Below are positions 1-64,000 of a DNA stretch of 64,000 nt, one piece after another. Positions within the stretch are counted from its first letter, which is position 1, and each line of letters starts with the position of its first letter. Both the position numbers and the translations under genes were made by a program. The notes beneath the pieces are model-generated. The model saw nothing but the letters and a program-made list of their open reading frames with translations. It did not search any database and was not told the origin of the DNA. This DNA is from an uncultured Anaerolineales bacterium. GTDB lineage: Bacteria; Chloroflexota; Anaerolineae; Aggregatilineales; Aggregatilineaceae. The stretch lies in NCBI GenBank assembly GCA_937135955.1, contig CAKZOB010000073.1, forward strand, positions 1 to 64,000, in the 5' to 3' direction.

Positions 1-272
1 ACGCCTGGTTGCAGATCACCGCCGACATCCTGGGCAAACCGCTGGCCCGCCCGCGCATCACCGAGGCGGGAGCGCTGGGGGCGGCGATCCTGGCCGGACT
101 GGGCGCGGGTGTGTTCGCCAGCGTCGGCGAAGCTGTCGAGGCGCTGGTGCGGGTGGAGCGCGTTTACACGCCCGATGCTGGGCGTCATCAGTTTTACGAG
201 GAGAAGTTCAACCGCTATCGCCATCTCTATCCATACAGTCAGGTACTGCAGGGGGTGACGCCTGCATTGTGA
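1..272 (+). CDS. FGGY-family carbohydrate kinase, C-terminal fragment
   Basis: The reading frame is open from the window edge (codons begin at base 3) to a stop at 270-272, so only the last ~90 residues are present. The visible part (ADILGKP, then EAGALGAAILAGLGAGVF) matches the C-terminal half of FGGY sugar kinases such as xylulokinase and ribulokinase, where the conserved A-LGAA-LA-G segment belongs to the ATP-binding fold. It lies 60 bp before a full ribulokinase and in the same direction, so it is probably the first visible gene of a pentose-use operon. The sugar specificity cannot be read from this fragment. The internal TTG at 9 is not a real start. Confidence 0.8.
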   Translation, partial: AWLQITADILGKPLARPRITEAGALGAAILAGLGAGVFASVGEAVEALVRVERVYTPDAGRHQFYEEKFNRYRHLYPYSQVLQGVTPAL

Positions 273-332
273 AGGCCTGGACATCTGGCTGGTGTCAGCG
301 AGGTTTCATAGAGCTAAGGAGCGAGAACCCTT

Positions 333-2000
333 ATGGCCGACGACAAATACACCATTGGCGTGGACTTTGGGACGGAGTCCGGGCGCGCGGTAGTGGTGCG
401 CGTCCGCGACGGGGCGGAGCTGGGCAGCGCCGTCTACAACTACCCCGACGGCGTGATTGACGAACGGCTGCCCAGCACGGGTGAGCGCCTGCCGCCGGAA
501 TGGGCGCTGCAAAATCCGGATGACTACATTGGGGTCTTCAAAAATGCGGTGCCGGCGGCGCTCAAGGCCAGCGGTGTTGATCCGGCGGACGTGATCGGCA
601 TTGGTATTGACTTCACCGCCTGCACCATGATGCCCACCCTGGCCGATGGCACGCCGCTGTGCCGCCTGCCGGAGTGGCGCGGCAACCCGCACGCCTGGGT
701 CAAGCTGTGGAAGCATCACGCCGCGCAGCCCGAAGCCGATCAGATCAACGAGACGGCGCGCCGCATGAATCAGCCCTGGCTGGCCCGCTACGGCGGCAAG
801 ATTTCGTCCGAGTGGTTCTTCAGCAAGGTGCTGCAAATCCTCAATGAAGCGCCGGAAGTCTATCACGCCGCCGACCGGATGATCGAGGCGGCGGACTGGG
901 TGATCTGGCAACTGTGCGGCGTGGAGACGCGCAACACCTGCACGGCGGGCTACAAGGCCATCTACCAAGATGGCAAATTCCCGGATAAAGAGTATCTGGC
1001 CGCGCTGCACCCCGACCTGGCCGACGTGGTCGAAACCAAGATGAAGAAAGAGCTTTCGCCGCTGGGCGGGCACGCGGGTGGCCTCACCGAAGAGGCTGCC
1101 GCCTGGATGGGCCTGAAACCGGGCATCGCCGTGGCCGTCGCCAATGTGGACGCGCACGTCACGGTGCCCGCGGCGCGGGTCACCGAGCCAGGGATCATGG
1201 TGATGATCATGGGCACCAGCATCTGCCATATGGTGCTTGGCGATAGCCTGCACGAGGTGCCCGGCATGTGCGGCGTGGTGGATGGCGGCATCATCCCCGG
1301 CCTGTATGGCTACGAAGCCGGGCAGAGCGGCGTCGGCGACATCTTCGCCTGGTTCGTGGACAACGCCGTCCCGCCCGAATATCACGAAGCGGCCAAAGCC
1401 CAAGGCATGGATCTGCACGCCTACCTGGAAGCCGAGTCCGCCAAACAGAAACCCGGCGAACATGGCCTGCTGGCCCTGGACTGGTGGAACGGCAACCGCT
1501 CGGTGCTGGTGGACGTAGACCTGGGCGGGTTGCTGCTCGGCGCGACGCTGGGCACGCGCGCCCCCGATATTTACCGCGCCCTGATCGAAGCAACCGCCTT
1601 CGGCACACGCCTGATCATCGAGACCTTCGAGAAACACGGCGTGCCGGTCAGGGAGATCGTGGCCGCCGGTGGCCTGCCGGAGAAGAACAAGCTGCTGATG
1701 CAAATCTACTCGGACGTGACGGGCCGCGAATTCCGCATCATCGGCAGCGCGCAGGGGCCAGCGTTGGGCAGCGCCATGCACGCGGCGGTGGCGGCAGGGG
1801 CCTACCCCAACATTCAGGAAGCTGCCAAAGCCATGGGCAAGCTCAAGGACGAGGTCTACCGTCCCATCGCCGAAAATCAAGCGGTCTACGACAAGATATA
1901 CGCAGAGTACGTCATCCTGCACGACTACTTCGGACGCGGTCAGAACGACGTGATGAAGCGCCTGCGCAAGATTCGCAACCAGGCAAGGGGATTGGAGTAA
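333..2000 (+). CDS. araB: Ribulokinase (AraB), FGGY family
   Basis: This 555-residue protein would phosphorylate L-ribulose to L-ribulose 5-phosphate in the cytoplasm. The N-terminus has the ribulokinase-type phosphate-binding motif GVDFGTESGRA (about residues 9-19). DFTACTMMPTLADGTPL (about 91-107) and the C-terminal AAGGLPEKNKLLMQIYSDVTGRE followed by ALGSAMHAAVAAG are typical of AraB rather than glycerol or xylulose kinases. Length agrees with bacterial AraB (~550-570). The ATG at 333 follows AAGGAG with a somewhat long spacing. The stop TAA (1998-2000) is directly followed by the ATG of araD, implying translational coupling. Substrate is inferred from family and from the neighbouring epimerase. 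Confidence 0.9.
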   Translation: MADDKYTIGVDFGTESGRAVVVRVRDGAELGSAVYNYPDGVIDERLPSTGERLPPEWALQNPDDYIGVFKNAVPAALKASGVDPADVIGIGIDFTACTMMPTLADGTPLCRLPEWRGNPHAWVKLWKHHAAQPEADQINETARRMNQPWLARYGGKISSEWFFSKVLQILNEAPEVYHAADRMIEAADWVIWQLCGVETRNTCTAGYKAIYQDGKFPDKEYLAALHPDLADVVETKMKKELSPLGGHAGGLTEEAAAWMGLKPGIAVAVANVDAHVTVPAARVTEPGIMVMIMGTSICHMVLGDSLHEVPGMCGVVDGGIIPGLYGYEAGQSGVGDIFAWFVDNAVPPEYHEAAKAQGMDLHAYLEAESAKQKPGEHGLLALDWWNGNRSVLVDVDLGGLLLGATLGTRAPDIYRALIEATAFGTRLIIETFEKHGVPVREIVAAGGLPEKNKLLMQIYSDVTGREFRIIGSAQGPALGSAMHAAVAAGAYPNIQEAAKAMGKLKDEVYRPIAENQAVYDKIYAEYVILHDYFGRGQNDVMKRLRKIRNQARGLE

Positions 2001-2657
2001 ATGCTAGAACAACTGCGCAAAATCGTCGCCGACCTGCACGCTGAATTGCCGCGCAACGGCCTGGTCACCTGGACGAGCGGCAACATCAGCGCTCGCGATC
2101 CAGAAACCGGCTATGTGGTGATCAAGCCCAGCGGGGTTATGTTCGAAGACCTGGGGCCGCACAACATGGTGGTGGTGGATAGCGAAGGGCGCGTCGTCGA
2201 GGGCGATCACAAGCCCTCGTCGGACACGGCCACGCACTGCTACATCTACCGCGCCATGCCCGAAGTCGGCGGGATCGTGCACACGCACAGCCCCTACGCC
2301 ACCGCGTGGGCGGCATTGGGGCGCGATATCCCCTGCGTGCTAACGGCCATGGCCGACGAATTCGGCGGGGTGATCCCGTGTGGCGGGTTCGCGCTGATCG
2401 GCGGCGAGGAGATCGGGCGCGAGGTGGTGCGTGTGCTGCGCGAGGGGCCAAACCCCCGTTCGCCCGCCGTGATCATGCAGAATCACGGCGTCTTCACCAT
2501 CGGCCCGACGCCCAAGGCAGCGGTCAAGGCGGCGGTGATGTGCGAGGACGTGGCGCGCACTGTCTTTCTGGCGCACCAACTGGGCACGCCGATCCCGATC
2601 TCGCCGGAGAACATCGCCAAACTGCACGAGCGCTACACTACCGTATACGGGCAATAG
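2001..2657 (+). CDS. araD: L-ribulose-5-phosphate 4-epimerase (AraD), class II aldolase fold
   Basis: 218 residues, close to the usual ~230 for AraD. The enzyme converts L-ribulose 5-phosphate to D-xylulose 5-phosphate, which enters the pentose phosphate pathway. Class II aldolase/epimerase zinc ligands are visible in HTHSPYATAWAALG (about residues 94-107) and in MQNHGVFTIGPT (about 160-171). The substrate-binding segment TSGNISARD lies at the N-terminus and a KPSG motif follows. The gene starts immediately after the araB stop. L-fuculose-phosphate aldolase shares this fold, but the araB linkage and the HTHS context favour AraD. Confidence 0.9.
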   Translation: MLEQLRKIVADLHAELPRNGLVTWTSGNISARDPETGYVVIKPSGVMFEDLGPHNMVVVDSEGRVVEGDHKPSSDTATHCYIYRAMPEVGGIVHTHSPYATAWAALGRDIPCVLTAMADEFGGVIPCGGFALIGGEEIGREVVRVLREGPNPRSPAVIMQNHGVFTIGPTPKAAVKAAVMCEDVARTVFLAHQLGTPIPISPENIAKLHERYTTVYGQ

Positions 2658-2664
2658 GAACGAT

Positions 2665-2706
2665 CTCACCCCCGTCTGGCAGGAAACGAGGCCGGGCGGG
2701 GGTGAG
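2665..2706. repeat. Palindromic intergenic hairpin (CTCACCCCCG/CGGGGGTGAG)
   Basis: CTCACCCCCG (2665-2674) is the exact reverse complement of CGGGGGTGAG (2697-2706). It sits in the 110-bp gap between araD and the isomerase gene and is not followed by a T-run. It shares its arms with the repeat family found at 4632, 15953, 27836, 44344 and 54048, and may be a short or degenerate member. As RNA it would fold into a stable stem that could protect or attenuate the operon transcript. Confidence 0.6.
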
Positions 2707-2767
2707 GTCGCCAGCGCAGAAGAACGAAGTCAGTAAGGACTGAGCCTAGCTATTGCGAGGGAGAACC

Positions 2768-4186
2768 ATGAAAAAAGAGATCACCTTAGGCTTGATTGTC
2801 GGCAACCGGGGATTTTTCCCCAGCCATCTGTGTGAGTCCGGGCGCGAGGTGGTGCTGAAGGTGCTCGCCGAAGAGGGCATCAAGGTCATCGCGCTTGGGC
2901 CGCAGGATACCGAATATGGCAGCGTAGAGAGCCTGGCCGACGCGCACAAGTGCGCCGAACTGTTCCGCGCGCACCGTGACGAGATTGACGGGGTGCTGGT
3001 CACGCTGCCCAACTTCGGCGACGAGCGCGGGGTGGCCAATACGCTGCGCTTCGCCGATCTCAACGTGCCGGTGCTGATCCACGCCTTCCCGGACGATCCG
3101 GCCAAGATGAACCTCGAATGGCGGCGCGACAGCTTCTGCGGCAAGATGTCGGTGTGCAACAACCTGCGTCAGTACGGCATCCCCTTCACCCTGACTGCGC
3201 TGCACACGGTTGATCCGGAGTCGGAGAGCTTCCGCCGCGATCTGCGCAAGTTTGCCGCGGTGTGCCGCGTGGTGCGCGGGATGCGCCGCGCTCGCTTTGG
3301 GATGTTGGGGGCGCGTCCGGTGGCCTTCAACACGGTGCGCTTCAGCGAGAAGCTCTTCGAGCACGCTGGTATCACTGTTGAGACGCTCGACCTGTCGGAA
3401 GCCTTCGGGCGCATCGGGCGGCTGGCCGACAACGATGCCCGCGTCACCGCCAAGGTCGAGGCGATCAAGGCTTACGCCAGCGTGGCCAAGATTCCGCCCG
3501 CCGCGCTCATCAAGATCGCCAAGCTCGGCGTGGTAATGGACGAGTGGATCGCCGCCAACGAGTACGATGCCACTGCCGTTCAGTGCTGGACGAGTATGCA
3601 GGAGTTCTTCGGGGTAGTGCCCTGCACGCTGATGAGTATGCTCAGCGACAAACTCATGCCCTCCGCCTGCGAGACGGACATCGCCGGCACGACGGCCATG
3701 TACGCCATGGCCCTGGCTTCTGGCAAGCCCAGCGCCCTGGTGGACTGGAACAACAACTACGGCGACGATCCGGACAAAGGCGTGGTCTTCCACTGCTCCA
3801 ACTATCCCAAGAGCGTGCTGGCCGAAGACATTCCGGTCATTGACTACCAGGACATCATCGCCGGGACGGTGGGCAAGGACAACACCTGGGGGACGCTACA
3901 GGGGCGCGTCAAGACGGCTCCCTTCACCTATCTGCGCGTGAGCACCGACGATCTGCAGGGTAAGATCGTCGCCTACGTGGGCGAGGGCGAGTTCACCGAC
4001 GACCCGATCAACACCTTCGGCGGCTACGGGGTGGTGCGCGTGCCCAACTTCCAGAAACTGTTAGCCTACATCTGCGAGAACGGTTACGAGCATCACGTGG
4101 CGATCAATCAGTCGCTGGTAGCCGATGCTGTCTACGAGGCGCTGACCAAGTACCTGGGCTGGCAGGTGTACTATCATAAGGGCTGA
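2768..4186 (+). CDS. L-fucose/L-arabinose isomerase-family protein
   Basis: 472 residues starting at ATG 2768, which has a good upstream GAGGGAG; an in-frame TTG at 2753 lacks such a site. The sequence (GLIVGNRGFFPSHLCESGRE at the start, QCWTSMQEFFGVVPCTLMSML and DWNNNYGDDPDKGVVFHCSNYP later) matches the FucI/AraA-type ketol isomerase fold, in its shorter ~470-residue form rather than the ~590-residue FucI. Glu and Asp in these segments are candidate metal ligands. Because it follows araB and araD, the likely role is L-arabinose to L-ribulose conversion in place of classical AraA. This is inference; fucose or another aldose is possible. Confidence 0.8.
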   Translation: MKKEITLGLIVGNRGFFPSHLCESGREVVLKVLAEEGIKVIALGPQDTEYGSVESLADAHKCAELFRAHRDEIDGVLVTLPNFGDERGVANTLRFADLNVPVLIHAFPDDPAKMNLEWRRDSFCGKMSVCNNLRQYGIPFTLTALHTVDPESESFRRDLRKFAAVCRVVRGMRRARFGMLGARPVAFNTVRFSEKLFEHAGITVETLDLSEAFGRIGRLADNDARVTAKVEAIKAYASVAKIPPAALIKIAKLGVVMDEWIAANEYDATAVQCWTSMQEFFGVVPCTLMSMLSDKLMPSACETDIAGTTAMYAMALASGKPSALVDWNNNYGDDPDKGVVFHCSNYPKSVLAEDIPVIDYQDIIAGTVGKDNTWGTLQGRVKTAPFTYLRVSTDDLQGKIVAYVGEGEFTDDPINTFGGYGVVRVPNFQKLLAYICENGYEHHVAINQSLVADAVYEALTKYLGWQVYYHKG

Positions 4187-4204
4187 GCGGCCCGCTCAAG
4201 CGCA

Positions 4205-4239
4205 TAAAAAAGAATCCCCCAGGCCGTCTGACCTGGGGG
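4205..4239 (-). terminator. Rho-independent terminator of the initiator tRNA
   Basis: Read on the minus strand, an 8-bp perfect stem CCCCCAGG/CCTGGGGG (4239-4232 with 4223-4216) with an 8-nt loop is followed by TTCTTTTTT (4213-4205). It lies just after the tRNA 3' end and separates it from the converging sugar operon. Confidence 0.88.
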
Positions 4240-4248
4240 TATCCTTCA

Positions 4249-4320
4249 TAGCGGGGGCAGGATTCGAACCTGCGACCTCCGGGTTATGAGCCCGACGAGC
4301 TGCCACTGCTCTACCCCGCA
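4249..4320 (-). tRNA. tRNA-fMet (CAU anticodon), initiator
   Basis: A complete 72-nt cloverleaf is seen on the minus strand: D-stem GAGC/GCTC, anticodon loop CTCATAA, T-arm GCAGG-TTCGAAT-CCTGC. The anticodon stem carries three consecutive G-C pairs (GGG/CCC), the hallmark of bacterial initiator tRNA. Position 1 is T and position 72 is T, so the first acceptor pair is unpaired, as initiators require (usually C1-A72). The discriminator is A and CCA is not encoded. It has its own promoter (4332-4360) and terminator (4205-4239). Confidence 0.95.
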
Positions 4321-4331
4321 TCGCGCCGAGT

Positions 4332-4360
4332 ATGATACCAGAGTCCCACTCCCGCGTCAA
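4332..4360 (-). promoter_or_regulatory. Sigma-70-type promoter of tRNA-fMet
   Basis: On the minus strand TTGACG (4360-4355), a 17-nt spacer, then TATCAT (4337-4332), 11 nt before the tRNA 5' end at 4320. Position and match to the -35/-10 consensus make this a confident call. Confidence 0.8.
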
Positions 4361-4471
4361 GGCTGAATCAGTGGCGCTTAACGGACCGTTAAAATCGGTG
4401 GCGGGGGCAACGCTGGGTTGCAGCATACAGGGGCCGCGACGAGGCGCAGATGTGGCCTGGAGACAGCGGCC

Positions 4472-4734
4472 CCGGCTTCTGCCTGGGGTGCATTTCAGTT
4501 GAGTTCACGAGTACAAGCGAACTGAGGCGGATTTCTGAAGCCGTGCTCTGGGGTGAACTTTATGTGAAATACACCCCTCAAACTGAGTGCGAGCAAAGGC
4601 TCTCCGCGATTTGCTCAGTGCGGAGGCGTTTACCTCACCCCCGCTCGGCGCTCGCGCGAGGCTGGGGGTGAGGTCGACCACAGCGCAGCACACGGCCCGT
4701 CACACTTTGCACGCAGCCGTCCGGCTTCTGCCTG
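4472..4734. mobile_element. MITE-like element, copy A (235 bp between 14-bp direct repeats)
   Basis: CCGGCTTCTGCCTG occurs at 4472-4485 and again at 4721-4734, flanking 4486-4720. The left end begins GGGTGCATTTCAGTTGAGTTCAC, identical to the right-end inverted repeat of copy B (44239-44580). The interior matches copies B and C in reverse orientation, including the ACCTCACCCCC/GGGGGTGAGGT palindrome at 4632-4674. The outer ~55 bp of one end seen in copy B are missing here, so this copy is shortened. It encodes no protein; short open frames inside it are not genes. The right flank touches the ccmE promoter -35 box. Confidence 0.75.
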
Positions 4735-4763
4735 TTGGTAGGGCGTCCCAAAGCTGCTACAAT
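4735..4763 (+). promoter_or_regulatory. Predicted sigma-70-type promoter for ccmE
   Basis: TTGGTA (4735-4740), a 17-nt spacer and TACAAT (4758-4763), each 4-5 of 6 to consensus, ~70 bp before the ccmE start. No other gene lies between. Confidence 0.65.
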
Positions 4764-4832
4764 TCAGATTGATGGGCCATTTCTCATGACCGTATGCGTC
4801 GCAGGATCGTTGATTCAGAAAAGGGCTGGATC

Positions 4833-5381
4833 ATGGCCGAGCTTGAGTGGGAAAAAGAAAGCGTTTTGCTGGAAGGCCGCAAGGCTGCCAAACGTTCCGG
4901 TCGTTGGAAGTTCCTCATCGTGGGCATCGCCATCCTGGGCGCGATCGCCTATTTGCTCTTTTCGAGCACCCTGATTGGCGCGCGCTACTACGTCACCGTG
5001 GATGATCTGCTCAGCGATCCGGATATGCTCGGCAAGACGGTGCGCGTGTCGGGCGCGGTGGATGGCGACCCCATCTTCAACCAGGAGACGCACGAACTGC
5101 GCTTCGTCATCGCCAACATCCCCAACGACAACGACACCATCCGCAAGATGGGCGGGCTGGCCAAGGTGCTCTACATGGCGGTCAACGACCCCAACGCGAC
5201 GCGCCTGCAGGTGGTGGCCTACGACACCGACATCCCCGACCTGCTGCAACACGAAGCGCAGGCGATCATGTCCGGCAAGCTGCAGAAAGTGGACGGGCAG
5301 TATATCTTCTACGCCGAAGAGATCACCCTCAAATGCCCCACCAAATATCAGGAAGACGTGCCTAATCAGGTCGAATCCTGA
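4833..5381 (+). CDS. ccmE: CcmE heme chaperone, CxxxY variant
   Basis: 182 residues: short cytoplasmic N-terminus, one membrane anchor (about 27-49, LIVGIAILGAIAYLLF), then an OB-fold domain outside the membrane (YYVTVDDLL, GKTVRVSGAV, ending GQYIFYAEEITLKCPTKY). CcmE carries heme covalently from CcmABCD to the CcmFH ligase. Where classical CcmE has the heme-binding histidine in HxxxY (HDENY in E. coli), this protein has C168-P-T-K-Y172. Cysteine-type CcmE proteins are known from archaea and some sulfate reducers. The ATG at 4833 is preferred; an in-frame ATG at 4794 lacks a ribosome-binding site. The gene is followed by a terminator, so it appears to be its own transcription unit. Confidence 0.88.
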   Translation: MAELEWEKESVLLEGRKAAKRSGRWKFLIVGIAILGAIAYLLFSSTLIGARYYVTVDDLLSDPDMLGKTVRVSGAVDGDPIFNQETHELRFVIANIPNDNDTIRKMGGLAKVLYMAVNDPNATRLQVVAYDTDIPDLLQHEAQAIMSGKLQKVDGQYIFYAEEITLKCPTKYQEDVPNQVES

Positions 5382-5406
5382 CCGACTGTAGCGAACATCG
5401 AAGCGT

Positions 5407-5437
5407 AGCGCCGGGCCAGCTCCGGCGCTCTGTTTTT
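5407..5437 (+). terminator. Rho-independent terminator after ccmE
   Basis: AGCGCCGG (5407-5414) pairs with CCGGCGCT (5422-5429) around a 7-nt loop, followed by TCTGTTTTT (T-run 5433-5437). Confidence 0.85.
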
Positions 5438-5648
5438 ACTACCAGGGAAAATCGCTTCATCGGCGTCGGGAGTAGGCAAGGGCTGAGCGGCTTTGGTTAT
5501 AATCGTTGTGAGGGCCGGGGCGCGTGTGCCGCGGAAATAAATCGGGCGCTCTTGACCGCCAAATGTGGCAGTCCGTACCAATCTGGCATATTATTATGCC
5601 GGTTTTGAAACTTATATCATTGCACCCATCAGGCAGCGAGCGCGGCAG

Positions 5649-5743
5649 ACGATGGACCGGAGGCCCGGTAGGGGGTGCCTGCGGCAGTTGCTCAGAGCGC
5701 CTGCTGCCTGTGTGTATCTATGAGACGGGCCGGGGTCCATCGT
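5649..5743 (+). ncRNA. Predicted structured leader/RNA element upstream of ccmF
   Basis: ACGATGGACC (5649-5658) is perfectly complementary to GGTCCATCGT (5734-5743). Inside it, GGCCCG (5663-5668) pairs with CGGGCC (5726-5731), and GCGGCAG pairs with CTGCTGC in the centre around a short loop. Together these form a closed, multi-segment 95-nt fold ending 23 nt before the ccmF ATG. A TATAAT at 5498-5503 could be the -10 of the transcript, with only a weak -35. I do not recognise it as a known riboswitch or housekeeping RNA. The rest of the 385-bp gap (5438-5648) holds only a small GGCATA/TATGCC palindrome. Confidence 0.5.
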
Positions 5744-5766
5744 AGAGTTGAACGGAGCACAACGCC

Positions 5767-7875
5767 ATGATCGCTGAAGTCGGCATCATCACCACTGGAC
5801 TGGCGTTTGTCGCGGCGGTCTATGCCCTGGTTGCGGCACTGGCCGGGGCACAGGCGCGCCGCGATCGCTGGGTGATCAGCGCCCGCAATGCGGCCCTGAC
5901 CACCTTTCCACTGCTGTCTGTGGCCAACCTGGCCTTGATCTATGCCATGCTCAACCACGAATTCAGCATCGCCTACGTCTGGCAGACCTCCAGCCTCGAC
6001 ACGCCTCGTTTCTATCTGGTCACGGGGCTATGGGGCAGTCAGGCGGGGTCGTTGCTGTTCTGGTCGTGGCTGATGAGCGCGTTCACCTTCGCCGCGCTGC
6101 TGCTCAACTGGCAGTCCGAGCGCCGCCTGATGCCCGTAGTGATCGCAGTGACGATGGCGACGCTCGGTTTCTTTCTGATTCTGAATAACTTCATCGAGAA
6201 TCCCTTTGAGCGCTACTGGCAACTGCCCAGCGGGCGGATCGAGCCAGCCCTCTTCCCGCCCATTGACGGGGCGCAGGTCTTCCACCCCGCCGACGGGCAG
6301 GGCCTCAACCCGCTGCTGCGGCACTTCGGCATGGTCTTTCACCCGCCCATGCTCTATCTGGGCTTCGTGGGCTTCACCATCCCCTTTGCTTTCGCCATCG
6401 CCGCTCTGGTGAGCGGGCAACTCGGCCCGGGTTGGCTGCGGGCGACGCGGCGCTGGGCGCTGGTGGCCTGGTTGTTCCTCAGCCTGGGGCTGCTGTTGGG
6501 CGGGCGCTGGGCCTACGACGTGCTGGGCTGGGGCGGCTACTGGGGCTGGGACCCGGTGGAGAACGCCGCGCTGTTGCCCTGGCTGACGGGCACCGCCTTC
6601 CTGCACAGCGCAGTTGTGCAGGAAAAGCGGGGGATGCTTAAGTTCTGGAACATGCTGCTGATCATCCTGACCTATCTGCTGGTGGTGCTGGGCACCTTCG
6701 CCACGCGCAGCGGGGTAGTCAGCAGCGTGCATTCCTTCGCGGAGTCCGAAATTGGCCGACCCATGTTCGCCTTCCTGGCCCTGGCCATGATCGGCAGCTT
6801 TGCCCTGCTCTCCTGGCGACAGCAGCGCGGCGACCTGCGCGGCGTGGACGAACTGGATTCGCTGGTCAGCCGCGAGGCGTTCTTCCTGCTGAACAACTGG
6901 CTGTTCCTGGGGCTGACCGTTGTCGTGCTGTGGGGATCGTGGGCGGAGGCGATCACCACCATCCTGGTTGACCTGGGCCTGCGCAGCACAGTGATCAACC
7001 TGGGGCCGGACTATTACCCGCCGGTGACACGGTGGTTCCTGGCGGGCCTGTTCGTGCTGATGGGCATCGCGCCACTGGCCGCCTGGCGACACTCGACCGC
7101 CAAACGATTGGGCCGGGCGCTGATCGTGCCGGTGCTGCTGGCTGTGGCGGTGATGGTCGCGCTCTTCGTCACCGGCACGGACGACCTGTGGGCCGTGGGC
7201 GGCTATGGGCTGGTGGCCTTCGCTGGCTTCGCCACGCTCACCGAAATCTGGAAAGGGGTGCGGGCGCGGCACGGGCGCGGCGAGAACTACTGGAAGGCCT
7301 TCACCTCGCTCGTCGCCCGCGACCGGCGGCGCTATGGCGGCTACTTCATTCACCTGGGCATTGTGGTGCTGGGCATCGGCGTGATCGGCAGCTCGGCGTT
7401 TCAGGAAATCACCACGCAGACGCTCAATGTAGGCGAGCGCCTGAGCCTGCACGATTATGAGATGCAATACAACGGCCTGTTCGAAGCGCAAGCCGAAGAC
7501 GGGCGCACCATGGTCATCGCCCGCGCCACCGTCTACAAGGACGGCGAGATCGTCGGGCACATCCGCCCGCGCCGCGACATCTTCTTCACCACCGATCCCA
7601 TGACCGGGCAACGTACTCCGTCCACCAACATGAGCATCCCCGGCACCTACAGCACGCTGGCCGCGGACTTCTACGCCCGTATCGAGACGTGGGAAGGCAA
7701 CCGCGTGACCTTCCGCGTGTACTACAACCCCCTGATCAGCTTTGTCTGGTTGGGCGGGGTGGTGCTCATCGTGGGCACGCTGGTGGCGCTGTGGCCCTCG
7801 CGGCAACCGGAGCGCGCCGCCCAACGCGCAACGCTACCGGCGGGCGCGCGTGGCATCGAGGCAGGAGGTGACTAG
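5767..7875 (+). CDS. ccmF: CcmF, heme lyase component of cytochrome c System I
   Basis: 702-residue polytopic membrane protein of the CcmF/CcmC/CcsA superfamily. The tryptophan-rich heme-handling motif WGGYWGWDPVENA is at about residue 256. Histidines suited to heme ligation occur around it (RHFGMVFHPPMLYLG, FLHSAVVQEKRG, SVHSFAESEIG). A large C-terminal extracytoplasmic domain (about 530-660) and a last membrane span follow. CcmF with CcmH ligates heme from CcmE to apocytochrome CXXCH motifs. The start ATG has GGAG upstream. The gene ends TAG and ccmH begins at the next base. Length is somewhat above the usual ~650. Confidence 0.95.
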   Translation: MIAEVGIITTGLAFVAAVYALVAALAGAQARRDRWVISARNAALTTFPLLSVANLALIYAMLNHEFSIAYVWQTSSLDTPRFYLVTGLWGSQAGSLLFWSWLMSAFTFAALLLNWQSERRLMPVVIAVTMATLGFFLILNNFIENPFERYWQLPSGRIEPALFPPIDGAQVFHPADGQGLNPLLRHFGMVFHPPMLYLGFVGFTIPFAFAIAALVSGQLGPGWLRATRRWALVAWLFLSLGLLLGGRWAYDVLGWGGYWGWDPVENAALLPWLTGTAFLHSAVVQEKRGMLKFWNMLLIILTYLLVVLGTFATRSGVVSSVHSFAESEIGRPMFAFLALAMIGSFALLSWRQQRGDLRGVDELDSLVSREAFFLLNNWLFLGLTVVVLWGSWAEAITTILVDLGLRSTVINLGPDYYPPVTRWFLAGLFVLMGIAPLAAWRHSTAKRLGRALIVPVLLAVAVMVALFVTGTDDLWAVGGYGLVAFAGFATLTEIWKGVRARHGRGENYWKAFTSLVARDRRRYGGYFIHLGIVVLGIGVIGSSAFQEITTQTLNVGERLSLHDYEMQYNGLFEAQAEDGRTMVIARATVYKDGEIVGHIRPRRDIFFTTDPMTGQRTPSTNMSIPGTYSTLAADFYARIETWEGNRVTFRVYYNPLISFVWLGGVVLIVGTLVALWPSRQPERAAQRATLPAGARGIEAGGD

Positions 7876-8445
7876 ATGGCTCTGAGACAGCAACGCCATC
7901 GTGCGCGGCGCGTTCTACTGTTCGCGCTGGTTTGGTGGGTGGGTGTGCTGGTGCTCCTCTCCCTGAACATGCGCCCGGTTGCCGCGCAGGGGGGCGAGTT
8001 CGTGTTGCCGCCCGGCGTGACCTGGGACGATGTCAACAAGATCGCCCGCAAGATGTATTGCGACGTATGCGAGGGGATTCCCCTCGACGAGTGCGAGAGC
8101 GTGGCTTGTCGTCAGTGGCGCGAGGAGATCGCCCGTCAGTTGGGCGAAGGACGCACCGAAGACGAGATTATAGACTACTTCGTCGAGCGCTACGGGGCCG
8201 ACGTGGCCTCTGTCCCCCGCGACCGCACCGACCGCGCCATCGCCTTCGGGGTGCCGGTCGCCATCGCGTTGCTGCTGGCGCTGGTGGGGGTAGGTCAGGT
8301 ACGCCGGTTGCAGCGACGCGGTCAACAGGCAGGGGCTACCGCGCGGCGCTCGGCGGCGCGGCCTCAGGCACGCCCCGTGCCCGACGACGTTGATCCCGCT
8401 CTGCTCGAACGACTGCAACGTGAGTTGGAGGGGCTTGACGGATGA
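7876..8445 (+). CDS. ccmH: CcmH-like thiol reductase subunit with four cysteines
   Basis: 189 residues: N-terminal signal/anchor (about 11-37), a short extracytoplasmic helical domain and a second membrane span (about 133-149), as in CcmH/CcmL. CcmH reduces the apocytochrome CXXCH thiols and docks with CcmF. The usual LRCxxCQ motif appears as M-Y-C62-D-V-C65, followed by C73 and C78 in IPLDECESVAC, so a second cysteine pair is present. The helical motif WREEIARQLGEGRTEDEIIDYFVERYG is typical of the family. It abuts ccmF and overlaps ccmG by the ATGA at 8442-8445. Confidence 0.88.
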   Translation: MALRQQRHRARRVLLFALVWWVGVLVLLSLNMRPVAAQGGEFVLPPGVTWDDVNKIARKMYCDVCEGIPLDECESVACRQWREEIARQLGEGRTEDEIIDYFVERYGADVASVPRDRTDRAIAFGVPVAIALLLALVGVGQVRRLQRRGQQAGATARRSAARPQARPVPDDVDPALLERLQRELEGLDG

Positions 8446-9083
8446 GCGATCAGGACGTAGTGCAGCCGCAGGATCAGGCCGATCTGCCTGACTGGCTGGC
8501 CGAAGTGACCGGCGAGAAGACCTCCGCCGACCCCCAACAGGTGGCGCAGCGCTTCTCGACCTTCAACATCGTGGCCGGGCTGATCGTCGCCGCTCTGCTG
8601 GGCGTGATCGGCTATGCGCTCTATCAGCGCAGTCAGTCGCAGCCCACCGAAGGCCCTGCGCCGGACTTCACCGTCACCATGTATGACTTCGATCAGATCG
8701 CCATGAGCGGCCAGCGCGTGTCGCTGAAAGACCTGCGCGGTCAGGCGGTGGTCATTAATTTCTGGGCCAGCTTCTGCGTGCCCTGCCAGAAGGAAGCGCC
8801 CATGCTCGAACGGGTGTGGAACGACTACCGCGAGCGGGGGGTGGTCTTCCTGGGCATCAACACCGATGACCCGCTCAAGAACGCGCTGGATTACCTGGTC
8901 GAATACCAGATCACCTATCCCAACGCTCCCGATGTGGGCGAGCGTGTGGAAGAGGCCTACCGCATCACCGGCATTCCGGAGACGTTTGTGATCAACACGC
9001 GCGGCGAGATCGTGCAGCATTTTCTTTCGGAGCCGAACGAGCGCGATCTGCGGGCGGCGATCGATCGCGCGCTGGAGGGATAA
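8442..9083 (+). CDS. ccmG: CcmG/ResA-type membrane-anchored thioredoxin
   Basis: 213 residues: cytoplasmic N-terminus, one anchor (about 43-63), then a TlpA/ResA/DsbE thioredoxin domain. The active site W-A-S-F-C-V-P-C is at about residues 107-114, GINTDDPLKNALDYL follows, and the cis-Pro loop ITGIPETFVI is present. These proteins keep the apocytochrome cysteines reduced for heme attachment. The start ATG overlaps the ccmH stop (ATGA), indicating coupling. It could be called ResA or DsbE; placement in the ccm cluster favours CcmG. Confidence 0.9.
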   Translation: MSDQDVVQPQDQADLPDWLAEVTGEKTSADPQQVAQRFSTFNIVAGLIVAALLGVIGYALYQRSQSQPTEGPAPDFTVTMYDFDQIAMSGQRVSLKDLRGQAVVINFWASFCVPCQKEAPMLERVWNDYRERGVVFLGINTDDPLKNALDYLVEYQITYPNAPDVGERVEEAYRITGIPETFVINTRGEIVQHFLSEPNERDLRAAIDRALEG

Positions 9084-9145
9084 CCGCGCGTAGTTGGATT
9101 GGCCACGGCACGCCCGGCGTGCCCCCTACGGACGAAGTGTGACGC

Positions 9146-9514
9146 ATGTCCTTAGAAGCGACTGTTCTGGCTATTGTGCTGACAGCTTTGGTGGGATGGT
9201 TCACAATCCTGCCCCTGCTGGGCGGCGAAGAGACCCCATCCGCCCGGCAGGTGCGCGGAGCCACACCGCGTCAGCGTCAGGCTCTGGAAGTCCTGGAAGC
9301 GGAGAAATACCGCATTCTGCGCGCCATCCGCGACCTGGACTTCGACTACGACATGGACAAGCTGACCGACGAGGCTTACGCGGCTCAGCGTATCTATCTG
9401 ATCCGCTTGGCGCTGATCATCTTCAAGCGCATAGATGCCCTAGAAGCAGAAATCGCCAGTCAGCAGGCGCGCGTCGAAGAGGCGATCGCGGCGCTGCGGG
9501 CAGCTCGGAGATGA
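9146..9514 (+). CDS. Short CcmI-like membrane protein
   Basis: 122 residues: an N-terminal membrane span (about 5-25), then a charged helical region (RQRQALEVLEAEKYRILRAIRDLDFDYDMDKLTDEAYAAQR) and a C-terminal coiled-coil stretch. The motif E-K-x(5)-A-I-x-D-L-D-F-D-Y-x-x-x-K-L is shared with the N-terminal part of CcmI proteins, which present apocytochromes to CcmFH. The large TPR domain of proteobacterial CcmI is absent. The assignment rests on that segment and on position between ccmG and ccmA; many non-proteobacterial ccm clusters carry such a reduced form. Confidence 0.7.
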   Translation: MSLEATVLAIVLTALVGWFTILPLLGGEETPSARQVRGATPRQRQALEVLEAEKYRILRAIRDLDFDYDMDKLTDEAYAAQRIYLIRLALIIFKRIDALEAEIASQQARVEEAIAALRAARR

Positions 9515-9543
9515 GAGCGCAGCGGGATGAAAGGGAGCGTTGA

Positions 9544-9612
9544 ACCACAGAGGTCACAAAGAACGCAGAGGAGAGGCCCCATGGGCTCTGTGCTCTCTGT
9601 GTCCTCTGTGGT
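9544..9612. repeat. Intergenic inverted repeat ACCACAGAGG/CCTCTGTGGT
   Basis: ACCACAGAGG (9544-9553) and CCTCTGTGGT (9603-9612) are exact inverse copies, with further CAGAG/CTCTG arms inside. It fills the gap between the ccmI-like and cytochrome genes. It is not followed by a T-run and is best described as an inserted palindromic repeat. A sequence of similar character (ACCGCCGAGACGCCAGGGGCGCAAAG) lies at 32110-32135. Confidence 0.6.
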
Positions 9613-9676
9613 GAATTCGCCTCCAAGGGCTTCTGCAGGGGCGCTTTGTGACAGTGCACAGAATGTGTGAGAGAGT

Positions 9677-11539
9677 ATGAGCGAACGTCTGACGGTGTAT
9701 GGTCGTAGCATTGTCCTGGCAGGTGCGTTGCTGTTGCTGAGCGCCTGCGGTACCAACCTTTCGGGTGAGCCGGAAATCGTCCGTCAATCGGAAATCCTGG
9801 CGCTGCCTACAGCTACCCCTGCGGCGCTCACTGCGAGTCCGACCCCTGCACCGACGCAGGCGGTCGCTGGCGCAGAGGGCGAGAGTGAGCAGAGCAGCAC
9901 CCCCGCCGCGGCCAGTTCTGGCATTGATCTGACATCAGCGGACTACGACCTGGGCTTTCAGGTCTATATGCGCGAGTGCGCGGTCTGCCATGGAGCGGCC
10001 AACGGCGTCGGGCCGTCGCTGACGGCCATGCGCGACCGCGCCCCGACCGTGGTCGCCGGGCTGTCGGCGGAAGAATACCTGTGGCAATCTATCGTCGAGC
10101 CGGGCGCGTTTATCGTCGAGGGCTACCAGGATGTGATGCCCAAGGACTACGCTCAGACGCTCACCCAGGACGAGATCGCCGGATTGGTGCGCTTCATCCT
10201 GGAATTCGACCCCGCTACCATGATGGGCGGGTCACAGACCAGCGCGGGGACTGGCGAAGAGGGGCAAAGCAATTCTGGCCTGCCGCCCGCCATCGAGCAG
10301 GAAGAGACGCTGATAGTGCGCGGTCGGCTGATGCAGGGCACAGCGGGGGGCGAAGAGATTCCGGCGGGACTGCCCATGCAACTGTACGTGCTGGATGTGC
10401 ATGGCAACCTGGCGGGCGTTTACGAAGCGCAATCGGGCGAGGCGGGCGCGTTCATCTTCGAGAACATCGCTCGCGCGCCGGGTAACCTCTACCTGATCCA
10501 GGTGACTTACGATGGGATTGCCCAGGGGGCGCAGATTCCCGCCATCAACGGCGACGAGCAGACGCTCACCCAGGATGTCACCGTCTACGAGCACACGACC
10601 GATCCGGCCACCGTTGCCATCACCTGGGCGCAGATGCTGATCAACTACGCGCCCATCGAACAGTTCGGCCTGGAAGTGTGGTTGCGCCTGGAACTGGCCA
10701 ACACAGGCGATCGCATCGTCACCCTGCCGGAACGCGCTGGCCCGAACGACTGGTTCGCCTCGGTGGCCATCGAGTTGCCGCCGGCGGCCTTCGGCATTCA
10801 ACCCATGCAGGCCGAAGGCAGTCAGCGCTACGATGTGCAGGTGGAAAACGGCGTGCCCGTCGTGCGCGATACCTGGCCGCTGCGCCCTGGCCAGGTACAC
10901 ACGATCACCATCGCCTACTACCTGCCCTACGACAATGGTGCGGTGATCGATCAGGCGTTCAGCTATCCGGTGGTGGATGGCGCGGTGCTCTTGCCCAACG
11001 ACACGGTGACCCTGCGCAGCGCGCAGTTGGACGAGCAGGGCGCGTGGCGCTACCGCGTGTCGCATGGGGGCGTGCGCGTGACCGAACTGGCCCCGGACGA
11101 GGAGATCAACCCCAACAAAGACTTCACCCTGGTCAAGGAACATCCCCTCACCAAACCGCTGCCAACGGGCGAACGTCTCATCTTCGAACTGGTAGGACGT
11201 CCGACGCGCACCATTACGCTGGTGAGCACTTCCACGTCGCCCAGCAATTCCAGCACCAATACTGTGGCTGTTGCCCTGGCCGTGGCCGGAGCGACAGCGC
11301 TGGCCCTGGCCGGTGTGCTGTGGTATCGGCAGCGCAAGGCAGTGGCTCGGCTCCCATTGCCACGGGCAGCGGATGGCTGGCAGGAACCGCCCGCCAACGC
11401 CGACAAACAGACCCTGCTGCGGGCTGTCGCCGCGCTCGACGACGCCTACGAGACCGGCAAACTCGACGAGGAGACCTATCAGGAACGGCGCGCGCTGCTG
11501 TTGGAGCGCCTGTTGCCCCTGATGGATGAGGACGAATAG
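9677..11539 (+). CDS. Membrane-anchored c-type cytochrome lipoprotein inside the ccm cluster
   Basis: 620 residues. A lipobox L-S-A-C24 ends the signal peptide, followed by a Thr/Pro/Ala-rich linker (about 40-85). The heme c motif C101-A-V-C-H105 with a likely axial Met154 (DVMPKDY) forms a monoheme cytochrome c domain (about 88-178). A Gly-rich linker leads to a ~300-residue beta-rich extracytoplasmic region (about 205-510) that I cannot place. A membrane span (about 530-550) and a short C-terminal SHOCT-like helix (LDDAYETGKLDEETYQERRALLLERL) end the protein. It may be a client of the maturation system or an accessory electron carrier. Its place between ccmI-like and ccmA is unusual. Confidence 0.82.
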   Translation: MSERLTVYGRSIVLAGALLLLSACGTNLSGEPEIVRQSEILALPTATPAALTASPTPAPTQAVAGAEGESEQSSTPAAASSGIDLTSADYDLGFQVYMRECAVCHGAANGVGPSLTAMRDRAPTVVAGLSAEEYLWQSIVEPGAFIVEGYQDVMPKDYAQTLTQDEIAGLVRFILEFDPATMMGGSQTSAGTGEEGQSNSGLPPAIEQEETLIVRGRLMQGTAGGEEIPAGLPMQLYVLDVHGNLAGVYEAQSGEAGAFIFENIARAPGNLYLIQVTYDGIAQGAQIPAINGDEQTLTQDVTVYEHTTDPATVAITWAQMLINYAPIEQFGLEVWLRLELANTGDRIVTLPERAGPNDWFASVAIELPPAAFGIQPMQAEGSQRYDVQVENGVPVVRDTWPLRPGQVHTITIAYYLPYDNGAVIDQAFSYPVVDGAVLLPNDTVTLRSAQLDEQGAWRYRVSHGGVRVTELAPDEEINPNKDFTLVKEHPLTKPLPTGERLIFELVGRPTRTITLVSTSTSPSNSSTNTVAVALAVAGATALALAGVLWYRQRKAVARLPLPRAADGWQEPPANADKQTLLRAVAALDDAYETGKLDEETYQERRALLLERLLPLMDEDE

Positions 11540-11542
11540 CCC

Positions 11543-12280
11543 ATGCCCGTTACTGCCGACCGGATGATCGAAATCCGCAAGCTGACCAAGACCTTCGGTC
11601 TCAATCCGGTTTTGCGCGGGCTGGACCTGGACGTGCCGCGCGGACAATTCCTGACGTTGCTGGGGCCGAATGGCTCTGGCAAGACGACGCTGTTGCGCAT
11701 CCTGGGCGCGCTGGCCCGTCCGACAAGCGGGACAGTGCGCATCGGGGGCTGGGAGCTGCCCTCCGAAGCTGAATTCGTGCGGGCGCAACTCGGCGTAGTG
11801 AGCCATCAGCCGCTGCTCTACGACACGCTCACCGCCGAGGAAAACCTGCTCTTCTTCGCCCGGCTCTATCACCTGCCGCCGGAGACGCGCCGCGCCCGCG
11901 TGGTCGAGGTGTTGGAGCGGGTGGGGCTGGCCCGGCGCGCGCGCGACGTGGTGCAAACCTATAGCCGGGGGATGCAACAGCGGCTGGCCATCGCCCGCGC
12001 CATCCTGCACAACCCGGCCATCCTGCTGCTCGACGAGCCATACACCGGCCTGGATCAGGACGCAGCAGCGGTGCTCGACGACCTGCTGCGTCAGGTGGCG
12101 ACGGAAGGCCGCACCGTGATCATGACCACGCACGACCTGCGGCGCGGATATGCCCTGGCCGACCGGATCGCCATCCTCAGTCGCGGCAAGATTGCCTTCG
12201 ACGCGCCCTGCCGTGAGATCGATCCGGACGCGCTACCCACGCTCTACGCCGACGTGACCGGAGCCGTGACGACGCGATGA
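11543..12280 (+). CDS. ccmA: CcmA, heme exporter ATP-binding protein
   Basis: 245-residue ABC ATPase. Walker A GPNGSGKTTLLRI, Q-loop near GVVSHQPLLYDTLTAEENL, signature YSRGMQQRLAIARA, Walker B ILLLDEPYTGLD and switch His (TTHDLRRG) are all present. Position next to ccmB/ccmC identifies it as CcmA, whose ATP hydrolysis releases holo-CcmE from CcmC. It starts 3 bp after the cytochrome lipoprotein and overlaps ccmB by ATGA. An in-frame ATG at 11564 is an alternative start. Confidence 0.93.
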   Translation: MPVTADRMIEIRKLTKTFGLNPVLRGLDLDVPRGQFLTLLGPNGSGKTTLLRILGALARPTSGTVRIGGWELPSEAEFVRAQLGVVSHQPLLYDTLTAEENLLFFARLYHLPPETRRARVVEVLERVGLARRARDVVQTYSRGMQQRLAIARAILHNPAILLLDEPYTGLDQDAAAVLDDLLRQVATEGRTVIMTTHDLRRGYALADRIAILSRGKIAFDAPCREIDPDALPTLYADVTGAVTTR

Positions 12281-13044
12281 CTGTCAGTCCCGAACCTACC
12301 ACTTCTCCCGCTCCGGCGGAGACGGCGGCAACTCGCCCCGCGACGGCGAGCGCCCGCGCCCGGCAGCGCCTGACTCCTTTCTGGCGGGCGGTGGGAGCGA
12401 TCGCCTGGAAAGACCTGCGGGCCGAAATCCGCAGCCGCGAGCTGATCAACAGCATGGTGCTGTTCACCTTCATGACGGTGATGGTCTTCAGCCTGGCGCT
12501 GGAACTGGACAGAGAAGCGCGGCAGACGACGGTCGCCGGCGTGCTGTGGGTGACGGTCGTCTTCGCGGGGATGATCGGGCTGAGCCGCAGCCTGGCCGCC
12601 GAAAAAGACCGCGGCAGCCTGGATGCGCTGTTGCTGGCCCCCATTGACCGGGGCGCGCTCTTCTTCGGCAAGATGATCGGCAATCTGCTCTTCGTGCTGG
12701 TGATCGCGCTGGTGTTGCTGGTGCTGCTCACCGTGTTGTTCAACGTCACGCTGCTCAAACCGCTGTTGGTGTTGGTGGTGTTGCTGGGGAGCATCGGCTT
12801 CACTGCCGCGGGGACTCTGCTCTCCAGCATGACGGTACACGCTCGCGCCCGCGAAGCCCTGCTGCCGATCATCCTGATGCCGGTCGTGTTGCCGGTGTTG
12901 ATCAGCGCGGTGCGCGCCAGTACGACCATCCTGGAGGGGCTGCCGCGCGACGACTGGTTGCCCTGGCTGCAACTGCTGGCCGTGGCCGACGTGATCTTCC
13001 TGGCGGCGGGCTACGGCCTGTTCGATTACGTAGTCGAGGAGTGA
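12277..13044 (+). CDS. ccmB: CcmB, heme exporter permease
   Basis: 255 residues with six predicted membrane spans after a ~40-residue Pro/Ala-rich N-terminal extension. The family motif AWKDLRAEIRSRE is followed by SLALELDREARQTTVAGVLWVTVVFAGMIGLSRSLAAEKDRGSLDALLLAP, very typical of CcmB. It forms the transporter-like complex with CcmA and CcmC that loads heme onto CcmE. The start ATG overlaps the ccmA stop. Confidence 0.93.
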   Translation: MTVSPEPTTSPAPAETAATRPATASARARQRLTPFWRAVGAIAWKDLRAEIRSRELINSMVLFTFMTVMVFSLALELDREARQTTVAGVLWVTVVFAGMIGLSRSLAAEKDRGSLDALLLAPIDRGALFFGKMIGNLLFVLVIALVLLVLLTVLFNVTLLKPLLVLVVLLGSIGFTAAGTLLSSMTVHARAREALLPIILMPVVLPVLISAVRASTTILEGLPRDDWLPWLQLLAVADVIFLAAGYGLFDYVVEE

Positions 13045-13047
13045 GTG

Positions 13048-13120
13048 AGCTATCAGCCATCAGCTTTCAGCTGAAGAAACAAGACCTTGACGTTCTTGCT
13101 GACTGCTGCCGCTGATAGCT
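13048..13120. repeat. Intergenic inverted repeat AGCTATCAGC/GCTGATAGCT
   Basis: Exact 10-bp arms at 13048-13057 and 13111-13120, with additional CAGCTTTCAGCTG inside. It fills the ccmB-ccmC gap. Sequences of the same CAGC/GTCAG-rich type occur at 21594-21695 and around 42855-42890. Confidence 0.6.
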
Positions 13121-13152
13121 GACCACTATATGCTTTCAAGGAGTCTGCCGAC

Positions 13153-13869
13153 ATGACGTACTCTGCGACACGCACCCGCATCCTGCGCACGCTGACGGCA
13201 GCCGCTGCGGTGCTGTTCGTCATCGGCCTGTATCTGGCGCTGTTCTGGGTCGGGCCGGAAAAGCAACAGGGCGCGGCACAACGCATCTTCTACATACACC
13301 TGGGATCGTTTCTGGGAGCGTTCATTGCCTTTGCCGCAACGGTAGCGGGCGGCATCGCCTACCTGCGCACGCGCGACCCCAAATGGGACACCTTCGGCCT
13401 GGCCAATGTCGAGATCGGGCTGGGGATGTCGGCCATCACCATCGTCACCGGCATGGCCTGGGCGCGCCCCATCTGGAATACCTGGTGGACGTGGGACCCG
13501 CGTCTGACCAGCATCACCATCATGTGGCTGGCCTATGCCGCCTACCTGATGCTGCGCTCTGGCATTGAGGATGTGGAACGGCGGCGGCGCTTTGCTGCGG
13601 TCTATGGCATCGTTGCTTTCGCCAGCGTGCTGTTCACCATCATCATCATCCGCGTGCGTCCCGATACCATTCACCCTGTGGTCGTCGGCCCCAGCCAGGC
13701 CGATCCAACCGGCAGCTTCGATGTCACCGGGCGCATCCGCGATACGCTCTTCTTCAACCTGTTCTCGTTCGCCGTGCTCACTGTGGTCTTGATCTGGTAC
13801 CGCATCCGCCTGGAAAACCTGGCGCAGTATGTGACACGGCGCAAGCTCGAAGTGCTGTCCGAGCTGTAG
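13153..13869 (+). CDS. ccmC: CcmC, heme-handling protein for CcmE loading
   Basis: 238 residues, six membrane spans, CcmC/CcsA superfamily. The tryptophan motif NTWWTWDPRLTSITIMWLAY (about residues 110-129) holds heme on the outer face. Flanking His (IFYIHLGSF; DTIHPVVVGPSQ) are the expected axial ligands. CcmC transfers heme to CcmE. The ATG at 13153 is preceded by AAGGAG. Confidence 0.93.
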   Translation: MTYSATRTRILRTLTAAAAVLFVIGLYLALFWVGPEKQQGAAQRIFYIHLGSFLGAFIAFAATVAGGIAYLRTRDPKWDTFGLANVEIGLGMSAITIVTGMAWARPIWNTWWTWDPRLTSITIMWLAYAAYLMLRSGIEDVERRRRFAAVYGIVAFASVLFTIIIIRVRPDTIHPVVVGPSQADPTGSFDVTGRIRDTLFFNLFSFAVLTVVLIWYRIRLENLAQYVTRRKLEVLSEL

Positions 13870-13887
13870 CCCGCAGAGGAGGGGACA

Positions 13888-14130
13888 ATGGACTTCGACT
13901 TTGGCAAATACGCCGAGTATATGGCGCTGGGCTACGCGGCGATGGCCTTCATTCTGGGGTTGATGGTGGCGTGGATCGCGCTGCGCTTCCGCGCGCTGCG
14001 CGCCCAGCAGGAAGAAGTCGCCCGCCTGGAAGCGGAACTGGCCGAGGAACGGCGGTCGCAGACCAGGAACGCCGCTCTGGCGCAAGCCGAAACGCCCCCG
14101 ACAGGGGAGATGGCTCGTCAGGAACAGTAG
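13888..14130 (+). CDS. ccmD: CcmD-like small membrane protein
   Basis: 80 residues: one membrane span (about 12-32, GYAAMAFILGLMVAWIAL), then a charged coiled-coil tail (RAQQEEVARLEAELAEERR). CcmD proteins have this layout and help release holo-CcmE from CcmABC. The sequence around the span (YAEYMALGYAAMAFILG) resembles CcmD. GAGGAGGGG precedes the start, 18 bp after ccmC. Confidence 0.78.
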   Translation: MDFDFGKYAEYMALGYAAMAFILGLMVAWIALRFRALRAQQEEVARLEAELAEERRSQTRNAALAQAETPPTGEMARQEQ

Positions 14131-14150
14131 CCAGCCGTGGCCTGGAAAGG

Positions 14151-14180
14151 ACAACGCCGGCCCCTGCAGGTCGGCGTTGT
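14151..14180. terminator. Hairpin between the converging ccmD and ssrA genes
   Basis: ACAACGCCG (14151-14159) pairs with CGGCGTTGT (14172-14180), a 9-bp perfect stem with a 12-nt loop. It lacks a clear T-run on either strand but lies exactly where both ccmD and tmRNA transcripts should end. Confidence 0.6.
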
Positions 14181-14189
14181 TCGCTCAGG

Positions 14190-14568
14190 TGGAGGTGGGG
14201 GGAATTGAACCCCCGTCCGCAAGATTCGGGCACAAACGTCTACAAGCTTAGCCAGCTTCTCAGTTTCGCGCGAGGCAACCCAAACTGGCGGAGGTTGTCC
14301 GCGCGCTAGCCGATGAGTCTTAGCTGCTGCGTATCGGCGTCAGTGCAGCGCATCCTGTCCTTTGTGACGCCTGCTTGCCGCCCGGACAGGAGACGGTCGG
14401 GGCAGACGGATACCCCGCAGGGTATCGGTTTGTCCGCCTGGCGACTACGCGGCCAGGGCGAGACGGGAAGTGCTGTTGGCACTTATAGGTGTGCTCTGGA
14501 TTAACGAGGGTAGAGCGCCTCGGCTTGCAGTCTGTGACCAACCTCCCACGTCGAAGCCAGTCACCCCC
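14190..14568 (-). ncRNA. ssrA: Transfer-messenger RNA (tmRNA)
   Basis: On the minus strand the RNA begins GGGGGTGACTGGCTTCGACG, the conserved tmRNA 5' end. It ends with the T-arm GGGGG-TTCAATT-CCCCC and acceptor CACCTCC plus A; the 5' GGGGGTG and 3' CACCTCC halves pair (one G-U). CCA is not encoded. The tag frame (14480-14445) after ATAAGT reads ANSTSRLALAA and then TAG, with the typical LALAA end that targets proteins to ClpXP. Length 379 nt is normal. tmRNA rescues stalled ribosomes. Confidence 0.97.
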
Positions 14569-14578
14569 ATGCGTTTAC

Positions 14579-14607
14579 ATTATAGCAGATTGACGGGGAG
14601 CTGTCAG
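14579..14607 (-). promoter_or_regulatory. Sigma-70-type promoter of ssrA
   Basis: On the minus strand CTGACA (14607-14602), a 17-nt spacer and a perfect TATAAT (14584-14579), 10 nt before the mature tmRNA 5' end. Confidence 0.85.
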
Positions 14608-14637
14608 CGGTGAATTTCTGGGTAGCCAAAGACCGGT

Positions 14638-14667
14638 TTGGAGTTCGCCCCGCCGTGCCGCTATAAT
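14638..14667 (+). promoter_or_regulatory. Predicted promoter for the DUF368 gene
   Basis: TTGGAG (14638-14643), an 18-nt spacer and TATAAT (14662-14667). The transcript would have a ~170-nt leader before the start at 14842. In it GAGGG (about 14705) can pair with CCCTC (about 14720) just before ATTTTG, a weak possible attenuator; nothing else is recognised in 14668-14841. Confidence 0.55.
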
Positions 14668-14841
14668 TCCACCCATGCACGGTTGCTACGTGAACTTTTC
14701 AAGAGAGGGACCTGATGGCCCCTCATTTTGTGTGACAGACGCATGTGAGGCACGCACTTGCCGCGCTCAGTCACAGCAGCGGAATGAACATTCGACCGGC
14801 TTCCTGGCACAGGGTTGGAATCATCGAGAGGGGAAAAAAGG

Positions 14842-15837
14842 ATGCGAAGGCTCCGCGATTTGCTCAAACGGTCAGCGCAGCGGCGCGCGGCCATGCTGCG
14901 CCTGTTTCTGACAGGCTTCAGCATGGGTTCCGCCGACCTGGTTCCAGGGGTCAGCGGCGGGACGATGGCGCTGCTGTTCGGAGTCTATGAGGAATTGATC
15001 CATAGCATCAAGACCGTGAGCAGCAAAGCGTTGAAGCTGGCCCTGCAGGGCAGGATCAGAGAAGCGCTGTGGGTCGTGCCCTGGGAATTCCTGGTGCCGC
15101 TGGGCGCGGGGATACTGGCGGCAATCTTCAGCCTGGCCAGGTTGATCTCGCACCTGCTTGCCAATCACCCGGTGTTTGTGTGGTCGTTCTTCTTTGGGCT
15201 GGTGACGGCGTCGGTGTGGGTGGTAGGTCAGCGCGTGGGGCGTTGGAGCGCCAGGGCATATGGCATAGCGGCCATTGGAGCGGTAGTCACCTATGCAGTC
15301 GTGGGCGCAGTGCCCGTACACACGCCGGCAGAGCTGCCCGTTTTCTTCCTGGCGGGAATGATCGCGATCATGGCCATGATCCTGCCGGGCATTTCGGGGT
15401 CGTTCCTGCTGGTGCTGATGGGCAAATATGCGCAGCTTCTGGAAGCCGTGACGAACCGCGACGTGATCACGCTGAGCGTGTTCGCGCTGGGAGCGGCAGT
15501 AGGACTGGCCCTCTTCTCGCGGTTGTTGTCCTATATGTTCGTGCATCACCATCACAGCATGATGGCCTTGCTGACCGGCGTGCTGCTGGGATCGCTGCGC
15601 AAGGTCTGGCCCTGGAAGAAAACTGTCGAGACCACATTGGACGCGCACGGCAACGAAGTGCCCCTGGTCGAAGCGAACTACCTGCCCCCCGCCCTCGATG
15701 GAGAGGTGATCGTGGCCGTGAGCCTGTTCTTGCTCGCGATCGGGCTGATCCGCTATCTGCACAGATACGAGACCGCCAGGAAGCGGATAGGCGAGGAGCA
15801 CCTGTCGCGCGAAATCGCGACGAATGCCCTGGACTGA
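14842..15837 (+). CDS. DUF368 family membrane protein (PopT-type lipid carrier recycling candidate)
   Basis: 331 residues with about eight to nine membrane spans. The N-terminal FLTGFSMGSADLVPGVSGGTMALLFGVYEELI and the later AMILPGISGSFLLVLMGKY are the paired P-G-x-S-G motifs that define DUF368. Members of this family have been reported to return undecaprenyl phosphate across the membrane. A histidine run (FVHHHHSMM) follows. The ATG at 14842 has a GAGAGGGG-rich upstream; a TTG at 14815 is in frame but less likely. The specific function here is inferred from the family only. Confidence 0.88.
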   Translation: MRRLRDLLKRSAQRRAAMLRLFLTGFSMGSADLVPGVSGGTMALLFGVYEELIHSIKTVSSKALKLALQGRIREALWVVPWEFLVPLGAGILAAIFSLARLISHLLANHPVFVWSFFFGLVTASVWVVGQRVGRWSARAYGIAAIGAVVTYAVVGAVPVHTPAELPVFFLAGMIAIMAMILPGISGSFLLVLMGKYAQLLEAVTNRDVITLSVFALGAAVGLALFSRLLSYMFVHHHHSMMALLTGVLLGSLRKVWPWKKTVETTLDAHGNEVPLVEANYLPPALDGEVIVAVSLFLLAIGLIRYLHRYETARKRIGEEHLSREIATNALD

Positions 15838-15888
15838 GAGACCTTTTGAGAAGTCCTGAATCTGCGGGTCTACCTCATCCCCAGGGTA

Positions 15889-16037
15889 ATTGCATCAAAA
15901 CCAGCCAGCAGAACCAGGGGCAGAAGTAAGCTCAGGTGTGATCTTCTGGTTGACCTCACCCCCGCTCGGCGTTGGCGCGCCTCGCCGAGCGAAGCGAGGC
16001 TGGGGGTGAGGTAAAGCGGCAAGCGGTTTGATGCAAT
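15889..16037. repeat. Nested palindromic repeat (ATTGCATCAAA arms around ACCTCACCCCC palindrome)
   Basis: Outer arms ATTGCATCAAAA (15889-15900) and GTTTGATGCAAT (16026-16037) enclose the palindrome ACCTCACCCCC (15953-15963)/GGGGGTGAGGT (16002-16012), whose centre CTCGCCGAGCGAAGCGAG is itself folded. The right half reads, inverted, nearly the same as 27810-27850. It separates the DUF368 gene from the FHA gene. Confidence 0.7.
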
Positions 16038-16072
16038 CCCCCTGACCTCTTCTTTCCGGATCGTTTTTCGCT

Positions 16073-16093
16073 TTGACTGGCCCGTGCTAGAAT
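16073..16093 (+). promoter_or_regulatory. Possible extended -10 promoter for the FHA/PP2C-like pair
   Basis: TG-C-TAGAAT (16085-16093) is an extended -10 element. TTGACT at 16073-16078 is too close to be its -35, and no good -35 lies 17 nt upstream. It lies 37 bp before the FHA gene start. Confidence 0.35.
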
Positions 16094-16129
16094 GGGGGCA
16101 CGCTTTACCCGGAAAGGATGAGGCGAGTG

Positions 16130-16690
16130 ATGGTTGCTGGCGGGGGCTTCTGCGACCGACACGGTCCCTTCGATCCACCCCATCAGACCTGCCCATATTG
16201 TGTGCTGGAAGAAGCGCAGCGGCGAGCGTATGGGCCACCGGCGAGCAGCTCGTCCCGGCATGCGGAACCGACCGGCGCGTCTGCAGCCCCGCCCGATGGC
16301 CCTCAACTCACCGAGGCCATCCCCGACGAGCGCGCACAGGAAGCGCCCGCGGCCCCACCCGCCCCGCCTGCTCCGCTGGGCTGGCTGATCGTCAAAGCGC
16401 CCCTGGAAAAGCGGGGGACGATCCTGCCAGTGCAGGCCAATCAGATCATCGGGCGCGAAGGAGACCTGCGCTGGGATGATCCGCGGCTGTCGCGCCATCA
16501 TGCCCGCCTGACGCTCGAACCGCCCGCCGATGCTCCCGATGAAGCGCCTGTCTTTCACCTGTGGCCATTCGGGACGACGAATCCGGTGTATATCAATGGG
16601 CAGGAGATTCGAGGCGCGACCCCTCTGCGCGAAAACGACGAGATTCGCCTGGGCGACACCCTGTTCGTGTTCAAAATGTTGCTGGATTGA
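16130..16690 (+). CDS. FHA-domain protein with N-terminal zinc-ribbon-like motif
   Basis: 186 residues. The N-terminus has FCDRHG...TCPYC, a probable Cys/His metal site (about residues 8-26), followed by a Pro/Ala-rich linker. A C-terminal FHA domain (about 95-186) shows QIIGREGDLRWDDPRLSRHHARLTL, the phosphothreonine-binding G-R-E..S-R-H-H core, and the closing VYINGQEI/LRENDEIRLGDTLFVF. FHA domains bind phospho-Thr on partner proteins. ATG 16130 is preferred (GGATGAGG 6 nt upstream) over ATG 16118. It is 11 bp before the PP2C-like gene, so the pair is likely co-translated. Confidence 0.82.
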   Translation: MVAGGGFCDRHGPFDPPHQTCPYCVLEEAQRRAYGPPASSSSRHAEPTGASAAPPDGPQLTEAIPDERAQEAPAAPPAPPAPLGWLIVKAPLEKRGTILPVQANQIIGREGDLRWDDPRLSRHHARLTLEPPADAPDEAPVFHLWPFGTTNPVYINGQEIRGATPLRENDEIRLGDTLFVFKMLLD

Positions 16691-16701
16691 GGGGCAGGAT
16701 T

Positions 16702-18516
16702 ATGGCTGAGACAAACGCTGCGCCGCTGAACGTCAGCGTGGCCATGTACACCGACGCCGGCAAAGAACGCGCAGATAACCTGGACGCCATCGGCAATCAC
16801 GTGCCCGATGACCCGCTGGTGCTGGGCCGCTTGGGGCAGCTTTTTGTGCTGGCCGATGCCTCGCCCGACCTGGAACGCGGCGATCTGGCCAGTCAGTATG
16901 CCGTCAGCACCATCCTCAGCAGCTACTACGAACAGGCGGAAGGTGCGCCCGCTGAACGATTGGCCCGCGCCATCGCCGAGGCCAACAATGTTATCTTCGC
17001 CGAAGCCATCGAGTCCGGCCTGGAACTGGGCACAGCGGTGCTGAGCGCCGTTGTGCGCGGCAACGAGTTGATCATCGGCAGCGTGGGCGACTGCCCGGCC
17101 TTCCTCATCCGCGACGGCGCGCCGCGTCGCCTGACGCCGGAACCGCCCGCGGCGGTGCTGGCCGTGGAACAGCCCGCCCGCCTGCTGGGCGTCAGTCACT
17201 CAGCGCGGGTGGACATCATCAGTGGCCGGGTGCGGTCGGGCGACTGTGTGGTGCTGTGCAGCGCCAGCCTGACCCGCTCGGTGACGCCAGAAGAAATCGC
17301 GCAGACGGTCGGCGAGCAAGCCGGGCAGCAGGCCGCCGAGGCATTGGTGACCCTGGCCAACGAACGCGACGGGGGCGACGACGTGTCGGTCATTGTCCTG
17401 CAGCTCAGTTCCGACCTGCTGCTGGCGCAGTTGCCGCCCATCCCCGACCCCATGCAGGCGTGGGGCCTGCCGCGCCGCGCGCGCCGCACCCGCGCCGTCG
17501 AGGCGAGCGCTGAGCAGGAAGAACAGGACAAACGCCTGCTCCAGGCTCAGGAAGCGCTGTGGACGGCCTGGCAAACCATACGGGGCAACACATTGCTGGC
17601 GGTCGTCAGCATGGTCGTGGCGCTGGGGCTGTTTGGGGCGTTCATCCTGGCGCTGGCCGGTCTGGGGCGCGAAGATGAAGCCAGGCCGACTCCCATCCCC
17701 CCCGCCGATCTGACCGTCACCGCCGACATCGCCACGCGCGCCGCGGCGCAGGCCATCGCCCAGGCCACGGCGGACGCGGCGCTGGCAGCGACGCAGGCGG
17801 AGATCGCCCGCCTGACGCTGACGCCGCCTACGCCCGTCCCCACCAGCGGGCCGCAGATGGAAAGCGGGCTGTGGTTCCGTGTGCTGGAAGGCGATCCCAT
17901 CCCCGCTTACAACGCGCCCAGCGCCTCGGCCAGACGCCTGACCGATCTGGAGCCGGGCAGCACTTACCGCGTCTCCGCGGTGAACCGCGAAGCCCAGGCC
18001 GGGCCGTGGTATCAGGTGGTGGACAACCTGGGCCAGGAAGTGCGCTGGGTGAGCGGGCCAAGCCTGCACGCGCGCATCGTGGTAGTAGATGATGCGGGCA
18101 ATCCCCTGCCGCCGGAGCAACAACCGCTTGACGTGCCTCCGCCCGACGCTGCACGGCGGGCCACGCCGACGCCCTCGCCGCGCCCGCCGTCTATTTCGCC
18201 CACCGTGACCGGCGCTGGCACGCCCCAGACGCCCGCTCCGGCCACCTCAGCGGTCACACCGACGTCGACTTCGCGACCCAACATCTCTTACGGGGTAGAG
18301 TCCTGGGAAGTGGGCAAGATGGTGATCATGCGCGCCGACCTCAACCTGTGCCGTATCCCCGACGTGAACGCCTGCGACATTGGGCGGGCGTCGGCTGGCG
18401 AAATGGGGACAATCGTCGAGGGGCCGGTACCGTCGGGCGAGCACTGGTGGTGGGAAGTCGAATTCCAGGACGGGCGCGCGGGCTGGATCGCTCAGGTGCT
18501 GCTGGGTACCCCCTGA
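16702..18516 (+). CDS. PP2C-like membrane protein with degenerate active site and extracellular SH3-like domains
   Basis: 604 residues. The N-terminal ~240 residues follow the PPM/PP2C fold: ERADNLDAIG, LFVLADASPD, GTAVLSAVV, GSVGDCPAFLIRDG, GDCVVLCSASLTRSV, GGDDVSVIVLQL. Several catalytic features are altered: the DGMGG loop reads DASPD, and the metal-binding Asp of S-D-G-L reads S-A-S-L. Phosphatase activity is therefore doubtful. A membrane span (about 295-322) leads to an Ala-rich helix, then two SH3b-like domains (about 390-465 and 535-604) separated by a Thr/Pro linker; these probably lie outside and could contact cell wall. Linked to FHA genes on both sides. Confidence 0.8.
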   Translation: MAETNAAPLNVSVAMYTDAGKERADNLDAIGNHVPDDPLVLGRLGQLFVLADASPDLERGDLASQYAVSTILSSYYEQAEGAPAERLARAIAEANNVIFAEAIESGLELGTAVLSAVVRGNELIIGSVGDCPAFLIRDGAPRRLTPEPPAAVLAVEQPARLLGVSHSARVDIISGRVRSGDCVVLCSASLTRSVTPEEIAQTVGEQAGQQAAEALVTLANERDGGDDVSVIVLQLSSDLLLAQLPPIPDPMQAWGLPRRARRTRAVEASAEQEEQDKRLLQAQEALWTAWQTIRGNTLLAVVSMVVALGLFGAFILALAGLGREDEARPTPIPPADLTVTADIATRAAAQAIAQATADAALAATQAEIARLTLTPPTPVPTSGPQMESGLWFRVLEGDPIPAYNAPSASARRLTDLEPGSTYRVSAVNREAQAGPWYQVVDNLGQEVRWVSGPSLHARIVVVDDAGNPLPPEQQPLDVPPPDAARRATPTPSPRPPSISPTVTGAGTPQTPAPATSAVTPTSTSRPNISYGVESWEVGKMVIMRADLNLCRIPDVNACDIGRASAGEMGTIVEGPVPSGEHWWWEVEFQDGRAGWIAQVLLGTP

Positions 18517-18524
18517 CGGCGCGC

Positions 18525-19154
18525 TCAGCCCTCCACGCGGAAGATCAGCACCGAGTCGCCGACGGTGATGCGATCCCCGTTATGCAGGCGCTGCGCGAGC
18601 ACCCGCTCGCCGTTGATCCACGTGCCCTGGGCGCTCTGCTGATCCTGCAGGAAGAACGCCCCCTGCGCAAAGCGGATCATGAAATGCCGCCGCGACACCT
18701 TGGGGTCGAGAATCTGCACGTCGCACACCGTCGAACGCCCCACCAGCGTATCGGCTTTCTGCAACCAGAAGCGCTGCCCGCTCAACGCCCCGCTCACGCC
18801 TTCCAGCCAGGCGCGTGGCATGTTGGCCGGGCGGGAGACAGCGCCAGGGGCATAGGCCGGGGCGGCCTGCGGCATCACGCGCGGTTGTGGAGGGGGAGCG
18901 GGCGCGGCGGGCGGAGGCATGGCCGGGCGGAGCGGGGCAACGGTCAGCGGAGCGCCGCAACGCCCGCAAACGGTAGCGCCGGGCGGGTTGCCCGCTCCGC
19001 AGCGCGGGCAGATGACTGTGTCCGCCATTGGCGCGCGATAGGGTGGTTCGGCGGGAGCGCGGCTGGCACGCAGATAGATCACCAGCAGAGCAACCCCTGC
19101 TACAAATGCCATGAACGCGCCTACCGCCACCACCAACAGGATCAGTAATTCCAC
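18525..19154 (-). CDS. Membrane-anchored zinc-ribbon FHA-domain protein
   Basis: 209 residues: N-terminal membrane span (about 3-29), a four-cysteine zinc ribbon CPRCGAGNPPGATVCGRCG (about 49-67), a Pro/Ala linker, and a C-terminal FHA domain (about 115-209) with TLVGRSTVCDVQILDPKVSRRHFMI and GTWING. It is transcribed towards the PP2C-like gene with an 8-bp gap between stops. The R-S..S-R-R-H residues for phosphothreonine binding are intact. Together with the other two genes it suggests a Ser/Thr phosphorylation module; no Ser/Thr kinase gene is present in the window. Confidence 0.85.
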   Translation of the reverse strand: MELLILLVVAVGAFMAFVAGVALLVIYLRASRAPAEPPYRAPMADTVICPRCGAGNPPGATVCGRCGAPLTVAPLRPAMPPPAAPAPPPQPRVMPQAAPAYAPGAVSRPANMPRAWLEGVSGALSGQRFWLQKADTLVGRSTVCDVQILDPKVSRRHFMIRFAQGAFFLQDQQSAQGTWINGERVLAQRLHNGDRITVGDSVLIFRVEG

Positions 19155-19349
19155 GGCGCTATCTCTTCACACTCTCTATCACCAGTACACCGCCAAGTAT
19201 AAAGCATCTGGCCCTGGGATGTGAAAGGGCTGAGAAAACGTTCTACAAGTGGGCAATGCGGGCCTGCTTTTCTTAACATTCAAAGTGAGACGACAGATCG
19301 TACCTCACGGTTTATCTGCAGAGTCAGGGAGCCTGAGAAGCGCTTGGCG

Positions 19350-20027
19350 ATGACATCCCCCTTCTTTTCGGTCCTTCTATGCACCTTCAACCGTGCCCAC
19401 CTTTTGCCACGCGCGCTTGATTCTCTGCTCATCCAGCACGAGACCGACTGGGAAGCGCTCATCATTGATGATGGCAGCACCGATCGCACGGCGGAGGTGG
19501 TGCAACCCTATCTGCGCCAGGCTCCTAATCTGCACTATGTCCAGCAGGAGAACCGCGGGCTGGCCCTCAGTCGCAACGCGGGAGCGCGTCTGGCCAAGGG
19601 TAAATTCCTGACCTTTCTCGACTCGGACGACTGGTTCGCCCCGGATCATCTCGCTACCCGTCGGAAAGTCATCGAGCAACACCCCTGTGCGAATTTCCTG
19701 CACGGCGGGGTGCAAATTATCGGCGACCCCTACGTCGCCGACCGCGAAAACCCCGCAGTCAGGGTGCACCTCGATCAGTGCATCATTGATGCGACCTTCG
19801 TCATCCGTCGCCGGCTGTTCTTTCGGCTGGGCGGTTTCCCCGCCCTGGCCTACTCTGCCGGAAATGCGCTGTTTCAGCGCGCTGTACAGGCGGGGGTGAA
19901 GCCAGTCAAGGTCAACGCCCCCACTTATGTCTACGACCGTACTACCCCCGACTCGATCTGCACCATCGCCGCACAGGGCGGCATCGCGGCCATCGAACAG
20001 TTTCGCAAGGGCGCTTGGCCGCGCTGA
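19350..20027 (+). CDS. Glycosyltransferase family 2
   Basis: 225 residues of GT-A fold. N-terminal FSVLLCTFNRAHLLPRALDSLL, IIDDGSTDRTAEVV and the catalytic-site FLDSDDWFAPDHL (D-x-D-D) are classic GT2 features. It uses a nucleotide sugar and probably acts on a cell-surface glycan. ATG 19350 is chosen because residue 44 of the longer open frame (from 19221) is the first that fits the family start. The protein is short for GT2 and has no membrane span. No other glycan genes are adjacent. Confidence 0.85.
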   Translation: MTSPFFSVLLCTFNRAHLLPRALDSLLIQHETDWEALIIDDGSTDRTAEVVQPYLRQAPNLHYVQQENRGLALSRNAGARLAKGKFLTFLDSDDWFAPDHLATRRKVIEQHPCANFLHGGVQIIGDPYVADRENPAVRVHLDQCIIDATFVIRRRLFFRLGGFPALAYSAGNALFQRAVQAGVKPVKVNAPTYVYDRTTPDSICTIAAQGGIAAIEQFRKGAWPR

Positions 20028-20063
20028 TGCCGCCCTTATCCGAACGCCTCTGATATGCCCGGC

Positions 20064-20378
20064 TCAGAAGGCCAGGATGGTCTGCGTCCCGTAGACGAAG
20101 AGCAAAGCTCCAGCGATCACCACCACCCAGGCCAGCGCCCGCCGGTAGACGTTGAAGCGCTGCACGTCGGTGATGACTACATAGGCTCCGGCCAGGGCGT
20201 GAGTCAGCACGGCGGCCAGAAAGGCGATGTCAATGGCTTTCCACAGCGGGTTGTCCAGCCGCTCCAGCACGCGATCCACGTTGATATGCCCCGGCGGATA
20301 GTGCACCACCACCATATGCAACGTCAGGAAGAAGAGCAGGGCGATGGCCGTCCAGCGTTGCAACAGGAAAATGCGCAT
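20064..20378 (-). CDS. sdhD: Succinate dehydrogenase membrane anchor subunit D
   Basis: 104 residues with three membrane spans. His in LTLHMVVVHYPPGH (span 1) and VLTHALAGAYVV (span 2) are candidate heme b and quinone-site residues. It is the last gene of sdhABCD on the minus strand. ATG 20378 has GGGGGAAGAG upstream; a GTG at 20396 is in frame. It anchors the SdhAB dehydrogenase and passes electrons to quinone. Confidence 0.85.
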   Translation of the reverse strand: MRIFLLQRWTAIALLFFLTLHMVVVHYPPGHINVDRVLERLDNPLWKAIDIAFLAAVLTHALAGAYVVITDVQRFNVYRRALAWVVVIAGALLFVYGTQTILAF

Positions 20379-20392
20379 GGTCTCTTCCCCCC

Positions 20393-20737
20393 TCACTCCA
20401 GCGCGAACAGCAGAATGGGCAGGCCGCCCGCGATAACCAGGATGGCCGACACCACCAGCGTTGCATAGAACAGGCTGCGCCGGTACTCCGTCACGTCGAA
20501 GTAGTGCACGATCAGCAGGCGGATGCCGTCCACGCCGTGATAGACCACCGCCGCCAGCAGGCCGATCTCCAGCAGGCGGAAGATGGGCTTACCCAGAAAG
20601 TCCATGCGGCTGTTGAAGGTCTCTGCGCCGCTGTTGATGCCACCGATGACCCACATATGCAGCAACAGATAGAGCACCAGGGCCACGCCAGTCACGCGGC
20701 GCAACAGGAAAGCGATGAATCCGGAACTGCGATACAT
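20393..20737 (-). CDS. sdhC: Succinate dehydrogenase cytochrome b subunit C
   Basis: 114 residues, three membrane spans. The N-terminal motif SSGFIAFLLRRVTGVALVLYLLLHMWVIGG is typical of SdhC (R-x-x-G-x-x-L, then heme-ligand His), and AAVVYHGVDGIRLLIVHYF supplies a second His. The ATG at 20737 has GGAGG 9 nt upstream; the sdhB stop lies 2 bp before it. Two His per subunit in both C and D would suit a two-heme enzyme, which is an inference. Confidence 0.88.
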   Translation of the reverse strand: MYRSSGFIAFLLRRVTGVALVLYLLLHMWVIGGINSGAETFNSRMDFLGKPIFRLLEIGLLAAVVYHGVDGIRLLIVHYFDVTEYRRSLFYATLVVSAILVIAGGLPILLFALE

Positions 20738-20739
20738 GA

Positions 20740-21555
20740 TCACTCACCTCCGGAGAGCAAGGGAGCCTCGCCCACTACTTCGATAGGTTGGTCGAGACGG
20801 CGTTGGCGCTCGCGGCGAGCCGCCTCGAACGCCTGCCGCTTCATGGCCAGTTTGCGCAGGGTCTCGATGGCAGCGGTGGGATTCAACCCCTTGGGGCAGG
20901 CGTCAATGCAGTTGAAGATAGTGTGGCAGCGATAGACGCCATCTCCGCGATCCAGGTCGTCGAGCCGTTCTTTGGGCGCGCTGTCGCGCGGATCGAGCAC
21001 GCGCAGGAAGGCTTTCAGCAGGGCGTGCGGGCCGATGTATTGTTTGGTGAGGGCGATCACCTGGCAGGATGAGTAGCACGCGCCGCACATGATGCACCGC
21101 TCCGCATTGCGCAGCGCGGCCACCTCCTCCGGGCTGATGCGAAACTCCTTTTCGGGGATGTTATCCGGCGGGATCAACCAGGGCTTGACGCGCAGGTATT
21201 GTTCCCAGAAGGTCGTGCGGTCAACTACCAGGTCTTTGATCACTGGCAGATAGGGCAGCGGGCGCAGGGTCACGCGCCCCTTGCGATCCACATGGTCGCG
21301 TAGCGGCGCATCGCAGATGAGCATGTTCCTGCCGTTGACGTTCGCTGCGCAGCTCCCGCAGATGGCATGGCGGCAGGAGCGGCGAAAGGTCACGCTGCCG
21401 TCTTGCTCTTCCTTGATCTCGTGCAGCGCGTCGAGGATGGTCTTGCCCGGCGTCGCTTTGACAGTGAATTCCTGCCAGTAAGGTCGTTTGTCCACATCCG
21501 GATTGAAGCGCTGAATGCGGATGGTCACAGTCGGGACAGAGCCGTTTGTCGTCAT
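20740..21555 (-). CDS. sdhB: Succinate dehydrogenase iron-sulfur subunit
   Basis: 271 residues. [2Fe-2S] ligands: SCRHAICGSCAANVNG...LIC. [4Fe-4S]: CIMCGACYSSC. [3Fe-4S]: CHTIFNCIDACPKGLNP. N-terminal TVTIRIQRFNPDVDKRPYWQEF is standard for SdhB/FrdB. It wires FAD in SdhA to quinone in SdhCD. ATG 21555 has GGAGG 8 nt upstream; TTG 21573 is less likely. FrdB is an alternative name, as direction cannot be read from sequence. Confidence 0.95.
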   Translation of the reverse strand: MTTNGSVPTVTIRIQRFNPDVDKRPYWQEFTVKATPGKTILDALHEIKEEQDGSVTFRRSCRHAICGSCAANVNGRNMLICDAPLRDHVDRKGRVTLRPLPYLPVIKDLVVDRTTFWEQYLRVKPWLIPPDNIPEKEFRISPEEVAALRNAERCIMCGACYSSCQVIALTKQYIGPHALLKAFLRVLDPRDSAPKERLDDLDRGDGVYRCHTIFNCIDACPKGLNPTAAIETLRKLAMKRQAFEAARRERQRRLDQPIEVVGEAPLLSGGE

Positions 21556-21593
21556 AAAGAGTGCCTCCGGCAAAAGTTTTCGGTGATCGGCGC

Positions 21594-21695
21594 TCAGTTG
21601 TCAGTTCCCTTCCGGTCTGTCTGCGCCTTCCTCGCGCCACCCAGGGATAGTCGCCGACGCTGGTCACAGCCTGATGACCGATCACTGACAACTGA
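21594..21695. repeat. Intergenic inverted repeat TCAGTTGTCAG/CTGACAACTGA
   Basis: Exact 11-bp arms at 21594-21604 and 21685-21695; GTGATCG (21583-21589) and CGATCAC (21679-21685) are additional arms. It fills the unusually long sdhA-sdhB gap (21574-21711). It resembles the repeat in the ccmB-ccmC gap. Confidence 0.6.
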
Positions 21696-21711
21696 TAATT
21701 GATAACTTCTC

Positions 21712-23514
21712 TCAGTACTTCCGCTCCTGCGGCGGATACTTCTCCCAGTCAATGGTCACTGGCCGGTAGCTCAGCGTCGGGCCATCCGGCGTCTTGTGGG
21801 CGACGGTATGCTTCAGCCAGTGCTCGTCATCGCGCTTCGGGTAGTCGGTGCGAGCGTGCGCGCCGCGACTCTCGGTGCGCGCCAGCGCGCTGACCGCGAT
21901 CACCTCGCCGAAGGTGAGCAGATGCTCAGTCTCGATCGCACCCAGCACGTCGGTGTTGAAGCGCGCGCTACGATCCATCACGCGGACACGGTCAAAGCGC
22001 TCCTGCAAAGCGCGAATATCGGCCAGCGCCAGCTTGAGGCGCTCTTCGTCGCGGAAGATCCCCACGTTGGCGGTCATGGTCTCTTTGAGCGCGCGGGCGA
22101 CTGCCGCCCAGGATTCCGCTTTGCCGTTCGGCGGGTCGCTCATCAGGCGGGCGATACGCTGCCGCGCTGCCGCTGCCGGGTCGCCTTCGATGGGGTGCAG
22201 CGCTGCCCCCCCTTTGACGAATTCGGCGATGGCGCGGCCCGCCCGTCGCCCGAAGACAGAGGCGTCGAGCAGGCTGTTGGTGCCCAGACGATTGGCCCCG
22301 TGCACACTGATGCAGGCGCACTCGCCCGCCGCGTAGAAGCCCACGATGGGCGTGCCCTCTGCGTCGGCGATCACCTGTCCGTCCGCTGTAGCAGGGATGC
22401 CGCCCATGCTATAGTGCGCGGTCGGTTGAATGGGGCATAGCTCGTCTATGATGTCCACGCCAGCGAACTTGAGGGCAATGTCGCGCACCTGCGGCAGCCG
22501 TTCCAGAATCCGTTCGCGGCCCAGGTGACGCAGGTCCAGGTAGATGCCCTGGCCGTCTTCTTCCACGCCGCGCCCCTCGTCAATTTCGCGCTGTTCGGAG
22601 CGGCTGACCAGGTCGCGCGGGGCCAGCTCCATCTTGTCCGGCGCGTAGCGTTCCATGAAGCGCTCGCCATGCTTGTTGAGCAGATAGCCGCCTTCGCCGC
22701 GGCAGGCTTCGCTCATCAGGATGCCGTGCCGATATAGCCCCGTCGGGTGGAACTGCACAAACTCCATATCCATCAGCGGCACGCCAGCGTTGTAGGCGAT
22801 GGCGACCCCGTCGCCGGTGTTGGAGGTGGCGTTGGACGTGATCTTCCAGGCGCGGCCATAGCCGCCCGTGCCGAACATGACCGCTTTGGCGTGCAGGGTG
22901 ACGATCTCGCCTGTGTGAATGTTCATGGCGACCACGCCCTTACAGACGCGATCTTCGACGATCAGGTCGAGCGCGAACCACTCGCTATAGAACCTGACGC
23001 CGTGCTTGAGGGCCTGCTCGTGAATGGTGTGCAGCAGGACATGCCCTGTCCAGTCGGCGGCGTAGTTGGCGCGGGGGACGCTGTGTCCGCCGAAGCGCCG
23101 CTGAGCAATGCGTCCGTCGGGCGTGCGGCTGAACACACAGCCCATGTGCTCGTAGGCGTAGACGATCTCGATGGCATCCTTGACCATGATCTCGATGGCG
23201 TCCTGGTCGCCCAGCCAGTCCGACCCCTTGATGGTGTCGAACATGTGCAGTTCCCAGCTATCAATCGGCTCGGCATCGGGCGGGAGCTGTTCGAGGGGAC
23301 CGCGCGGGCCGGTGCCCGCCACCGGACGCACGTTGTTCAGGGCGGCGGCGATGCCTCCCTGCGCCGCGCCGCTGTGCGAACGCAGGGGATGCAGCTTGGA
23401 AAGCACAGCTACGTCGCGCACGCCTTCCTGCATGGCGGTCATGGCTGCCCAGGTACCGGCCAACCCCGCCCCGACGACGACTACGTCGTGCGTAATTACT
23501 CTTGCTGGGGTCAT
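21712..23514 (-). CDS. sdhA: Succinate dehydrogenase flavoprotein subunit
   Basis: 600 residues. N-terminal FAD-binding [15 protein letters not shown], covalent FAD site R-S-H47-S-G-A-A-Q-G-G, and the substrate/FAD segments [11 protein letters not shown] and [21 protein letters not shown] are all present. It oxidises succinate to fumarate. The order A-B-C-D with A first differs from the common C-D-A-B order. The start ATG has GAGAGGC upstream. The gap upstream (23515-23846) is shared with a divergent protease gene and holds no clear -35/-10 pair. Confidence 0.96.
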
Positions 23515-23756
23515 AAGCTGCCTCTCATAAACTCCTGTTCTCCTAAGCTCTCTTAAACGAACGATGGCGATATGCCTGCTCTCAGTGTAGCACCCCTGCC
23601 CGCCGCGCCGATAGTTACAAAACTCCTCAGGTAGGCTGCCAGGGGTAGGTCGTCACTGAAGGGTTTCTTAGCAATTTCTCACCAGTCTCCAATGCAGTTT
23701 CTATGTTGCGGGGGTATCACTGAACAGAATAGCGTTAGCAAACGGTGCGGAGTCGT

Positions 23757-23820
23757 GAGTCAGGAGTTTTGAGGGTGGGGAACAGCCGCTCAGTTCCCTG
23801 ACGCTCACAACTCCCGATTC
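23757..23820. repeat. Intergenic inverted repeat before the HtrA gene
   Basis: GAGTCAGGAGTTTTGAG (23757-23773) is the near-exact inverse of CTCACAACTCCCGATTC (23804-23820), 14 of 17. It ends 26 bp before the protease start. The rest of the 23515-23846 gap shows no gene or clear promoter. Confidence 0.5.
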
Positions 23821-23846
23821 CCTGTTCCAGGGAAAGGAAAACGGCC

Positions 23847-24953
23847 ATGAAGAAGCGTACTCTTGTTGCGCTGGCGTTGGTAGCGGTTCTGACGGTGGGC
23901 GCGATCGCCAGTGTATGGAGCGCACAGGCGCAGAGCGGCGGTGCCGATCGGTTGGCGGCGTTGCCCGCTGGCGCGCCCTATACGCCCGACGACGGTGAAT
24001 TGCGCCTGGCCCGCATGTATGACGAAGTGACCCCCTCTGTCGTGCATGTCTCGGTGGTGATGCGCGGCGGCGGTGGTACGGGCAGTGGCTTTGTGATTGA
24101 CACCGACGGGCACATCGTCACCAACAACCATGTCATCGAGGGTGCACAGTACATCGAAGTCACTTTCGTGGACGGCACGATCCTGGAGGCCGAACTGGTA
24201 GGCCGCGATCCAGACGCCGACCTGGCTGTGATCAAGGTTGATCCCACGAAAGTCGCCCTCAAACCGGTCACCTTCGCCAACTCGGATGAAGTGTTCGTGG
24301 GGCAGCGCGTCTATGCCATCGGCAACCCCTTTGGGCAGGACTTCACGCTCACTCAGGGCATTGTCAGCGCGCTGGATCGCAGCCTGCAGAACGAGAACAA
24401 CTTCAGTATTCCGGAGTTGATCCAGACCGACGCGGCCATCAACCCCGGTAACAGCGGCGGCCCGCTGCTCGACGCGGACGGGCGGGTGATCGGCGTCAAT
24501 ACGGCCATCCTCAGCAGTTCGCGCACGGCTTCTGGGGTGGGCTTCGCCATCCCGTCGAACACGGTGCGGCGCATCGTGCCCTATCTGATCGCCAAAGGTA
24601 AGTACGAGCATAGCTGGCTGGGCATCGCGGGCACCACGCTGCGACCCGAACATCGTCAGGCGATGGGCCTGGCCGACGACGTGCGCGGCGCGCTGGTCAG
24701 CGAGGTGACGCGCGGTGGTCCGGCGCAGAAGGCGGGCCTGATCGGCTCGATGCGCACGGTCAACACGCCCTTTGGGCGGCTGGCGGTGGGCGGCGACGTG
24801 ATCGTGGCCGTCAACGATGTGCCCGTCGAAGATATGAGTGACCTGATCAGCTACCTGGAAGTGAACACGCTGCCGGGCGACAGGATTACCCTGCGCGTGT
24901 TGCGCAGCGGCATGACCCTGGAGATTCCGGTGACGCTGGAGCCGCGTCCGTAG
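23847..24953 (+). CDS. HtrA/DegP-type secreted serine protease with one PDZ domain
   Basis: 368 residues: signal peptide or N-terminal anchor (about 1-28), trypsin-like domain with triad H95 (TNNHVIEG), D125 (DPDADLAVIKV) and S203 (NPGNSGGPLL), then a C-terminal PDZ domain (about 265-365; RGALVSEVTRGGPAQKAGL, GGDVIVAVNDVPVEDMSDLISYL). Such proteins degrade or refold damaged exported proteins. RBS AGGGAAAGGAAA precedes the ATG. It stands alone and ends 110 bp before a strong terminator. Confidence 0.93.
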   Translation: MKKRTLVALALVAVLTVGAIASVWSAQAQSGGADRLAALPAGAPYTPDDGELRLARMYDEVTPSVVHVSVVMRGGGGTGSGFVIDTDGHIVTNNHVIEGAQYIEVTFVDGTILEAELVGRDPDADLAVIKVDPTKVALKPVTFANSDEVFVGQRVYAIGNPFGQDFTLTQGIVSALDRSLQNENNFSIPELIQTDAAINPGNSGGPLLDADGRVIGVNTAILSSSRTASGVGFAIPSNTVRRIVPYLIAKGKYEHSWLGIAGTTLRPEHRQAMGLADDVRGALVSEVTRGGPAQKAGLIGSMRTVNTPFGRLAVGGDVIVAVNDVPVEDMSDLISYLEVNTLPGDRITLRVLRSGMTLEIPVTLEPRP

Positions 24954-25063
24954 GGTGGCATTCGCTGTTGAGGGGCGGGGGCGCGGAAAATGCCAGCGCT
25001 TTCCTCTGCGTTCTCCGCGCCGCAGGCGACACGTGCCAGGATATAGCGGGGTGTCTGAAGAAA

Positions 25064-25101
25064 CTGGGGGAGCAAATCGATCTCTGCTCCCCCAGATTTT
25101 T
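25064..25101. terminator. Strong bidirectional terminator
   Basis: CTGGGGGAGCA (25064-25074) pairs with TGCTCCCCCAG (25085-25095), 11 bp, followed on the plus strand by ATTTTT and on the minus strand by TTTCTT. It ends both the protease transcript and the carbamoyltransferase operon. Confidence 0.92.
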
Positions 25102-25121
25102 CTGCCCGAAGCCACAGCGCC

Positions 25122-25427
25122 TCAGTGCGCCGCCGACCGGCTACCCGTGCCGGACTCGAACCCGGCGTAGGCCAGCAGGAAAACGCCGGTCAATACCAGA
25201 AAGCCGATTGCTGTCCCGAACAGCGCCAGAAACGACAACCCTACGACAATGCCGGCGATGATGAACGGCAGCATCCCGCTCAGGCCCGCGCAGGCCAGGT
25301 AGTGGAACAGCCTGGCGGGAATGCCTCCCAGTACCGGTTGCCGGGCGTTGGAGTCGTGCGCGATCTTGATGCCCAGCAACAGCCCCACGCCCGCGCCGAT
25401 CAGCACGGCGATCACCCAGTCGGTCAT
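25122..25427 (-). CDS. Small membrane protein of unknown function
   Basis: 101 residues with three predicted membrane spans (about 5-21, 48-68 and 70-92) and a cytoplasmic-looking loop GIKIAHDSNARQPVLGGIPARL. It is the last gene of the minus-strand carbamoyltransferase group, 10 bp after the DUF5989-like gene, and is followed by the terminator. I do not recognise a family. AGGAGGTGCGCG upstream supports ATG 25427. Confidence 0.65.
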   Translation of the reverse strand: MTDWVIAVLIGAGVGLLLGIKIAHDSNARQPVLGGIPARLFHYLACAGLSGMLPFIIAGIVVGLSFLALFGTAIGFLVLTGVFLLAYAGFESGTGSRSAAH

Positions 25428-25437
25428 CGCGCACCTC

Positions 25438-25647
25438 CTAGAAGAGGGTGTAGATCAGGGGGCCGCCGCCGCTGGCCGAACCGAGCACGATCAGCAGCGC
25501 GAAGGCGATCAGGGCGATGATCATGGGGATGAGCCACCACATCTTGGCAGCCCACAGGAAAGCGAACAACTCGCCCAGGATGCCCAGGCGCGCTTTCAGC
25601 CCGCTGAGCGCCCCGCCGCGGCGTTGAGGAGAAGCATTGGAAGACAT
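25438..25647 (-). CDS. DUF5989-like small membrane protein
   Basis: 69 residues: basic N-terminus, G-L-K-A-R-L-G-I-L-G-E-L-F-A-F-L-W motif and one membrane span (about 36-56, WWLIPMIIALIAFALLIVL), ending GPLIYTLF. This pattern, directly after a carbamoyltransferase gene, matches small DUF5989 proteins seen in the same context in other bacteria. The ATG is 2 bp after the carbamoyltransferase stop (TGA-CC-ATG); the longer open frame is an extension into that gene. Confidence 0.75.
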   Translation of the reverse strand: MSSNASPQRRGGALSGLKARLGILGELFAFLWAAKMWWLIPMIIALIAFALLIVLGSASGGGPLIYTLF

Positions 25648-25649
25648 GG

Positions 25650-27446
<1,797 letters not shown>

Positions 27447-27459
27447 CGTGTAGCCTAGA

Positions 27460-27693
27460 CTAGAACTGTCTGCGTGCTTCGTCGAGTGAGCTGCCGACCG
27501 GCGCGCGTTCGAACCAGGTTGCCGGTGGCTTGCGGATGCACAAGGGGTCAGAAAACAGGCGCACCGCCAGCGCAAAGGGCACAAAGATGGTGCAGTAGAA
27601 CAAGACGGCAAACAGCCGCGCCTGAAAATCGCCGTAGACGTCCCCGATGATTTTCCAGCGTGTCCAGGCGATATGCCGTAGCTCAGCCAGCAT
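27460..27693 (-). CDS. Small hypothetical membrane protein upstream of the carbamoyltransferase
   Basis: 77 residues, one hydrophobic segment (about 27-47, LFAVLFYCTIFVPFALAVRLF), and a C-terminal WFERAPVGSSLDEARRQF. GAGGGAATC precedes ATG 27693, and the stop is 13 bp before the carbamoyltransferase start. The segment FQARLFAVLFYxTI-VPF followed by the D-P-L motif is of a kind often seen next to carbamoyltransferases of this type. Function unknown; the three genes are likely co-expressed. Confidence 0.7.
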   Translation of the reverse strand: MLAELRHIAWTRWKIIGDVYGDFQARLFAVLFYCTIFVPFALAVRLFSDPLCIRKPPATWFERAPVGSSLDEARRQF

Positions 27694-27803
27694 GATTCCC
27701 TCTATAGCCCTGAGATGTCAGGGAGGCAGCAGCCCTGCTCCCCGTCGTGCCGTGACGATTATACAGAGCGGCCAGGGGCTGTCAATAGCACCGCCGGGGG
27801 GTG

Positions 27804-27898
27804 CAGGAGGATTGCAGCAAACCGCTTGCCACTTTACCTCACCCCCAGCCTCGCTTCGCCCGGCTTGGAGGCGCGCCAGCGCCGAGCGGGGGTGAGGT
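27804..27898. repeat. ACCTCACCCCC-family palindromic repeat
   Basis: ACCTCACCCCC (27836-27846) pairs with GGGGGTGAGGT (27888-27898); the interior CTCGCTTCGCCCGGCTTGG / GCGCGCCAGCGCCGAGCG folds further. The preceding GATTGCAGCAAACCGCTTGCC (27810-27830) is the inverse of the right arm at 16013-16037. Confidence 0.7.
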
Positions 27899-27954
27899 CA
27901 ACGCTGCGGGCGAGCGCGCGCAAACTGTGACCAGGCCGTTTGCCGCAGCCTGCT

Positions 27955-28074
27955 GCCCCTTACCCCTAACTCCCCTCTTCCTCGCGACTGCGTCGCGGGG
28001 CGAGGGGACTTACTGTCTGTCGCGCGAGCGCTCCCCTTCGCCCGCAGCGCGGGCGAAGGGGCCGGGGGATGAGG
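27955..28074. repeat. ~120-bp double-palindrome repeat, copy 1
   Basis: Contains CTCGCGACTGCGTCGCGGGGCGAGGGG and CTCCCCTTCGCCCGCAGCGCGGGCGAAGGGG hairpins separated by ACTTACTGTCTGTCGCGCGAG, ending GGGGGATGAGG. Near-identical copies are at 32304-32410 and 38164-38283. It lies just downstream of a minus-strand permease gene. Confidence 0.75.
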
Positions 28075-28079
28075 AGCAA

Positions 28080-29048
28080 CTAGTGTTTCTCAAACGTCGT
28101 GCCCAGGGCGCGGGGCGGAGCCGCCCGCGTGAAGCGCCGCACATAGGGGCGGAAGCGCTCCGGCGTATAGCGATCCAGGCGTGTCAGCACGCCGCTGGTT
28201 GCCAGTAGCAGGGTCAGGATCATCAGGAACCAGGGCAGCATGTTGATGATCTGCGCGGGCAGGTCAATCACCTTGTTGTCCTGCAGATCAATGGCGATCG
28301 AGCGCAGCCCGACAATCAGATAAGCGCCCAGCGCCACGCGCCAGGGAATCCACAGCCCGAAGATGACGATCGCCAGCGCGATCCAGCCCTCGCCGCTGAG
28401 GTCTTCCTTCCAGCCCAACTTGACCGAGAGCGAGTAGGTCGCCCCGGCCAGCCCCACCAGCGATCCGCCCACCAGGGTATAGACGTAGCGCAACCGGTTG
28501 ACCGGCGTGCCGCGCACAAACGCCGCCTCCGGCTGCTCGCCGATGCTGCGCAGCGTCAGGCCGGGGCGCGTGCGGTAGATGTAGAACCACACCAGCACCG
28601 TCAGCAGCAGGCTGAAGTAGATCAGCGGGTTGTGATCGAACAGCACCGGCCCCAGCAGCGGAATATCGCGCAGCACAGGGATCGGCATATGAGGAATCTC
28701 TTTGCCGGGCAGGTTGAAATGCGGCTTGCCCAGAAAGATAGCCAGGTCGGCGCACAGGATGGTCAGCACGAACCCTACGGCCACCTGATTGAGCCGCAGG
28801 CCGATGCTGGAAAAGACCACCACGAAGGCCACTGCCGCGCCAACGAGCATGGCCGCCAGCACCGCCTGTAGCAGGCTGCCCGTCTCGCGCACCACCACGT
28901 GCGCCGTCATGGCGGAGAGCATGATCGTCCCGTCCAGCGACAGATTGATCACGCCGGAGCGTTCGGTGATCAGCTCGCCCTGCCCGGCGATGACAATGGG
29001 GGCCGCCGCGCGGACGATCCCGCGGAGAGTGCTTTCCAAACCGGTCAT
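28080..29048 (-). CDS. ABC transporter permease, simple-sugar/nucleoside type (YufQ-like)
   Basis: 322 residues, about eight to nine membrane spans. The N-terminal block GIVRAAAPIVIAGQGELITERSGVINLSLDGTIMLSAM is diagnostic of the BMP-linked nucleoside/sugar importer permeases. The EAA-like loop SIGEQPEAAFVRGTPVNRLR contacts the ATPase. It forms a heterodimer with the permease at 29331-30527 and is energised by the duplicated ATPase at 30531-31994. No substrate-binding lipoprotein gene is adjacent. Confidence 0.9.
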   Translation of the reverse strand: MTGLESTLRGIVRAAAPIVIAGQGELITERSGVINLSLDGTIMLSAMTAHVVVRETGSLLQAVLAAMLVGAAVAFVVVFSSIGLRLNQVAVGFVLTILCADLAIFLGKPHFNLPGKEIPHMPIPVLRDIPLLGPVLFDHNPLIYFSLLLTVLVWFYIYRTRPGLTLRSIGEQPEAAFVRGTPVNRLRYVYTLVGGSLVGLAGATYSLSVKLGWKEDLSGEGWIALAIVIFGLWIPWRVALGAYLIVGLRSIAIDLQDNKVIDLPAQIINMLPWFLMILTLLLATSGVLTRLDRYTPERFRPYVRRFTRAAPPRALGTTFEKH

Positions 29049-29073
29049 CGTCGCCTCGCTCGTTCAACTACTT

Positions 29074-29325
29074 TTAGCCGCCGCTCTTGGAGCCTGAGCG
29101 CATGCGTGGCGCAGGGGGCTTGGGGCGGCGAAAAGTGACCATCATCTCCAGTTCCGAGAGCCAGCGCAGGTCTATGATCTCCCACCCCTGCGCGGCATGT
29201 TCGTTCAGTTGCTGGGTGAGCGACTTGCCCGCCCAGATCAGTTGCTCAGCCCGGCCCACGGCCTCCGGAAAATCGAGTGCACCAGACAGATAGACGGTGA
29301 GATATTCCCAACGTACGGCAGGCAT
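29074..29325 (-). CDS. DUF4177-like small protein between two permease genes
   Basis: 83 residues. WEYLTVYLSG at the start and LNEHAAQGWEIIDLRWLSELEMMVTFRRP at the end match the DUF4177 pattern (small alpha/beta proteins with L-N-x-x-G-x-x-G-W). The C-terminal tail is basic and Pro/Ser-rich. It lies 25 bp after one permease frame and 5 bp before the other stop, so it appears to be inside the transporter operon. Its role is unknown. Confidence 0.72.
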   Translation of the reverse strand: MPAVRWEYLTVYLSGALDFPEAVGRAEQLIWAGKSLTQQLNEHAAQGWEIIDLRWLSELEMMVTFRRPKPPAPRMRSGSKSGG

Positions 29326-29330
29326 AGCTC

Positions 29331-30527
29331 TCAGGTTCGGTCAATTTCCTCTTCATCCTCAGCCCTCGGCTGTGCGCTGCGCGGCGGGAAGAAGCGGTTG
29401 CGCACCCCGAAGGCCAGCACCACCATCAACACAACGGTGCTTTGCAACACTCGCACCAGCGATCGGTCAAGCGTCAAGCCGTAGTCCCACTGAAAACCGC
29501 TCTCCAGGCGCTGCCCGCCCTTGGATAGCACGGCGAACACGAACGACACGAAGGGCGTGAGCACCAGCGAGACAGACGCCAGCAACACCACCAGAATCGC
29601 CAGAAAACCCATCCCGCCCGATGGCGTGGCTGTCAGCTTGATCACGTCGGGGGCCAGCACGCGGAAGGCTCCGGCCAGCCCGGCCATCGCGCCACACAGG
29701 GCCATCGCCAGCACCGTGTTGCGTTCGGTGCGCACACCTAGCAGGAAGGCCGACTTACGGTTCTTGCCCTGTGCGCGCAGTTGTAGCCCCCAGCGAGAGA
29801 TATACATGATCAGGAAGACCACGACGAAAGCAGCGACCGTCAGATAGATCGTCGTCGGGCTGAGCCGGCGATATTCCTCAAACACCGGCAGGCGCGCGAT
29901 CTCCGGGAAGCGCGCCGTCTCCGTCGCGCGGCTGCCGGGCGGTTGCCAGGGGCCGCCGTTGGAGATCAGATACATGTTGAACGTCTGCGCGATGAAGTTG
30001 AGCGCCACGCCGCCGAAGATTTCATTGACGCCGCCGCGCGTCTTGAGCACCGCGGCCAGTGTCGCCCACAGCGCCCCGGCGCTAGCCGCGAAGACGAAGC
30101 AGGCCGTCAGAATGCCATTGCGCCCCATATCCAGGCCCAGCGGCGGGTTCTTGCTTTCCGCAAAGAGCCGCACGGCCCAGGTAGCGCCAATGGCCCCCAT
30201 GATCAGTTGCCCTTCCACGCCGATATTCCACAGACCGGCGGTGTAGGTGAGCACCAGGCCAAAGGAAGTGATGGCCAGCGGCATCCAGAAGGCCACCAGG
30301 TCGGCGCGTTTGGCCGCCGACTCCAGCGTGCCCTCGTAGACATAGCGCCAAGCTACCTGCGGATCGGCCCCCTGCCATTCCAGGATCAGCACGATGATCA
30401 GCAGGGCGACGACGATGCCCACTACCGGAGCCAGCGCCGCTGGCAGCAGGTCCAGCGCCGCGCGCCACAGCATCTGTCCTCGCCAGCCAGGGACGGGCGA
30501 CACACGTTGTCGGGCCGTCGAAGCCAT
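29331..30527 (-). CDS. ABC transporter permease, simple-sugar/nucleoside type (YufP-like)
   Basis: 398 residues, nine to ten membrane spans. LVLTYTAGLWNIGVEGQLIMGAIGATWAVRL and LKTRGGVNEIFGGVALNFIA are typical of the first permease of BMP-family importers (NupP/YufP). The loop AQGKNRKSAFLLGVRTERNTVLAMALCGAMAGLAGAFRVL contacts the ATPase. It starts 3 bp after the ATPase stop. It probably imports a nucleoside or related sugar. Confidence 0.9.
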   Translation of the reverse strand: MASTARQRVSPVPGWRGQMLWRAALDLLPAALAPVVGIVVALLIIVLILEWQGADPQVAWRYVYEGTLESAAKRADLVAFWMPLAITSFGLVLTYTAGLWNIGVEGQLIMGAIGATWAVRLFAESKNPPLGLDMGRNGILTACFVFAASAGALWATLAAVLKTRGGVNEIFGGVALNFIAQTFNMYLISNGGPWQPPGSRATETARFPEIARLPVFEEYRRLSPTTIYLTVAAFVVVFLIMYISRWGLQLRAQGKNRKSAFLLGVRTERNTVLAMALCGAMAGLAGAFRVLAPDVIKLTATPSGGMGFLAILVVLLASVSLVLTPFVSFVFAVLSKGGQRLESGFQWDYGLTLDRSLVRVLQSTVVLMVVLAFGVRNRFFPPRSAQPRAEDEEEIDRT

Positions 30528-30530
30528 GCT

Positions 30531-31994
30531 TTACACCCTCCCGCCGATGAGTTCACCCAGCCGGCTAGCCGTCATGTGCGCCGGGTCGTCCACCAGCGTC
30601 ACCCGTCCGCCAAAGAAGACCAGGATGCGATCGCTGTAGGTGACGATCTCGTCCAGTTCGGCGGAGATGAAGACAATGGCTGTGCCCTCGGCGCGACGGG
30701 CCAGCAGTTGTTCCCAGATGTAGTTGGCGCTCTCCACGTCCAGGCCGCGCGTCGGATGTTCCAGCAGCAGCAGCTTCAGTTGCTCCGGCAACAACGACAG
30801 GGCGAAGCGCTGCTGATTGCCGCCGGAGAGCGTCTGCACGGGGCTGCCGGGCCGTCCCCTGACGTTGAAGCGGCGGATGCGCTCGTCCGTCACCTGGCGG
30901 GCGCGCATCCAGTTGACCCAGGGCGCGCGGCTGGGCAGCGTCAACGCGAAGTGCTGCGTGAGGGTCATGCCGTGAATCAGCCCTTCTTCCAGGCGTCCGG
31001 CGGGCAGAAAGGCCACTCCCGCGTTCCGGAAAGCATGGTAGGGCGCGTGCGTCATGTCGCGCCCGTTGATGCGAATCACGCCGCTCTCCGGCGGATAGAG
31101 GCCCGTGCAGGCGCGGATGAACTCAGCCTGTCCGCTGCCGTCCAGCCCGGCCAGCCCGATCACCTCACCCGCGCGCACCTCCAGCGACAGGCGTTCAACT
31201 GTCAGGCGATGGCAGGCCAGACACAGGTTTTCGACGGTGAGCACCGGTGGGCCGGCGGGCATAGCAACGCGCTCTTGCCGTTCGATGACCTTGCCGAACA
31301 TCAGCTCCACCAGGTCACTGATGGGGCACGGCACTTCTTTTTCGCCCACCAGTCGCCCGCGCCGCAGCACGAAAGCGTGATCGCACAGCTCGATCACGTC
31401 TTCGAGCTTGTGCGACACCAGGATGACGGTCATGCCCTCGTCGCGGGCCAGCGCCTTCAGCACGCCGAACAGCGCGTTCTTTTGCTCCGCGCTGATGCCA
31501 GTCGTCGGCTCGTCCAGCACCAGCACGCGCACGTTGAGCGAGAGCAGGCGCAGAATCTCAAGCTGCTGTCGCTCGCCGATGGTGAGCATATCCACATAGG
31601 CGTCGGGGTCAAGCGCGAAGCCGAAGCGCCCGGCCAGTGCCAGGAAATCGCGGCGCGCGGTCTGCATGTCGGGCAGGAAGCCCGCCGGCCTGCCAGCGAT
31701 GAAATTCTCCAGAACAGTGAACGGCAGGAAGTCGAGCGGGTCCTGATAGAGCATCCCGATGCCATGAGCGATGGCGTCAGTGGGGGCGTGCAGTTCGACC
31801 GGCTGATCGTCTACCAGGATCGTCCCGCTGTCGGCAGACTGATAGCCAGACATGATCTTCATGAGGGTACTTTTGCCCGCGCCGTTCTCGCCCAGGATGG
31901 CATAGATGCGCCCACCTTCAAAGGTCAGCGAAATGTCCTGATTGGCGCGGATGGGGCCAAATGATTTGTTGATATTCCTCAGCTCAACGCGCAT
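30531..31994 (-). CDS. ABC transporter ATP-binding protein with two nucleotide-binding domains
   Basis: 487 residues. Domain 1 has Walker A GENGAGKSTLMKI, signature LTIGERQQLEILRLL and Walker B VLVLDEPTTGIS. Domain 2 has a degenerate Walker A region (GLDGSGQAEFIRA), signature LSGGNQQRFALSLL and LLLLEHPTRGLD, where the catalytic Glu is replaced (E-H-P). This asymmetric pattern is normal for sugar/nucleoside (RbsA/NupO-type) ATPases. First gene of the minus-strand transporter operon. The 690-bp region upstream has no binding-protein gene. Confidence 0.92.
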   Translation of the reverse strand: MRVELRNINKSFGPIRANQDISLTFEGGRIYAILGENGAGKSTLMKIMSGYQSADSGTILVDDQPVELHAPTDAIAHGIGMLYQDPLDFLPFTVLENFIAGRPAGFLPDMQTARRDFLALAGRFGFALDPDAYVDMLTIGERQQLEILRLLSLNVRVLVLDEPTTGISAEQKNALFGVLKALARDEGMTVILVSHKLEDVIELCDHAFVLRRGRLVGEKEVPCPISDLVELMFGKVIERQERVAMPAGPPVLTVENLCLACHRLTVERLSLEVRAGEVIGLAGLDGSGQAEFIRACTGLYPPESGVIRINGRDMTHAPYHAFRNAGVAFLPAGRLEEGLIHGMTLTQHFALTLPSRAPWVNWMRARQVTDERIRRFNVRGRPGSPVQTLSGGNQQRFALSLLPEQLKLLLLEHPTRGLDVESANYIWEQLLARRAEGTAIVFISAELDEIVTYSDRILVFFGGRVTLVDDPAHMTASRLGELIGGRV

Positions 31995-32303
31995 GGTCTG
32001 CTCAATAAGTGTCTCTGGCGACGTGTTGTGGTCGGGTACTTCAAGCGTACCGCGTCCGCAAACCGGTTGTCAAAAGAGGGTGCATTCGCGTCTTGGGCAA
32101 GGGTCTTGAACCGCCGAGACGCCAGGGGCGCAAAGAAGACAGACTGAACAAAACTCCGGAATTTTCTCCGTGAACTCAGCAAAACTTTGCGCCTGCTTAC
32201 CTCACCCCCAGCGCAGTTTACTATATTTCCTGATTTCTTGTCCCGCCCCTGAACCATGCGGGTGCGTGCAAGAGGTAACAGGCAATTTGCCGCAGTCTGC
32301 CGC
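31995..32303. other. Gene-free region with partial repeats
   Basis: No convincing gene. ACCGCCGAGACGCCAGGGGCGCAAAG (32110-32135) resembles dispersed palindromic filler. TTACCTCACCCCCAGCG (32198-32214) is a solo half of the ACCTCACCCCC palindrome family with no partner arm, suggesting a truncated copy. The transporter promoter should lie in 31995-32100 on the minus strand, but no clear -35/-10 pair was found. Confidence 0.5.
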
Positions 32304-32410
32304 CCCTCACCCCTGAATCCCCTCTCCCTCGCGACGGCGTCGCGGGGCGAGGGTCTCGCACGAGCGTTCCCCTTCGCCCGCGCTGCGGGAGAAGGGGCCG
32401 GGGGATGAGG
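32304..32410. repeat. ~120-bp double-palindrome repeat, copy 2
   Basis: Same two hairpins as copy 1 (CTCGCGACGGCGTCGCGGGGCGAG, and CCCCTTCGCCCGCGCTGCGGGAGAAGGGG), ending GGGGGATGAGG, with a ~15-bp deletion between them. Upstream TTTGCCGCAGTCTGCCGCCCCT also matches the sequence before copy 1. Confidence 0.72.
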
Positions 32411-32490
32411 GCCATCGGCTCAAGATGTGGATAATGATAAGCCAGGCATCGAGAGGGGACAACGAGGCCCATAGAAATTGCGCCAGGGGA

Positions 32491-32510
32491 CACCGGGCTT
32501 TAGCCCGGTG
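32491..32510. repeat. GCTTTAGC-centred palindrome 1
   Basis: CACCGGGCT-TT-AGCCCGGTG, 9-bp arms. A second palindrome with the same GCTTTAGC core is at 32660-32673. Confidence 0.6.
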
Positions 32511-32659
32511 GGGAATGGCGCTTGCCCCCTTTCTTCTCCCGTGATATATTCAGAACGTGAATGCCGCTCGGAATATCTTGGTTTCAGCGGCAAGTCGGCC
32601 CGGACGGGGCCGCCAGGCGCTAACGTGGCCAGTTGCGGCGTGCGTAGCCTGGGAAGCTC

Positions 32660-32673
32660 CCCGCTTTAGCGGG
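32660..32673. repeat. GCTTTAGC-centred palindrome 2, just after the BrkB-like gene
   Basis: CCCGCT-TT-AGCGGG with flanking GCTC/GAGC arms (32656-32659 and 32676-32679). It lies immediately downstream of the minus-strand gene at 32682 and may end its transcript, though no T-run follows. Confidence 0.5.
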
Positions 32674-32681
32674 CAGAGCCG

Positions 32682-33626
32682 TCACCACTCCCCGCGGTCG
32701 GTGCTGGACAGTTCCGGGCTGTGCACCGAGCGCTTGCTCATCCAGTCGTCGAGCGCCACGCACACCTCGCCGCCCAGCAGGATGATGATGCCCGTCAGGT
32801 ACACCCAGAACATCAACACGATCATCGTGGCGACCGAGCCGTAGACCAAGCTATAGGACGCCAGGTTGTCCAGGTACCAGGTGAACAGGCGCTTGGCAAT
32901 TTCCCAGGCGCTACCGCCCAGCAACGCCGCCACCCAGATGGCGTCCCAACGCACCCGTCGGCGAGGGATGAAGCGATACAGGAAAGCGAAGATCGCCACG
33001 CTGAGGCTGAAGGGCACCACCAGCGAGGTAGCCGTCAGCCACGACAGCGAGCCGAAGATGATCAGGTCGAGCAGGTTGAAGACGAGCGTGGTTGCCAGCG
33101 AAGCCGCCAACAGCACGCCCAACGCCACCATCATCCCCAGCCCGATCAGCCGCCCGCTCCAGGTGTTGTAGCCCTTTTCGTCGCGGAAGGTGCGGCTGAG
33201 CGCCGACGACAGGCTGGAGAAGAACCCCAGCGACGACCACAACAGCGAGATACCCGCTACCGCGCCGAACGAGCCGCGCTGATTCAGCGTCTCGGCGATG
33301 CTGTCCTGCAGAAAGCTGGCCGTGGAAGCGGGCAGGAAGACCCGCAGCACCCCGTCTATCTGATCGCGAGCGGCGGCAGGCCCCAGCCAGGTGCCAATCA
33401 CGATGATCAGCAGGATCAGCAGCGGAAACAGCGAGAAAGTGGCATAGTAGGCCAGCGCCGCGGACTCGCGCGGGCCGTGCTTGGAAAAGCGATCAATGGC
33501 CCACCACAGATGTTGAAGCAGACCATCGCTCATGGTGTTGGCCAGAATCCACCAGCGCTGATAGAAGCGCAGCGGGCGCGCCCGGCGGCCTGGCAACGGT
33601 CGGGTCGTGGCAGTTGGGGTGGTCAT
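32682..33626 (-). CDS. YihY/BrkB (UPF0761) family membrane protein
   Basis: 314 residues, about six membrane spans. RFSKHGPRESAALAYYATFSLFPLLILLI is the family N-terminal motif, and WDAIWVAALLGGSAWEIAKRLFTWYL plus YGSVATMIVLMFWVYLTGIIILLGGE closes the domain. YihY/BrkB proteins are found in many bacteria; once misnamed ribonuclease BN, their function is not settled. ATG 33626 is preferred over a longer frame, though its ribosome-binding site is poor. Confidence 0.88.
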   Translation of the reverse strand: MTTPTATTRPLPGRRARPLRFYQRWWILANTMSDGLLQHLWWAIDRFSKHGPRESAALAYYATFSLFPLLILLIIVIGTWLGPAAARDQIDGVLRVFLPASTASFLQDSIAETLNQRGSFGAVAGISLLWSSLGFFSSLSSALSRTFRDEKGYNTWSGRLIGLGMMVALGVLLAASLATTLVFNLLDLIIFGSLSWLTATSLVVPFSLSVAIFAFLYRFIPRRRVRWDAIWVAALLGGSAWEIAKRLFTWYLDNLASYSLVYGSVATMIVLMFWVYLTGIIILLGGEVCVALDDWMSKRSVHSPELSSTDRGEW

Positions 33627-33706
33627 TGGTAATTCATGCCCCGGTTCGTTATGCTTGTTGAGGTGTCTTGGCGGCTCCTCCTGAGGAGATTTTAACACAC
33701 AAGACC

Positions 33707-34318
33707 ATGATCAAAGCGCTTATCTTCGACTTCGACGGCGTGATCGTGCGCACCGAGGACTATAGCCCGCGCCACGCCTGGGACGCCCGTCTGGGATTGC
33801 CCATCGGTAGCGTGGAACGCGCCGTGCATCACAGCGACCTGTGGGTGCAGGCACAGTTGGGGCGCATCTCCGAAGCGGCGTACTGGCGCGGGGTGGCCGA
33901 ATTGCTCTACATGCGCGGAGACGACATCAGCCAACTGCGCCGCGATTACTTCAGCGGCGACCGTCTCAACTATCGCGTGCTGGACTACATCCGCGAACTG
34001 CGTCAGCAGGGTTACGCCGTGGCCATGCTGTGCAACGAATCCCTGCAACTGGAAAACAGGTTGCGCGAGCTGGGCATCCGCGACCTGTTCGAACCGGTGC
34101 TCGTTTCGGCGCAGATCGGCGTGATGAAACCCGACCCGACAGCCTACCGCGTGGCCCTGCACGAACTGCGCGTCGCGCCGCGCGACGCCGTGCTCATTGA
34201 CGACACGCTGGCCAATGTGCGCAGCGCACAGACGATGGGGATGCAGGCCATCCTCTTCCGTCCAGAGACCAATCTGCGCGAAGAACTTGCCCCCTATCTA
34301 TCCAACAGTAGCGAATAG
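33707..34318 (+). CDS. HAD-superfamily hydrolase (subfamily IA)
   Basis: 203 residues. Motif I LIFDFDGVIVRTED (nucleophile Asp and acid Asp), motif II LCNES, motif III K (MKPDPTAY) and motif IV AVLIDDTLANV are present. It most resembles small phosphatases of the beta-phosphoglucomutase/YihX type; the substrate is unknown. ATG 33707 places motif I at residue 6. It is first of a four-gene plus-strand group with short gaps (to 36727). Confidence 0.9.
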   Translation: MIKALIFDFDGVIVRTEDYSPRHAWDARLGLPIGSVERAVHHSDLWVQAQLGRISEAAYWRGVAELLYMRGDDISQLRRDYFSGDRLNYRVLDYIRELRQQGYAVAMLCNESLQLENRLRELGIRDLFEPVLVSAQIGVMKPDPTAYRVALHELRVAPRDAVLIDDTLANVRSAQTMGMQAILFRPETNLREELAPYLSNSSE

Positions 34319-34348
34319 CCTGCTGCCAAGGAGCAGTGAGAGTGTGCC

Positions 34349-35107
34349 ATGCCCGTCCTATCCGTCAACGGCGCGACGATTGATTATGAGGACACCGGCG
34401 GTGACAACCCCGCTGTCGTGCTGATCCACGGTTGGCTGGGCGCGTGGGATCATACCTTCGCGCCAGAGATCGCCTGGCTGCGGCCCCATTGCCGCGTGCT
34501 GGCGCTCAGCCGGCGCGGGTATGGGCGCTCCGGCCCCAAGCCGCGCACCTATCCGCGCGACTTCTACCGCCGCGACGCCGAAGACGTGGCCGCCTGGCTC
34601 GACGCCCTCAGCGTCACGCAGGCGCATATCGTGGGCTTCAGCGACGGCGGTGAAGTGGCTCTGTTGCTGCCCATCCTGCGCCCCGACCTGGTGCAATCGG
34701 TGGCGGCGTGGGGCGCAGTGGGCTATTTCCCGCCGGAACTGCGCCCGCTGGTGCAACAGAAGTGGCCGCCCACCTGGGTAGATGACGAACTGCGCGCCCT
34801 GCACGGGCCGGAGCACATCGAGCGCATGGTGCTGGGCTGGGTGACGGCCATGAAGCAGATCATTGACAGCGGCGGCGATGTCAGCCTGAGCCGGGCGGGC
34901 GAGATCGCCTGTCCGCTGCTGCTGATGCTGGGCCGTCATGACGCGCTCAACCCCGCACACGTCGCCCATGAATTCGTGTCCCGCACCGTACAGGGGCGGC
35001 TGGTGTTGTTTGACTGTGGACACGCCATTCATCGCGAACTGCCAGAAACGTTCCGCCAGACGCTGGGAGAACATCTGCGGTCGGTTGGGGCGCTGGCAGC
35101 CGGGTGA
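34349..35107 (+). CDS. Alpha/beta hydrolase
   Basis: 252 residues. Oxyanion-hole HGWLGAWDH, nucleophile elbow G-F-S98-D-G-G, acid Asp in LGRHDALNP (about 198) and His in CGHAIHRELPETF (about 227) complete the triad. It could be an esterase, lipase or C-C hydrolase; the substrate is not evident. Followed within 20 bp by a lectin-like gene. Confidence 0.9.
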   Translation: MPVLSVNGATIDYEDTGGDNPAVVLIHGWLGAWDHTFAPEIAWLRPHCRVLALSRRGYGRSGPKPRTYPRDFYRRDAEDVAAWLDALSVTQAHIVGFSDGGEVALLLPILRPDLVQSVAAWGAVGYFPPELRPLVQQKWPPTWVDDELRALHGPEHIERMVLGWVTAMKQIIDSGGDVSLSRAGEIACPLLLMLGRHDALNPAHVAHEFVSRTVQGRLVLFDCGHAIHRELPETFRQTLGEHLRSVGALAAG

Positions 35108-35127
35108 GGGATGAGGGCAGGCCATCT

Positions 35128-35931
35128 GTGAGCAGCAGCGCGCCCGCGGTGATCGAAACATTCGACAGTCCAGTGCTCGCCCCGCGCTGGCATCCCTGGA
35201 CGAGCGGTAGCGGCTCGTTGAAGCTGGGGGACGGCCTGCTGCGCTGCGCGCTCGGTCTGGCGGACGTTCACCAGTATAGCGACGCGCAGATCAGTGATTA
35301 CGCCGGGCTGCCCCGCTGGGCGTTCCCCTGGCGACCGCCCCTGCGCCTGACAGTGCACGCCTGGGCCTCGCACGACGCCGGGGCGCTGCGGGGCACGGCA
35401 GGTTTTGGGCTGTGGAACGAGCCGTTCGTCCCCGGCTGGCGCAGATGGCCGCGGCTGCCGCGCGCAGTATGGTTCTTCTTCGCCTCACCGCCCAGCAATA
35501 TGGCCCTGGCCCGCGACGTGCCCGGCTGGGGCTGGAAAGCGGCCACCATAGACGCGGCGCGGCTGTCGTTTGCGGCGATGCTCCCGCTGGCATTGCCCGG
35601 TTTCCTGCTGATGCGCTCGGCTCAGCTCTATCAGGCACTGTGGCCGCTGGCGCAACGGGCGATGGCGGTGTCGGAGGCGTTGCTGCCCGTCCGCCTGGAC
35701 GAACCGCATACGTACACCCTGGAATGGCGCACCGATCGCGTGCACTTCGCCGTAGATGGAACTACAGTGCACGAAGCGCCCTGCGCCCCGCGCGGACCGC
35801 TGGGCTTCATCGCCTGGCTGGACAATCAATACGCGGTAGTCACACCGCAAGGACGATTGAGCTTCGGCCTGCTGGCGACGCTGGAACCGCAATGGCTGGC
35901 GCTCGACACCATCGAAATCCAACCGCTGTGA
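35128..35931 (+). CDS. Hypothetical protein, probable concanavalin-A-like beta-sandwich
   Basis: 267 residues from GTG 35128 (GAGGGCAGG 6 nt upstream); GTG 35104, overlapping the previous stop, is an alternative. ETFDSPVLAPRWHPWTSGSGSLKLGDGLLRCAL at the start and TYTLEWRTDRVHFAVDGTTVHEA / GPLGFIAWLDNQYAVVTPQGRLSFG near the end have the alternating pattern of LamG/GH16-like jelly rolls. The GH16 catalytic ExDxE motif is not seen. No signal peptide. Role unknown. Confidence 0.7.
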   Translation: MSSSAPAVIETFDSPVLAPRWHPWTSGSGSLKLGDGLLRCALGLADVHQYSDAQISDYAGLPRWAFPWRPPLRLTVHAWASHDAGALRGTAGFGLWNEPFVPGWRRWPRLPRAVWFFFASPPSNMALARDVPGWGWKAATIDAARLSFAAMLPLALPGFLLMRSAQLYQALWPLAQRAMAVSEALLPVRLDEPHTYTLEWRTDRVHFAVDGTTVHEAPCAPRGPLGFIAWLDNQYAVVTPQGRLSFGLLATLEPQWLALDTIEIQPL

Positions 35932-35944
35932 GAGGAGCATCCCC

Positions 35945-36727
35945 ATGCAGCAGCCGTCTCTCCGCTTTGCGGGCAAGATCGCGCTGATCACCGGCAGCGG
36001 GCGCGGGATCGGCAAGGCCATCGCCTTGCGCCTGGCCGCTGAGGGGGCCGACGTGGTGGTGAATTATTTTCGCAACCGCGCCCCCGCCGAAGAGACCGCC
36101 GCCGCCATCTGCGCTCTGGGGCGGCGGGCGCATGTGGTGCGCGCAGATGTGGGTCAGCCGGACGATCTCAAACGCCTGGTAGACGAAACCCTGGTGGCCT
36201 TTGGCGGTCTCGATATCCTGATCCACAACGCGGCGTCTGGCTACAACCGCCCCGTGCTGGAACAGCGCGTCAAGGGCTGGGACTGGACGATGAACATCAA
36301 CGCGCGGGCGGCGCTGTTCCTGGCGCAACATGCCGCGCCGGTCATGGCAGAGCGGGGCGGCGGCGCGATCGTGAACGTCTCCAGCATTGGGGCGCAGCGC
36401 GTGCTGCCGGAATACGTGGTGGTGGGCGCGTCGAAAGCGGCGCTAGAAGCGGTGACGCGCTACCTGGCGGTGGAACTCGCCCCGCTGCGCATCGTGGTCA
36501 ACGCCGTGTCGGCGGGGATGGTGCGCACCGACGCGCTGCAACACTTCCCCGGTATGCGCGAACATTTCGAAGAGCGTTTCAACTACGCGCTGGCCCGCAC
36601 TCCCGCCGGACAACTGCTCACCGCCGAAGACGTGGCGGGCGTGGTGGCGTTTCTGTGCTCACCAGAAGCCTTTATGATCCGCGGCCAGACGATTCTGATA
36701 GACGGCGGAGCGTCACTGGGTTTCTAG
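35945..36727 (+). CDS. fabL: FabL-type enoyl-ACP reductase (SDR family)
   Basis: 260 residues, NAD(P)-binding T-G-S-G-R-G-I-G at 16-23. Instead of the usual SDR Y-x3-K the protein has Y157-x6-K164 (EYVVVGASK), the hallmark of enoyl reductases. Strings NAASGYNRPV, WDWTMNINA, SKAALEAVTRYLAVEL, TDALQHFP and MIRGQTILIDGG match B. subtilis FabL closely. FabL reduces enoyl-ACP with NADPH in fatty acid elongation and is less sensitive to triclosan than FabI. RBS GAGAGGAG precedes the ATG. A different SDR role cannot be excluded. Confidence 0.85.
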   Translation: MQQPSLRFAGKIALITGSGRGIGKAIALRLAAEGADVVVNYFRNRAPAEETAAAICALGRRAHVVRADVGQPDDLKRLVDETLVAFGGLDILIHNAASGYNRPVLEQRVKGWDWTMNINARAALFLAQHAAPVMAERGGGAIVNVSSIGAQRVLPEYVVVGASKAALEAVTRYLAVELAPLRIVVNAVSAGMVRTDALQHFPGMREHFEERFNYALARTPAGQLLTAEDVAGVVAFLCSPEAFMIRGQTILIDGGASLGF

Positions 36728-36733
36728 GGCCAA

Positions 36734-37852
36734 TCATCCCTCGGCCAGCGGCAGCAGAAGCGTGACGCGGGTGCCCGCGCCAGGCTGACTGTCCAGCTCG
36801 ACCGAACCATTGTGCGCCTCGACGATGCCCTTCACGATGGGCAGTCCCAGGCCCACCCCCTGTTGTTCGCGGGTGTCGCGCTCAAGCTGTACCATCGCGT
36901 CCCAGATGGTAGCCTGCTGCGCCGGATCAATCCCCGGCCCTTCGTCGCGGACGCTGAGCAGAGCATGCGTGGATGTGCGCCCCAGGTCAATGGTGATGGT
37001 GGACTCCCGGGGGGCGTACTGCATGGCATTGCGGATGACTTCCCCAATCGCGGTGATCAACAGGCCCCGTAGTCCTTGCACCAGCAGGGCCTCTGGAGCC
37101 AAATGTTGTACTGTAATCACATAATGACAGGTCATATCTTTTAAAGAGGCCAGGGCATCATACAGCAACAACTCCAGGCTGAGCGGTACAGACGACGAGC
37201 GCACCTGATTGTTCACCTGTCCGCTGACAACCCGCGCGTAGAGGGCCGTCTGTTCGGCCAGCCGGTTCAGTCGCTCCGTGCCGCCGTGAATGAGCGCCAG
37301 GCTGACGCGCATATCCTCACTGAGAGTCTCGGCGGGGCGCTGTCGCAGCTCTTCCGCCAGCAACTCGAAACCATTGGTCACATAGGTCAGGGGCGTGTGC
37401 AGTTCGTGCGCCAGCAGCCGGATCAGGGTGCGCCGCGCCTGCGCCAGAGACTCATCGGCTTCTGCCTGCAGCTCCGCCGTGCGGCGTAGTTTACCGCGCA
37501 CCACTGCGATCAGTTCGGCGGGGTCGAACGGCTTGACCAGATAATCGTCGGCTCCCAACCCTTTGCCCAGCGCGATCTCGTGCCGTGAACCGCGCGCCGT
37601 CAGGAAGATGAAGGGGATAGCGCGCAGACGGGGATAGTCGCGGCGTACCGTCTCGAAGAACTGATAGCCGTCCATGCGCGGCATCATGATATCGCTGATG
37701 ATCAGGGCGGGGCGCAGACCTGCCGCGATCTGTTCCAGAGCATCACAGCCGTCGGTCGCGCCCACCACTGTGTAGCCCTCCAAAGCGAGAATCTGCGCCA
37801 CGTTGTCGCGGAGTTCGTCGTGATCTTCGACGAAGAGGATCGTTGCTTGCAT
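36734..37852 (-). CDS. Hybrid response regulator-histidine kinase (REC-HisKA-HATPase)
   Basis: 372 residues. N-terminal receiver domain (1-122) with acidic pocket E9/D10, phosphoacceptor D54, and K107 (LVKPFDP). Then a coiled stretch, HisKA (LLAH149ELHTPLTYVTNGFELL), and HATPase_c with N box (GEVIRNAMQYAPRES), G1 (SVRDEGPGIDPA) and G2 (GVGLGLPIVKGIV). No membrane span, so it is cytoplasmic. The REC-first order suggests a phosphorelay partner controlled by another kinase. The minus-strand region before it contains ATATAAT/TATAAT sequences at 37920-37945, a likely promoter zone. Confidence 0.92.
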   Translation of the reverse strand: MQATILFVEDHDELRDNVAQILALEGYTVVGATDGCDALEQIAAGLRPALIISDIMMPRMDGYQFFETVRRDYPRLRAIPFIFLTARGSRHEIALGKGLGADDYLVKPFDPAELIAVVRGKLRRTAELQAEADESLAQARRTLIRLLAHELHTPLTYVTNGFELLAEELRQRPAETLSEDMRVSLALIHGGTERLNRLAEQTALYARVVSGQVNNQVRSSSVPLSLELLLYDALASLKDMTCHYVITVQHLAPEALLVQGLRGLLITAIGEVIRNAMQYAPRESTITIDLGRTSTHALLSVRDEGPGIDPAQQATIWDAMVQLERDTREQQGVGLGLPIVKGIVEAHNGSVELDSQPGAGTRVTLLLPLAEG

Positions 37853-38163
37853 GTCCGACTCTCGTGCGAGTCTGATAGCTATCGGATACGCGCGGGCACG
37901 CCTGAACGGCCTTGGGTTTGATTATACTTCAATTATATGCGTTCAGCCCTGCTAATGTATTAAACTTGCATATATTACAGATGAGAAATACATGAGAGTT
38001 AGACCAGTGCCTGGCGAGCAGGCCCTTACAGGGGGGCTACGGAAGCCTGAGAGAGCGATTGAGATGTCCTGATGGCAGGTTTAGAGGCCATTTGATAACC
38101 CCTCACCCCGGCGCTGTGCGCCACCCCCTCTCCCTCAATGGGGCTATGCATTATCCACAAGTC

Positions 38164-38283
38164 TCCCCTCACCCCTCAATCCCCTCTCCCTCACGACTGC
38201 GTCGCGGGGCGAGGGGACTTACTGTCTGTCGCGCGAGTGCTCCCCTTCGCCCGCAGCGCGGGCGAAGGGGCTGGAGGATGAGG
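38164..38283. repeat. ~120-bp double-palindrome repeat, copy 3
   Basis: Almost identical to copy 1 (27955-28074), including ACTTACTGTCTGTCGCGCGAG between hairpins. A further partial piece (CCCCTCACCCCGGCGCTGTGCGCC) precedes it at 38099-38122. The rest of the 37853-38430 gap is AT-richer and holds no gene; the clpB promoter should be near 38340-38420, but no CIRCE or CtsR-type operator was seen. Confidence 0.75.
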
Positions 38284-38430
38284 GAAGCTTTTCAAACGGT
38301 CCCTGATTCTTTCACCGTTCCCTCGCCCATCCAATATACCTCTTACGTCCTTCCGATGCCTTTCTGATGCACCCGTTCTACACTGAAGCTCGAAATCATA
38401 CTGTAACGGAATAGTGGGGGACACTGGACG

Positions 38431-41034
<2,604 letters not shown>

Positions 41035-41050
41035 TCGGCTGAGGGACGAA

Positions 41051-41088
41051 GGGACGGCGGACGAAAGTCCTGCCGTCCCTCTTTTTTT
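41051..41088 (+). terminator. Rho-independent terminator of clpB
   Basis: GGGACGGC-GGAC-GAAA-GTCC-T-GCCGTCCC hairpin (41051-41079) with a GNRA-type loop, then TCTTTTTTT (T-run 41082-41088). Confidence 0.93.
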
Positions 41089-41158
41089 CCCCGTGCAGCG
41101 GAGTCCGCGACGCCGCAGTCACTGGCGGTGAAGGGTTGAGAAGGCGAGCGCGTCCGGC

Positions 41159-41959
41159 TCAATGCAGGTGCTCGGCCTCTTCGCGCTCCAGCACATAGAC
41201 CAGCCCTGGAGCCTGCGGGTCATAGGCGTCTTCGGCGCAGCCGTTGAAGCGCCCGACTACGCGCAACCCCGCCTGCGCGAACAGTCTTTCCATATCCTCG
41301 CGAGATGGCCACCAGGTCTGATGATGGTATTCCTGGCGGCGATGCGTCGGGCCGAAGACGACCGTCTGATGGTGCGCGACGCGACGCTGCGCGTCGAAAC
41401 GCTGACGGTAGATCGCCGCCCCGTCGCGCCATTCGTCCCAGTACTGCGCCCGCGCGGGCAATTCTGGCTGCCAGTCCTCGCTACCGAAGAGCAACCGCCC
41501 GCCAGGGCGCAGCAGCCCGGCCACGCGCTCCAGCAGGGCGCGGGCATGCCCGGCATCGGGCGACCAGGTGAGCAGGTTGCTGCAGAACTGTGCCACGGCA
41601 TCGAACGGGCCGCGTAGCGGCGCATGGGCGATGTCGCCCTCCACCCAGTGCACTGTCACGCCTGCGCGCCGCGCCTGATGACGGGCCAGCAGCAACAGGT
41701 CGTGCGACACATCCAGGCCCGTCACGCGCAGGCCGTGTGCGGCCAGGGGCAGGCTATGCCGCCCCCAGCCGCAGCCCAGGTCGAGCACCGTCTCACCTGG
41801 CCCTACCCGCAATTGCCGGAGCGCGAACTGTACCTGCTCCTCGGTACGAGTTGCCCATGCTGCCGGAGAGTCGCCCGCCATCATGCGGCGCGCCCACCCT
41901 GCGGCCACCTGGCGCACCCAGGCGAGATGATCGTGATAGTTCTTTCCAGCCATCCACAT
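41159..41959 (-). CDS. SAM-dependent methyltransferase (class I)
   Basis: 266 residues from ATG 41959 (AAAGGAG 8 nt upstream). Motif I VLDLGCGWGRHSLPLA, motif II LDVSHDLLLLAR, the acidic WVEGDIAHAPL and motif III LLRPGGRLLFGSEDW identify a Rossmann-fold methyltransferase. The substrate is unknown; the HYHHQTW and W-rich C-terminal half may be substrate-specific. It is 41 bp downstream of the ABC-2 permease on the same strand. Confidence 0.88.
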   Translation of the reverse strand: MWMAGKNYHDHLAWVRQVAAGWARRMMAGDSPAAWATRTEEQVQFALRQLRVGPGETVLDLGCGWGRHSLPLAAHGLRVTGLDVSHDLLLLARHQARRAGVTVHWVEGDIAHAPLRGPFDAVAQFCSNLLTWSPDAGHARALLERVAGLLRPGGRLLFGSEDWQPELPARAQYWDEWRDGAAIYRQRFDAQRRVAHHQTVVFGPTHRRQEYHHQTWWPSREDMERLFAQAGLRVVGRFNGCAEDAYDPQAPGLVYVLEREEAEHLH

Positions 41960-42000
41960 GGCGGAAACTCCTTTCGGGCGCACGGGCAACAGCGGGCCTT

Positions 42001-42831
42001 TCAGCCGTTGCGCTTGAGTTTGCCCGTGCGCTTGGTATATCGTTCGGCGCGCTGGAACAGGTAGATGCCCAGCGGCAACATCACCACCCCCATGATCAAC
42101 AGGGGCCACACATAGCTGAGCGGGTCGGCGGTTGCCGTAGCGGGTAGCAATGCTGCCCGCATCCCCTCCAGCACATACGTCGCCGGCGAGATTTTCGCCA
42201 GAGTCTGCAGCCAGCCTGGCAGCACGCTGACCGGATAGTAGATGCCGGACACCAGCAGGAAGAACGCCTGCACGATGTTGGTCATCTGCGCGCCGCGTTC
42301 CGGGTAGAGCAGCGGCAGGATAGACGCCACCACTCCGATCCCTACAAACGACAGGCTACCCACCAGCAGGATGACCGTCGCCGCGACGAAATCCGCGTCG
42401 GCAAAGCTCAGGTCGAAGAAGGCCGCCACGACCACCCCGATGAGCACCGTGAAGACCAGGCTATAGACGATGGCGAAGATCGTCTGCCCGATCATCTGAT
42501 TGAAGCGGCGCACGGGGGCCATGAAGGTATATTCGATAGTGCCTTCCCAGCGTTCCCAGGCGATCATCTCGCTGATGTTGTTGAAGATGCTGGCCAGAAA
42601 GCGCCATACCAGGGTGCCGATCAGCAGATAGGTGATCAGGAAATTGGTGTCAATCTGCGTTTCGCCGGTGATCTCCGCCGCGCCCGCCCCGATGAAGGTC
42701 ACCGAAAGCGAGTTGGCGATGGAGTAGGCCAGCCAGACGACTTCCCAACCCCAGTAGCGTTTGACCAGGTTGAAGTTGCGCGCCACGAACGCATAGGACT
42801 GGCGCATTTCGAGTTGCAAACCTTTGATCAC
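42001..42831 (-). CDS. ABC-2 type exporter permease (DrrB-like)
   Basis: 276 residues, six membrane spans. FLASIFNNISEMIAWERWEGTIEYTFMAPVRRFNQMIGQTIFAIVYSLVFTVLIG and SGIYYPVSVLPGWLQTLAKISPATYVLEGMRAALL are characteristic of ABC-2 permeases of the drug/lipid-export class. GTG start with GGAGG upstream. It partners the ATPase at 42942-43868. The substrate is unknown. Confidence 0.9.
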   Translation of the reverse strand: MIKGLQLEMRQSYAFVARNFNLVKRYWGWEVVWLAYSIANSLSVTFIGAGAAEITGETQIDTNFLITYLLIGTLVWRFLASIFNNISEMIAWERWEGTIEYTFMAPVRRFNQMIGQTIFAIVYSLVFTVLIGVVVAAFFDLSFADADFVAATVILLVGSLSFVGIGVVASILPLLYPERGAQMTNIVQAFFLLVSGIYYPVSVLPGWLQTLAKISPATYVLEGMRAALLPATATADPLSYVWPLLIMGVVMLPLGIYLFQRAERYTKRTGKLKRNG

Positions 42832-42941
42832 AGTGTCCCTCCGTTACGGCCAGCGATGAGCTGTCAGCCGTCAGCGATCAGCAATCAGGTAGACAGGACA
42901 GGGCGTATCGCAATACGGCCTAACTCCCCACGCCCCACTCT

Positions 42942-43868
42942 CTAAGACAACACCTTCTCCGGCTCGAAGTCGGTCACATCGTCCTTTTCCACCAGTTCCT
43001 TGCCGGTCAGCGCCATGAAGACATCTTCCAGCGTCGGCTCGTGTCCGTTGTGCTGCACCAGGCGCTTGAGGCCCGCCGGTGTGTCCAGCGCGACGATCTT
43101 GCCGTCGTCGAGAATGGCGATGCGGTCGCACAGGGCATCGGCTTCGCTCATGTCGTGCGTGGTGATGAGAATCGTCGCGTCGTGCGTATCGCGCAGTTCA
43201 TTGACGAACGCCTGCACTTCCAGCTTGGAACGCGGGTCGAGGCCGGTCGTCGGTTCGTCCAGCAGCAACAGCACTGGCTGTGTCAGGAAGGCGCGCGCGA
43301 TGGCAACCTTCTGCTGCATCCCGCGACTCATGTCCTCCATGGGGCTGGTGTAGCTGCTCTCGCGCAACCCCAGCCGGCCCAGAATCTCGCGGGCCTTGCG
43401 GTCGGCCTCTCTGCCGGAGACGCCGTACAGCCGCGCTCCATAGAGCAGGTTCTCCTTGGGACTGAGCTTCTTGAAGAAGGCCGCTTCCACCGATACGCGG
43501 TTGATCAACCGCTTGACGGCCATCTCGTCTCGCTCCACGTCCAGCCCGAAGACGGTGATCGTCCCCTCGTCCGGCAGCAGCAGCGTGGAGAGCAGGCGGA
43601 TCAGCGTGGATTTGCCCGACCCGTTTGGCCCCAACACGCCGAAGATTTCGCGCCGGTAGACGGTGAAGGAGACATGATCCACGGCGGTGACCACTTCCTT
43701 GCCGCGTCGAGCTTTGGGTTGAGCGGAAGCAGGGGTGCCGTGCCCGTTGACCGATTTCTGGACGCCGACGAGCCGTCGCCACCACGGTTCTGACGCCACG
43801 TTGAAGCGCTTGACGACATTATTGACGATCAGCGCCGGTTCCTGAGTGGAGATATGTTTCTCCATCAT
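42942..43868 (-). CDS. ABC exporter ATP-binding protein (DrrA-like)
   Basis: 308 residues. Walker A GPNGSGKSTLIRLL, signature MSRGMQQKVAIARAFL, Walker B LLLLDEPTTGLD and H-switch (TTHDMSEAD) are complete. The C-terminal segment AGLKRLVQHNGHEPTLEDVFMALTGKEL is typical of DrrA/CcmA-like exporter ATPases. GAGGAAAA precedes the ATG (43868; an adjacent ATG at 43865 is possible). The upstream region carries a leader ORF with terminators (see 43945-44223). Confidence 0.92.
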   Translation of the reverse strand: MMEKHISTQEPALIVNNVVKRFNVASEPWWRRLVGVQKSVNGHGTPASAQPKARRGKEVVTAVDHVSFTVYRREIFGVLGPNGSGKSTLIRLLSTLLLPDEGTITVFGLDVERDEMAVKRLINRVSVEAAFFKKLSPKENLLYGARLYGVSGREADRKAREILGRLGLRESSYTSPMEDMSRGMQQKVAIARAFLTQPVLLLLDEPTTGLDPRSKLEVQAFVNELRDTHDATILITTHDMSEADALCDRIAILDDGKIVALDTPAGLKRLVQHNGHEPTLEDVFMALTGKELVEKDDVTDFEPEKVLS

Positions 43869-43944
43869 GGTTTGTTTTCCTCACGAGTGCGGGTCACAAA
43901 AAACGTGCGACGCGAAAAGGACGGATTGCGAGCCTGTCGCCGTA

Positions 43945-43975
43945 AGAAAAAAGCCGCGAGCTGGGTGCCCGCGGC
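43945..43975 (-). terminator. Second leader terminator (T2) before the ABC exporter
   Basis: On the minus strand GCCGCG (43975-43970) pairs with CGCGGC (43958-43953), followed by TTTTTTCTT (43952-43944 region). It is 77 bp before the exporter ATPase start. Confidence 0.8.
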
Positions 43976-44014
43976 TGCTGTTGGCAGTTGCCGGACTCTG
44001 GACGAGTCTCTGGC

Positions 44015-44043
44015 AATAAAAACCGCGGGCATTGCGCCCGCGG
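44015..44043 (-). terminator. First leader terminator (T1) before the ABC exporter
   Basis: On the minus strand CCGCGGGC (44043-44036) pairs with GCCCGCGG (44030-44023) around GCAAT, followed by TTTTTATT. It lies 25 nt after the leader ORF stop, the spacing of classic attenuators. Confidence 0.85.
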
Positions 44044-44068
44044 CCAGGTCCCTTGCTGAAAGGGTATC

Positions 44069-44161
44069 CTAACGGCGAACAGGCGCAATACGACAAGGCA
44101 TGTGCCCGGTGGGAATACCATCGAGGCAAACGCGCAGAGCAAAGACGACGGTGTTGTCCAT
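44069..44161 (-). CDS. Short leader ORF (30 residues) of a putative attenuator
   Basis: ATG at 44161-44159, stop TAG at 44071-44069. The peptide starts MDNTVVFALRVCLDGIP and ends PCRIAPVRR. AAGGAG lies 10 nt upstream, and a TTGACA/TATACT promoter precedes it. Two terminators follow before the exporter genes. No run of a single amino acid is seen, so amino-acid starvation sensing is unlikely; drug- or ribosome-stalling control is an alternative. It is also possible that the transcript is a small RNA or peptide gene in its own right. Confidence 0.5.
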   Translation of the reverse strand: MDNTVVFALRVCLDGIPTGHMPCRIAPVRR

Positions 44162-44193
44162 ATTGCGCCTTCTCCTTTCTATAGGATGGGCGC

Positions 44194-44223
44194 AGTATAT
44201 CATGGGCGGAGCGGGGATGTCAA
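44194..44223 (-). promoter_or_regulatory. Strong sigma-70-type promoter of the leader
   Basis: On the minus strand TTGACA (44223-44218, perfect), an 18-nt spacer and TATACT (44199-44194, 5 of 6). The start should be near 44187, giving a ~170-nt leader to T1. Confidence 0.82.
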
Positions 44224-44230
44224 GCAGTTT

Positions 44231-44588
44231 TTAACATCGGGGTATATTTCACAAAAGGTCACGGTCGGCTGAGAATACATCAGACCTGATTTGAGGGGTG
44301 CGCGCAAACTGTGACAGGCCGTTTGCTGCGCTGTGGTCTATCTACCTCACCCCCCAGCTTCGCTGCGCTCGGCTTGCCCCCTCTCCGACGCGGGGAGGGG
44401 GCAGCGAGGCGCGCCAGCGCCGAGCGGGGGTGAGGTCAACGCCTCCGCGCCGGGCACATCGCTGAGGAGCCTTGCTCGCACTCAGTTTGAGGGGGCATTT
44501 CGCAAAAGTTCACCCCAGAGCACGGCTTCAGAAATCCGCCTCAGTTCGCTTGCACTCGTGAACTCAACTGAAATGCACCCTTAACATC
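44231..44588. mobile_element. MITE-like element, copy B (342 bp) with 8-bp target duplication
   Basis: TTAACATC at 44231-44238 and at 44581-44588 flank the element 44239-44580. Its ends are imperfect inverted repeats: GGGTATATTTCAC...GTCAC at the left and, inverted, GGGTGCATTTCAG...GTTCAC at the right. The interior contains the ACCTCACCCCC/GGGGGTGAGGT palindrome (44344-44436) and shares the right ~150 bp with copies A and C. It has no coding capacity. It lies 8 bp from the -35 box of the leader promoter and 40 bp from the CRP-like site of the fds operon. Confidence 0.85.
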
Positions 44589-44628
44589 TAACGTCCGGGT
44601 GTGTGCCAGGGTTGTCAGCGACTTCGCG

Positions 44629-44680
44629 TTTGTGATTTTTATCACAAATAGTCCGCAGCAGCCCGAATCTGGCGTATAAT
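44629..44680 (+). promoter_or_regulatory. CRP/FNR-type operator and -10 box of the formate dehydrogenase operon
   Basis: TGTGA-N6-TCACA (44631-44646) with TT/AA flanks matches the CRP consensus exactly and is close to FNR-type sites. A perfect TATAAT lies at 44675-44680, with no acceptable -35 between, as expected for an activator-dependent promoter. The operator centre would be near -48 relative to the likely start. A ~390-nt leader (44690-45080) follows; open frames in it are not convincing. Confidence 0.7.
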
Positions 44681-45080
44681 GAGACATGTGCAGGCAGACC
44701 CCCTGCGGAGTCCTTAGCGCCTGTCATGGTAAGCAGAGGTCTACCGTGCCTCGTTTATTCTGGCGCATACAGATATTCTTTTTTTCTTTCACCCCCTTGT
44801 TGGGAGCGCTGAGCGCGTGAGTCTGGGCAATAGAGGCAGGGCCTCGCTCTCTTTCCAACAGTGGGCTTTGCCATCCTGCGCAACAATGGTCGCTCATGGG
44901 TCAGACGGTCTCATGGAGAGCTGCCAGGCGCTGACTGGCCTCCGCGTCCTTCTATCGTCGGCGGCAAAGCTATGCTACAAATATGGTGCCACGCGTAACC
45001 GATGGGGGTTGGCTGGCGCGACATAGCGGCCATGTTCTTGCCGTTATCCTGCGTCATACCTGGTTGAAAAGGGCTGCTTT

Positions 45081-45608
45081 ATGACCACACAAGAGAAATC
45101 CGGCGCAAGTCTCCTGCAAGACGAACGATACAAGACCATTGACCGCACCATCAAACGGCTCAACCAGCGAGAAGATGCGCTGCTGGAAGTGCTGAACACG
45201 GCTCAGGAAGTTTTTGGATACCTGCCTCAGCCGGTACTGCGCTATGTGGCGCAGCAGCTTCACGTCCCGCTCAGCCGCGTCTATGGCGTGGCGACGTTCT
45301 ACCACATGTTCACCTTCGAGCCATTGGGCGAGCACACCTGCATTGTCTGCGCGGGCACGGCGTGCCATGTCAAAGGCTCGGATCGGATCATCCGCACTCT
45401 GAGCGAAGCCTTCAATGTGCAGCCTGGCGGCACAACGGCGGACGGATCGTTCAGCCTGACGGTGACGCGCTGCCTGGGGAGTTGCGGCCTGGCCCCAGTC
45501 GTAGTCATTGACGGTCAGGTGCATGGCAAGGCAACCCCCGAAGGGGTATATGCTCAAGTAGCCCAAATACTGACAGTGGCGGAAACATTGAAGCAGGGAG
45601 CGCGTTAA
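45081..45608 (+). CDS. fdsG: NAD-dependent formate dehydrogenase gamma subunit (NuoE-like)
   Basis: 175 residues. Helical N-terminus ([27 protein letters not shown]), then a thioredoxin-like [2Fe-2S] domain with ligands in [10 protein letters not shown] and in [15 protein letters not shown]. Alone it could be NuoE, HoxE or HndA, but the third gene is a molybdopterin formate dehydrogenase, so FdsG fits best. Stop is 1 bp before the fdsB start. Confidence 0.85.
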
Positions 45609-45609
45609 T

Positions 45610-47349
45610 ATGGACAACGCACACCTTGAAGCGCTGGCGCAAGAAGAACGCAGCAGACAGGCGCAGTATCGCTGCCGTATTTTCTGCTGTACCAGCACGG
45701 CCTGCCTTTCGGCGGGGGCCGGGCAGACTTTTTCCACGCTGGAACGGGCGGTAGCGGCCTGTGGCTGCGGCGAGCAGGAAGCAGAAGTGGTGAAAACTGG
45801 CTGCATGGGGCTGTGCAGTCGCGGGCCACTGGTGCGAGTCGAGGCCAGGGGAGAAGAACCGGTCTTGTATGGGGACGTGTCGAGCGACATAGCCCATCAG
45901 ATCGTAGCCCGGCATGTCAACCTGTGCGGTGAGGATGAGGTGAGCACCGTCGAGGCCGAGGCGGAGACCGCTGATCCCTACGATTTCATGCACTTGCGGG
46001 CGGCCCTACGGCGTGCACGGCAGCAGAAAGAATTGGATTTGCACCGTATCCCGCTGGACTTGCCTTTCTTCACCAAGCAGGTGAAGGTTGTGCTGAGCGA
46101 GGTAGGCCGCATTGATCCCGAAAAGCTGGAGGACTATCTGGCTCACGGGGGCTACCAGGCTCTGGCCAAAGTGCTTAATGAGATGACACCGGAGCAGGTC
46201 TGCGACGAAGTGTTGCGCAGTGATCTGCGGGGGCGGGGGGGCGCAGGCTACCCGACAGGCTTGAAGTGGCACTTTGGCCGTCAGGCGCAGGCCGCTCAGA
46301 AGTACATCATCGTCAATGGAGACGAGGGCGATCCAGGCGCGTACATGGATCGCACGGTGATGGAAGACAACCCGCACCGTGTGTTGGAGGGGATGATCAT
46401 CGCTGCCTATGCCATTGGGGCCAGTTATGGCTACTTCTACATCCGCGGTGAGTATCCCATCGCCATCGAGCGCATACGCCGGGCCATCCGCGCGGCGCGC
46501 AGGCGCGGTATTCTGGGCAAGTCGGTGCTGGGCACCGGTTTCAGCTTCGACGCCGATGTGCGCATTGGAGCGGGGGCGTTTGTGTGCGGCGAAGAAACCG
46601 CGCTGATGCACTCGGTGGAGGGCAAGCGGGGCGTGCCGCGCATCCGCCCGCCCTATCCCACTGAGTCCGGCCTGTGGGGCGCGCCCACCGTGATCAACAA
46701 TGTTGAGACGCTGGCCAATGTGCCCACGATCATCCTGAAGGGGGCCGACTGGTTTGCCAGCCTGGGCACCGAGCAGAGCAAGGGCACCAAGGTCTTTGCG
46801 CTGGCCGGTCAACTGCGCCATACCGGCCTGATCGAGGTGCCAATGGGCATCAGTCTGCGCGAAATCGTGTACGACATTGGCGGGGGCATTCCTGGCGATC
46901 GGGCTTTCAAGGCCGCGCAGACCGGCGGTCCCAGTGGGGGATGCATTCCAGCCGAACACCTTGATGCGCCGGTAGACTACGAGAGCCTGACGGCGCTCGG
47001 TTCGATCATGGGGTCGGGGGGCCTGGTGATCATTGACGAAACGACGCGGATGCCCGATTTCGCCCGTTTCTTCATTGATTTCTGCGTGGATGAAAGCTGT
47101 GGCAAATGCGTGCCCTGCCGGGTGGGCACAGTGCAGATACGCGCCCTGCTGGACAAGATCATCGGCGGCAATGGCACGCTCGAAGACCTTGACAAGCTGG
47201 AGAAGCTGTGTGTGCTGGTGAAAACGGCAAGTTTGTGCGGCCTGGGCACTTCTGCGCCCAACCCGGTATTGAGCACCTTGCGGTTTTTCCGGCACGAGTA
47301 CGAGGCCCTGGTGTCCCAGCACCAGGTTGCCGAGACGCCCGCGCGCTGA
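45610..47349 (+). CDS. fdsB: NAD-dependent formate dehydrogenase beta subunit (NuoF-like, FMN and NAD binding)
   Basis: 579 residues. The N-terminal ferredoxin-like domain (Cys at FCCTSTAC and [11 protein letters not shown]) is fused to the NuoF core. NADH/FMN site: [48 protein letters not shown] domain follows; C-terminal [4Fe-4S] ligands [12 protein letters not shown] and ASLCGLG. It passes electrons from the alpha subunit to NAD+. GGGAGCG precedes the ATG. HoxF and HndC share this layout. Confidence 0.9.
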
Positions 47350-47383
47350 AAGTATAGCCGTAGCATTGCGCAGAGGAGCCAAG

Positions 47384-50242
47384 ATGACAATCGAACTCAC
47401 CATAGACGGCAAGACCATCCAGGCCCGCCCTGGCAGCAGTGTGCTGGAAGCGGCGCTGGCGCATGGCATTGACATCCCTCGGCTGTGCTATCACCCGGAA
47501 TTGAGCGTTTCGGGCGGCTGTCGCCTGTGTGTGGTAGAAGTCGAGGGGTGGCCCGATCCGGTGGCCAGTTGTGGGTTGAAGTGCGCCGAAGGGATGATCG
47601 TGCGCACGCACAGTCCGCGCCTGACGGAGATGCGCCGCGAGATCATTGACTTGTTCGTCTCCGATCATCCCCTGGACTGCGTGATCTGCGACAAGGCAGG
47701 CAGTTGTGACCTGCAGAAATATGCCTATGAGTATGGGGTCAGCAAGACCTCCTATCAGTTTGGTCTCTCGCGCACGCTCTACCAGGACGACAACCCCTTC
47801 TTCCTGCGCGATCACAAATACTGCATCCTGTGTGGTCGGTGCGTGCGCGTGTGCTCCGAGGTGGTGGGAGCCGACGCCATCGAGATCGTCGGGCGCGGCT
47901 TCACCAGTCACGTCGCCACGCCCTTCGACAGCCCGATGATCGATTCCACCTGTGTCTTTTGCGGCAACTGCGTGCAGGTCTGCCCCACGGCGGCGCTGAT
48001 GCCGGTCTCGCGGCAGGGCAAGGGGCGCGAGTGGGAGCTGGAGCGCATCAAGACCATCTGCGGCTACTGCGGCGTCGGCTGCGAGATTGAGTTCGCCCGC
48101 CGCAACGGGCAGATTCTCTATGCGCAGTCCACGCCCGAAGCCCCTGTGAATGGCGAATTCCTGTGCACCAAGGGGCGCTTCGGCTGGGACTTCGCCACAC
48201 ACCCCGATCGCCTGACTACCCCCCTCATCCGCCGCGATCTGGCCTATGAACTGGGCCTGACCGACGAACCCTGGCAGATGCCGGACGAATCGCCCCTGAG
48301 CGTTGAGAAAGCCAGGATCGCCGAACATTTCGTGCCGGTGGACTGGGACACCGCCCTGGACGTAGTCGCAGGTCGGCTGGCGGACGTGGTGCGGCAGCAC
48401 GGGCCGGACGCGGTGATGGGGTTGGCGTCGGCGCGCTGCACCAACGAAGACAATTACCTGTTCCAGAAGTTTTTGCGCGTGGGGGTGGGGACGAACAATG
48501 TAGATCATTGCGCCCGTCTGTGCCATAGCTCGACCGTCGCCGGGCTAGCGCGGGCTTTCGGTAGCGGCGCAATGACCAACTCAATCCGCGAGATTCGCGA
48601 CGCCGACTGCATCCTCATCACCGGCTCCAACACCGCCGAGTCGCATCCAGTGATCGGCTACGAGGTGGTACGGGCCGTTAAGCGTGGGGCGCACCTGATC
48701 ATCATAGACCCGCGCCGTATCCCGCTGGTAGATCACGCGACGCTTTTCCTGCAGGCGAAGCCAGGCACGGACATCTACGTCTTCCTGGCCATGATGCACG
48801 TCATCGTCCGCGAGGGCTGGCAGGACGACGCCTTCATCGCGCAGCGCACCGAAGGCTACGACGAATTCAGGGCGACGCTGGAGGCCTACACGCCGGAACG
48901 CGCTTCGCTGATGTCCGGCGTGCCGGTCGAGCAGATCGAGCAGGCCGCGCGGCTTTATGCCCTGGGCGAGCGGGCCAGAGGGACTTCTGTCTTCGCCGCA
49001 GAGGGGCGCGGACACAGCACCATCCTGTACGCGATGGGCATCACGCAGCGCAGCAACGGCACCGACATTGTCATGACTCTGGCCAACCTGGCCATGCTGT
49101 GCGGACAGATCGGCAAGCCTTCGACAGGCGTCAACCCCTTGCGCGGGCAATCGAACGTGCAGGGGTCGTGCGATATGGGCTGCCTGGTAGATGTGTTCCC
49201 TGGCTATCAGCGCGTCACCGACGCCGAAAAGCGGGCGACGCTGGCCGCCGCCTGGGGTGTGGACGGGCTGCCGGATCAGGTGGGTCTGACTATCGTCGAG
49301 GCCACCCGCGCCATGCGCGAAGGGAAAGTGCGCGCCGCCTATGTGATGGGCGAAAATCCCATGATGTCCGACCCGAACACCGGCCATGTGGAACAGGCGT
49401 TGCGCAGCCTCGACCTGCTGGTTGTGCAGGACATCTTCCCCAGCGAGACCGCGCAACTGGCTCACGTGATCCTGCCCGCCGCCTCCTGGCTGGAGAAAGA
49501 CGGCACGTTCACCAACACCGAGCGACGGGTGCAGTTGATCCGGCCCGTGTTGCCCGCGCCCGGACAGGCCCGCCCGGACTGGCAGATCGTGGCCGAGATC
49601 GCGGCGCGTTTCGACGCGAAGATGGGGCGTGCGCGTCCGGCGGATTACTGGCACTATCCCTCGACGGCGGCTCTCTTCGACGAGTTGGCCCGCGTCACGC
49701 CCATCTACCGAGGTATGAGTCATGCCCGGCTGCTCGGTCAGGGGTTGCAGTGGCCCTGCCCGGATGCCGCGCACCCCGGCACACCGATCCTGCACACGCA
49801 GCAATTTACCCGTGGACTGGGCCGGTTCCACGCGGTCGAAGCCAATGATCCCGCCGAGCCGCCCGACGAGGAGTACCCGCTGATCCTCAGCACGGGGCGC
49901 GTGCTCTACCACTATCACTCGGCCACCATGACCCGCCGCAGCGAACCGCTGGCCTGGCGCGAACCGGGCGGCTATGTGGAAGTGAACCCCGCCGATGCAG
50001 CGCCGGTCGGGCTACAGGACAATGGCGAAGTCGTGCTGAGAAGTCGGCGCGGAGAAGTTCATGCGCAGGCCAGGGTCAGCGAGCGCGTGCCGCCGGGGAC
50101 GGTCTTCCTGGCCTTCCACTGGCGCGAAGCTCCCGCCAATATGTTGACGCAAGACTTCGCGCTCGATCCGGTTTCCAAGATTCCGGAGTACAAGGTCTGT
50201 GCCGTGCGGCTGGAGAACCCGCGCACACAGCGCGCAGGGTGA
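47384..50242 (+). CDS. fdsA: NAD-dependent formate dehydrogenase alpha subunit (molybdopterin)
   Basis: 952 residues from ATG 47384 (GAGGAG upstream). [2Fe-2S] domain ([15 protein letters not shown]), NuoG-type cluster region ([18 protein letters not shown]), two [4Fe-4S] clusters ([22 protein letters not shown]), then the molybdopterin domain with its own cluster ([11 protein letters not shown]). The metal ligand is C380 in [10 protein letters not shown], not selenocysteine. [16 protein letters not shown] and [23 protein letters not shown] are formate dehydrogenase signatures. It oxidises formate to CO2 (reverse possible). No fdhD-type accessory gene is seen in the window. Confidence 0.93.
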
Positions 50243-50274
50243 TCCGGAGCACCAGGGATGATGGTCCGGCGAAC

Positions 50275-50301
50275 GGGGGGTGAGTTGGTCACTCACCCCC
50301 C
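50275..50301. terminator. Hairpin terminator after fdsA
   Basis: GGGGGGTGAGT (50275-50285) pairs with ACTCACCCCCC (50291-50301) around TGGTC, followed by TTCTC. The arms echo the GGGGGTGAG/CTCACCCCC repeat family. The following 250 bp (50302-50553) holds no recognised feature besides the mgtC-like ribosome-binding site. Confidence 0.7.
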
Positions 50302-50553
50302 TTCTCATCAGGTGAATCGCTCGAATCGTCTCGCAGATAAAGAGACAGAAGGCGATCGCAGAGATGGTAGCAGAGTCTGAAATGTTTCGACAGGGGTATA
50401 GACATAGACCTCCGATGAGGTACCTCCCGCCAAACTGATTGTTGCTCCGCCCTGGTTAATTGTGTGCCGATTGCCCCATCATGCCGTGATGTTTTACACT
50501 GGCAACCCGGTCAAGGTCGTGTTTATAGTTGTGAGAAGCCTGAGGATTCGCTC

Positions 50554-51012
50554 ATGACCATTCAGCAACAGCTTGAGGCGCTCATCCCGTTGGCGGTGGC
50601 CCTTTTTTTGTCGGGGATCATCGGCCTGGATCGGGAATGGCGACGCAGTCCGGCAGGGGTGCGCACGCATATGATGGTGGGCATCGGCTCGGCTTTGGTG
50701 ATGGTGATGGCCAAGGGCCTGTACGATGACAATTCGGCGGCGCGTCTGGCCGCCAATGTCATCACCGGCATCGGCTTTCTGGGCGCAGGGGTGATCATCC
50801 GGCGCGGCGATCAGGTGCACGAACTGACCACTGCCGCGTCGCTGTGGTTCGTGGCGATGGTGGGCCTGGTCGCCGGGGCGCGGCTCTACATATTGGCCGC
50901 TGGAGCGACAGCGATGGGCGCGGTGGTGCTGTCGGTGCTGCGCTGGCTGACCAAGGGGCGCGCGCACCCGCAGCAACTGGCAGCGCCGAAAGCCCCCAAC
51001 GCTCAGGAGTGA
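50554..51012 (+). CDS. MgtC/SapB family membrane protein
   Basis: 152 residues, four to five membrane spans. ALFLSGIIGLDREWRRSPAGVRTHMMVGIGSALVM and VITGIGFLGAGVIIRRGDQVHELTTAASLWFVAMVGLVAGA are the conserved MgtC/SapB core. The C-terminal cytoplasmic domain of MgtC is missing, so this is the short SapB-like form. Family roles include magnesium limitation and acid stress. GAGGA precedes ATG 50554. Its last 10 bp overlap the end of the converging regulator gene. Confidence 0.88.
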   Translation: MTIQQQLEALIPLAVALFLSGIIGLDREWRRSPAGVRTHMMVGIGSALVMVMAKGLYDDNSAARLAANVITGIGFLGAGVIIRRGDQVHELTTAASLWFVAMVGLVAGARLYILAAGATAMGAVVLSVLRWLTKGRAHPQQLAAPKAPNAQE

Positions 51013-51695
51013 TCGTCGTCTTTGGGTAGATGGCGCTCGATATGGTTCTTGACGGCAAACACGGCGGCTTCGGCGCGATTGGACACCTGCAACTTGCTGA
51101 GGATATTGCCCACGTAGTTGCGGACGGTGCCTTCGCCCAGGAAGAGCTGCGCGGCGATCTCGCGGTTGGTCAGGCCCTCCACCATCAGCGCCAGGATGCG
51201 CATTTCCTGCGGGGTGAGGCCCGCGAAGGCCGAGGCTTCTTTCACCTGGGCGGCCTGACGCACCTCTTCCAGCAGGGCTTTGGTCATCGAGGGGTCAATG
51301 AGCGCATCGCCGCGCCCGACGGTGCGGATGGCATCTACCAGGTCGCTGCTGCCGACGCGCTTGAGCACATAGCCGACCGCCCCGGCACGCACGGCGTCCA
51401 TCACCAGCTCGTCCTCGGCATAGGAAGTGAGCATGATGACCTTGGTATTGGGCACCTGTTCGACAATCTGCTCGCAGGCTTCGATGCCCGACAGCCCACC
51501 GGGCATACGGATATCCATCACTACAATGTCGGGGCGATGACTCACTGCCTGGCGCACGGCTTCGATGCCGCTCTCGGCTTCGGCCACCACCGTGAAGTCG
51601 GGCTGCTGTTCGAGCAGCGCCTTGAGGCCCGCCCGTACCACGGCGTGATCATCGGCGATCAGAATGCGAAGGGGTGTCACTGAATTCTCCGGCAT
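51003..51695 (-). CDS. NarL/LuxR-family response regulator
   Basis: 230 residues. Receiver domain (10-127) with D15/D16, phosphoacceptor D61 (IVVMDIRMP), T/S at MLTSY and K (VLKRVG). C-terminal LuxR-type HTH (about 160-220; LTPQEMRILALMVEGLTNREIAAQLFLGEGTVRNYVGNILSKLQVSNRAEA). Divergent from the histidine kinase at 51897, its likely partner. On the minus strand TATAAT at 51770-51765 is its probable -10. Confidence 0.94.
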   Translation of the reverse strand: MPENSVTPLRILIADDHAVVRAGLKALLEQQPDFTVVAEAESGIEAVRQAVSHRPDIVVMDIRMPGGLSGIEACEQIVEQVPNTKVIMLTSYAEDELVMDAVRAGAVGYVLKRVGSSDLVDAIRTVGRGDALIDPSMTKALLEEVRQAAQVKEASAFAGLTPQEMRILALMVEGLTNREIAAQLFLGEGTVRNYVGNILSKLQVSNRAEAAVFAVKNHIERHLPKDDDHS

Positions 51696-51896
51696 GGGGC
51701 TTTTTCGTTCAGGCGATCAGCTTCGGTTCCTCGTGCGAACGATTCAACGCGCTGGTCTTTGCAGATTATACCTTGACGGCCTGTGCAAAAACCAACCACG
51801 ACCAGTAAAAATTCAAATGGGGTTTTTCTGGTTATTTATTACCATTATACCTCAAAGTCATCGTAAGCCGCGTTGGAAAGTCTATGGTGAACCATC

Positions 51897-53057
51897 ATGA
51901 CCACTTCGTCCCCTTCCGCTGACACCAACGACTGCACGATGGCCATGCTCGACGCGCTGAGCCGCGCCGCTGCGGCCATCACTAAAGAACTCAGCCTGCC
52001 GCGCACGTTGCAGGTGATCACCGACATCGCCCGCGAGCTGGTACAGGCGCGTTATGCCGCCCTGGGCGTCCCCGCCGAGGACGGCACGTTGCGGGCCTTC
52101 ATCACGTCGGGCATGGATGCCGAAACGGTGCGCCGCATCGGCACCGAACCGCGCGGGCTGGGCTTGCTGGGAGCCGTGCTGGAGTCCGACAAGCCCATCC
52201 GGCTAGACGACCTGACCCAGGACCCGCGCTCGGCTGGTTTTTGCGCGCATCACCCGGTCATGCGGCGCTTTTTGGGTGTGCCTATTATCAGTCATGGCGA
52301 ACGTCTGGGCAACCTCTACCTGACCGATCCGCTCGATGGCGAGCCGTTCAGCGAAGACGACGAACGGCTGATCGTGCTGCTGGCCAATCACGCCGCTGTC
52401 GCCATCGAAAACGCGCGCCTGACCGAGCAATTGCAAGAGATCGCCATGAGCCGCGAGCGCGACCGGATCGGCATGGAGTTGCACGATGGCGTGATTCAGT
52501 CGGTCTATGCGGTGGGCATGAAGCTGGAAATCCTGCGCGGGCAGTTCCCCATGACGCCCGAACAGGAACAGCAGTATCAGAGCATCATCGAAGACCTGAA
52601 TCAGATCATCGAGGATATTCGCCTGTATATCCGCAACCTGCGCTCGGCCCGCGAGGAACAGGCGACCTTCAAACAGCGGCTGGACAACCTGGCCCGGCAC
52701 TTCCACGACTTCGCCCGCGTGGACGTGACGGTGGACGTGCCGCCCAAACTGCGCACCCTCAGCGACCGGCAGCGCCACTCGTTGACACAGATCGTGCGCG
52801 AGGCCCTTTCCAACGTCGCCCGCCATGCCCATGCCACGCATGTGCTGGTGAAGGTACGCGAAAAAGAGAATACGCTGGTGCTGACCATCGAGGACAACGG
52901 CGTTGGCTTCGATCCGGCAGAACTGCGCAATCCGGAAAGCTTCGGGCTGCGCAATATGGAGCAGCGCGCCCGTCAACTGAGCGGGCAGTTCTCCATCTCC
53001 AGCGATGCAGAGCACGGGGGAACCTGCATCACCGTGCAGATTCCCTTCCGGCCCTGA
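51897..53057 (+). CDS. GAF-domain histidine kinase of the NarL class (HisKA_3)
   Basis: 386 residues. N-terminal GAF domain (about 25-175; ITDIARELVQARYAALGV...FLGVPIISHGERLGNLYL). DHp motif RDRIGMELH196DGVIQSVYAVGMKLEIL is typical of DevS/LiaS-type kinases. HATPase_c has REALSNVARHAHA, IEDNGVGFD and GLRNMEQRA. No membrane span, so it senses a cytoplasmic signal or bound ligand through GAF. The 200-bp divergent region with the regulator is AT-rich; TATACC near 51846 may be its -10. Confidence 0.93.
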   Translation: MTTSSPSADTNDCTMAMLDALSRAAAAITKELSLPRTLQVITDIARELVQARYAALGVPAEDGTLRAFITSGMDAETVRRIGTEPRGLGLLGAVLESDKPIRLDDLTQDPRSAGFCAHHPVMRRFLGVPIISHGERLGNLYLTDPLDGEPFSEDDERLIVLLANHAAVAIENARLTEQLQEIAMSRERDRIGMELHDGVIQSVYAVGMKLEILRGQFPMTPEQEQQYQSIIEDLNQIIEDIRLYIRNLRSAREEQATFKQRLDNLARHFHDFARVDVTVDVPPKLRTLSDRQRHSLTQIVREALSNVARHAHATHVLVKVREKENTLVLTIEDNGVGFDPAELRNPESFGLRNMEQRARQLSGQFSISSDAEHGGTCITVQIPFRP

Positions 53058-53077
53058 GGAGCCATAACCGGACGCAA

Positions 53078-53116
53078 AGGGAGGGTCGGATGGCAACCCC
53101 GACCCTCCCTGCTTTT
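53078..53116. terminator. Terminator between the histidine kinase and the secreted protein gene
   Basis: AGGGAGGGTCGG (53078-53089) pairs with CCGACCCTCCCT (53099-53110), 12 bp, followed by TGCTTTT on the plus strand. It can also end the converging minus-strand gene. Confidence 0.85.
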
Positions 53117-53129
53117 CAACCGGACTGCC

Positions 53130-53888
53130 CTACTCCACCACGGCGGTTGGCAGCGGCGCGCCGTTCCACACCGCGTCGTAGTTCGGCCCCACAGCCGCCT
53201 TGGGCACCCACACGAAGTCGCAGACCCAGATGATCTTGTAGTATTGTCCGCTGGCATCCTGCCCGATGACGCGTGCGGTGTTGCCCGCCTTGATCGTCAC
53301 CAGCGGGTTAGTCAGTTCGCCGGGCTTCCAGTAGACCGGCGCATCGGCCACGAATGCCCCACCAACCGCTGTCGCCGGGATGGGCAGCAGCACGTCGCAG
53401 CCGGGGATCAGGGATAGAGCTTCTTGGGCAGTCTGCGGACATGTGCCATAGGGGCCGTAGCAGGCATAGAGCACGTCATTGGCTCCGCTATCGCTGCACT
53501 CGTACAGCACGAAGAATTCCGCTGTATCGGCAGCGCTAGGCGGCGTCTCGCCAATATAGGCATAGCTGCCAATAATCGTTCCAGCTGGCTGAGAGGGGGA
53601 AAGTAGTATCCCATAGTTAACGAAAGTCCCGCTGAAGTTTGGAATCCCAGTGCCTTGTTCAAACTCCTCAAGTACGTCACCGGCCTCGTTGGTGACCAGC
53701 CCGTACTCACGCGTGGCTCCAACGGTGGTCAAGGTGATGTCGAGAGCGGCGTAATCGCAGTTCGCACCTGCATTAAGCGCCACGCCCTGAGCAGTAGCAG
53801 CCGCCAGAACCGGCTGGATGGCAATCAGCAGCCCTGCTACCGCCATCAAGACAACTGTGGAGATCAATTTCCTGGGATAGATGATCAT
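53130..53888 (-). CDS. Secreted protein of unknown function
   Basis: 252 residues with a clear signal peptide (about 1-32, ending VLAAATA). The mature part has several Cys (CDYAALDITL; LYECSDSG; LYACYGPYGTC; PGCDVLL; VCDFVWV) that could form disulfides. The C-terminal ~75 residues (DAPVYWKPGELTNPLVTIKAGNTARVIGQDASGQYYKIIWVCDFVWVPKAAVG) resemble an SH3b domain. AGGAG lies 9 nt before the ATG. No family identified. Confidence 0.75.
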   Translation of the reverse strand: MIIYPRKLISTVVLMAVAGLLIAIQPVLAAATAQGVALNAGANCDYAALDITLTTVGATREYGLVTNEAGDVLEEFEQGTGIPNFSGTFVNYGILLSPSQPAGTIIGSYAYIGETPPSAADTAEFFVLYECSDSGANDVLYACYGPYGTCPQTAQEALSLIPGCDVLLPIPATAVGGAFVADAPVYWKPGELTNPLVTIKAGNTARVIGQDASGQYYKIIWVCDFVWVPKAAVGPNYDAVWNGAPLPTAVVE

Positions 53889-53904
53889 TTTTCATGCTCC
53901 TATA

Positions 53905-53948
53905 ACTGAGAGGCCTATTTTGTTATAATACAATATCTTCCTCTCAGT
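53905..53948. promoter_or_regulatory. Inverted repeat flanking the AT-rich promoter of the secreted-protein gene
   Basis: ACTGAGAGG (53905-53913) and CCTCTCAGT (53940-53948), exact 9-bp arms around a 26-bp AT-rich stretch that contains TTATAATACAAT. The gene at 53130-53888 starts 17 bp away on the minus strand. It could be an operator or a stem in the leader. Confidence 0.5.
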
Positions 53949-53970
53949 GTCTAGGGGCTATGGTTTTCGT

Positions 53971-54255
53971 GGGTGCATTTCACGACAGTTCACAGTCGGC
54001 TGACAAGGCATCAGACCTGTTGAGGCTTGTCGGGTATGCTGTGATTGACCTCACCCCCAGCCTCGCTTCGCTCGGCTTGGAGGCGCGCGAGCGCCGAGCG
54101 GGGATGAGGTCAACGCCTCCGCGCCGAGCAAATCGCTGAGAGCCTGTGCTCGCACTCAGTTTGAAGGGAACATTTGACAAAAGTTCACCCCAGAGCACGG
54201 CGTCAGCAATCCGCCTCAGTTCGCTTGCACTCGTGAACTCAACTGAAATGCTCCC
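53971..54255. mobile_element. MITE-like element, copy C (285 bp)
   Basis: Begins GGGTGCATTTCACGACAGTTCAC and ends with the inverse of GGGAGCATTTCAGTTGAGTTCAC, giving ~23-bp imperfect terminal inverted repeats. The interior has ACCTCACCCCC (54048)/GGGGATGAGGT (54110) and the same right half as copy B. No clear target duplication is seen. Nothing else is recognised up to the pucR stop at 54359. Confidence 0.82.
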
Positions 54256-54358
54256 TGGGCGCGGGGGCGGGGGCAGAGCAGGGCCGCAAACTCACCTCTG
54301 CGCGGCAACGCTGTTTCAGGCTACGGTGCTTTGGGTCTGGCTTTTCTGCAGGAGAAGC

Positions 54359-55972
54359 TTACAGAATCCGCCGGATGCGCAGGGCCAGGTGCACGGCCAA
54401 CCGTGTCTCCGGATTGTCCATGTCCAGCCCGCTAATCTCTTTGATGCGATCCATGCGGTAAAGCAGGGTGTTACGGTGAATGTGCAGGCGCTTGGCCGTG
54501 CGCGTCAGGTTGCCGTGCTCCTCGAAGAACGCTTCCAGCGTGGTCAGGAACTCGGCGTTCTGCGGGGTTTCTTCGGCCAGTTCGCCCAGGGTCTCGCGGT
54601 AGAAGCGGCTCAGTTCGGGCGAACCGGCCAGCAACGAGAGCAGCCGGTAGACGCCCATCTCGCGGAAGGCCAGCGGTGCGCTCAGCCGCCATTGTAGCGC
54701 GGTGCGATGCGCGGCGCGGGCCTGCTCGAAGCTCTCGCGCCAGGCGCGCAGGTCGCTCGCGCTCTGCCCCAGCCCACAGACAACCGGCACGCCGTAGCGC
54801 TCTTCCACGCGCCCCTGCACGGCCAGCGCCAGGTCGCGGGCGGCGTTTTCGTCGCCCTCACAAAAGACGATCACCGCGCTGCCATAGGGTTGCACCAGCG
54901 CGCCGTAGCCCAGGGCGCTAGACTGTTCGTTGCACAGCGCTTCGATCTGCCGGGCGGTGGGCACGTTCTCGCGCACGCCGCTCAGGTAGAGCGTGGTGTA
55001 GCGCTGATCGGGCTGATAGCCCAGGCGCGTCAGGCGTAGCAACGCTTCGCTCTCGTTGATCATGCCGCCCAGGAATTGTTCCAACACGTTGCCCTGCACG
55101 CGCTTTTGCGCCTCGCGGATGGCTTTCTCCTTGGCCATCTCCAGGGCGCAGACCGCCGCGCCGTGCCGTGTGATCAGCACGTCGAGCGTGTCGTAGGGTT
55201 CGTCGTGACCGAAGATCAGCGAAAGAAAACCGCGCCCCATCTTGCCCGCGACGATAGGCGCTACCAGGCGGCGCAAGCCCAGGTTGGGCAGCGGGATGGC
55301 GACAGGGTCGGGGCTGGCCTGCGCCACCTCTACGCGGTCGCGAAAGAGGGCGGGCAGGGGGTTGGTATCGTAGAGCGCGTCTTCGATGTCCGGCCACAGG
55401 GCGGTCTGTGTGAGCGCACCCGCTGCCGCCAGCGGATGCAGGCGTTTATCCTGCACCACCACCGTCTTATTGACCATGCCCGCGATGATCTCGACCAGCG
55501 CCTCCAGCCCGCGGTTTTCGGTGGAAAGCTGCAAAAGCTGCTCGCGAATCTCGTGAGCGCGCTGTTCGGGCGACACAGGCGTGCCCATCAACACCTGGGC
55601 CACATCGCGCTCGACGTTGCGCAACTGCGCTGTATCGGGCAGGCGCAACAGGGCCACGTTCAGTTCGTCGGCGGCCTGGCAGGCGGCCTGCCCCGTCTCG
55701 CCCAATACGCCCACCGCGGTAACCGATAGCTCGGCCAGATCGCGGATCAGGCCAACTAAGGTGAGCTTATCGCTGAGCAGGCGCAGGGCGTCCAGCGACA
55801 GCAGCGCCAGTTCGCCCCCGTTCAGTTCGGGGAAGGCGGGCGGGCGCGTATTGAGCACGTGCACCCAGGTCACCGGGCGATCAACCGCCCGCTGACCAGC
55901 CACGACGACCGTACCGACCGGCAAGGCCAAGCGGAGCAAATCGCGGATGGTCGGACGAGATGGACCGGACAC
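54359..55972 (-). CDS. PucR-family transcriptional regulator
   Basis: 537 residues from GTG 55972 (GAGG 5 nt upstream); a TTG at 55996 lacks such a site. N-terminal PucR domain (RDLLRLALPVGTVVVAGQRAVDRPVTWVHVLNTRPP), a GAF-like middle (about 150-290), a GGDEF-like CdaR segment and the C-terminal PucR HTH (LTTLEAFFEEHGNLTRTAKRLHIHRNTLLYRMDRIKEISGLD). PucR/CdaR proteins regulate purine, sugar-acid or amino-acid catabolism. It follows the glutamine synthetase gene by 66 bp on the same strand and may control it. Confidence 0.92.
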   Translation of the reverse strand: MSGPSRPTIRDLLRLALPVGTVVVAGQRAVDRPVTWVHVLNTRPPAFPELNGGELALLSLDALRLLSDKLTLVGLIRDLAELSVTAVGVLGETGQAACQAADELNVALLRLPDTAQLRNVERDVAQVLMGTPVSPEQRAHEIREQLLQLSTENRGLEALVEIIAGMVNKTVVVQDKRLHPLAAAGALTQTALWPDIEDALYDTNPLPALFRDRVEVAQASPDPVAIPLPNLGLRRLVAPIVAGKMGRGFLSLIFGHDEPYDTLDVLITRHGAAVCALEMAKEKAIREAQKRVQGNVLEQFLGGMINESEALLRLTRLGYQPDQRYTTLYLSGVRENVPTARQIEALCNEQSSALGYGALVQPYGSAVIVFCEGDENAARDLALAVQGRVEERYGVPVVCGLGQSASDLRAWRESFEQARAAHRTALQWRLSAPLAFREMGVYRLLSLLAGSPELSRFYRETLGELAEETPQNAEFLTTLEAFFEEHGNLTRTAKRLHIHRNTLLYRMDRIKEISGLDMDNPETRLAVHLALRIRRIL

Positions 55973-56038
55973 AGCAACCTCACGCGCAGTTGACAAAGTG
56001 TCAGTTGAGGGTAGTGGCCCTCGGCGCTATCAGGGCTA

Positions 56039-57388
56039 TCAGTAGGCGTTCAGGTAGCGTTCCAGTTCCCAGGCGCTCACTACCGGCAGATACTCTTTCC
56101 ACTCCAGCCGTTTGGCTTCCAGGAAGCGCTCGAACAGTTGCAGCCCCAGCGCTTCGCGGGCCAGGTCGCTGGCCTCGAACTCGTCGAGAGCCTCGCTGAG
56201 CGAGGCGGGCAGCGTCGTCAGGTGCCGGTGACGCAACGACACTGCATACAGTTCTTCTTCGGCGGCGGGCGGCAACACCAGCCCTTCGCGGATGCCGCGC
56301 AGCCCTGCGTGTAGCAAGATGGTCAGGGCCAGGTAGGGGTTGCAGGTTGGATCGGGGCAGCGCATTTCCACGCGCGTACCCCGGCGCGCCGGTTCGGCCA
56401 GGCGCGGCACACGCAGCAAGGCCCCGCGGTTCAGTTGCGCCCAGGTGACATAGACCGGCGCTTCCAGGCCAGACATCAGGCGTTTGTAGCTGTTGACCAG
56501 CGGCGCGAGGACGGCGCACATGGCGCGCGCATAGGTCAGTTGTCCGGCCATGAAGGCCTGTGCTTCGGCGGATAGGCCGTAGTCGTTGGACGGGTCGGTG
56601 AAGCGGTTGGCTCCCGTCTTAATATCCTCGAACCACTGATGCAGGTGCATCCCGTTGCCGGGGGCATGCGCCAGCGGCTTGGGCATGAAGGTGGCGGTGC
56701 GCCCCTCCTGCGCGGCGATCGCCCGCACGGCCATGCGCGCCGTGACGATGGCGTCGGCCATGCGCAGGGCGTCGGCAGGGGCTAGGTCCAGTTCGTGCTG
56801 TCCTCCGCCCACCTCATGATGGCTGGACTCAACGGGGATGCCCATGCTGCGCAGCGAGTCGCTCACCCGCTTGCGGATAGTGCGCGCTACCCCGTCCGAC
56901 GTATCGAAATAGCTCTGCGAGTCGTCCGGCAGGGGCTGCTCATACGACGGCAGCTCGCGGAACAGATAGAATTCCAGTTCTGGGGCGATCATATAGCGCG
57001 CCCCCAGTTCGGCGGCCTGTGCCAGTGCGCGACGCAGCGCACCGCGCGGGTCGCCAGGGGAAGGCTGTCCATTCGGAGCCAGTACGTCGCAGAAGATGCG
57101 CGCCGTGCGCCCCACTTCGGCGCGGGGCGGTTCCCAGGGCACAACAGCAAAGGTGGCCAGGTCGGGCACCAGGTACATATCGGACTCGACGATGCGGGCG
57201 AATCCTTCCATCGCCGAGCCATCGAACCACACACCCCGCTCCAGCGCCGCTGCCAGGCCGTCGGCGTCAATCACGACGGCTTTGTGCATTCCTGCCACGT
57301 CGGTGAACAGCAATTCGATGGAGCGCACGTCCTGGTCTCGGATGAGCGCGAAGACATCATCGGGTTTGGGAGCGGGTGAATTGGGCAT
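56039..57388 (-). CDS. Glutamine synthetase family protein (type I)
   Basis: 449 residues, the GSI-alpha length, without the adenylylation tyrosine segment of GSI-beta. N-terminal beta-Grasp (IELLFTDVAGMHKAVVI, FDGSAMEGF), metal-site EVGGGQHELDL, ATP-site GNGMHLHQW and NSYKRLMSGLEAPVYVTWAQLNRGALLRVP are present. The usual NRSA reads NRGA and the usual APGQHE reads GGGQHE, so it may use another amine (gamma-glutamyl ligase) rather than ammonia. ATG 57388 is chosen; ATG 57400 is an alternative. TATAAT at 57434-57429 (minus) is the likely -10. Next gene is a PucR regulator. Confidence 0.85.
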   Translation of the reverse strand: MPNSPAPKPDDVFALIRDQDVRSIELLFTDVAGMHKAVVIDADGLAAALERGVWFDGSAMEGFARIVESDMYLVPDLATFAVVPWEPPRAEVGRTARIFCDVLAPNGQPSPGDPRGALRRALAQAAELGARYMIAPELEFYLFRELPSYEQPLPDDSQSYFDTSDGVARTIRKRVSDSLRSMGIPVESSHHEVGGGQHELDLAPADALRMADAIVTARMAVRAIAAQEGRTATFMPKPLAHAPGNGMHLHQWFEDIKTGANRFTDPSNDYGLSAEAQAFMAGQLTYARAMCAVLAPLVNSYKRLMSGLEAPVYVTWAQLNRGALLRVPRLAEPARRGTRVEMRCPDPTCNPYLALTILLHAGLRGIREGLVLPPAAEEELYAVSLRHRHLTTLPASLSEALDEFEASDLAREALGLQLFERFLEAKRLEWKEYLPVVSAWELERYLNAY

Positions 57389-57573
57389 TGTGCTTCTCAT
57401 CTTCAGTCGATCGTCCAGTTTGACCGTGATTATAACAGGTTACCGGCCAGGGCTTTTGTGCGATTTGCCCAGGTGTTAAGCGAACCGTGAGCGAGGATCG
57501 ATGGGGCGGAGATTCTGGCGTGGCGCTCATCTCAAAAATTCATGAAAAGTTGCCGATCTTGCCTACATGTCCG

Positions 57574-57602
57574 TTGACTTTACTTTTATGGTGTGCCATA
57601 GT
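57574..57602 (+). promoter_or_regulatory. Predicted promoter for the binding-lipoprotein gene
   Basis: TTGACT (57574-57579), a 17-nt spacer and CATAGT (57597-57602). It is 134 bp upstream of the start at 57737. Confidence 0.55.
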
Positions 57603-57736
57603 GAGGGCGTCGGAGCCTGTTGCTGCATCTGACTCGTGCATGCGCCGGCCCCTTCCTCTCGTTCCCGTCCACTTCTGCCTGCGAGGAAGCACCGGCGGAT
57701 TCATGATGGTAGGCAGTGTGGGTATGGAGGGGGACA

Positions 57737-58732
57737 ATGATGGGGAAAAGGGATGCCCGGCGCTGGGGGATTGCGGCGTTGGTGGTGCTGCTGGGGATGG
57801 CCGCCTGCAGCAGCAACGACGGCAAAAAGGCCACCACGTCTTTCAAAGTAGGTATTCTTAACCCGATCGAGCTGTTTGATCCGTCAGTAGAGGGGTTCAA
57901 GGCGGGGATGACCGCGCTGGGGTACGTCGAAGGTCAGAACATCACCTATGTCTATGATGGGCCGATCGGCAATTTCGACGAAGGGCTGCAGTCCTATGCC
58001 CGTCAATTGGCCGAGCGGAAAGTTGATCTGATCTTCACCATCACCACGCCAGCGACGCTGGCCGCCCAACAGGCCACCAGCGATATTCCCATCGTCTTCA
58101 CCCTGGTGACCGACCCTGTCGGGGCTGGCTTTGCCGAAAGCTGGGCGCATCCCGGACGCAACCTGACCGGCATTTCCGACGCCAACCCAGACTCGCGGCG
58201 TTTGCAGTTGCTCAAACAGATGCTGCCTGCCATGAAGCGTGTCTATCTGCCGCTGGATACTGATATTCAAGCTGTGCAGTCGGCCCTACAAGATGTGCAA
58301 TCGGCGGCGGACCAACTGGGCGTCGAGCTGGTATTGCGCGAGGTGCACACCCCCGACGAGGTGCGCCAAGCCATGACCGAGATTCCCGCTGACGTGGACG
58401 CGGTGATCATCTTGCCCGATGTGACCACGAACGAGTTTGTCGCCGAGTTTGCGACAGTGACTATGGCTCGCGGTCTCCCCTTCTCGACTCCTACGACGCC
58501 GCACACGGAAAACGTGTTGCTGAGCTATGGGGTGGACTTTTATCCGGCAGGTGAGCAGGCGGCACGGCTGGCAGCGCAGGTGTTGCGCGGCACCCGGCCC
58601 GGTGACCTGCCGGTGGAATCGCTCGAATTCGCTTTGATGGTCAACCTGCAGGCTGCCGAAGCGTTGGGTATTACGGTGCCGGACTCCATTCTGATGCAGG
58701 CGGATACCATCATCCGCGCGTCTGCGCCGTAG
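57737..58732 (+). CDS. ABC-type substrate-binding lipoprotein (TrpX/PF04392-like)
   Basis: 331 residues with lipobox G-M-A-A-C ending a signal peptide (about residue 24). FKVGILNPIELFDPSVEGFKAGMTALGYVEGQNI, LAERKVDLIFTITTPATLAAQQATSDIPIVFTLVTDPVGAGFAESWAHPGRNLTGIS is diagnostic of this periplasmic-binding family, which binds aromatic amino acids or similar small ligands. No permease or ATPase gene is adjacent; the next genes are sensors. GGAGGGGG precedes the ATG. It may deliver its ligand to the sensors rather than a transporter (inference). Confidence 0.9.
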   Translation: MMGKRDARRWGIAALVVLLGMAACSSNDGKKATTSFKVGILNPIELFDPSVEGFKAGMTALGYVEGQNITYVYDGPIGNFDEGLQSYARQLAERKVDLIFTITTPATLAAQQATSDIPIVFTLVTDPVGAGFAESWAHPGRNLTGISDANPDSRRLQLLKQMLPAMKRVYLPLDTDIQAVQSALQDVQSAADQLGVELVLREVHTPDEVRQAMTEIPADVDAVIILPDVTTNEFVAEFATVTMARGLPFSTPTTPHTENVLLSYGVDFYPAGEQAARLAAQVLRGTRPGDLPVESLEFALMVNLQAAEALGITVPDSILMQADTIIRASAP

Positions 58733-58790
58733 AGGTACGGGCCGCGGTTGGTCACTTTGCCTGCGTCTGAGGTGTTGAGGGAGAGGAAGT

Positions 58791-60596
58791 ATGCTTAAGA
58801 GCCTTCGTGCGCGATTGACCCTGATCATGGTGTTGCTGGCAGTTATACCCACCCTGCTGGCAGGTGGGGCGGCTACCTGGCGTGGTTTTTCGGCTCAGCG
58901 CCAGAGTGCCCAGGACCTCCAGGCTGAGGTGGCCCGGCATGTGGCGGGCGATGTGGAGCAATTCCTCACCGGGAACACGCGCACCCTGGAACAGTCTCTG
59001 CAGAACGCAATGCGCGCGGCTGTCTCCTGGGACCCCTCGGTCTCGCCCCAGAACCCCGAAGAAATGATGCTGATGCAGGCGTTTGCTTCCAACCGCGGCC
59101 TGTCAGAGTTGGCCTTGCTTAATGGGAGCGGGCAGGAGATTTTCCACCAGGCACGCCGCCGCGTGATCTCGCCCGATGACCTGACCAACCGGGCCGACGA
59201 CGAACTTTTCCGCCTCCCTGCCACGCAGCAACAGCCCTACTACAGCTCGGTGCGTTTTGAAGAGAGCACGGGCGAGCCACTGATTGATATCGCCATTCCC
59301 TACGTAGACCTGCGCACCGGCTCGGTGACGCGCGTGATGATTGCCACGCTGCAACTCAGCCCAATCTGGGAGGCTGTGTCCACTGTGGCTGTCTCGGAAG
59401 GGCAGGAAGTGTTCGTAGTAGATAGCCAGAACCGCGTGGTGGCACACGGCAACCCTTCGGTAGTGCTCAGCGGCACGACCTTCGACGTGCCAGACAGCTT
59501 CGGCGAGCACACCAGCTTGGGGGGACAGCGGGTCGTGCTGGCCTATGAGGAAATCGAACTGGGCGTGCAGACGTTCAGGGTGGTGGCTCAGGTGCCTACT
59601 TCCGTGGCCTATCAGGCGGCCTACGACGCCCTGACAACTACAGTGTTGGCCGTGGTAGGCGCGGCCATCCTGGCGACGATCATCGGTCTGGCGAGCGTGG
59701 CGCGCCTCAGCCGCCCGCTTGTCGCACTGACCGACGCGGCGCGGGCGCTTGGCGCGGGCGACTTGTCCGCGCGCGCGCCGGAGACGGGCGGTAGCGAGAT
59801 CCGCACAGTGGCCCGCGCGCTGAACGATACCGCCGCCCGCTTGGCCAACATGATTGGTAGCCTGGAAGCCCTGGTAGATGCCCGTACCCGCGACCTGCGC
59901 CTGGCGGCTCGCGTGGCGCAACAGGCCGCGGCCATCCTCAACCCCGACGAACTGTTGCCGCAAATCGTTGATCTGACCAAGCAAAGCTTCGACCTCTATC
60001 ATGCGCATATCTACCTGCTGAACGAAACGCAGGACAGACTGGTGCTGGCCGCTGGCGCAGGCGACGTGGGGCGCGCCATGCTCGCCCGTGGTCACAACAT
60101 CCCCATAAACGCGCGCAGTCTGGTGGCGCGCGCCGCCCGCGAACAGCAACCGGTTATCGTGGCCGATACGGCCAGCGATCCCAACTTCCTGGCCAACCCG
60201 CTGCTGCCCAACACGCGCTCGGAAGCGGCCTTCCCCCTGGTGGCGCGCGGGCGTCTGCTGGGCGTGTTGGACGTGCAGTCCGACCGCGAGGATCGTTTCG
60301 GGCCTGATCTGCTGGACGTGTTCATGACCCTGGCCGGTCAGATCGCCGTCTCGCTGGAAAACGCCCGTCTGTTCCGCCAAACCGAGCAGGCGAGCCGTCA
60401 CGAGCAGACGCTAAACGCCATTACGCAGGAGATTCAGCGCGCCACCAGCCTGGACGAAGTGATCGCTACGGCAGCGCGGGCGCTGGGCAAGGCGCTGCGC
60501 GCGCCGCACACGGCCATCGAACTGAGGCTGGAATCTACGCCGCAAGATACTGAAGAGTCGCTGGAGCACAGACAGGACGCAGTGCCGGCCAAATAG
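58791..60596 (+). CDS. Membrane sensor dCache-HAMP-GAF without kinase domain
   Basis: 601 residues: N-terminal span (about 8-28), a ~240-residue extracytoplasmic dCache-type domain (HVAGDVEQFLTGNTRTLEQSL...SSVRFEESTGEPLIDIAIPYVD), second span (about 283-305), HAMP (LSRPLVALTDAARALGAGDLSARAPETGGSEIRTVARALND), short coiled coil, and one GAF domain (about 385-530). After GAF only ~65 residues remain and no HisKA, GGDEF or methyl-accepting domain is seen. The GAF is clearly paralogous to the GAFs in the next gene. GAGGAAG precedes the ATG. Confidence 0.88.
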   Translation: MLKSLRARLTLIMVLLAVIPTLLAGGAATWRGFSAQRQSAQDLQAEVARHVAGDVEQFLTGNTRTLEQSLQNAMRAAVSWDPSVSPQNPEEMMLMQAFASNRGLSELALLNGSGQEIFHQARRRVISPDDLTNRADDELFRLPATQQQPYYSSVRFEESTGEPLIDIAIPYVDLRTGSVTRVMIATLQLSPIWEAVSTVAVSEGQEVFVVDSQNRVVAHGNPSVVLSGTTFDVPDSFGEHTSLGGQRVVLAYEEIELGVQTFRVVAQVPTSVAYQAAYDALTTTVLAVVGAAILATIIGLASVARLSRPLVALTDAARALGAGDLSARAPETGGSEIRTVARALNDTAARLANMIGSLEALVDARTRDLRLAARVAQQAAAILNPDELLPQIVDLTKQSFDLYHAHIYLLNETQDRLVLAAGAGDVGRAMLARGHNIPINARSLVARAAREQQPVIVADTASDPNFLANPLLPNTRSEAAFPLVARGRLLGVLDVQSDREDRFGPDLLDVFMTLAGQIAVSLENARLFRQTEQASRHEQTLNAITQEIQRATSLDEVIATAARALGKALRAPHTAIELRLESTPQDTEESLEHRQDAVPAK

Positions 60597-60722
60597 GCGA
60601 GCCGGATACTACACGAATCTGGAATGGATGATGGGCAAGCATTCATGGCACAAGGCGGACGAGGCGGGGTCTGACTACGACGTCCGCTGCATCGTTCGAG
60701 AGATTGAGCAGGGGCATCGCAT

Positions 60723-63700
60723 ATGACAGGACAGGTAGAAACCATCCGGTTGCGTGGCGCAGGCCCAAGCTTCCGCCTGCCTTTCTGGCGGCAGATACGC
60801 TGGAACCTGGCGCTGTTCTTCGTGCTGTTGGTGGCTATCCCCTCGCTGCTGATCGGGTGGGTTGTGTCCAGCGAAGTGAGCGATATGGCCCGTACCCAGG
60901 CCATCCAGCAGCTTGAATCCGTGGCAGAACTGAAAAGCCAGGAAATCACTCGCTGGCTGAGCGATAGCCGCGGTAGGCTGAGCGTGCTGCTGGCGGACGA
61001 ACTGACCTACAACCGCTTCCTAATGCTGGCGCAACTGGAGCAGAGCGGCGTTGGTTCGCTGCGCCGCACCTTCAACGAGCAGTTCTACGAAGCGGTGAAG
61101 GTGGACCCCACCTTTAGCGAAATTTTCTTCTATGACGAGACTGGTTTGATCCTGGCCTCTTCGAATACGGGCCAGATCAGCAAGCGCGTGTCGCGCCAGC
61201 CTTATTTTGAACCCAGCCTCAGGCAGCCCTACAGTCAGCCGCCCTACTACGAGCCAGGCACTAACCGCCTGACCATCGTCCTGACTCACCCAGTGGTGGA
61301 CAAAGGGAAGACGGTGGGCGTGCTGGCCGGGCGTCTGAACATCGAAACACTGGGTAACCTGATGACCGAGCGCACCGGCCTGGGCGAAAGCGGTGAAACG
61401 TACCTGATCAGCGCCGAAGGTAACTACATGCTCACGCCCAGCCGTTTCCCTGGCTACCCCATGGTGCAGGCTTACCATAGCCTGGGCATTGACCGTGCGT
61501 TGACAGGTGAAAGCGGCACGGCCACCTACGAGAACTACCGCGGCGAGACGGTCTTCGGTGTGTACCGCTGGGTGCCGGAACTGCAATCGGCCATGTTGGC
61601 CGAGGTGGAGCAAAGCGAAGCGCTGCGCGAATTGCAGCAGACCCTGCGTTTCATGAGCGTGCTGGTGGCTGGCCTGGTGGTGGCAGCCGGTGCGCTGGGT
61701 GTGCTGCTGGCCACCCGCTTCTCCGGGCCTATCACGGTACTGGCAGCGGCGGCAGCGCGCATCGCCGGTGGCGACCTGTCGCAGCGTGTGATGTTGCGGG
61801 CGCGCAACGAGTTGGGCATCCTGGCCCGCGCCTTCAACGACATGGCGGCGCAGTTGCAAGACTTGGTGCAATCGCTGGAAGAGCGCGTGGCCGCCCGCAC
61901 GCGCGACCTGTTCCTGACGCTGCAGGTCGGTCAGTTGAGCACGCACCTGGTACAGTCCGAAGAGCTGTTGCCCAGCGTGGTAGACTACATCCGCGAGCAA
62001 TTCGACCTGTACTACGTGCAGGTATACCTGCTGGACGAGGCCCAACGCTATGCCGTGTTGGCCGCCGGGACGGGCGAGGTGGGCCGCGCTCTGTTGGAGC
62101 GCGGCCATCGCCTGGAGCTGGGCGCGACAGCCATTGTGACCCGCGCCGCCCGCACGCGCCGCCCAGTGCTGGTCTCCGACACGACCACCAGCGACATTCA
62201 CCTGCCCAACCCCTTGCTACCGAACACCCGCTCCGAAGTCGCTATCCCGCTGGTGGTTGGCGACGAGGTGCTCGGCGTGCTCGACATGCAGGCAGTGCAG
62301 CCAAACACCTTCCGCGAGGACAACCTGCCCGTGTTCGAAGCGATGGCCAGCCAGCTTGCTTCGGCCTTGAGCGCCGCGCGCGCCTATGAGGAGACGCGCC
62401 AGGCCATGGCCCGCGCCGACGCGATCAACCGCCGCCTGATCAGCCGTACCTGGCAAGGCTACCTGGGTCGCCTATCGAGTCAGAAGCATACGGGTGTTCA
62501 CTACGACCTGCAGCGGGTGCGCCCGTTGCAGGGCAGCGCCCTGCCAGCTTCGCCGGATAACGGGCGCGATGGTGAGCATGCGCTCGTGCAGCCGGTCAAG
62601 CTGGGTGAGCAGGTCATCGGCACCATCGTCGTGGGGGAGGATCAGCCACGCACCTGGACGCCTGAAGAGATTCGATTGGTGGAAGAAGTTGCCTCCCGTC
62701 TGGCCGCTGCGCTCGAACAGTACCGCGCCTTCGACGAAAGCGAGCGCCGCGCCGCCGAACTGGAGACAGTGGCTACGGTGAGTACCGCCGCCTCAACCAC
62801 CCTCGACCCCGACGCCCTGTTGCGCTCGGTGGCCAACCTGACCAAAGAGCAGTTCGGCCTGTACCACGCGCATATCTACCTGTTGGACGAGGTGCACGAG
62901 GCGCTGGTGCTGGCGGCGGGCGCGGGCGAGGTGGGCGAGCAGATGGTCGCCGCCGGGCACATGATCCCGCTGCACGCCGAGCGAAGCCTGGTGGCCCGCG
63001 CCGCCCGTACCCGTACTGGCGTGGTGGAGAACGACGTGCTGCGCGCGCCCGACTTCCTGCCCAACCCGCTGCTGCCCGAAACGCACTCCGAGTTGGCCGT
63101 GCCCATGATCGCCGGTGACACGCTGATCGGCGTGCTGGACGTGCAGTCGGAGCAGCCGGGGCGCTTCACCGACGAAGACGTGCTGATCCATACCACGCTG
63201 GCCTCGCAGGTCGCGGTGGCCGTGCAGAACGCCCGACTCTACGCCGAGCAGGTGAACGTCGCCGACCGCCTGCGCGAAGTAGACCGCCTGAAGAGCGAGT
63301 TCCTGGCCAGCATGAGCCATGAGCTACGTACCCCGCTCAACTCGATCATTGGTTACGCCGAAATTCTGCTCGACGGCATTGACGGCGAACTGACCGACGA
63401 AATGCACGAAGATGTGGCCGCCATCTACGACAGTGGGCGGCATCTGCTCAACCTGATCAACGACGTGCTCGACCTGGCCAAGATCGAAGCCGGTCAGATG
63501 GACCTGAAGCGCGAGCGCATCCGCCTGCGCGAGCTGATCGAGCGCGAGGTGGTGGCTCCGGCCCGCGTGCTGATCAAGGACAAGCCCGTCGATCTGTTCA
63601 TAGACATCCCGTCCGACCTGCCCGAAGTCACTGCCGACCCGGTGCGTCTGTGCCAGATTCTCAACAACCTGCTGGGCAACGCGGCCAAGTTCACCGAAGA

Positions 63701-63998
63701 AGGCTCGATCATCCTGCAGGCAGCGGTCTACGACCACGACCCGCGCTATGTGCTCGTCGCCTGCGCCGACACGGGCATCGGCATCCCGCCGGACAAACTG
63801 CCGGTCATCTTCGAGCGCTTCCGCCAGGTGGATCAGTCGTACACGCGCCGCGTCGGTGGTACCGGCCTGGGGCTGGCCATCACCCGCGAACTGGTGGAGA
63901 TGCACGGCGGGCAACTGTGGGTAGAATCGCAGCCGGGCGTTGGTTCGACATTCTATTTCACGCTGCCAATATCCGATCTGCAGCCGGGCGACGACTAA
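60723..63998 (+). CDS. Large sensor histidine kinase (dCache-HAMP-GAF-GAF-HisKA-HATPase)
   Basis: 1091 residues. Two spans (about 25-45 and 315-335) enclose a dCache domain (EITRWLSDSRGRLSVLLADE...GLGESGETYLISAEGNYML). HAMP follows (about 340-390), then GAF1 (about 410-560), a degenerate GAF-like segment (about 575-680), GAF2 (about 695-835), HisKA with ASMSH866ELRTPLNSIIGYAEILLDG, and HATPase_c with NNLLGNAAKFTEEG, ADTGIGIPPDKL, GTGLGLAI. The catalytic core is intact. No receiver domain; the partner response regulator may lie beyond the window. It ends 2 bp before the window edge. Confidence 0.93.
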   Translation: MTGQVETIRLRGAGPSFRLPFWRQIRWNLALFFVLLVAIPSLLIGWVVSSEVSDMARTQAIQQLESVAELKSQEITRWLSDSRGRLSVLLADELTYNRFLMLAQLEQSGVGSLRRTFNEQFYEAVKVDPTFSEIFFYDETGLILASSNTGQISKRVSRQPYFEPSLRQPYSQPPYYEPGTNRLTIVLTHPVVDKGKTVGVLAGRLNIETLGNLMTERTGLGESGETYLISAEGNYMLTPSRFPGYPMVQAYHSLGIDRALTGESGTATYENYRGETVFGVYRWVPELQSAMLAEVEQSEALRELQQTLRFMSVLVAGLVVAAGALGVLLATRFSGPITVLAAAAARIAGGDLSQRVMLRARNELGILARAFNDMAAQLQDLVQSLEERVAARTRDLFLTLQVGQLSTHLVQSEELLPSVVDYIREQFDLYYVQVYLLDEAQRYAVLAAGTGEVGRALLERGHRLELGATAIVTRAARTRRPVLVSDTTTSDIHLPNPLLPNTRSEVAIPLVVGDEVLGVLDMQAVQPNTFREDNLPVFEAMASQLASALSAARAYEETRQAMARADAINRRLISRTWQGYLGRLSSQKHTGVHYDLQRVRPLQGSALPASPDNGRDGEHALVQPVKLGEQVIGTIVVGEDQPRTWTPEEIRLVEEVASRLAAALEQYRAFDESERRAAELETVATVSTAASTTLDPDALLRSVANLTKEQFGLYHAHIYLLDEVHEALVLAAGAGEVGEQMVAAGHMIPLHAERSLVARAARTRTGVVENDVLRAPDFLPNPLLPETHSELAVPMIAGDTLIGVLDVQSEQPGRFTDEDVLIHTTLASQVAVAVQNARLYAEQVNVADRLREVDRLKSEFLASMSHELRTPLNSIIGYAEILLDGIDGELTDEMHEDVAAIYDSGRHLLNLINDVLDLAKIEAGQMDLKRERIRLRELIEREVVAPARVLIKDKPVDLFIDIPSDLPEVTADPVRLCQILNNLLGNAAKFTEEGSIILQAAVYDHDPRYVLVACADTGIGIPPDKLPVIFERFRQVDQSYTRRVGGTGLGLAITRELVEMHGGQLWVESQPGVGSTFYFTLPISDLQPGDD

Positions 63999-64000
63999 CT

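Follow-up and report, generated by a model that had tools for sequence, protein, structure and literature searches.

Directly upstream of ccmF, positions 5627-5712 of the window (the whole stretch of 64,000 nucleotides analysed here, from an uncultured Anaerolineales bacterium) contain a conserved element with the pairing pattern of a structured RNA, found in nine genomes of a single family and always in front of the same gene. We read it as a family-restricted structured leader of the ccmF mRNA that would be recognised by a trans-acting factor and would tune the ccmF-ccmH-ccmG mRNA, a reading to which we give about an even chance of being correct. The element belongs to no Rfam family and is in that sense uncatalogued. 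The features used below are the following:

5407-5429, + strand: intrinsic-terminator-like hairpin after ccmE (scan: one found, 0.5 expected)
5565-5594, + strand: promoter-like site (GTGGCA, 18 nt, TATTAT), consensus match only
5627-5712, + strand: conserved leader RNA element, as delimited by the covariance-model match
5630-5643, + strand: 5' arm of the basal stem P1, CAGGCAGCGAGCGC, its first 8 bases identical in nine of nine sequences
5649-5658, + strand: 5' arm of the 10-bp stem of the original prediction, a competing fold specific to the window
5664-5679, + strand: apex, i.e., CCC, the loop GG-T-AG-G-run, followed by the 3' strand of the apical stem, from the hand-made structural alignment
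5697-5710, + strand: 3' arm of P1, GCGCCTGCTGCCTG, from alignment and fold
5734-5743, + strand: 3' arm of the same 10-bp stem, competing fold
5767-7875, + strand: ccmF (cytochrome c-type biogenesis protein; PF16327, PF01578, TIGR00353)
7876-9083, + strand: ccmH-type and thioredoxin-like (ccmG/ResA-type) genes, whose spacing makes a shared unit with ccmF probable

The original prediction had drawn, at 5649-5743, a perfect 10-bp outer stem enclosing an inner 6-bp stem and a central 7-bp hairpin, and had taken it for a cis-acting leader or a processed small RNA. The outer stem lies exactly where it was placed, with 5649-5658 (ACGATGGACC) pairing with 5734-5743 and its end 23 nt before the ccmF ATG (5767), and the inner stem was also recovered (5662-5667 with 5726-5731). 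The central hairpin is interrupted, and there is no further perfect stem of at least 6 bp within 5649-5743. The leader stretch is non-coding, as had been stated, and single-copy in its own genome. Of 20,000 surrogates of the 190-nt leader drawn from a first-order Markov model, 210 (about 1%) held a perfect stem of at least 10 bp within 100 nt, and 5640-5770 folds with moderately greater stability than its shuffles (z of -2.20).

The comparison with relatives gave a different picture of the fold. In G002, the closest relative, whose CcmF is 96% identical over the 456 residues present, the conserved block described below is kept and the perfect 10-bp stem is missing, although by eye nine of the ten pairs remain possible with its downstream arm. 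The prediction held for a folded non-coding RNA preceding ccmF in the position of a cis-acting leader. The fold as drawn failed the refuting condition set with it, absence from close relatives, whereas a different fold in the same place withstands it. A covariance model built from the homologous ccmF upstream regions, as had been proposed, did recover this element. Its extent also differs, since the 5' arm of the conserved stem (5630-5643) lies upstream of the predicted start at 5649. The outer stem of the original prediction and the conserved hairpin are mutually exclusive unless they form a pseudoknot.

The conserved block of the same-family ccmF upstream regions reads ACAGGCAGCRAGCGCGGCAG ... 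CCC-RG-n-AG-G-run ... GCYTGCTGCYTG and starts upstream of 5649. Modelled on nine sequences, the element is predicted to fold into an extended, imperfect hairpin about 86-95 nt in length, with an 86-nt core in the window. Its basal stem P1 is nearly invariant, CAGGCAGC-GA-GCGC pairing with GCGC-CU-GCUGCCUG, and the apex follows the fixed pattern CCC-[G/A]G-n-AG-(G-run). In the hand-made structural alignment, the CCC, the G in second position of the loop, the AG and the GGGG of the apex are invariant in all nine sequences, and unpaired letters are conserved both at the apex and beside P1. The middle helix covaries, its pairing being kept while the letters change. When the elements were folded singly, the outer stem was common to all nine and the apical CCC:GGG stem was found in most of them, the minimum-energy fold of L021 deviating in the interior.

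MAFFT by itself misaligned the interior, and a structure-based alignment was used instead: nine rows were aligned by hand, with N padding that kept MAFFT from altering them, and gave the model R1. The same nine rows realigned without padding (alignment A3) gave the model R2. R1 gives the window element 49.0 bits and R2 gives it 72.2 bits; its sequence is itself among the nine training rows. On A3, 85.3% of the cells were paired vs. 76.2% in shuffled alignments, 28 cells were changed on both sides vs. 14.3, and the covariation score was 0.269 vs. 0.155, none of 500 shuffles reaching the observed value in any of the three measures; sliding the structure by 1-3 columns lowered the score to 0.141 or less. 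Two weaker measures point the same way, namely the pairs changed on both sides (13 of 32 vs. 9.6 shuffled, reached in 7 of 500, with an alignment that was fitted to the structure) and the further pair types (30 vs. 26.0, reached in 52 of 500). All these covariation figures rest on an alignment fitted to the structure by hand. On A3, the element shows the compensatory changes sought in a conserved structured leader RNA. Twelve of the 13 doubly changed pairs sit in the middle or apical helix, and P1 contributes almost no covariation because it is nearly invariant. The stability z of the element is negative in all nine sequences (-1.39 to -4.16; weakest in L017, -1.39, and L016, -1.65), a range that overlaps that of control segments taken upstream and in coding sequence (+1.34 to -2.53), and the interior alone is modestly stable (mean z of -1.13).

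A search of 154 genomes of the order with R1 gave nine matches, one per genome, all of them within family f1 (9 of 18 genomes; 0 of 136 elsewhere), distributed over four genera and placed directly upstream of ccmF. The same fold therefore precedes the same gene in several species. R2, applied to 40 relatives with laxer filtering, returned the same nine and, in the own genome, one further weak match (E 0.86), which we take as chance. A search with the CcmF protein was positive in 96 of 101 genomes. The ccmF start is readable in 14 of the 18 family genomes, and nine of these carry the element. It is absent in full form from the other five (G007, G010, G012, G014 and G015), and it is therefore dispensable. 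G014 retains a P1-like stem only (14.8 bits). By eye, G010 has an apex-like string, CCCGGAGGGGG, about 35-50 nt before ccmF without a conserved P1, possibly an eroded element. In the CcmF tree, the genomes without the element fall in two places among the carriers, the support at several forks being only 83-92, and this is consistent with one gain before the radiation of the family and at least two losses.

Beyond the order, R1 on 396 genomes of the class found only G000 and G003 (E up to 0.3), which both belong to the window's genus, and R2 on 400 genomes of the phylum added only G661 (34.6 bits); the strict filters of both searches can miss weak relatives. G661 was rejected as a member: the G-rich loop is missing from its match, which is nearly self-complementary on both strands and follows the end of a gene that we take to be mreB-like. 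A DNA pattern scan of genome contigs gave 17 loci, five of which are Anaerolineae ccmF leaders already among the nine; their records are all Chloroflexota MAGs, four of them under the title Anaerolineae or Anaerolineales and one under Thermoflexus sp. At the other 12, R1 found nothing at the pattern site at E up to 5, and one unrelated weak match lay elsewhere (E 0.93). In another family of the order, two genomes (G027 and G020; loci L031 and L033) show a hairpin, GGCAGCAGGCG ... CGTCTGCTGTCT, about 100-150 nt before ccmF, with P1-like sequence, a short interior and a weak model match (12.9 bits for L033), which may be a distant or a convergent leader.

The position of the element relative to its surroundings is also similar. 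In all nine genomes P1 is preceded by a TATNAT box at a distance of 38-51 nt. From the P1 start to the start codon there are 131-189 nt in the window's genus and 110-116 nt outside it. The element precedes ccmF in all nine, even without an adjacent ccmE: ccmE is within the fetched upstream flank in five (the window, L010, L022, L023 and L024) and not in that of L016 (flank of only 506 nt), L017, L018 or L021. To judge from its sequence, the hairpin at 5407-5429 would separate ccmE from the ccmF unit. The separate small RNA that had been offered as an option is less likely, since the distance to the promoter-like box is similar throughout, the element remains immediately in front of ccmF and, in the window, it is not followed by a terminator-like site.

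In the full leader of the window, the two folds compete. For 5601-5790, the originally drawn fold reaches -75.0 kcal/mol vs. -73.0 kcal/mol for the conserved one, and the probability of P1 is 0.02. Whole-leader folds give P1 a probability of at least 0.85 (7 or 8 of 8 pairs) in seven of the nine sequences, and P1 is disfavoured only in the window and in L016 (probability of 0.00), whose partner region differs from that of the window. The two folds could be imagined as a bistable switch, in which P1 forms first and is displaced by the 10-bp stem once 5743 has been transcribed. The folding of the growing window transcript agrees with this, the probability of P1 being 1.0 at ends 5713, 5720 and 5733 and 0.002 at 5743, as does the fact that P1 is outcompeted in L016 too. 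However, G002 strongly retains P1 (-84.4 kcal/mol with it vs. -73.1 without, favoured by 11 kcal/mol), in the leaders of the other genera of the family P1 is followed by only about 25-30 nt, not enough for such a partner, and the 2 kcal/mol gap in the window falls inside the error of the model, so that we consider a switch very unlikely.

For the conserved hairpin we propose the following course. Transcription would probably start shortly past the TATNAT box, near 5590, and the leader RNA would then fold into the sequence-fixed P1, the middle helix defined by pairing only and the fixed apex CCC-RG-n-AG-GGGG. A trans factor, a protein or another ligand, would recognise the base and the apex, and once bound, it would adjust the translation or the stability of the ccmF-ccmH-ccmG mRNA. 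We infer such recognition as the likeliest function from the contrast between the base and apex, whose sequence is fixed, and the middle, where only the pairing is. We rank it ahead of a stabiliser or standby site in the 5'-UTR, and this in turn ahead of a metabolite riboswitch.

The leader position would also suit a structural element of the 5'-UTR without a specific ligand, serving for mRNA protection or processing (an RNase target or 5' stabiliser) or as a ribosome standby site with a Shine-Dalgarno-like G-rich loop. The anti-Shine-Dalgarno sequence of 16S rRNA is CCUCC, and the A-G5 run of the loop could pair with it with one G-U. The lack of a conserved expression platform also speaks for this reading: the accessibility of the Shine-Dalgarno sequence did not change consistently with P1 across the leaders, and the window's leader has no terminator. 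A stabiliser would need pairing alone, however, and the letters of base and apex are fixed, which makes this reading unlikely, if the most serious rival. A metabolite riboswitch with the hairpin as its aptamer, responsive to heme or to some other cofactor used in cytochrome c assembly, is suggested by the heme-handling CcmF encoded downstream, by unpaired letters that are conserved beside P1 and at the apex, and by the two nearly iso-energetic folds of the window. It is nonetheless improbable, since the element is a single unbranched hairpin without a shared switch partner, its alternative fold is not common to the relatives, it is confined to one gene context in one family and nothing points specifically to heme. 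That it would be the first riboswitch responsive to heme or cytochrome assembly, its fixed apex and P1-flanking letters binding heme or a related cofactor and coupling heme supply to the CcmF/H/G heme-ligation module, is a long shot. We likewise give very little credence to an element acting as DNA, as an inverted-repeat regulator site, or to a decayed mobile or repeat element. The arms of P1 do form an inverted repeat of nearly invariant sequence, but the element is single-copy in its own genome, keeps its pairing in the middle helix and lies downstream of the promoter-like box.

Several known classes were also considered and rejected. No short ORF is common to the leaders, whose frames differ, and two of the nine have no ORF of at least 12 codons, which speaks against a leader-peptide attenuator; the window leader has a GTG frame ending on a TGA that overlaps the ccmF ATG, absent from the relatives as a common frame. 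As an intrinsic terminator or attenuator it fails in the window, where no T-run after P1 satisfied the scan rule and the sole terminator-like site in 5300-5850 is the one at 5407. In some relatives the apical UUCCC could, by eye, serve as an anti-Shine-Dalgarno and pair with GGGAG/GGAG, but the window and L022 do not fit this. The single copy per genome speaks against a repeat or mobile element. Rfam 15 at gathering thresholds, run on the whole window, found only a tmRNA (14187-14568, - strand) and a tRNA gene (4249-4320, - strand), both away from the leader; at permissive thresholds, the window and two relatives gave no match or weak matches far below the gathering scores. The Rfam check proposed at the outset accordingly gave no family for the leader.

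The element resembles the leader motifs found by comparative genomics (104 motifs, PMC2864571) in being non-coding, with a conserved fold, one functional gene class and no assigned ligand, and differs from them in its much narrower occurrence (nine genomes of one family) and in having no Rfam match. That paper lists Chloroflexi motifs, and the terms 'ccm', 'cytochrome' and 'heme' occur 0 times in its main text. It is like a riboswitch in its leader position, in its fixed letters at specific places and, in the window, in its alternative fold, and unlike one in having neither a multi-stem aptamer nor a shared expression platform. According to PMC9971707, heme riboswitch classes were conspicuously absent from the validated list in 2022. 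With an intrinsic terminator or attenuator it shares a G+C-rich hairpin ahead of a gene, but by the scan rule no T-run follows P1. In the literature searched, itself a partial sample, no ccm leader RNA, heme riboswitch or heme-binding RNA of this kind was found; an earlier description is possible, a 2017 study, reportedly a set of 224 motifs, lying outside the coverage. Control of cytochrome c maturation at the RNA level is hardly described in that sample, and a factor or ligand, if validated, would extend the regulatory RNAs of Chloroflexota by one class, notable if heme were involved. At present, the candidate motif is solid but narrow, and its core of 86 nt is defined.

The leader belongs to a cytochrome c maturation cluster (4794-13869) that contains ccmE, ccmF, ccmH, a thioredoxin-like gene, a gene for a cytochrome-c-domain protein and a ccmA-like ATPase gene, and the next two ORFs look, by eye only, ccmB- and ccmC-like. 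In the intergenic region upstream of ccmE, at 4630-4680 of the window, an inverted repeat, CTCACCCCC ... GGGGGTGAGG, was also noticed by eye.

Follow-up and report, generated by a model that had tools for sequence, protein, structure and literature searches.

A predicted ribosome-mediated transcription attenuator upstream of a DrrAB-like exporter operon, representative of a leader family in the class Anaerolineae

Introduction

To our knowledge, leader-peptide attenuators of resistance genes have been described mostly in Firmicutes and as single cases. The bmrBCD (PMC4191407), msrD (PMC10314930), and mef(E)/mel (PMC4335068) systems are established examples of transcriptional readthrough driven by ribosome stalling. 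In the bmrB-bmrCD system of Bacillus subtilis, a multidrug ABC exporter is preceded by a leader ORF that is translated, by stem-loops that form alternatively, and by an intrinsic terminator, and drug-induced readthrough requires translation (PMC4191407). The locus described here, located on the minus strand of a 64,000-nucleotide stretch of DNA from an uncultured Anaerolineales bacterium (the whole stretch being referred to as the window), is similarly organized; however, bmrB carries its terminator within a 53-codon ORF, whereas the terminators of the present locus, T1 and T2, are positioned beyond a 30-codon ORF. Furthermore, bmrB represents a single locus, whereas the Anaerolineae leader, known from sequence, constitutes a class-wide family associated with several kinds of gene.

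The mef(E)/mel and erm(K) systems also rely on a stalled ribosome for transcription attenuation, the anti-attenuator being formed by distal repeats, and erm(K) resembles the locus in possessing two adjacent Rho-independent terminators (PMC4335068). Their +x+ peptides, MTASMRLR and MTHSMRLR, are reminiscent of the R-x-R motif of related leaders that precede DrrA-like exporter genes (PMC4335068). These are, however, Firmicute systems with peptides of 8 to 14 codons, whereas the antiterminator arm of the Anaerolineae leader is coded within the peptide C-terminus, which is conserved across unrelated genes. In the case of msrDL, a drug-stalled ribosome on the leader peptide prevents formation of a Rho-independent terminator located before a resistance gene (PMC10314930), and the target kind is shared, as ABC-F genes are also found among the targets of the Anaerolineae leaders. 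In contrast, MsrDL comprises only six residues, stalls at the stop codon, and obstructs the terminator directly, a role that is here predicted to be fulfilled by a helix between two RNA arms, B and C (B:C).

Arrest peptides of the SecM/RAPP type are also short and, like the leader peptide, have a variable segment followed, close to the C-terminal end, by an Arg-x-x-Pro core (PMC10951233, PMC12992588); in these peptides, the Arg precedes the P-site residue by two positions and the A site is occupied by Pro (PMC10951233). They differ in that the P-site residue would here be Ala rather than Pro or Gly, in that the targets are of the resistance type rather than secretion genes, and in that the core codons of the Anaerolineae leader double as an RNA pairing arm. 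Our best reading of these comparisons is that the way of working would match that of bmrBCD, mef(E)/mel, erm(K), and msrDL, and that the family is probably new. Within the open-access literature, no relevant papers on such leader peptides in Chloroflexi, Chloroflexota, or Anaerolineae were found. We propose, with a probability of about 0.83, that the element is a ribosome-mediated transcription attenuator of the DrrAB-like exporter operon and one of a class-wide Anaerolineae family.

Anatomy of the leader locus

The near-consensus promoter, the ribosome-binding site with its 30-codon leader ORF, and the tandem intrinsic terminators that had been recognized in the initial annotation were all recovered (Table 1). 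The promoter, whose −35 (TTGACA, 44223-44218) and −10 (TATACT, 44199-44194) boxes are separated by 18 nt, is the sole promoter-like site on the minus strand between positions 41000 and 46000. The identification of the next genes as a DrrAB-like ABC exporter was likewise borne out by HMM matches, the scores of which fell below the curated NCBIfam cut-offs for drrA (245.7 versus 312 bits) and drrB (50 versus 223 bits); the products failed the drrA/drrB family membership test and are probably best described as DrrAB-like.

Table 1. Features of the leader locus and downstream genes (positions within the window)
Feature	Positions	Strand	Remarks
Promoter TTGACA-18-TATACT, extended −10 TG	44194..44223	-	11/12 consensus match
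Shine-Dalgarno AAAGGAG of leader ORF	44172..44178	-	in all family leaders
Arm A (AGGCGCAATA), RBS-start spacer and start codon; partner of B	44161..44170	-	perfect 10-nt inverted repeat
Leader ORF, 30 codons, MDNTVVFALRVCLDGIPTGHMPCRIAPVRR	44069..44161	-	ORF in all family leaders; C-terminus conserved in relatives' ORFs
Leader codons 10-12, R-V-C	44126..44134	-	position of R-x-R in related leaders; conserved Arg 12 codons downstream
P-C-R-I-A-P codons, conserved peptide C-terminus, enclosing arm B	44081..44098	-	
Arm B (TATTGCGCCT), switch arm common to A and C	44081..44090	-	codons of peptide C-terminus
Small hairpin CCCTT/AAGGG between stop codon and T1	44050..44064	-	comparable short hairpins in related leaders
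Terminator T1 (C:D), then U tract	44021..44045	-	11 pairs
Arm C (CGGGCGCAAT), formed by T1 5′ arm and loop; pairs with B (antiterminator) or D (T1)	44031..44040	-	
Arm D, T1 3′ arm, complementary also to T2 5′ arm (E)	44022..44030	-	D:E −19.7 kcal/mol in window
Terminator T2 (E:F) with U tract	43946..43976	-	hairpin 43976-43952, 10 pairs
DrrA-like ABC ATPase, first downstream gene	42942..43868	-	TIGR01188 drrA 245.7 bits; PF00005
DrrB-like ABC-2 permease, second downstream gene	42001..42831	-	PF01061 67 bits; TIGR01247 drrB 50 bits

This arrangement is more than chance, because the leader folds with a z of −5.7 relative to shuffled sequences and the same order of promoter, RBS, ORF, T1, and T2 recurs in other genomes of the taxonomic family, 5′ of the orthologous exporter genes. 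At the Rfam gathering score, no known family was detected at the leader locus, the only matches in the window being tRNA and a tmRNA gene (RF00023; positions 14187-14568, minus strand). A palindromic REP-like element (CCTCACCCCC...GGGGGTGAGG) is located at 44344-44436, just upstream of the leader promoter, and similar C-rich palindromes are found between T1 and the gene in leader L054 and near the gene in L082.

Distribution of the leader family

Most genomes of the taxonomic family to which the window belongs encode orthologous exporters (75 to 92% identity), nearly all of them preceded by the leader; in the window's own genome, the search identified a single copy of the leader. A covariance model (CM) constructed from 12 same-family leaders produced matches in 31 of 61 relatives, in 143 of 396 genomes of the class (E ≤ 0.01), and in 20 of 400 genomes of the phylum (E ≤ 1e-5), all but one of the latter belonging to the Anaerolineae; CM matches L045 and L078, which were without an ORF or inside genes, were treated as false. 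When 84,980 bacterial and archaeal species were scanned with a DNA pattern, 91 stretches were recovered, every one from Chloroflexota and nearly all from Anaerolineae, including Anaerolinea thermolimosa and Levilinea saccharolytica. In total, 162 unique leaders were collected; the C-terminal peptide motif could be located in 143 of these, which formed 95 sequence clusters. The leader thus appears to be a member of a previously undescribed attenuator family that is class-wide in the Anaerolineae. Genome G007 harbors four leader copies (L072, L073, L079, and L022) with different genes downstream.

Alternative helices and their conservation

Two pairings not included in the initial annotation, namely the inverted repeat formed by arms A and B and the complementarity of B to the T1 loop (the pairing sequence in arm C, spanning the T1 5′ arm and loop, being GGGCGCAAT), connect the ORF to the terminator. 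Because B pairs with either A or C, and C with either B or D, the A:B, B:C, and C:D (T1) helices are mutually exclusive. Folding of the window's leader yielded A:B and T1 for naked RNA, T1 with a ribosome at the stop codon, and, with a ribosome held upstream, B:C, which persisted at full length with D present. When folding was performed by ribosome position, B:C formed before D was made in 92 of 94 leaders, and a B:C helix of at least 6 bp preceded D in 97% of leaders, as opposed to 40% when B was shuffled in place; masking of B resulted in T1 formation in all 94. At equilibrium, T1 is favored over B:C in 64 of the 94 leaders, and antitermination in those must therefore be kinetic.

In the class alignment, two-sided changes were apparent at seven of nine A:B pairs and at all eight pairs of the main T1 helix. 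For A:B and T1 combined, such changes affected 17 of 19 pairs (0/500 shuffles), and 93.8% of alignment cells were paired, compared to 31 to 51% in slid versions; the shuffle counts overstate significance, given that the structural model had guided the fitting of this alignment (A2) and that the copies are related by descent. Because of this fitting, an alignment-free swap test was also applied, in which the pairing energy of a leader's own arms is compared with that of arms swapped between leaders. For A:B and B:C, the test was restricted to CM-found copies, since pattern-found copies had been selected on the sequence of A and B. It returned a z of −5.8 for A:B and of −4.9 for B:C (0/2000 in each case, class leaders), while a control stretch from the middle of the ORF gave +1.0. 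Within the taxonomic family, covariation of B:C could not be demonstrated by column counts because B is nearly invariant there, and the class-wide swap test was used instead.

The arm pairs of individual leaders include GGCGTACAA/TTGTACGCC in L066 and GATGCACT/AGTGCGTC in L061, and in L056 and L093 B pairs with the T1 loop in a shifted register. Antiterminator and terminator helices that exclude one another, as in an attenuator, are conserved in relatives of the locus. Conservation of the ORF and terminators in related genomes, to which the initial annotation had pointed as a check, is class-wide and accompanied by compensatory changes. Arm A is missing from leaders L043, L083, L085, L090, and L096, although their peptide C-terminus is retained and their T1 is still complementary to B. 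As some distant members do not possess arm A, the A:B step is not universal.

Promoters and regulated genes

Upstream of the leader, a promoter matching the consensus at 10 or more of 12 positions was present in 63 of 89 class leaders, compared to 5 of 89 shuffled sequences, and the promoter type of the window also precedes the leaders of the family orthologues. Between T1 and the gene, a sigma-70-type consensus scan detected no promoter of at least 10/12 in 88 leaders. The possibility of a separate strong promoter between T2 and the exporter, also raised in the initial annotation, was assessed in the window by the same type of scan, the best match being just 7/12. As expected of an attenuator, the structural genes appear to be without a promoter of their own.

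Downstream sequence was available for 91 independent copies, and in 87 of these the leader lies ahead of a gene for a homologue of one of 19 downstream proteins, predominantly DrrA-like ATPases (27), MsbA-like exporters (22), and GNAT acetyltransferases (30), and more rarely ABC-F (2), HAD (3), and RIO-domain (3) proteins. These classes were assigned via homology to seeds from the same loci, and representatives of each kind were named by HMMs; the ABC-F proteins of L076 and L083 scored above the NCBIfam cut-off for ribosomal-protection-like ABC-F. Among solved structures, one acetyltransferase and the ATPase had matches, all of them distant, and no drug could be assigned. Judged by these gene kinds, the regulated set may represent the content of a response to ribosome-targeting compounds.

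The leader peptide

The leader peptides terminate in P-x-R-[SIN]-A-P-x-x-[R/H]-stop. Within this motif, the Ala-Pro codons GCG CCT are fixed at every codon position, as expected of an RNA arm. The codon of the conserved Arg carries 1.08, 1.33, and 0.35 bits at its three positions, and this conservation at positions 1 and 2 but freedom at position 3 implies that the amino acid itself matters, which would indirectly favor translation of the leader.

Further upstream in the peptide, the R-x-R motif, known as +x+ from macrolide-dependent stalling on MefAL and ErmDL (PMC10314930), is enriched in the leaders of DrrA-like exporters, where it was observed in 13 of 27 leaders (4.3 expected) and, exactly 12 codons before the conserved Arg, in 8 of 27 (0.25 expected); among GNAT leaders, no such excess was found. 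Based on geometry, a ribosome stalled at R-x-R would leave B uncovered. The motif occurs in 9 of 13 same-family leaders, the four without it including that of the window, whose peptide fails the +x+ macrolide-leader test as it reads R-V-C and contains no Arg/Lys-x-Arg/Lys. In the closest relative, G014, the corresponding residues are R-T-R, so that macrolides as inducer of the window's leader are a guess, and the inducer is uncertain. Leader L071 has C-A-C at the R-x-R position, where its neighbors L051 and L084 have R-x-R; loss of R-x-R by Arg-to-Cys replacement seems to be recurrent.

Proposed mechanism and alternative explanations

The assignment of the element as a transcription attenuator of the exporter, as put forward in the initial annotation, is strongly supported by the exclusive helices, the compensatory changes, the conserved gene linkage, and the lack of an internal promoter. 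Computation has established the anatomy, the presence of alternative helices that are conserved and covary, and an association with likely resistance genes; we further infer that the ORF is translated, that a ribosome may stall upon it with a drug as inducer, and that T2 is disarmed along with T1. Unhindered ribosomes would complete the 30-codon ORF and halt approximately 10 nt beyond B, which would then be covered, thus allowing C to pair with D; T1 would form and transcription would end. Absence of translation is predicted to permit A:B pairing, again with formation of T1. If a ribosome were held mid-ORF, for example by an antibiotic in the exit tunnel, B would be free to pair with C before D is made, thereby blocking T1. 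The released D may in turn pair with the 5′ arm of T2 (E), weakening T2 also, and with both terminators disarmed the polymerase would reach the exporter genes. Drug-induced readthrough of this kind, likewise suggested initially, would be in keeping with the regulated gene kinds and with the R-x-R enrichment among relatives.

A stand-alone gene for a small peptide or an sRNA had been raised as an alternative; the element would then end at T1, T2 would serve as a backup, and the exporter would be unrelated. The strength of the promoter and terminators and the partial conservation of the peptide would suit such a gene; nevertheless, this explanation is disfavored and very improbable, as the element stays 5′ of several unrelated gene families across the class, the 88 leaders examined are without a promoter between T1 and the gene, and the complementarity of B to the T1 loop would be purposeless. 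The role of T2 is more evenly balanced. A second terminator is located at most 90 nt from T1 in 66 of 94 leaders, and D:E complementarity is genome-specific (class-wide swap test z −13), its mean of −17.4 kcal/mol being near that of T2's own folding (−19.0 kcal/mol). The chances that T2 is only a duplicated backup, resembling T1 through duplication or gene conversion rather than by virtue of a D:E antiterminator, fall a little short of even. C:F is complementary too (z −9.2, mean −16.0 kcal/mol), an outcome to be expected from duplication alone, but D:E is the stronger of the two in a paired comparison (Wilcoxon p 0.006), which may be regarded as modest evidence for function, and the loops of T1 and T2 differ.

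Two further explanations concern the peptide and the signal to which it responds. If P-x-R-[SIN]-A-P were an intrinsic pausing motif of the SecM/RAPP type, the peptide would be a working part in addition to the RNA: the ribosome would be parked on B with the switch in the OFF state, and relief of the pause or a stall further upstream would turn it ON. The conserved Arg codon described above, together with conservation of the Pro and of the residue preceding Arg, argues for selection on the peptide; R-x-A-P can be aligned with R-A-G-P and R-A-P-P (PMC10951233), and members without arm A retain the motif. However, systematic mutagenesis of RAPP peptides showed that Pro at the P site, where Ala would be situated here, can be replaced only by Gly, and that Ile and Asn fall outside the tolerated second residues (PMC12992588); moreover, Ser-Ala-Pro is fixed by the RNA arm as well, and approximately one-fifth of CM-found members have Cys, Thr, Leu, Gln, or Gly in place of Arg. 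We consider intrinsic pausing of this type unlikely. Membership of the RAPP/SecM arrest peptides was rejected, the core being R-[SIN]-A-P rather than R-A/G-P-P or R-A-G-P, and a P-site Ala having abolished arrest in the RAPP peptides tested (PMC12992588). It is somewhat less doubtful, if still not probable, that the leader is a general sensor of translation rate that responds whenever ribosomes are slowed, whether by starvation, poor charging, or anything else, rather than specifically to drugs. Outside the DrrA leaders, the central part of the peptide varies greatly, the GNAT leaders show no R-x-R excess, and bmrBCD answers several ribosome-targeted antibiotics as well as rare codons (PMC4191407). 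Against this stand the fixed 12-codon distance of R-x-R, the lack of codon runs for any one amino acid, and targets that are exporters, ABC-F proteins, and acetyltransferases rather than biosynthesis genes. Amino acid attenuation of the trp/his type was rejected, given that the peptides are without codon runs and the targets are not biosynthetic.

Implications for resistance-type genes in Chloroflexota

Under the proposed attenuation mechanism, there is perhaps an even chance that a single Anaerolineae cis-acting cassette places many unrelated ribosome-drug resistance genes under ribosome control. In such a cassette, the C-terminal P-x-R-[SIN]-A-P motif would be the conserved module, its codons including the antiterminator arm, and would be combined with N-terminal sensor peptides that are exchanged to suit the gene (R-x-R in the case of exporters) and with two terminators in series, both of which would be opened by one event. 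An architecture common to many Chloroflexota species and several resistance-type gene families would be akin to a class-wide, protein-free counterpart of a drug-response regulon, and the leader would predict which uncharacterized exporters, acetyltransferases, HAD proteins, and RIO proteins answer ribosome-targeting compounds. Comparison of leaders would also make it possible to test how the sensor peptide relates to the drug class, and the family offers a clean case in which an RNA arm and a peptide motif are specified by the same codons.

A RIO-domain (kinase-fold) gene follows the leader in L022, L057, and L096, being located between the leader and a DrrA-like gene in L022; the encoded protein could be a drug phosphotransferase. 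A recurrent gene pair was also observed in L062, L063, L066, L067, L090, and L103, in which the leader is followed by a HAD-hydrolase gene and then, where the sequence extends sufficiently, by a GNAT gene.
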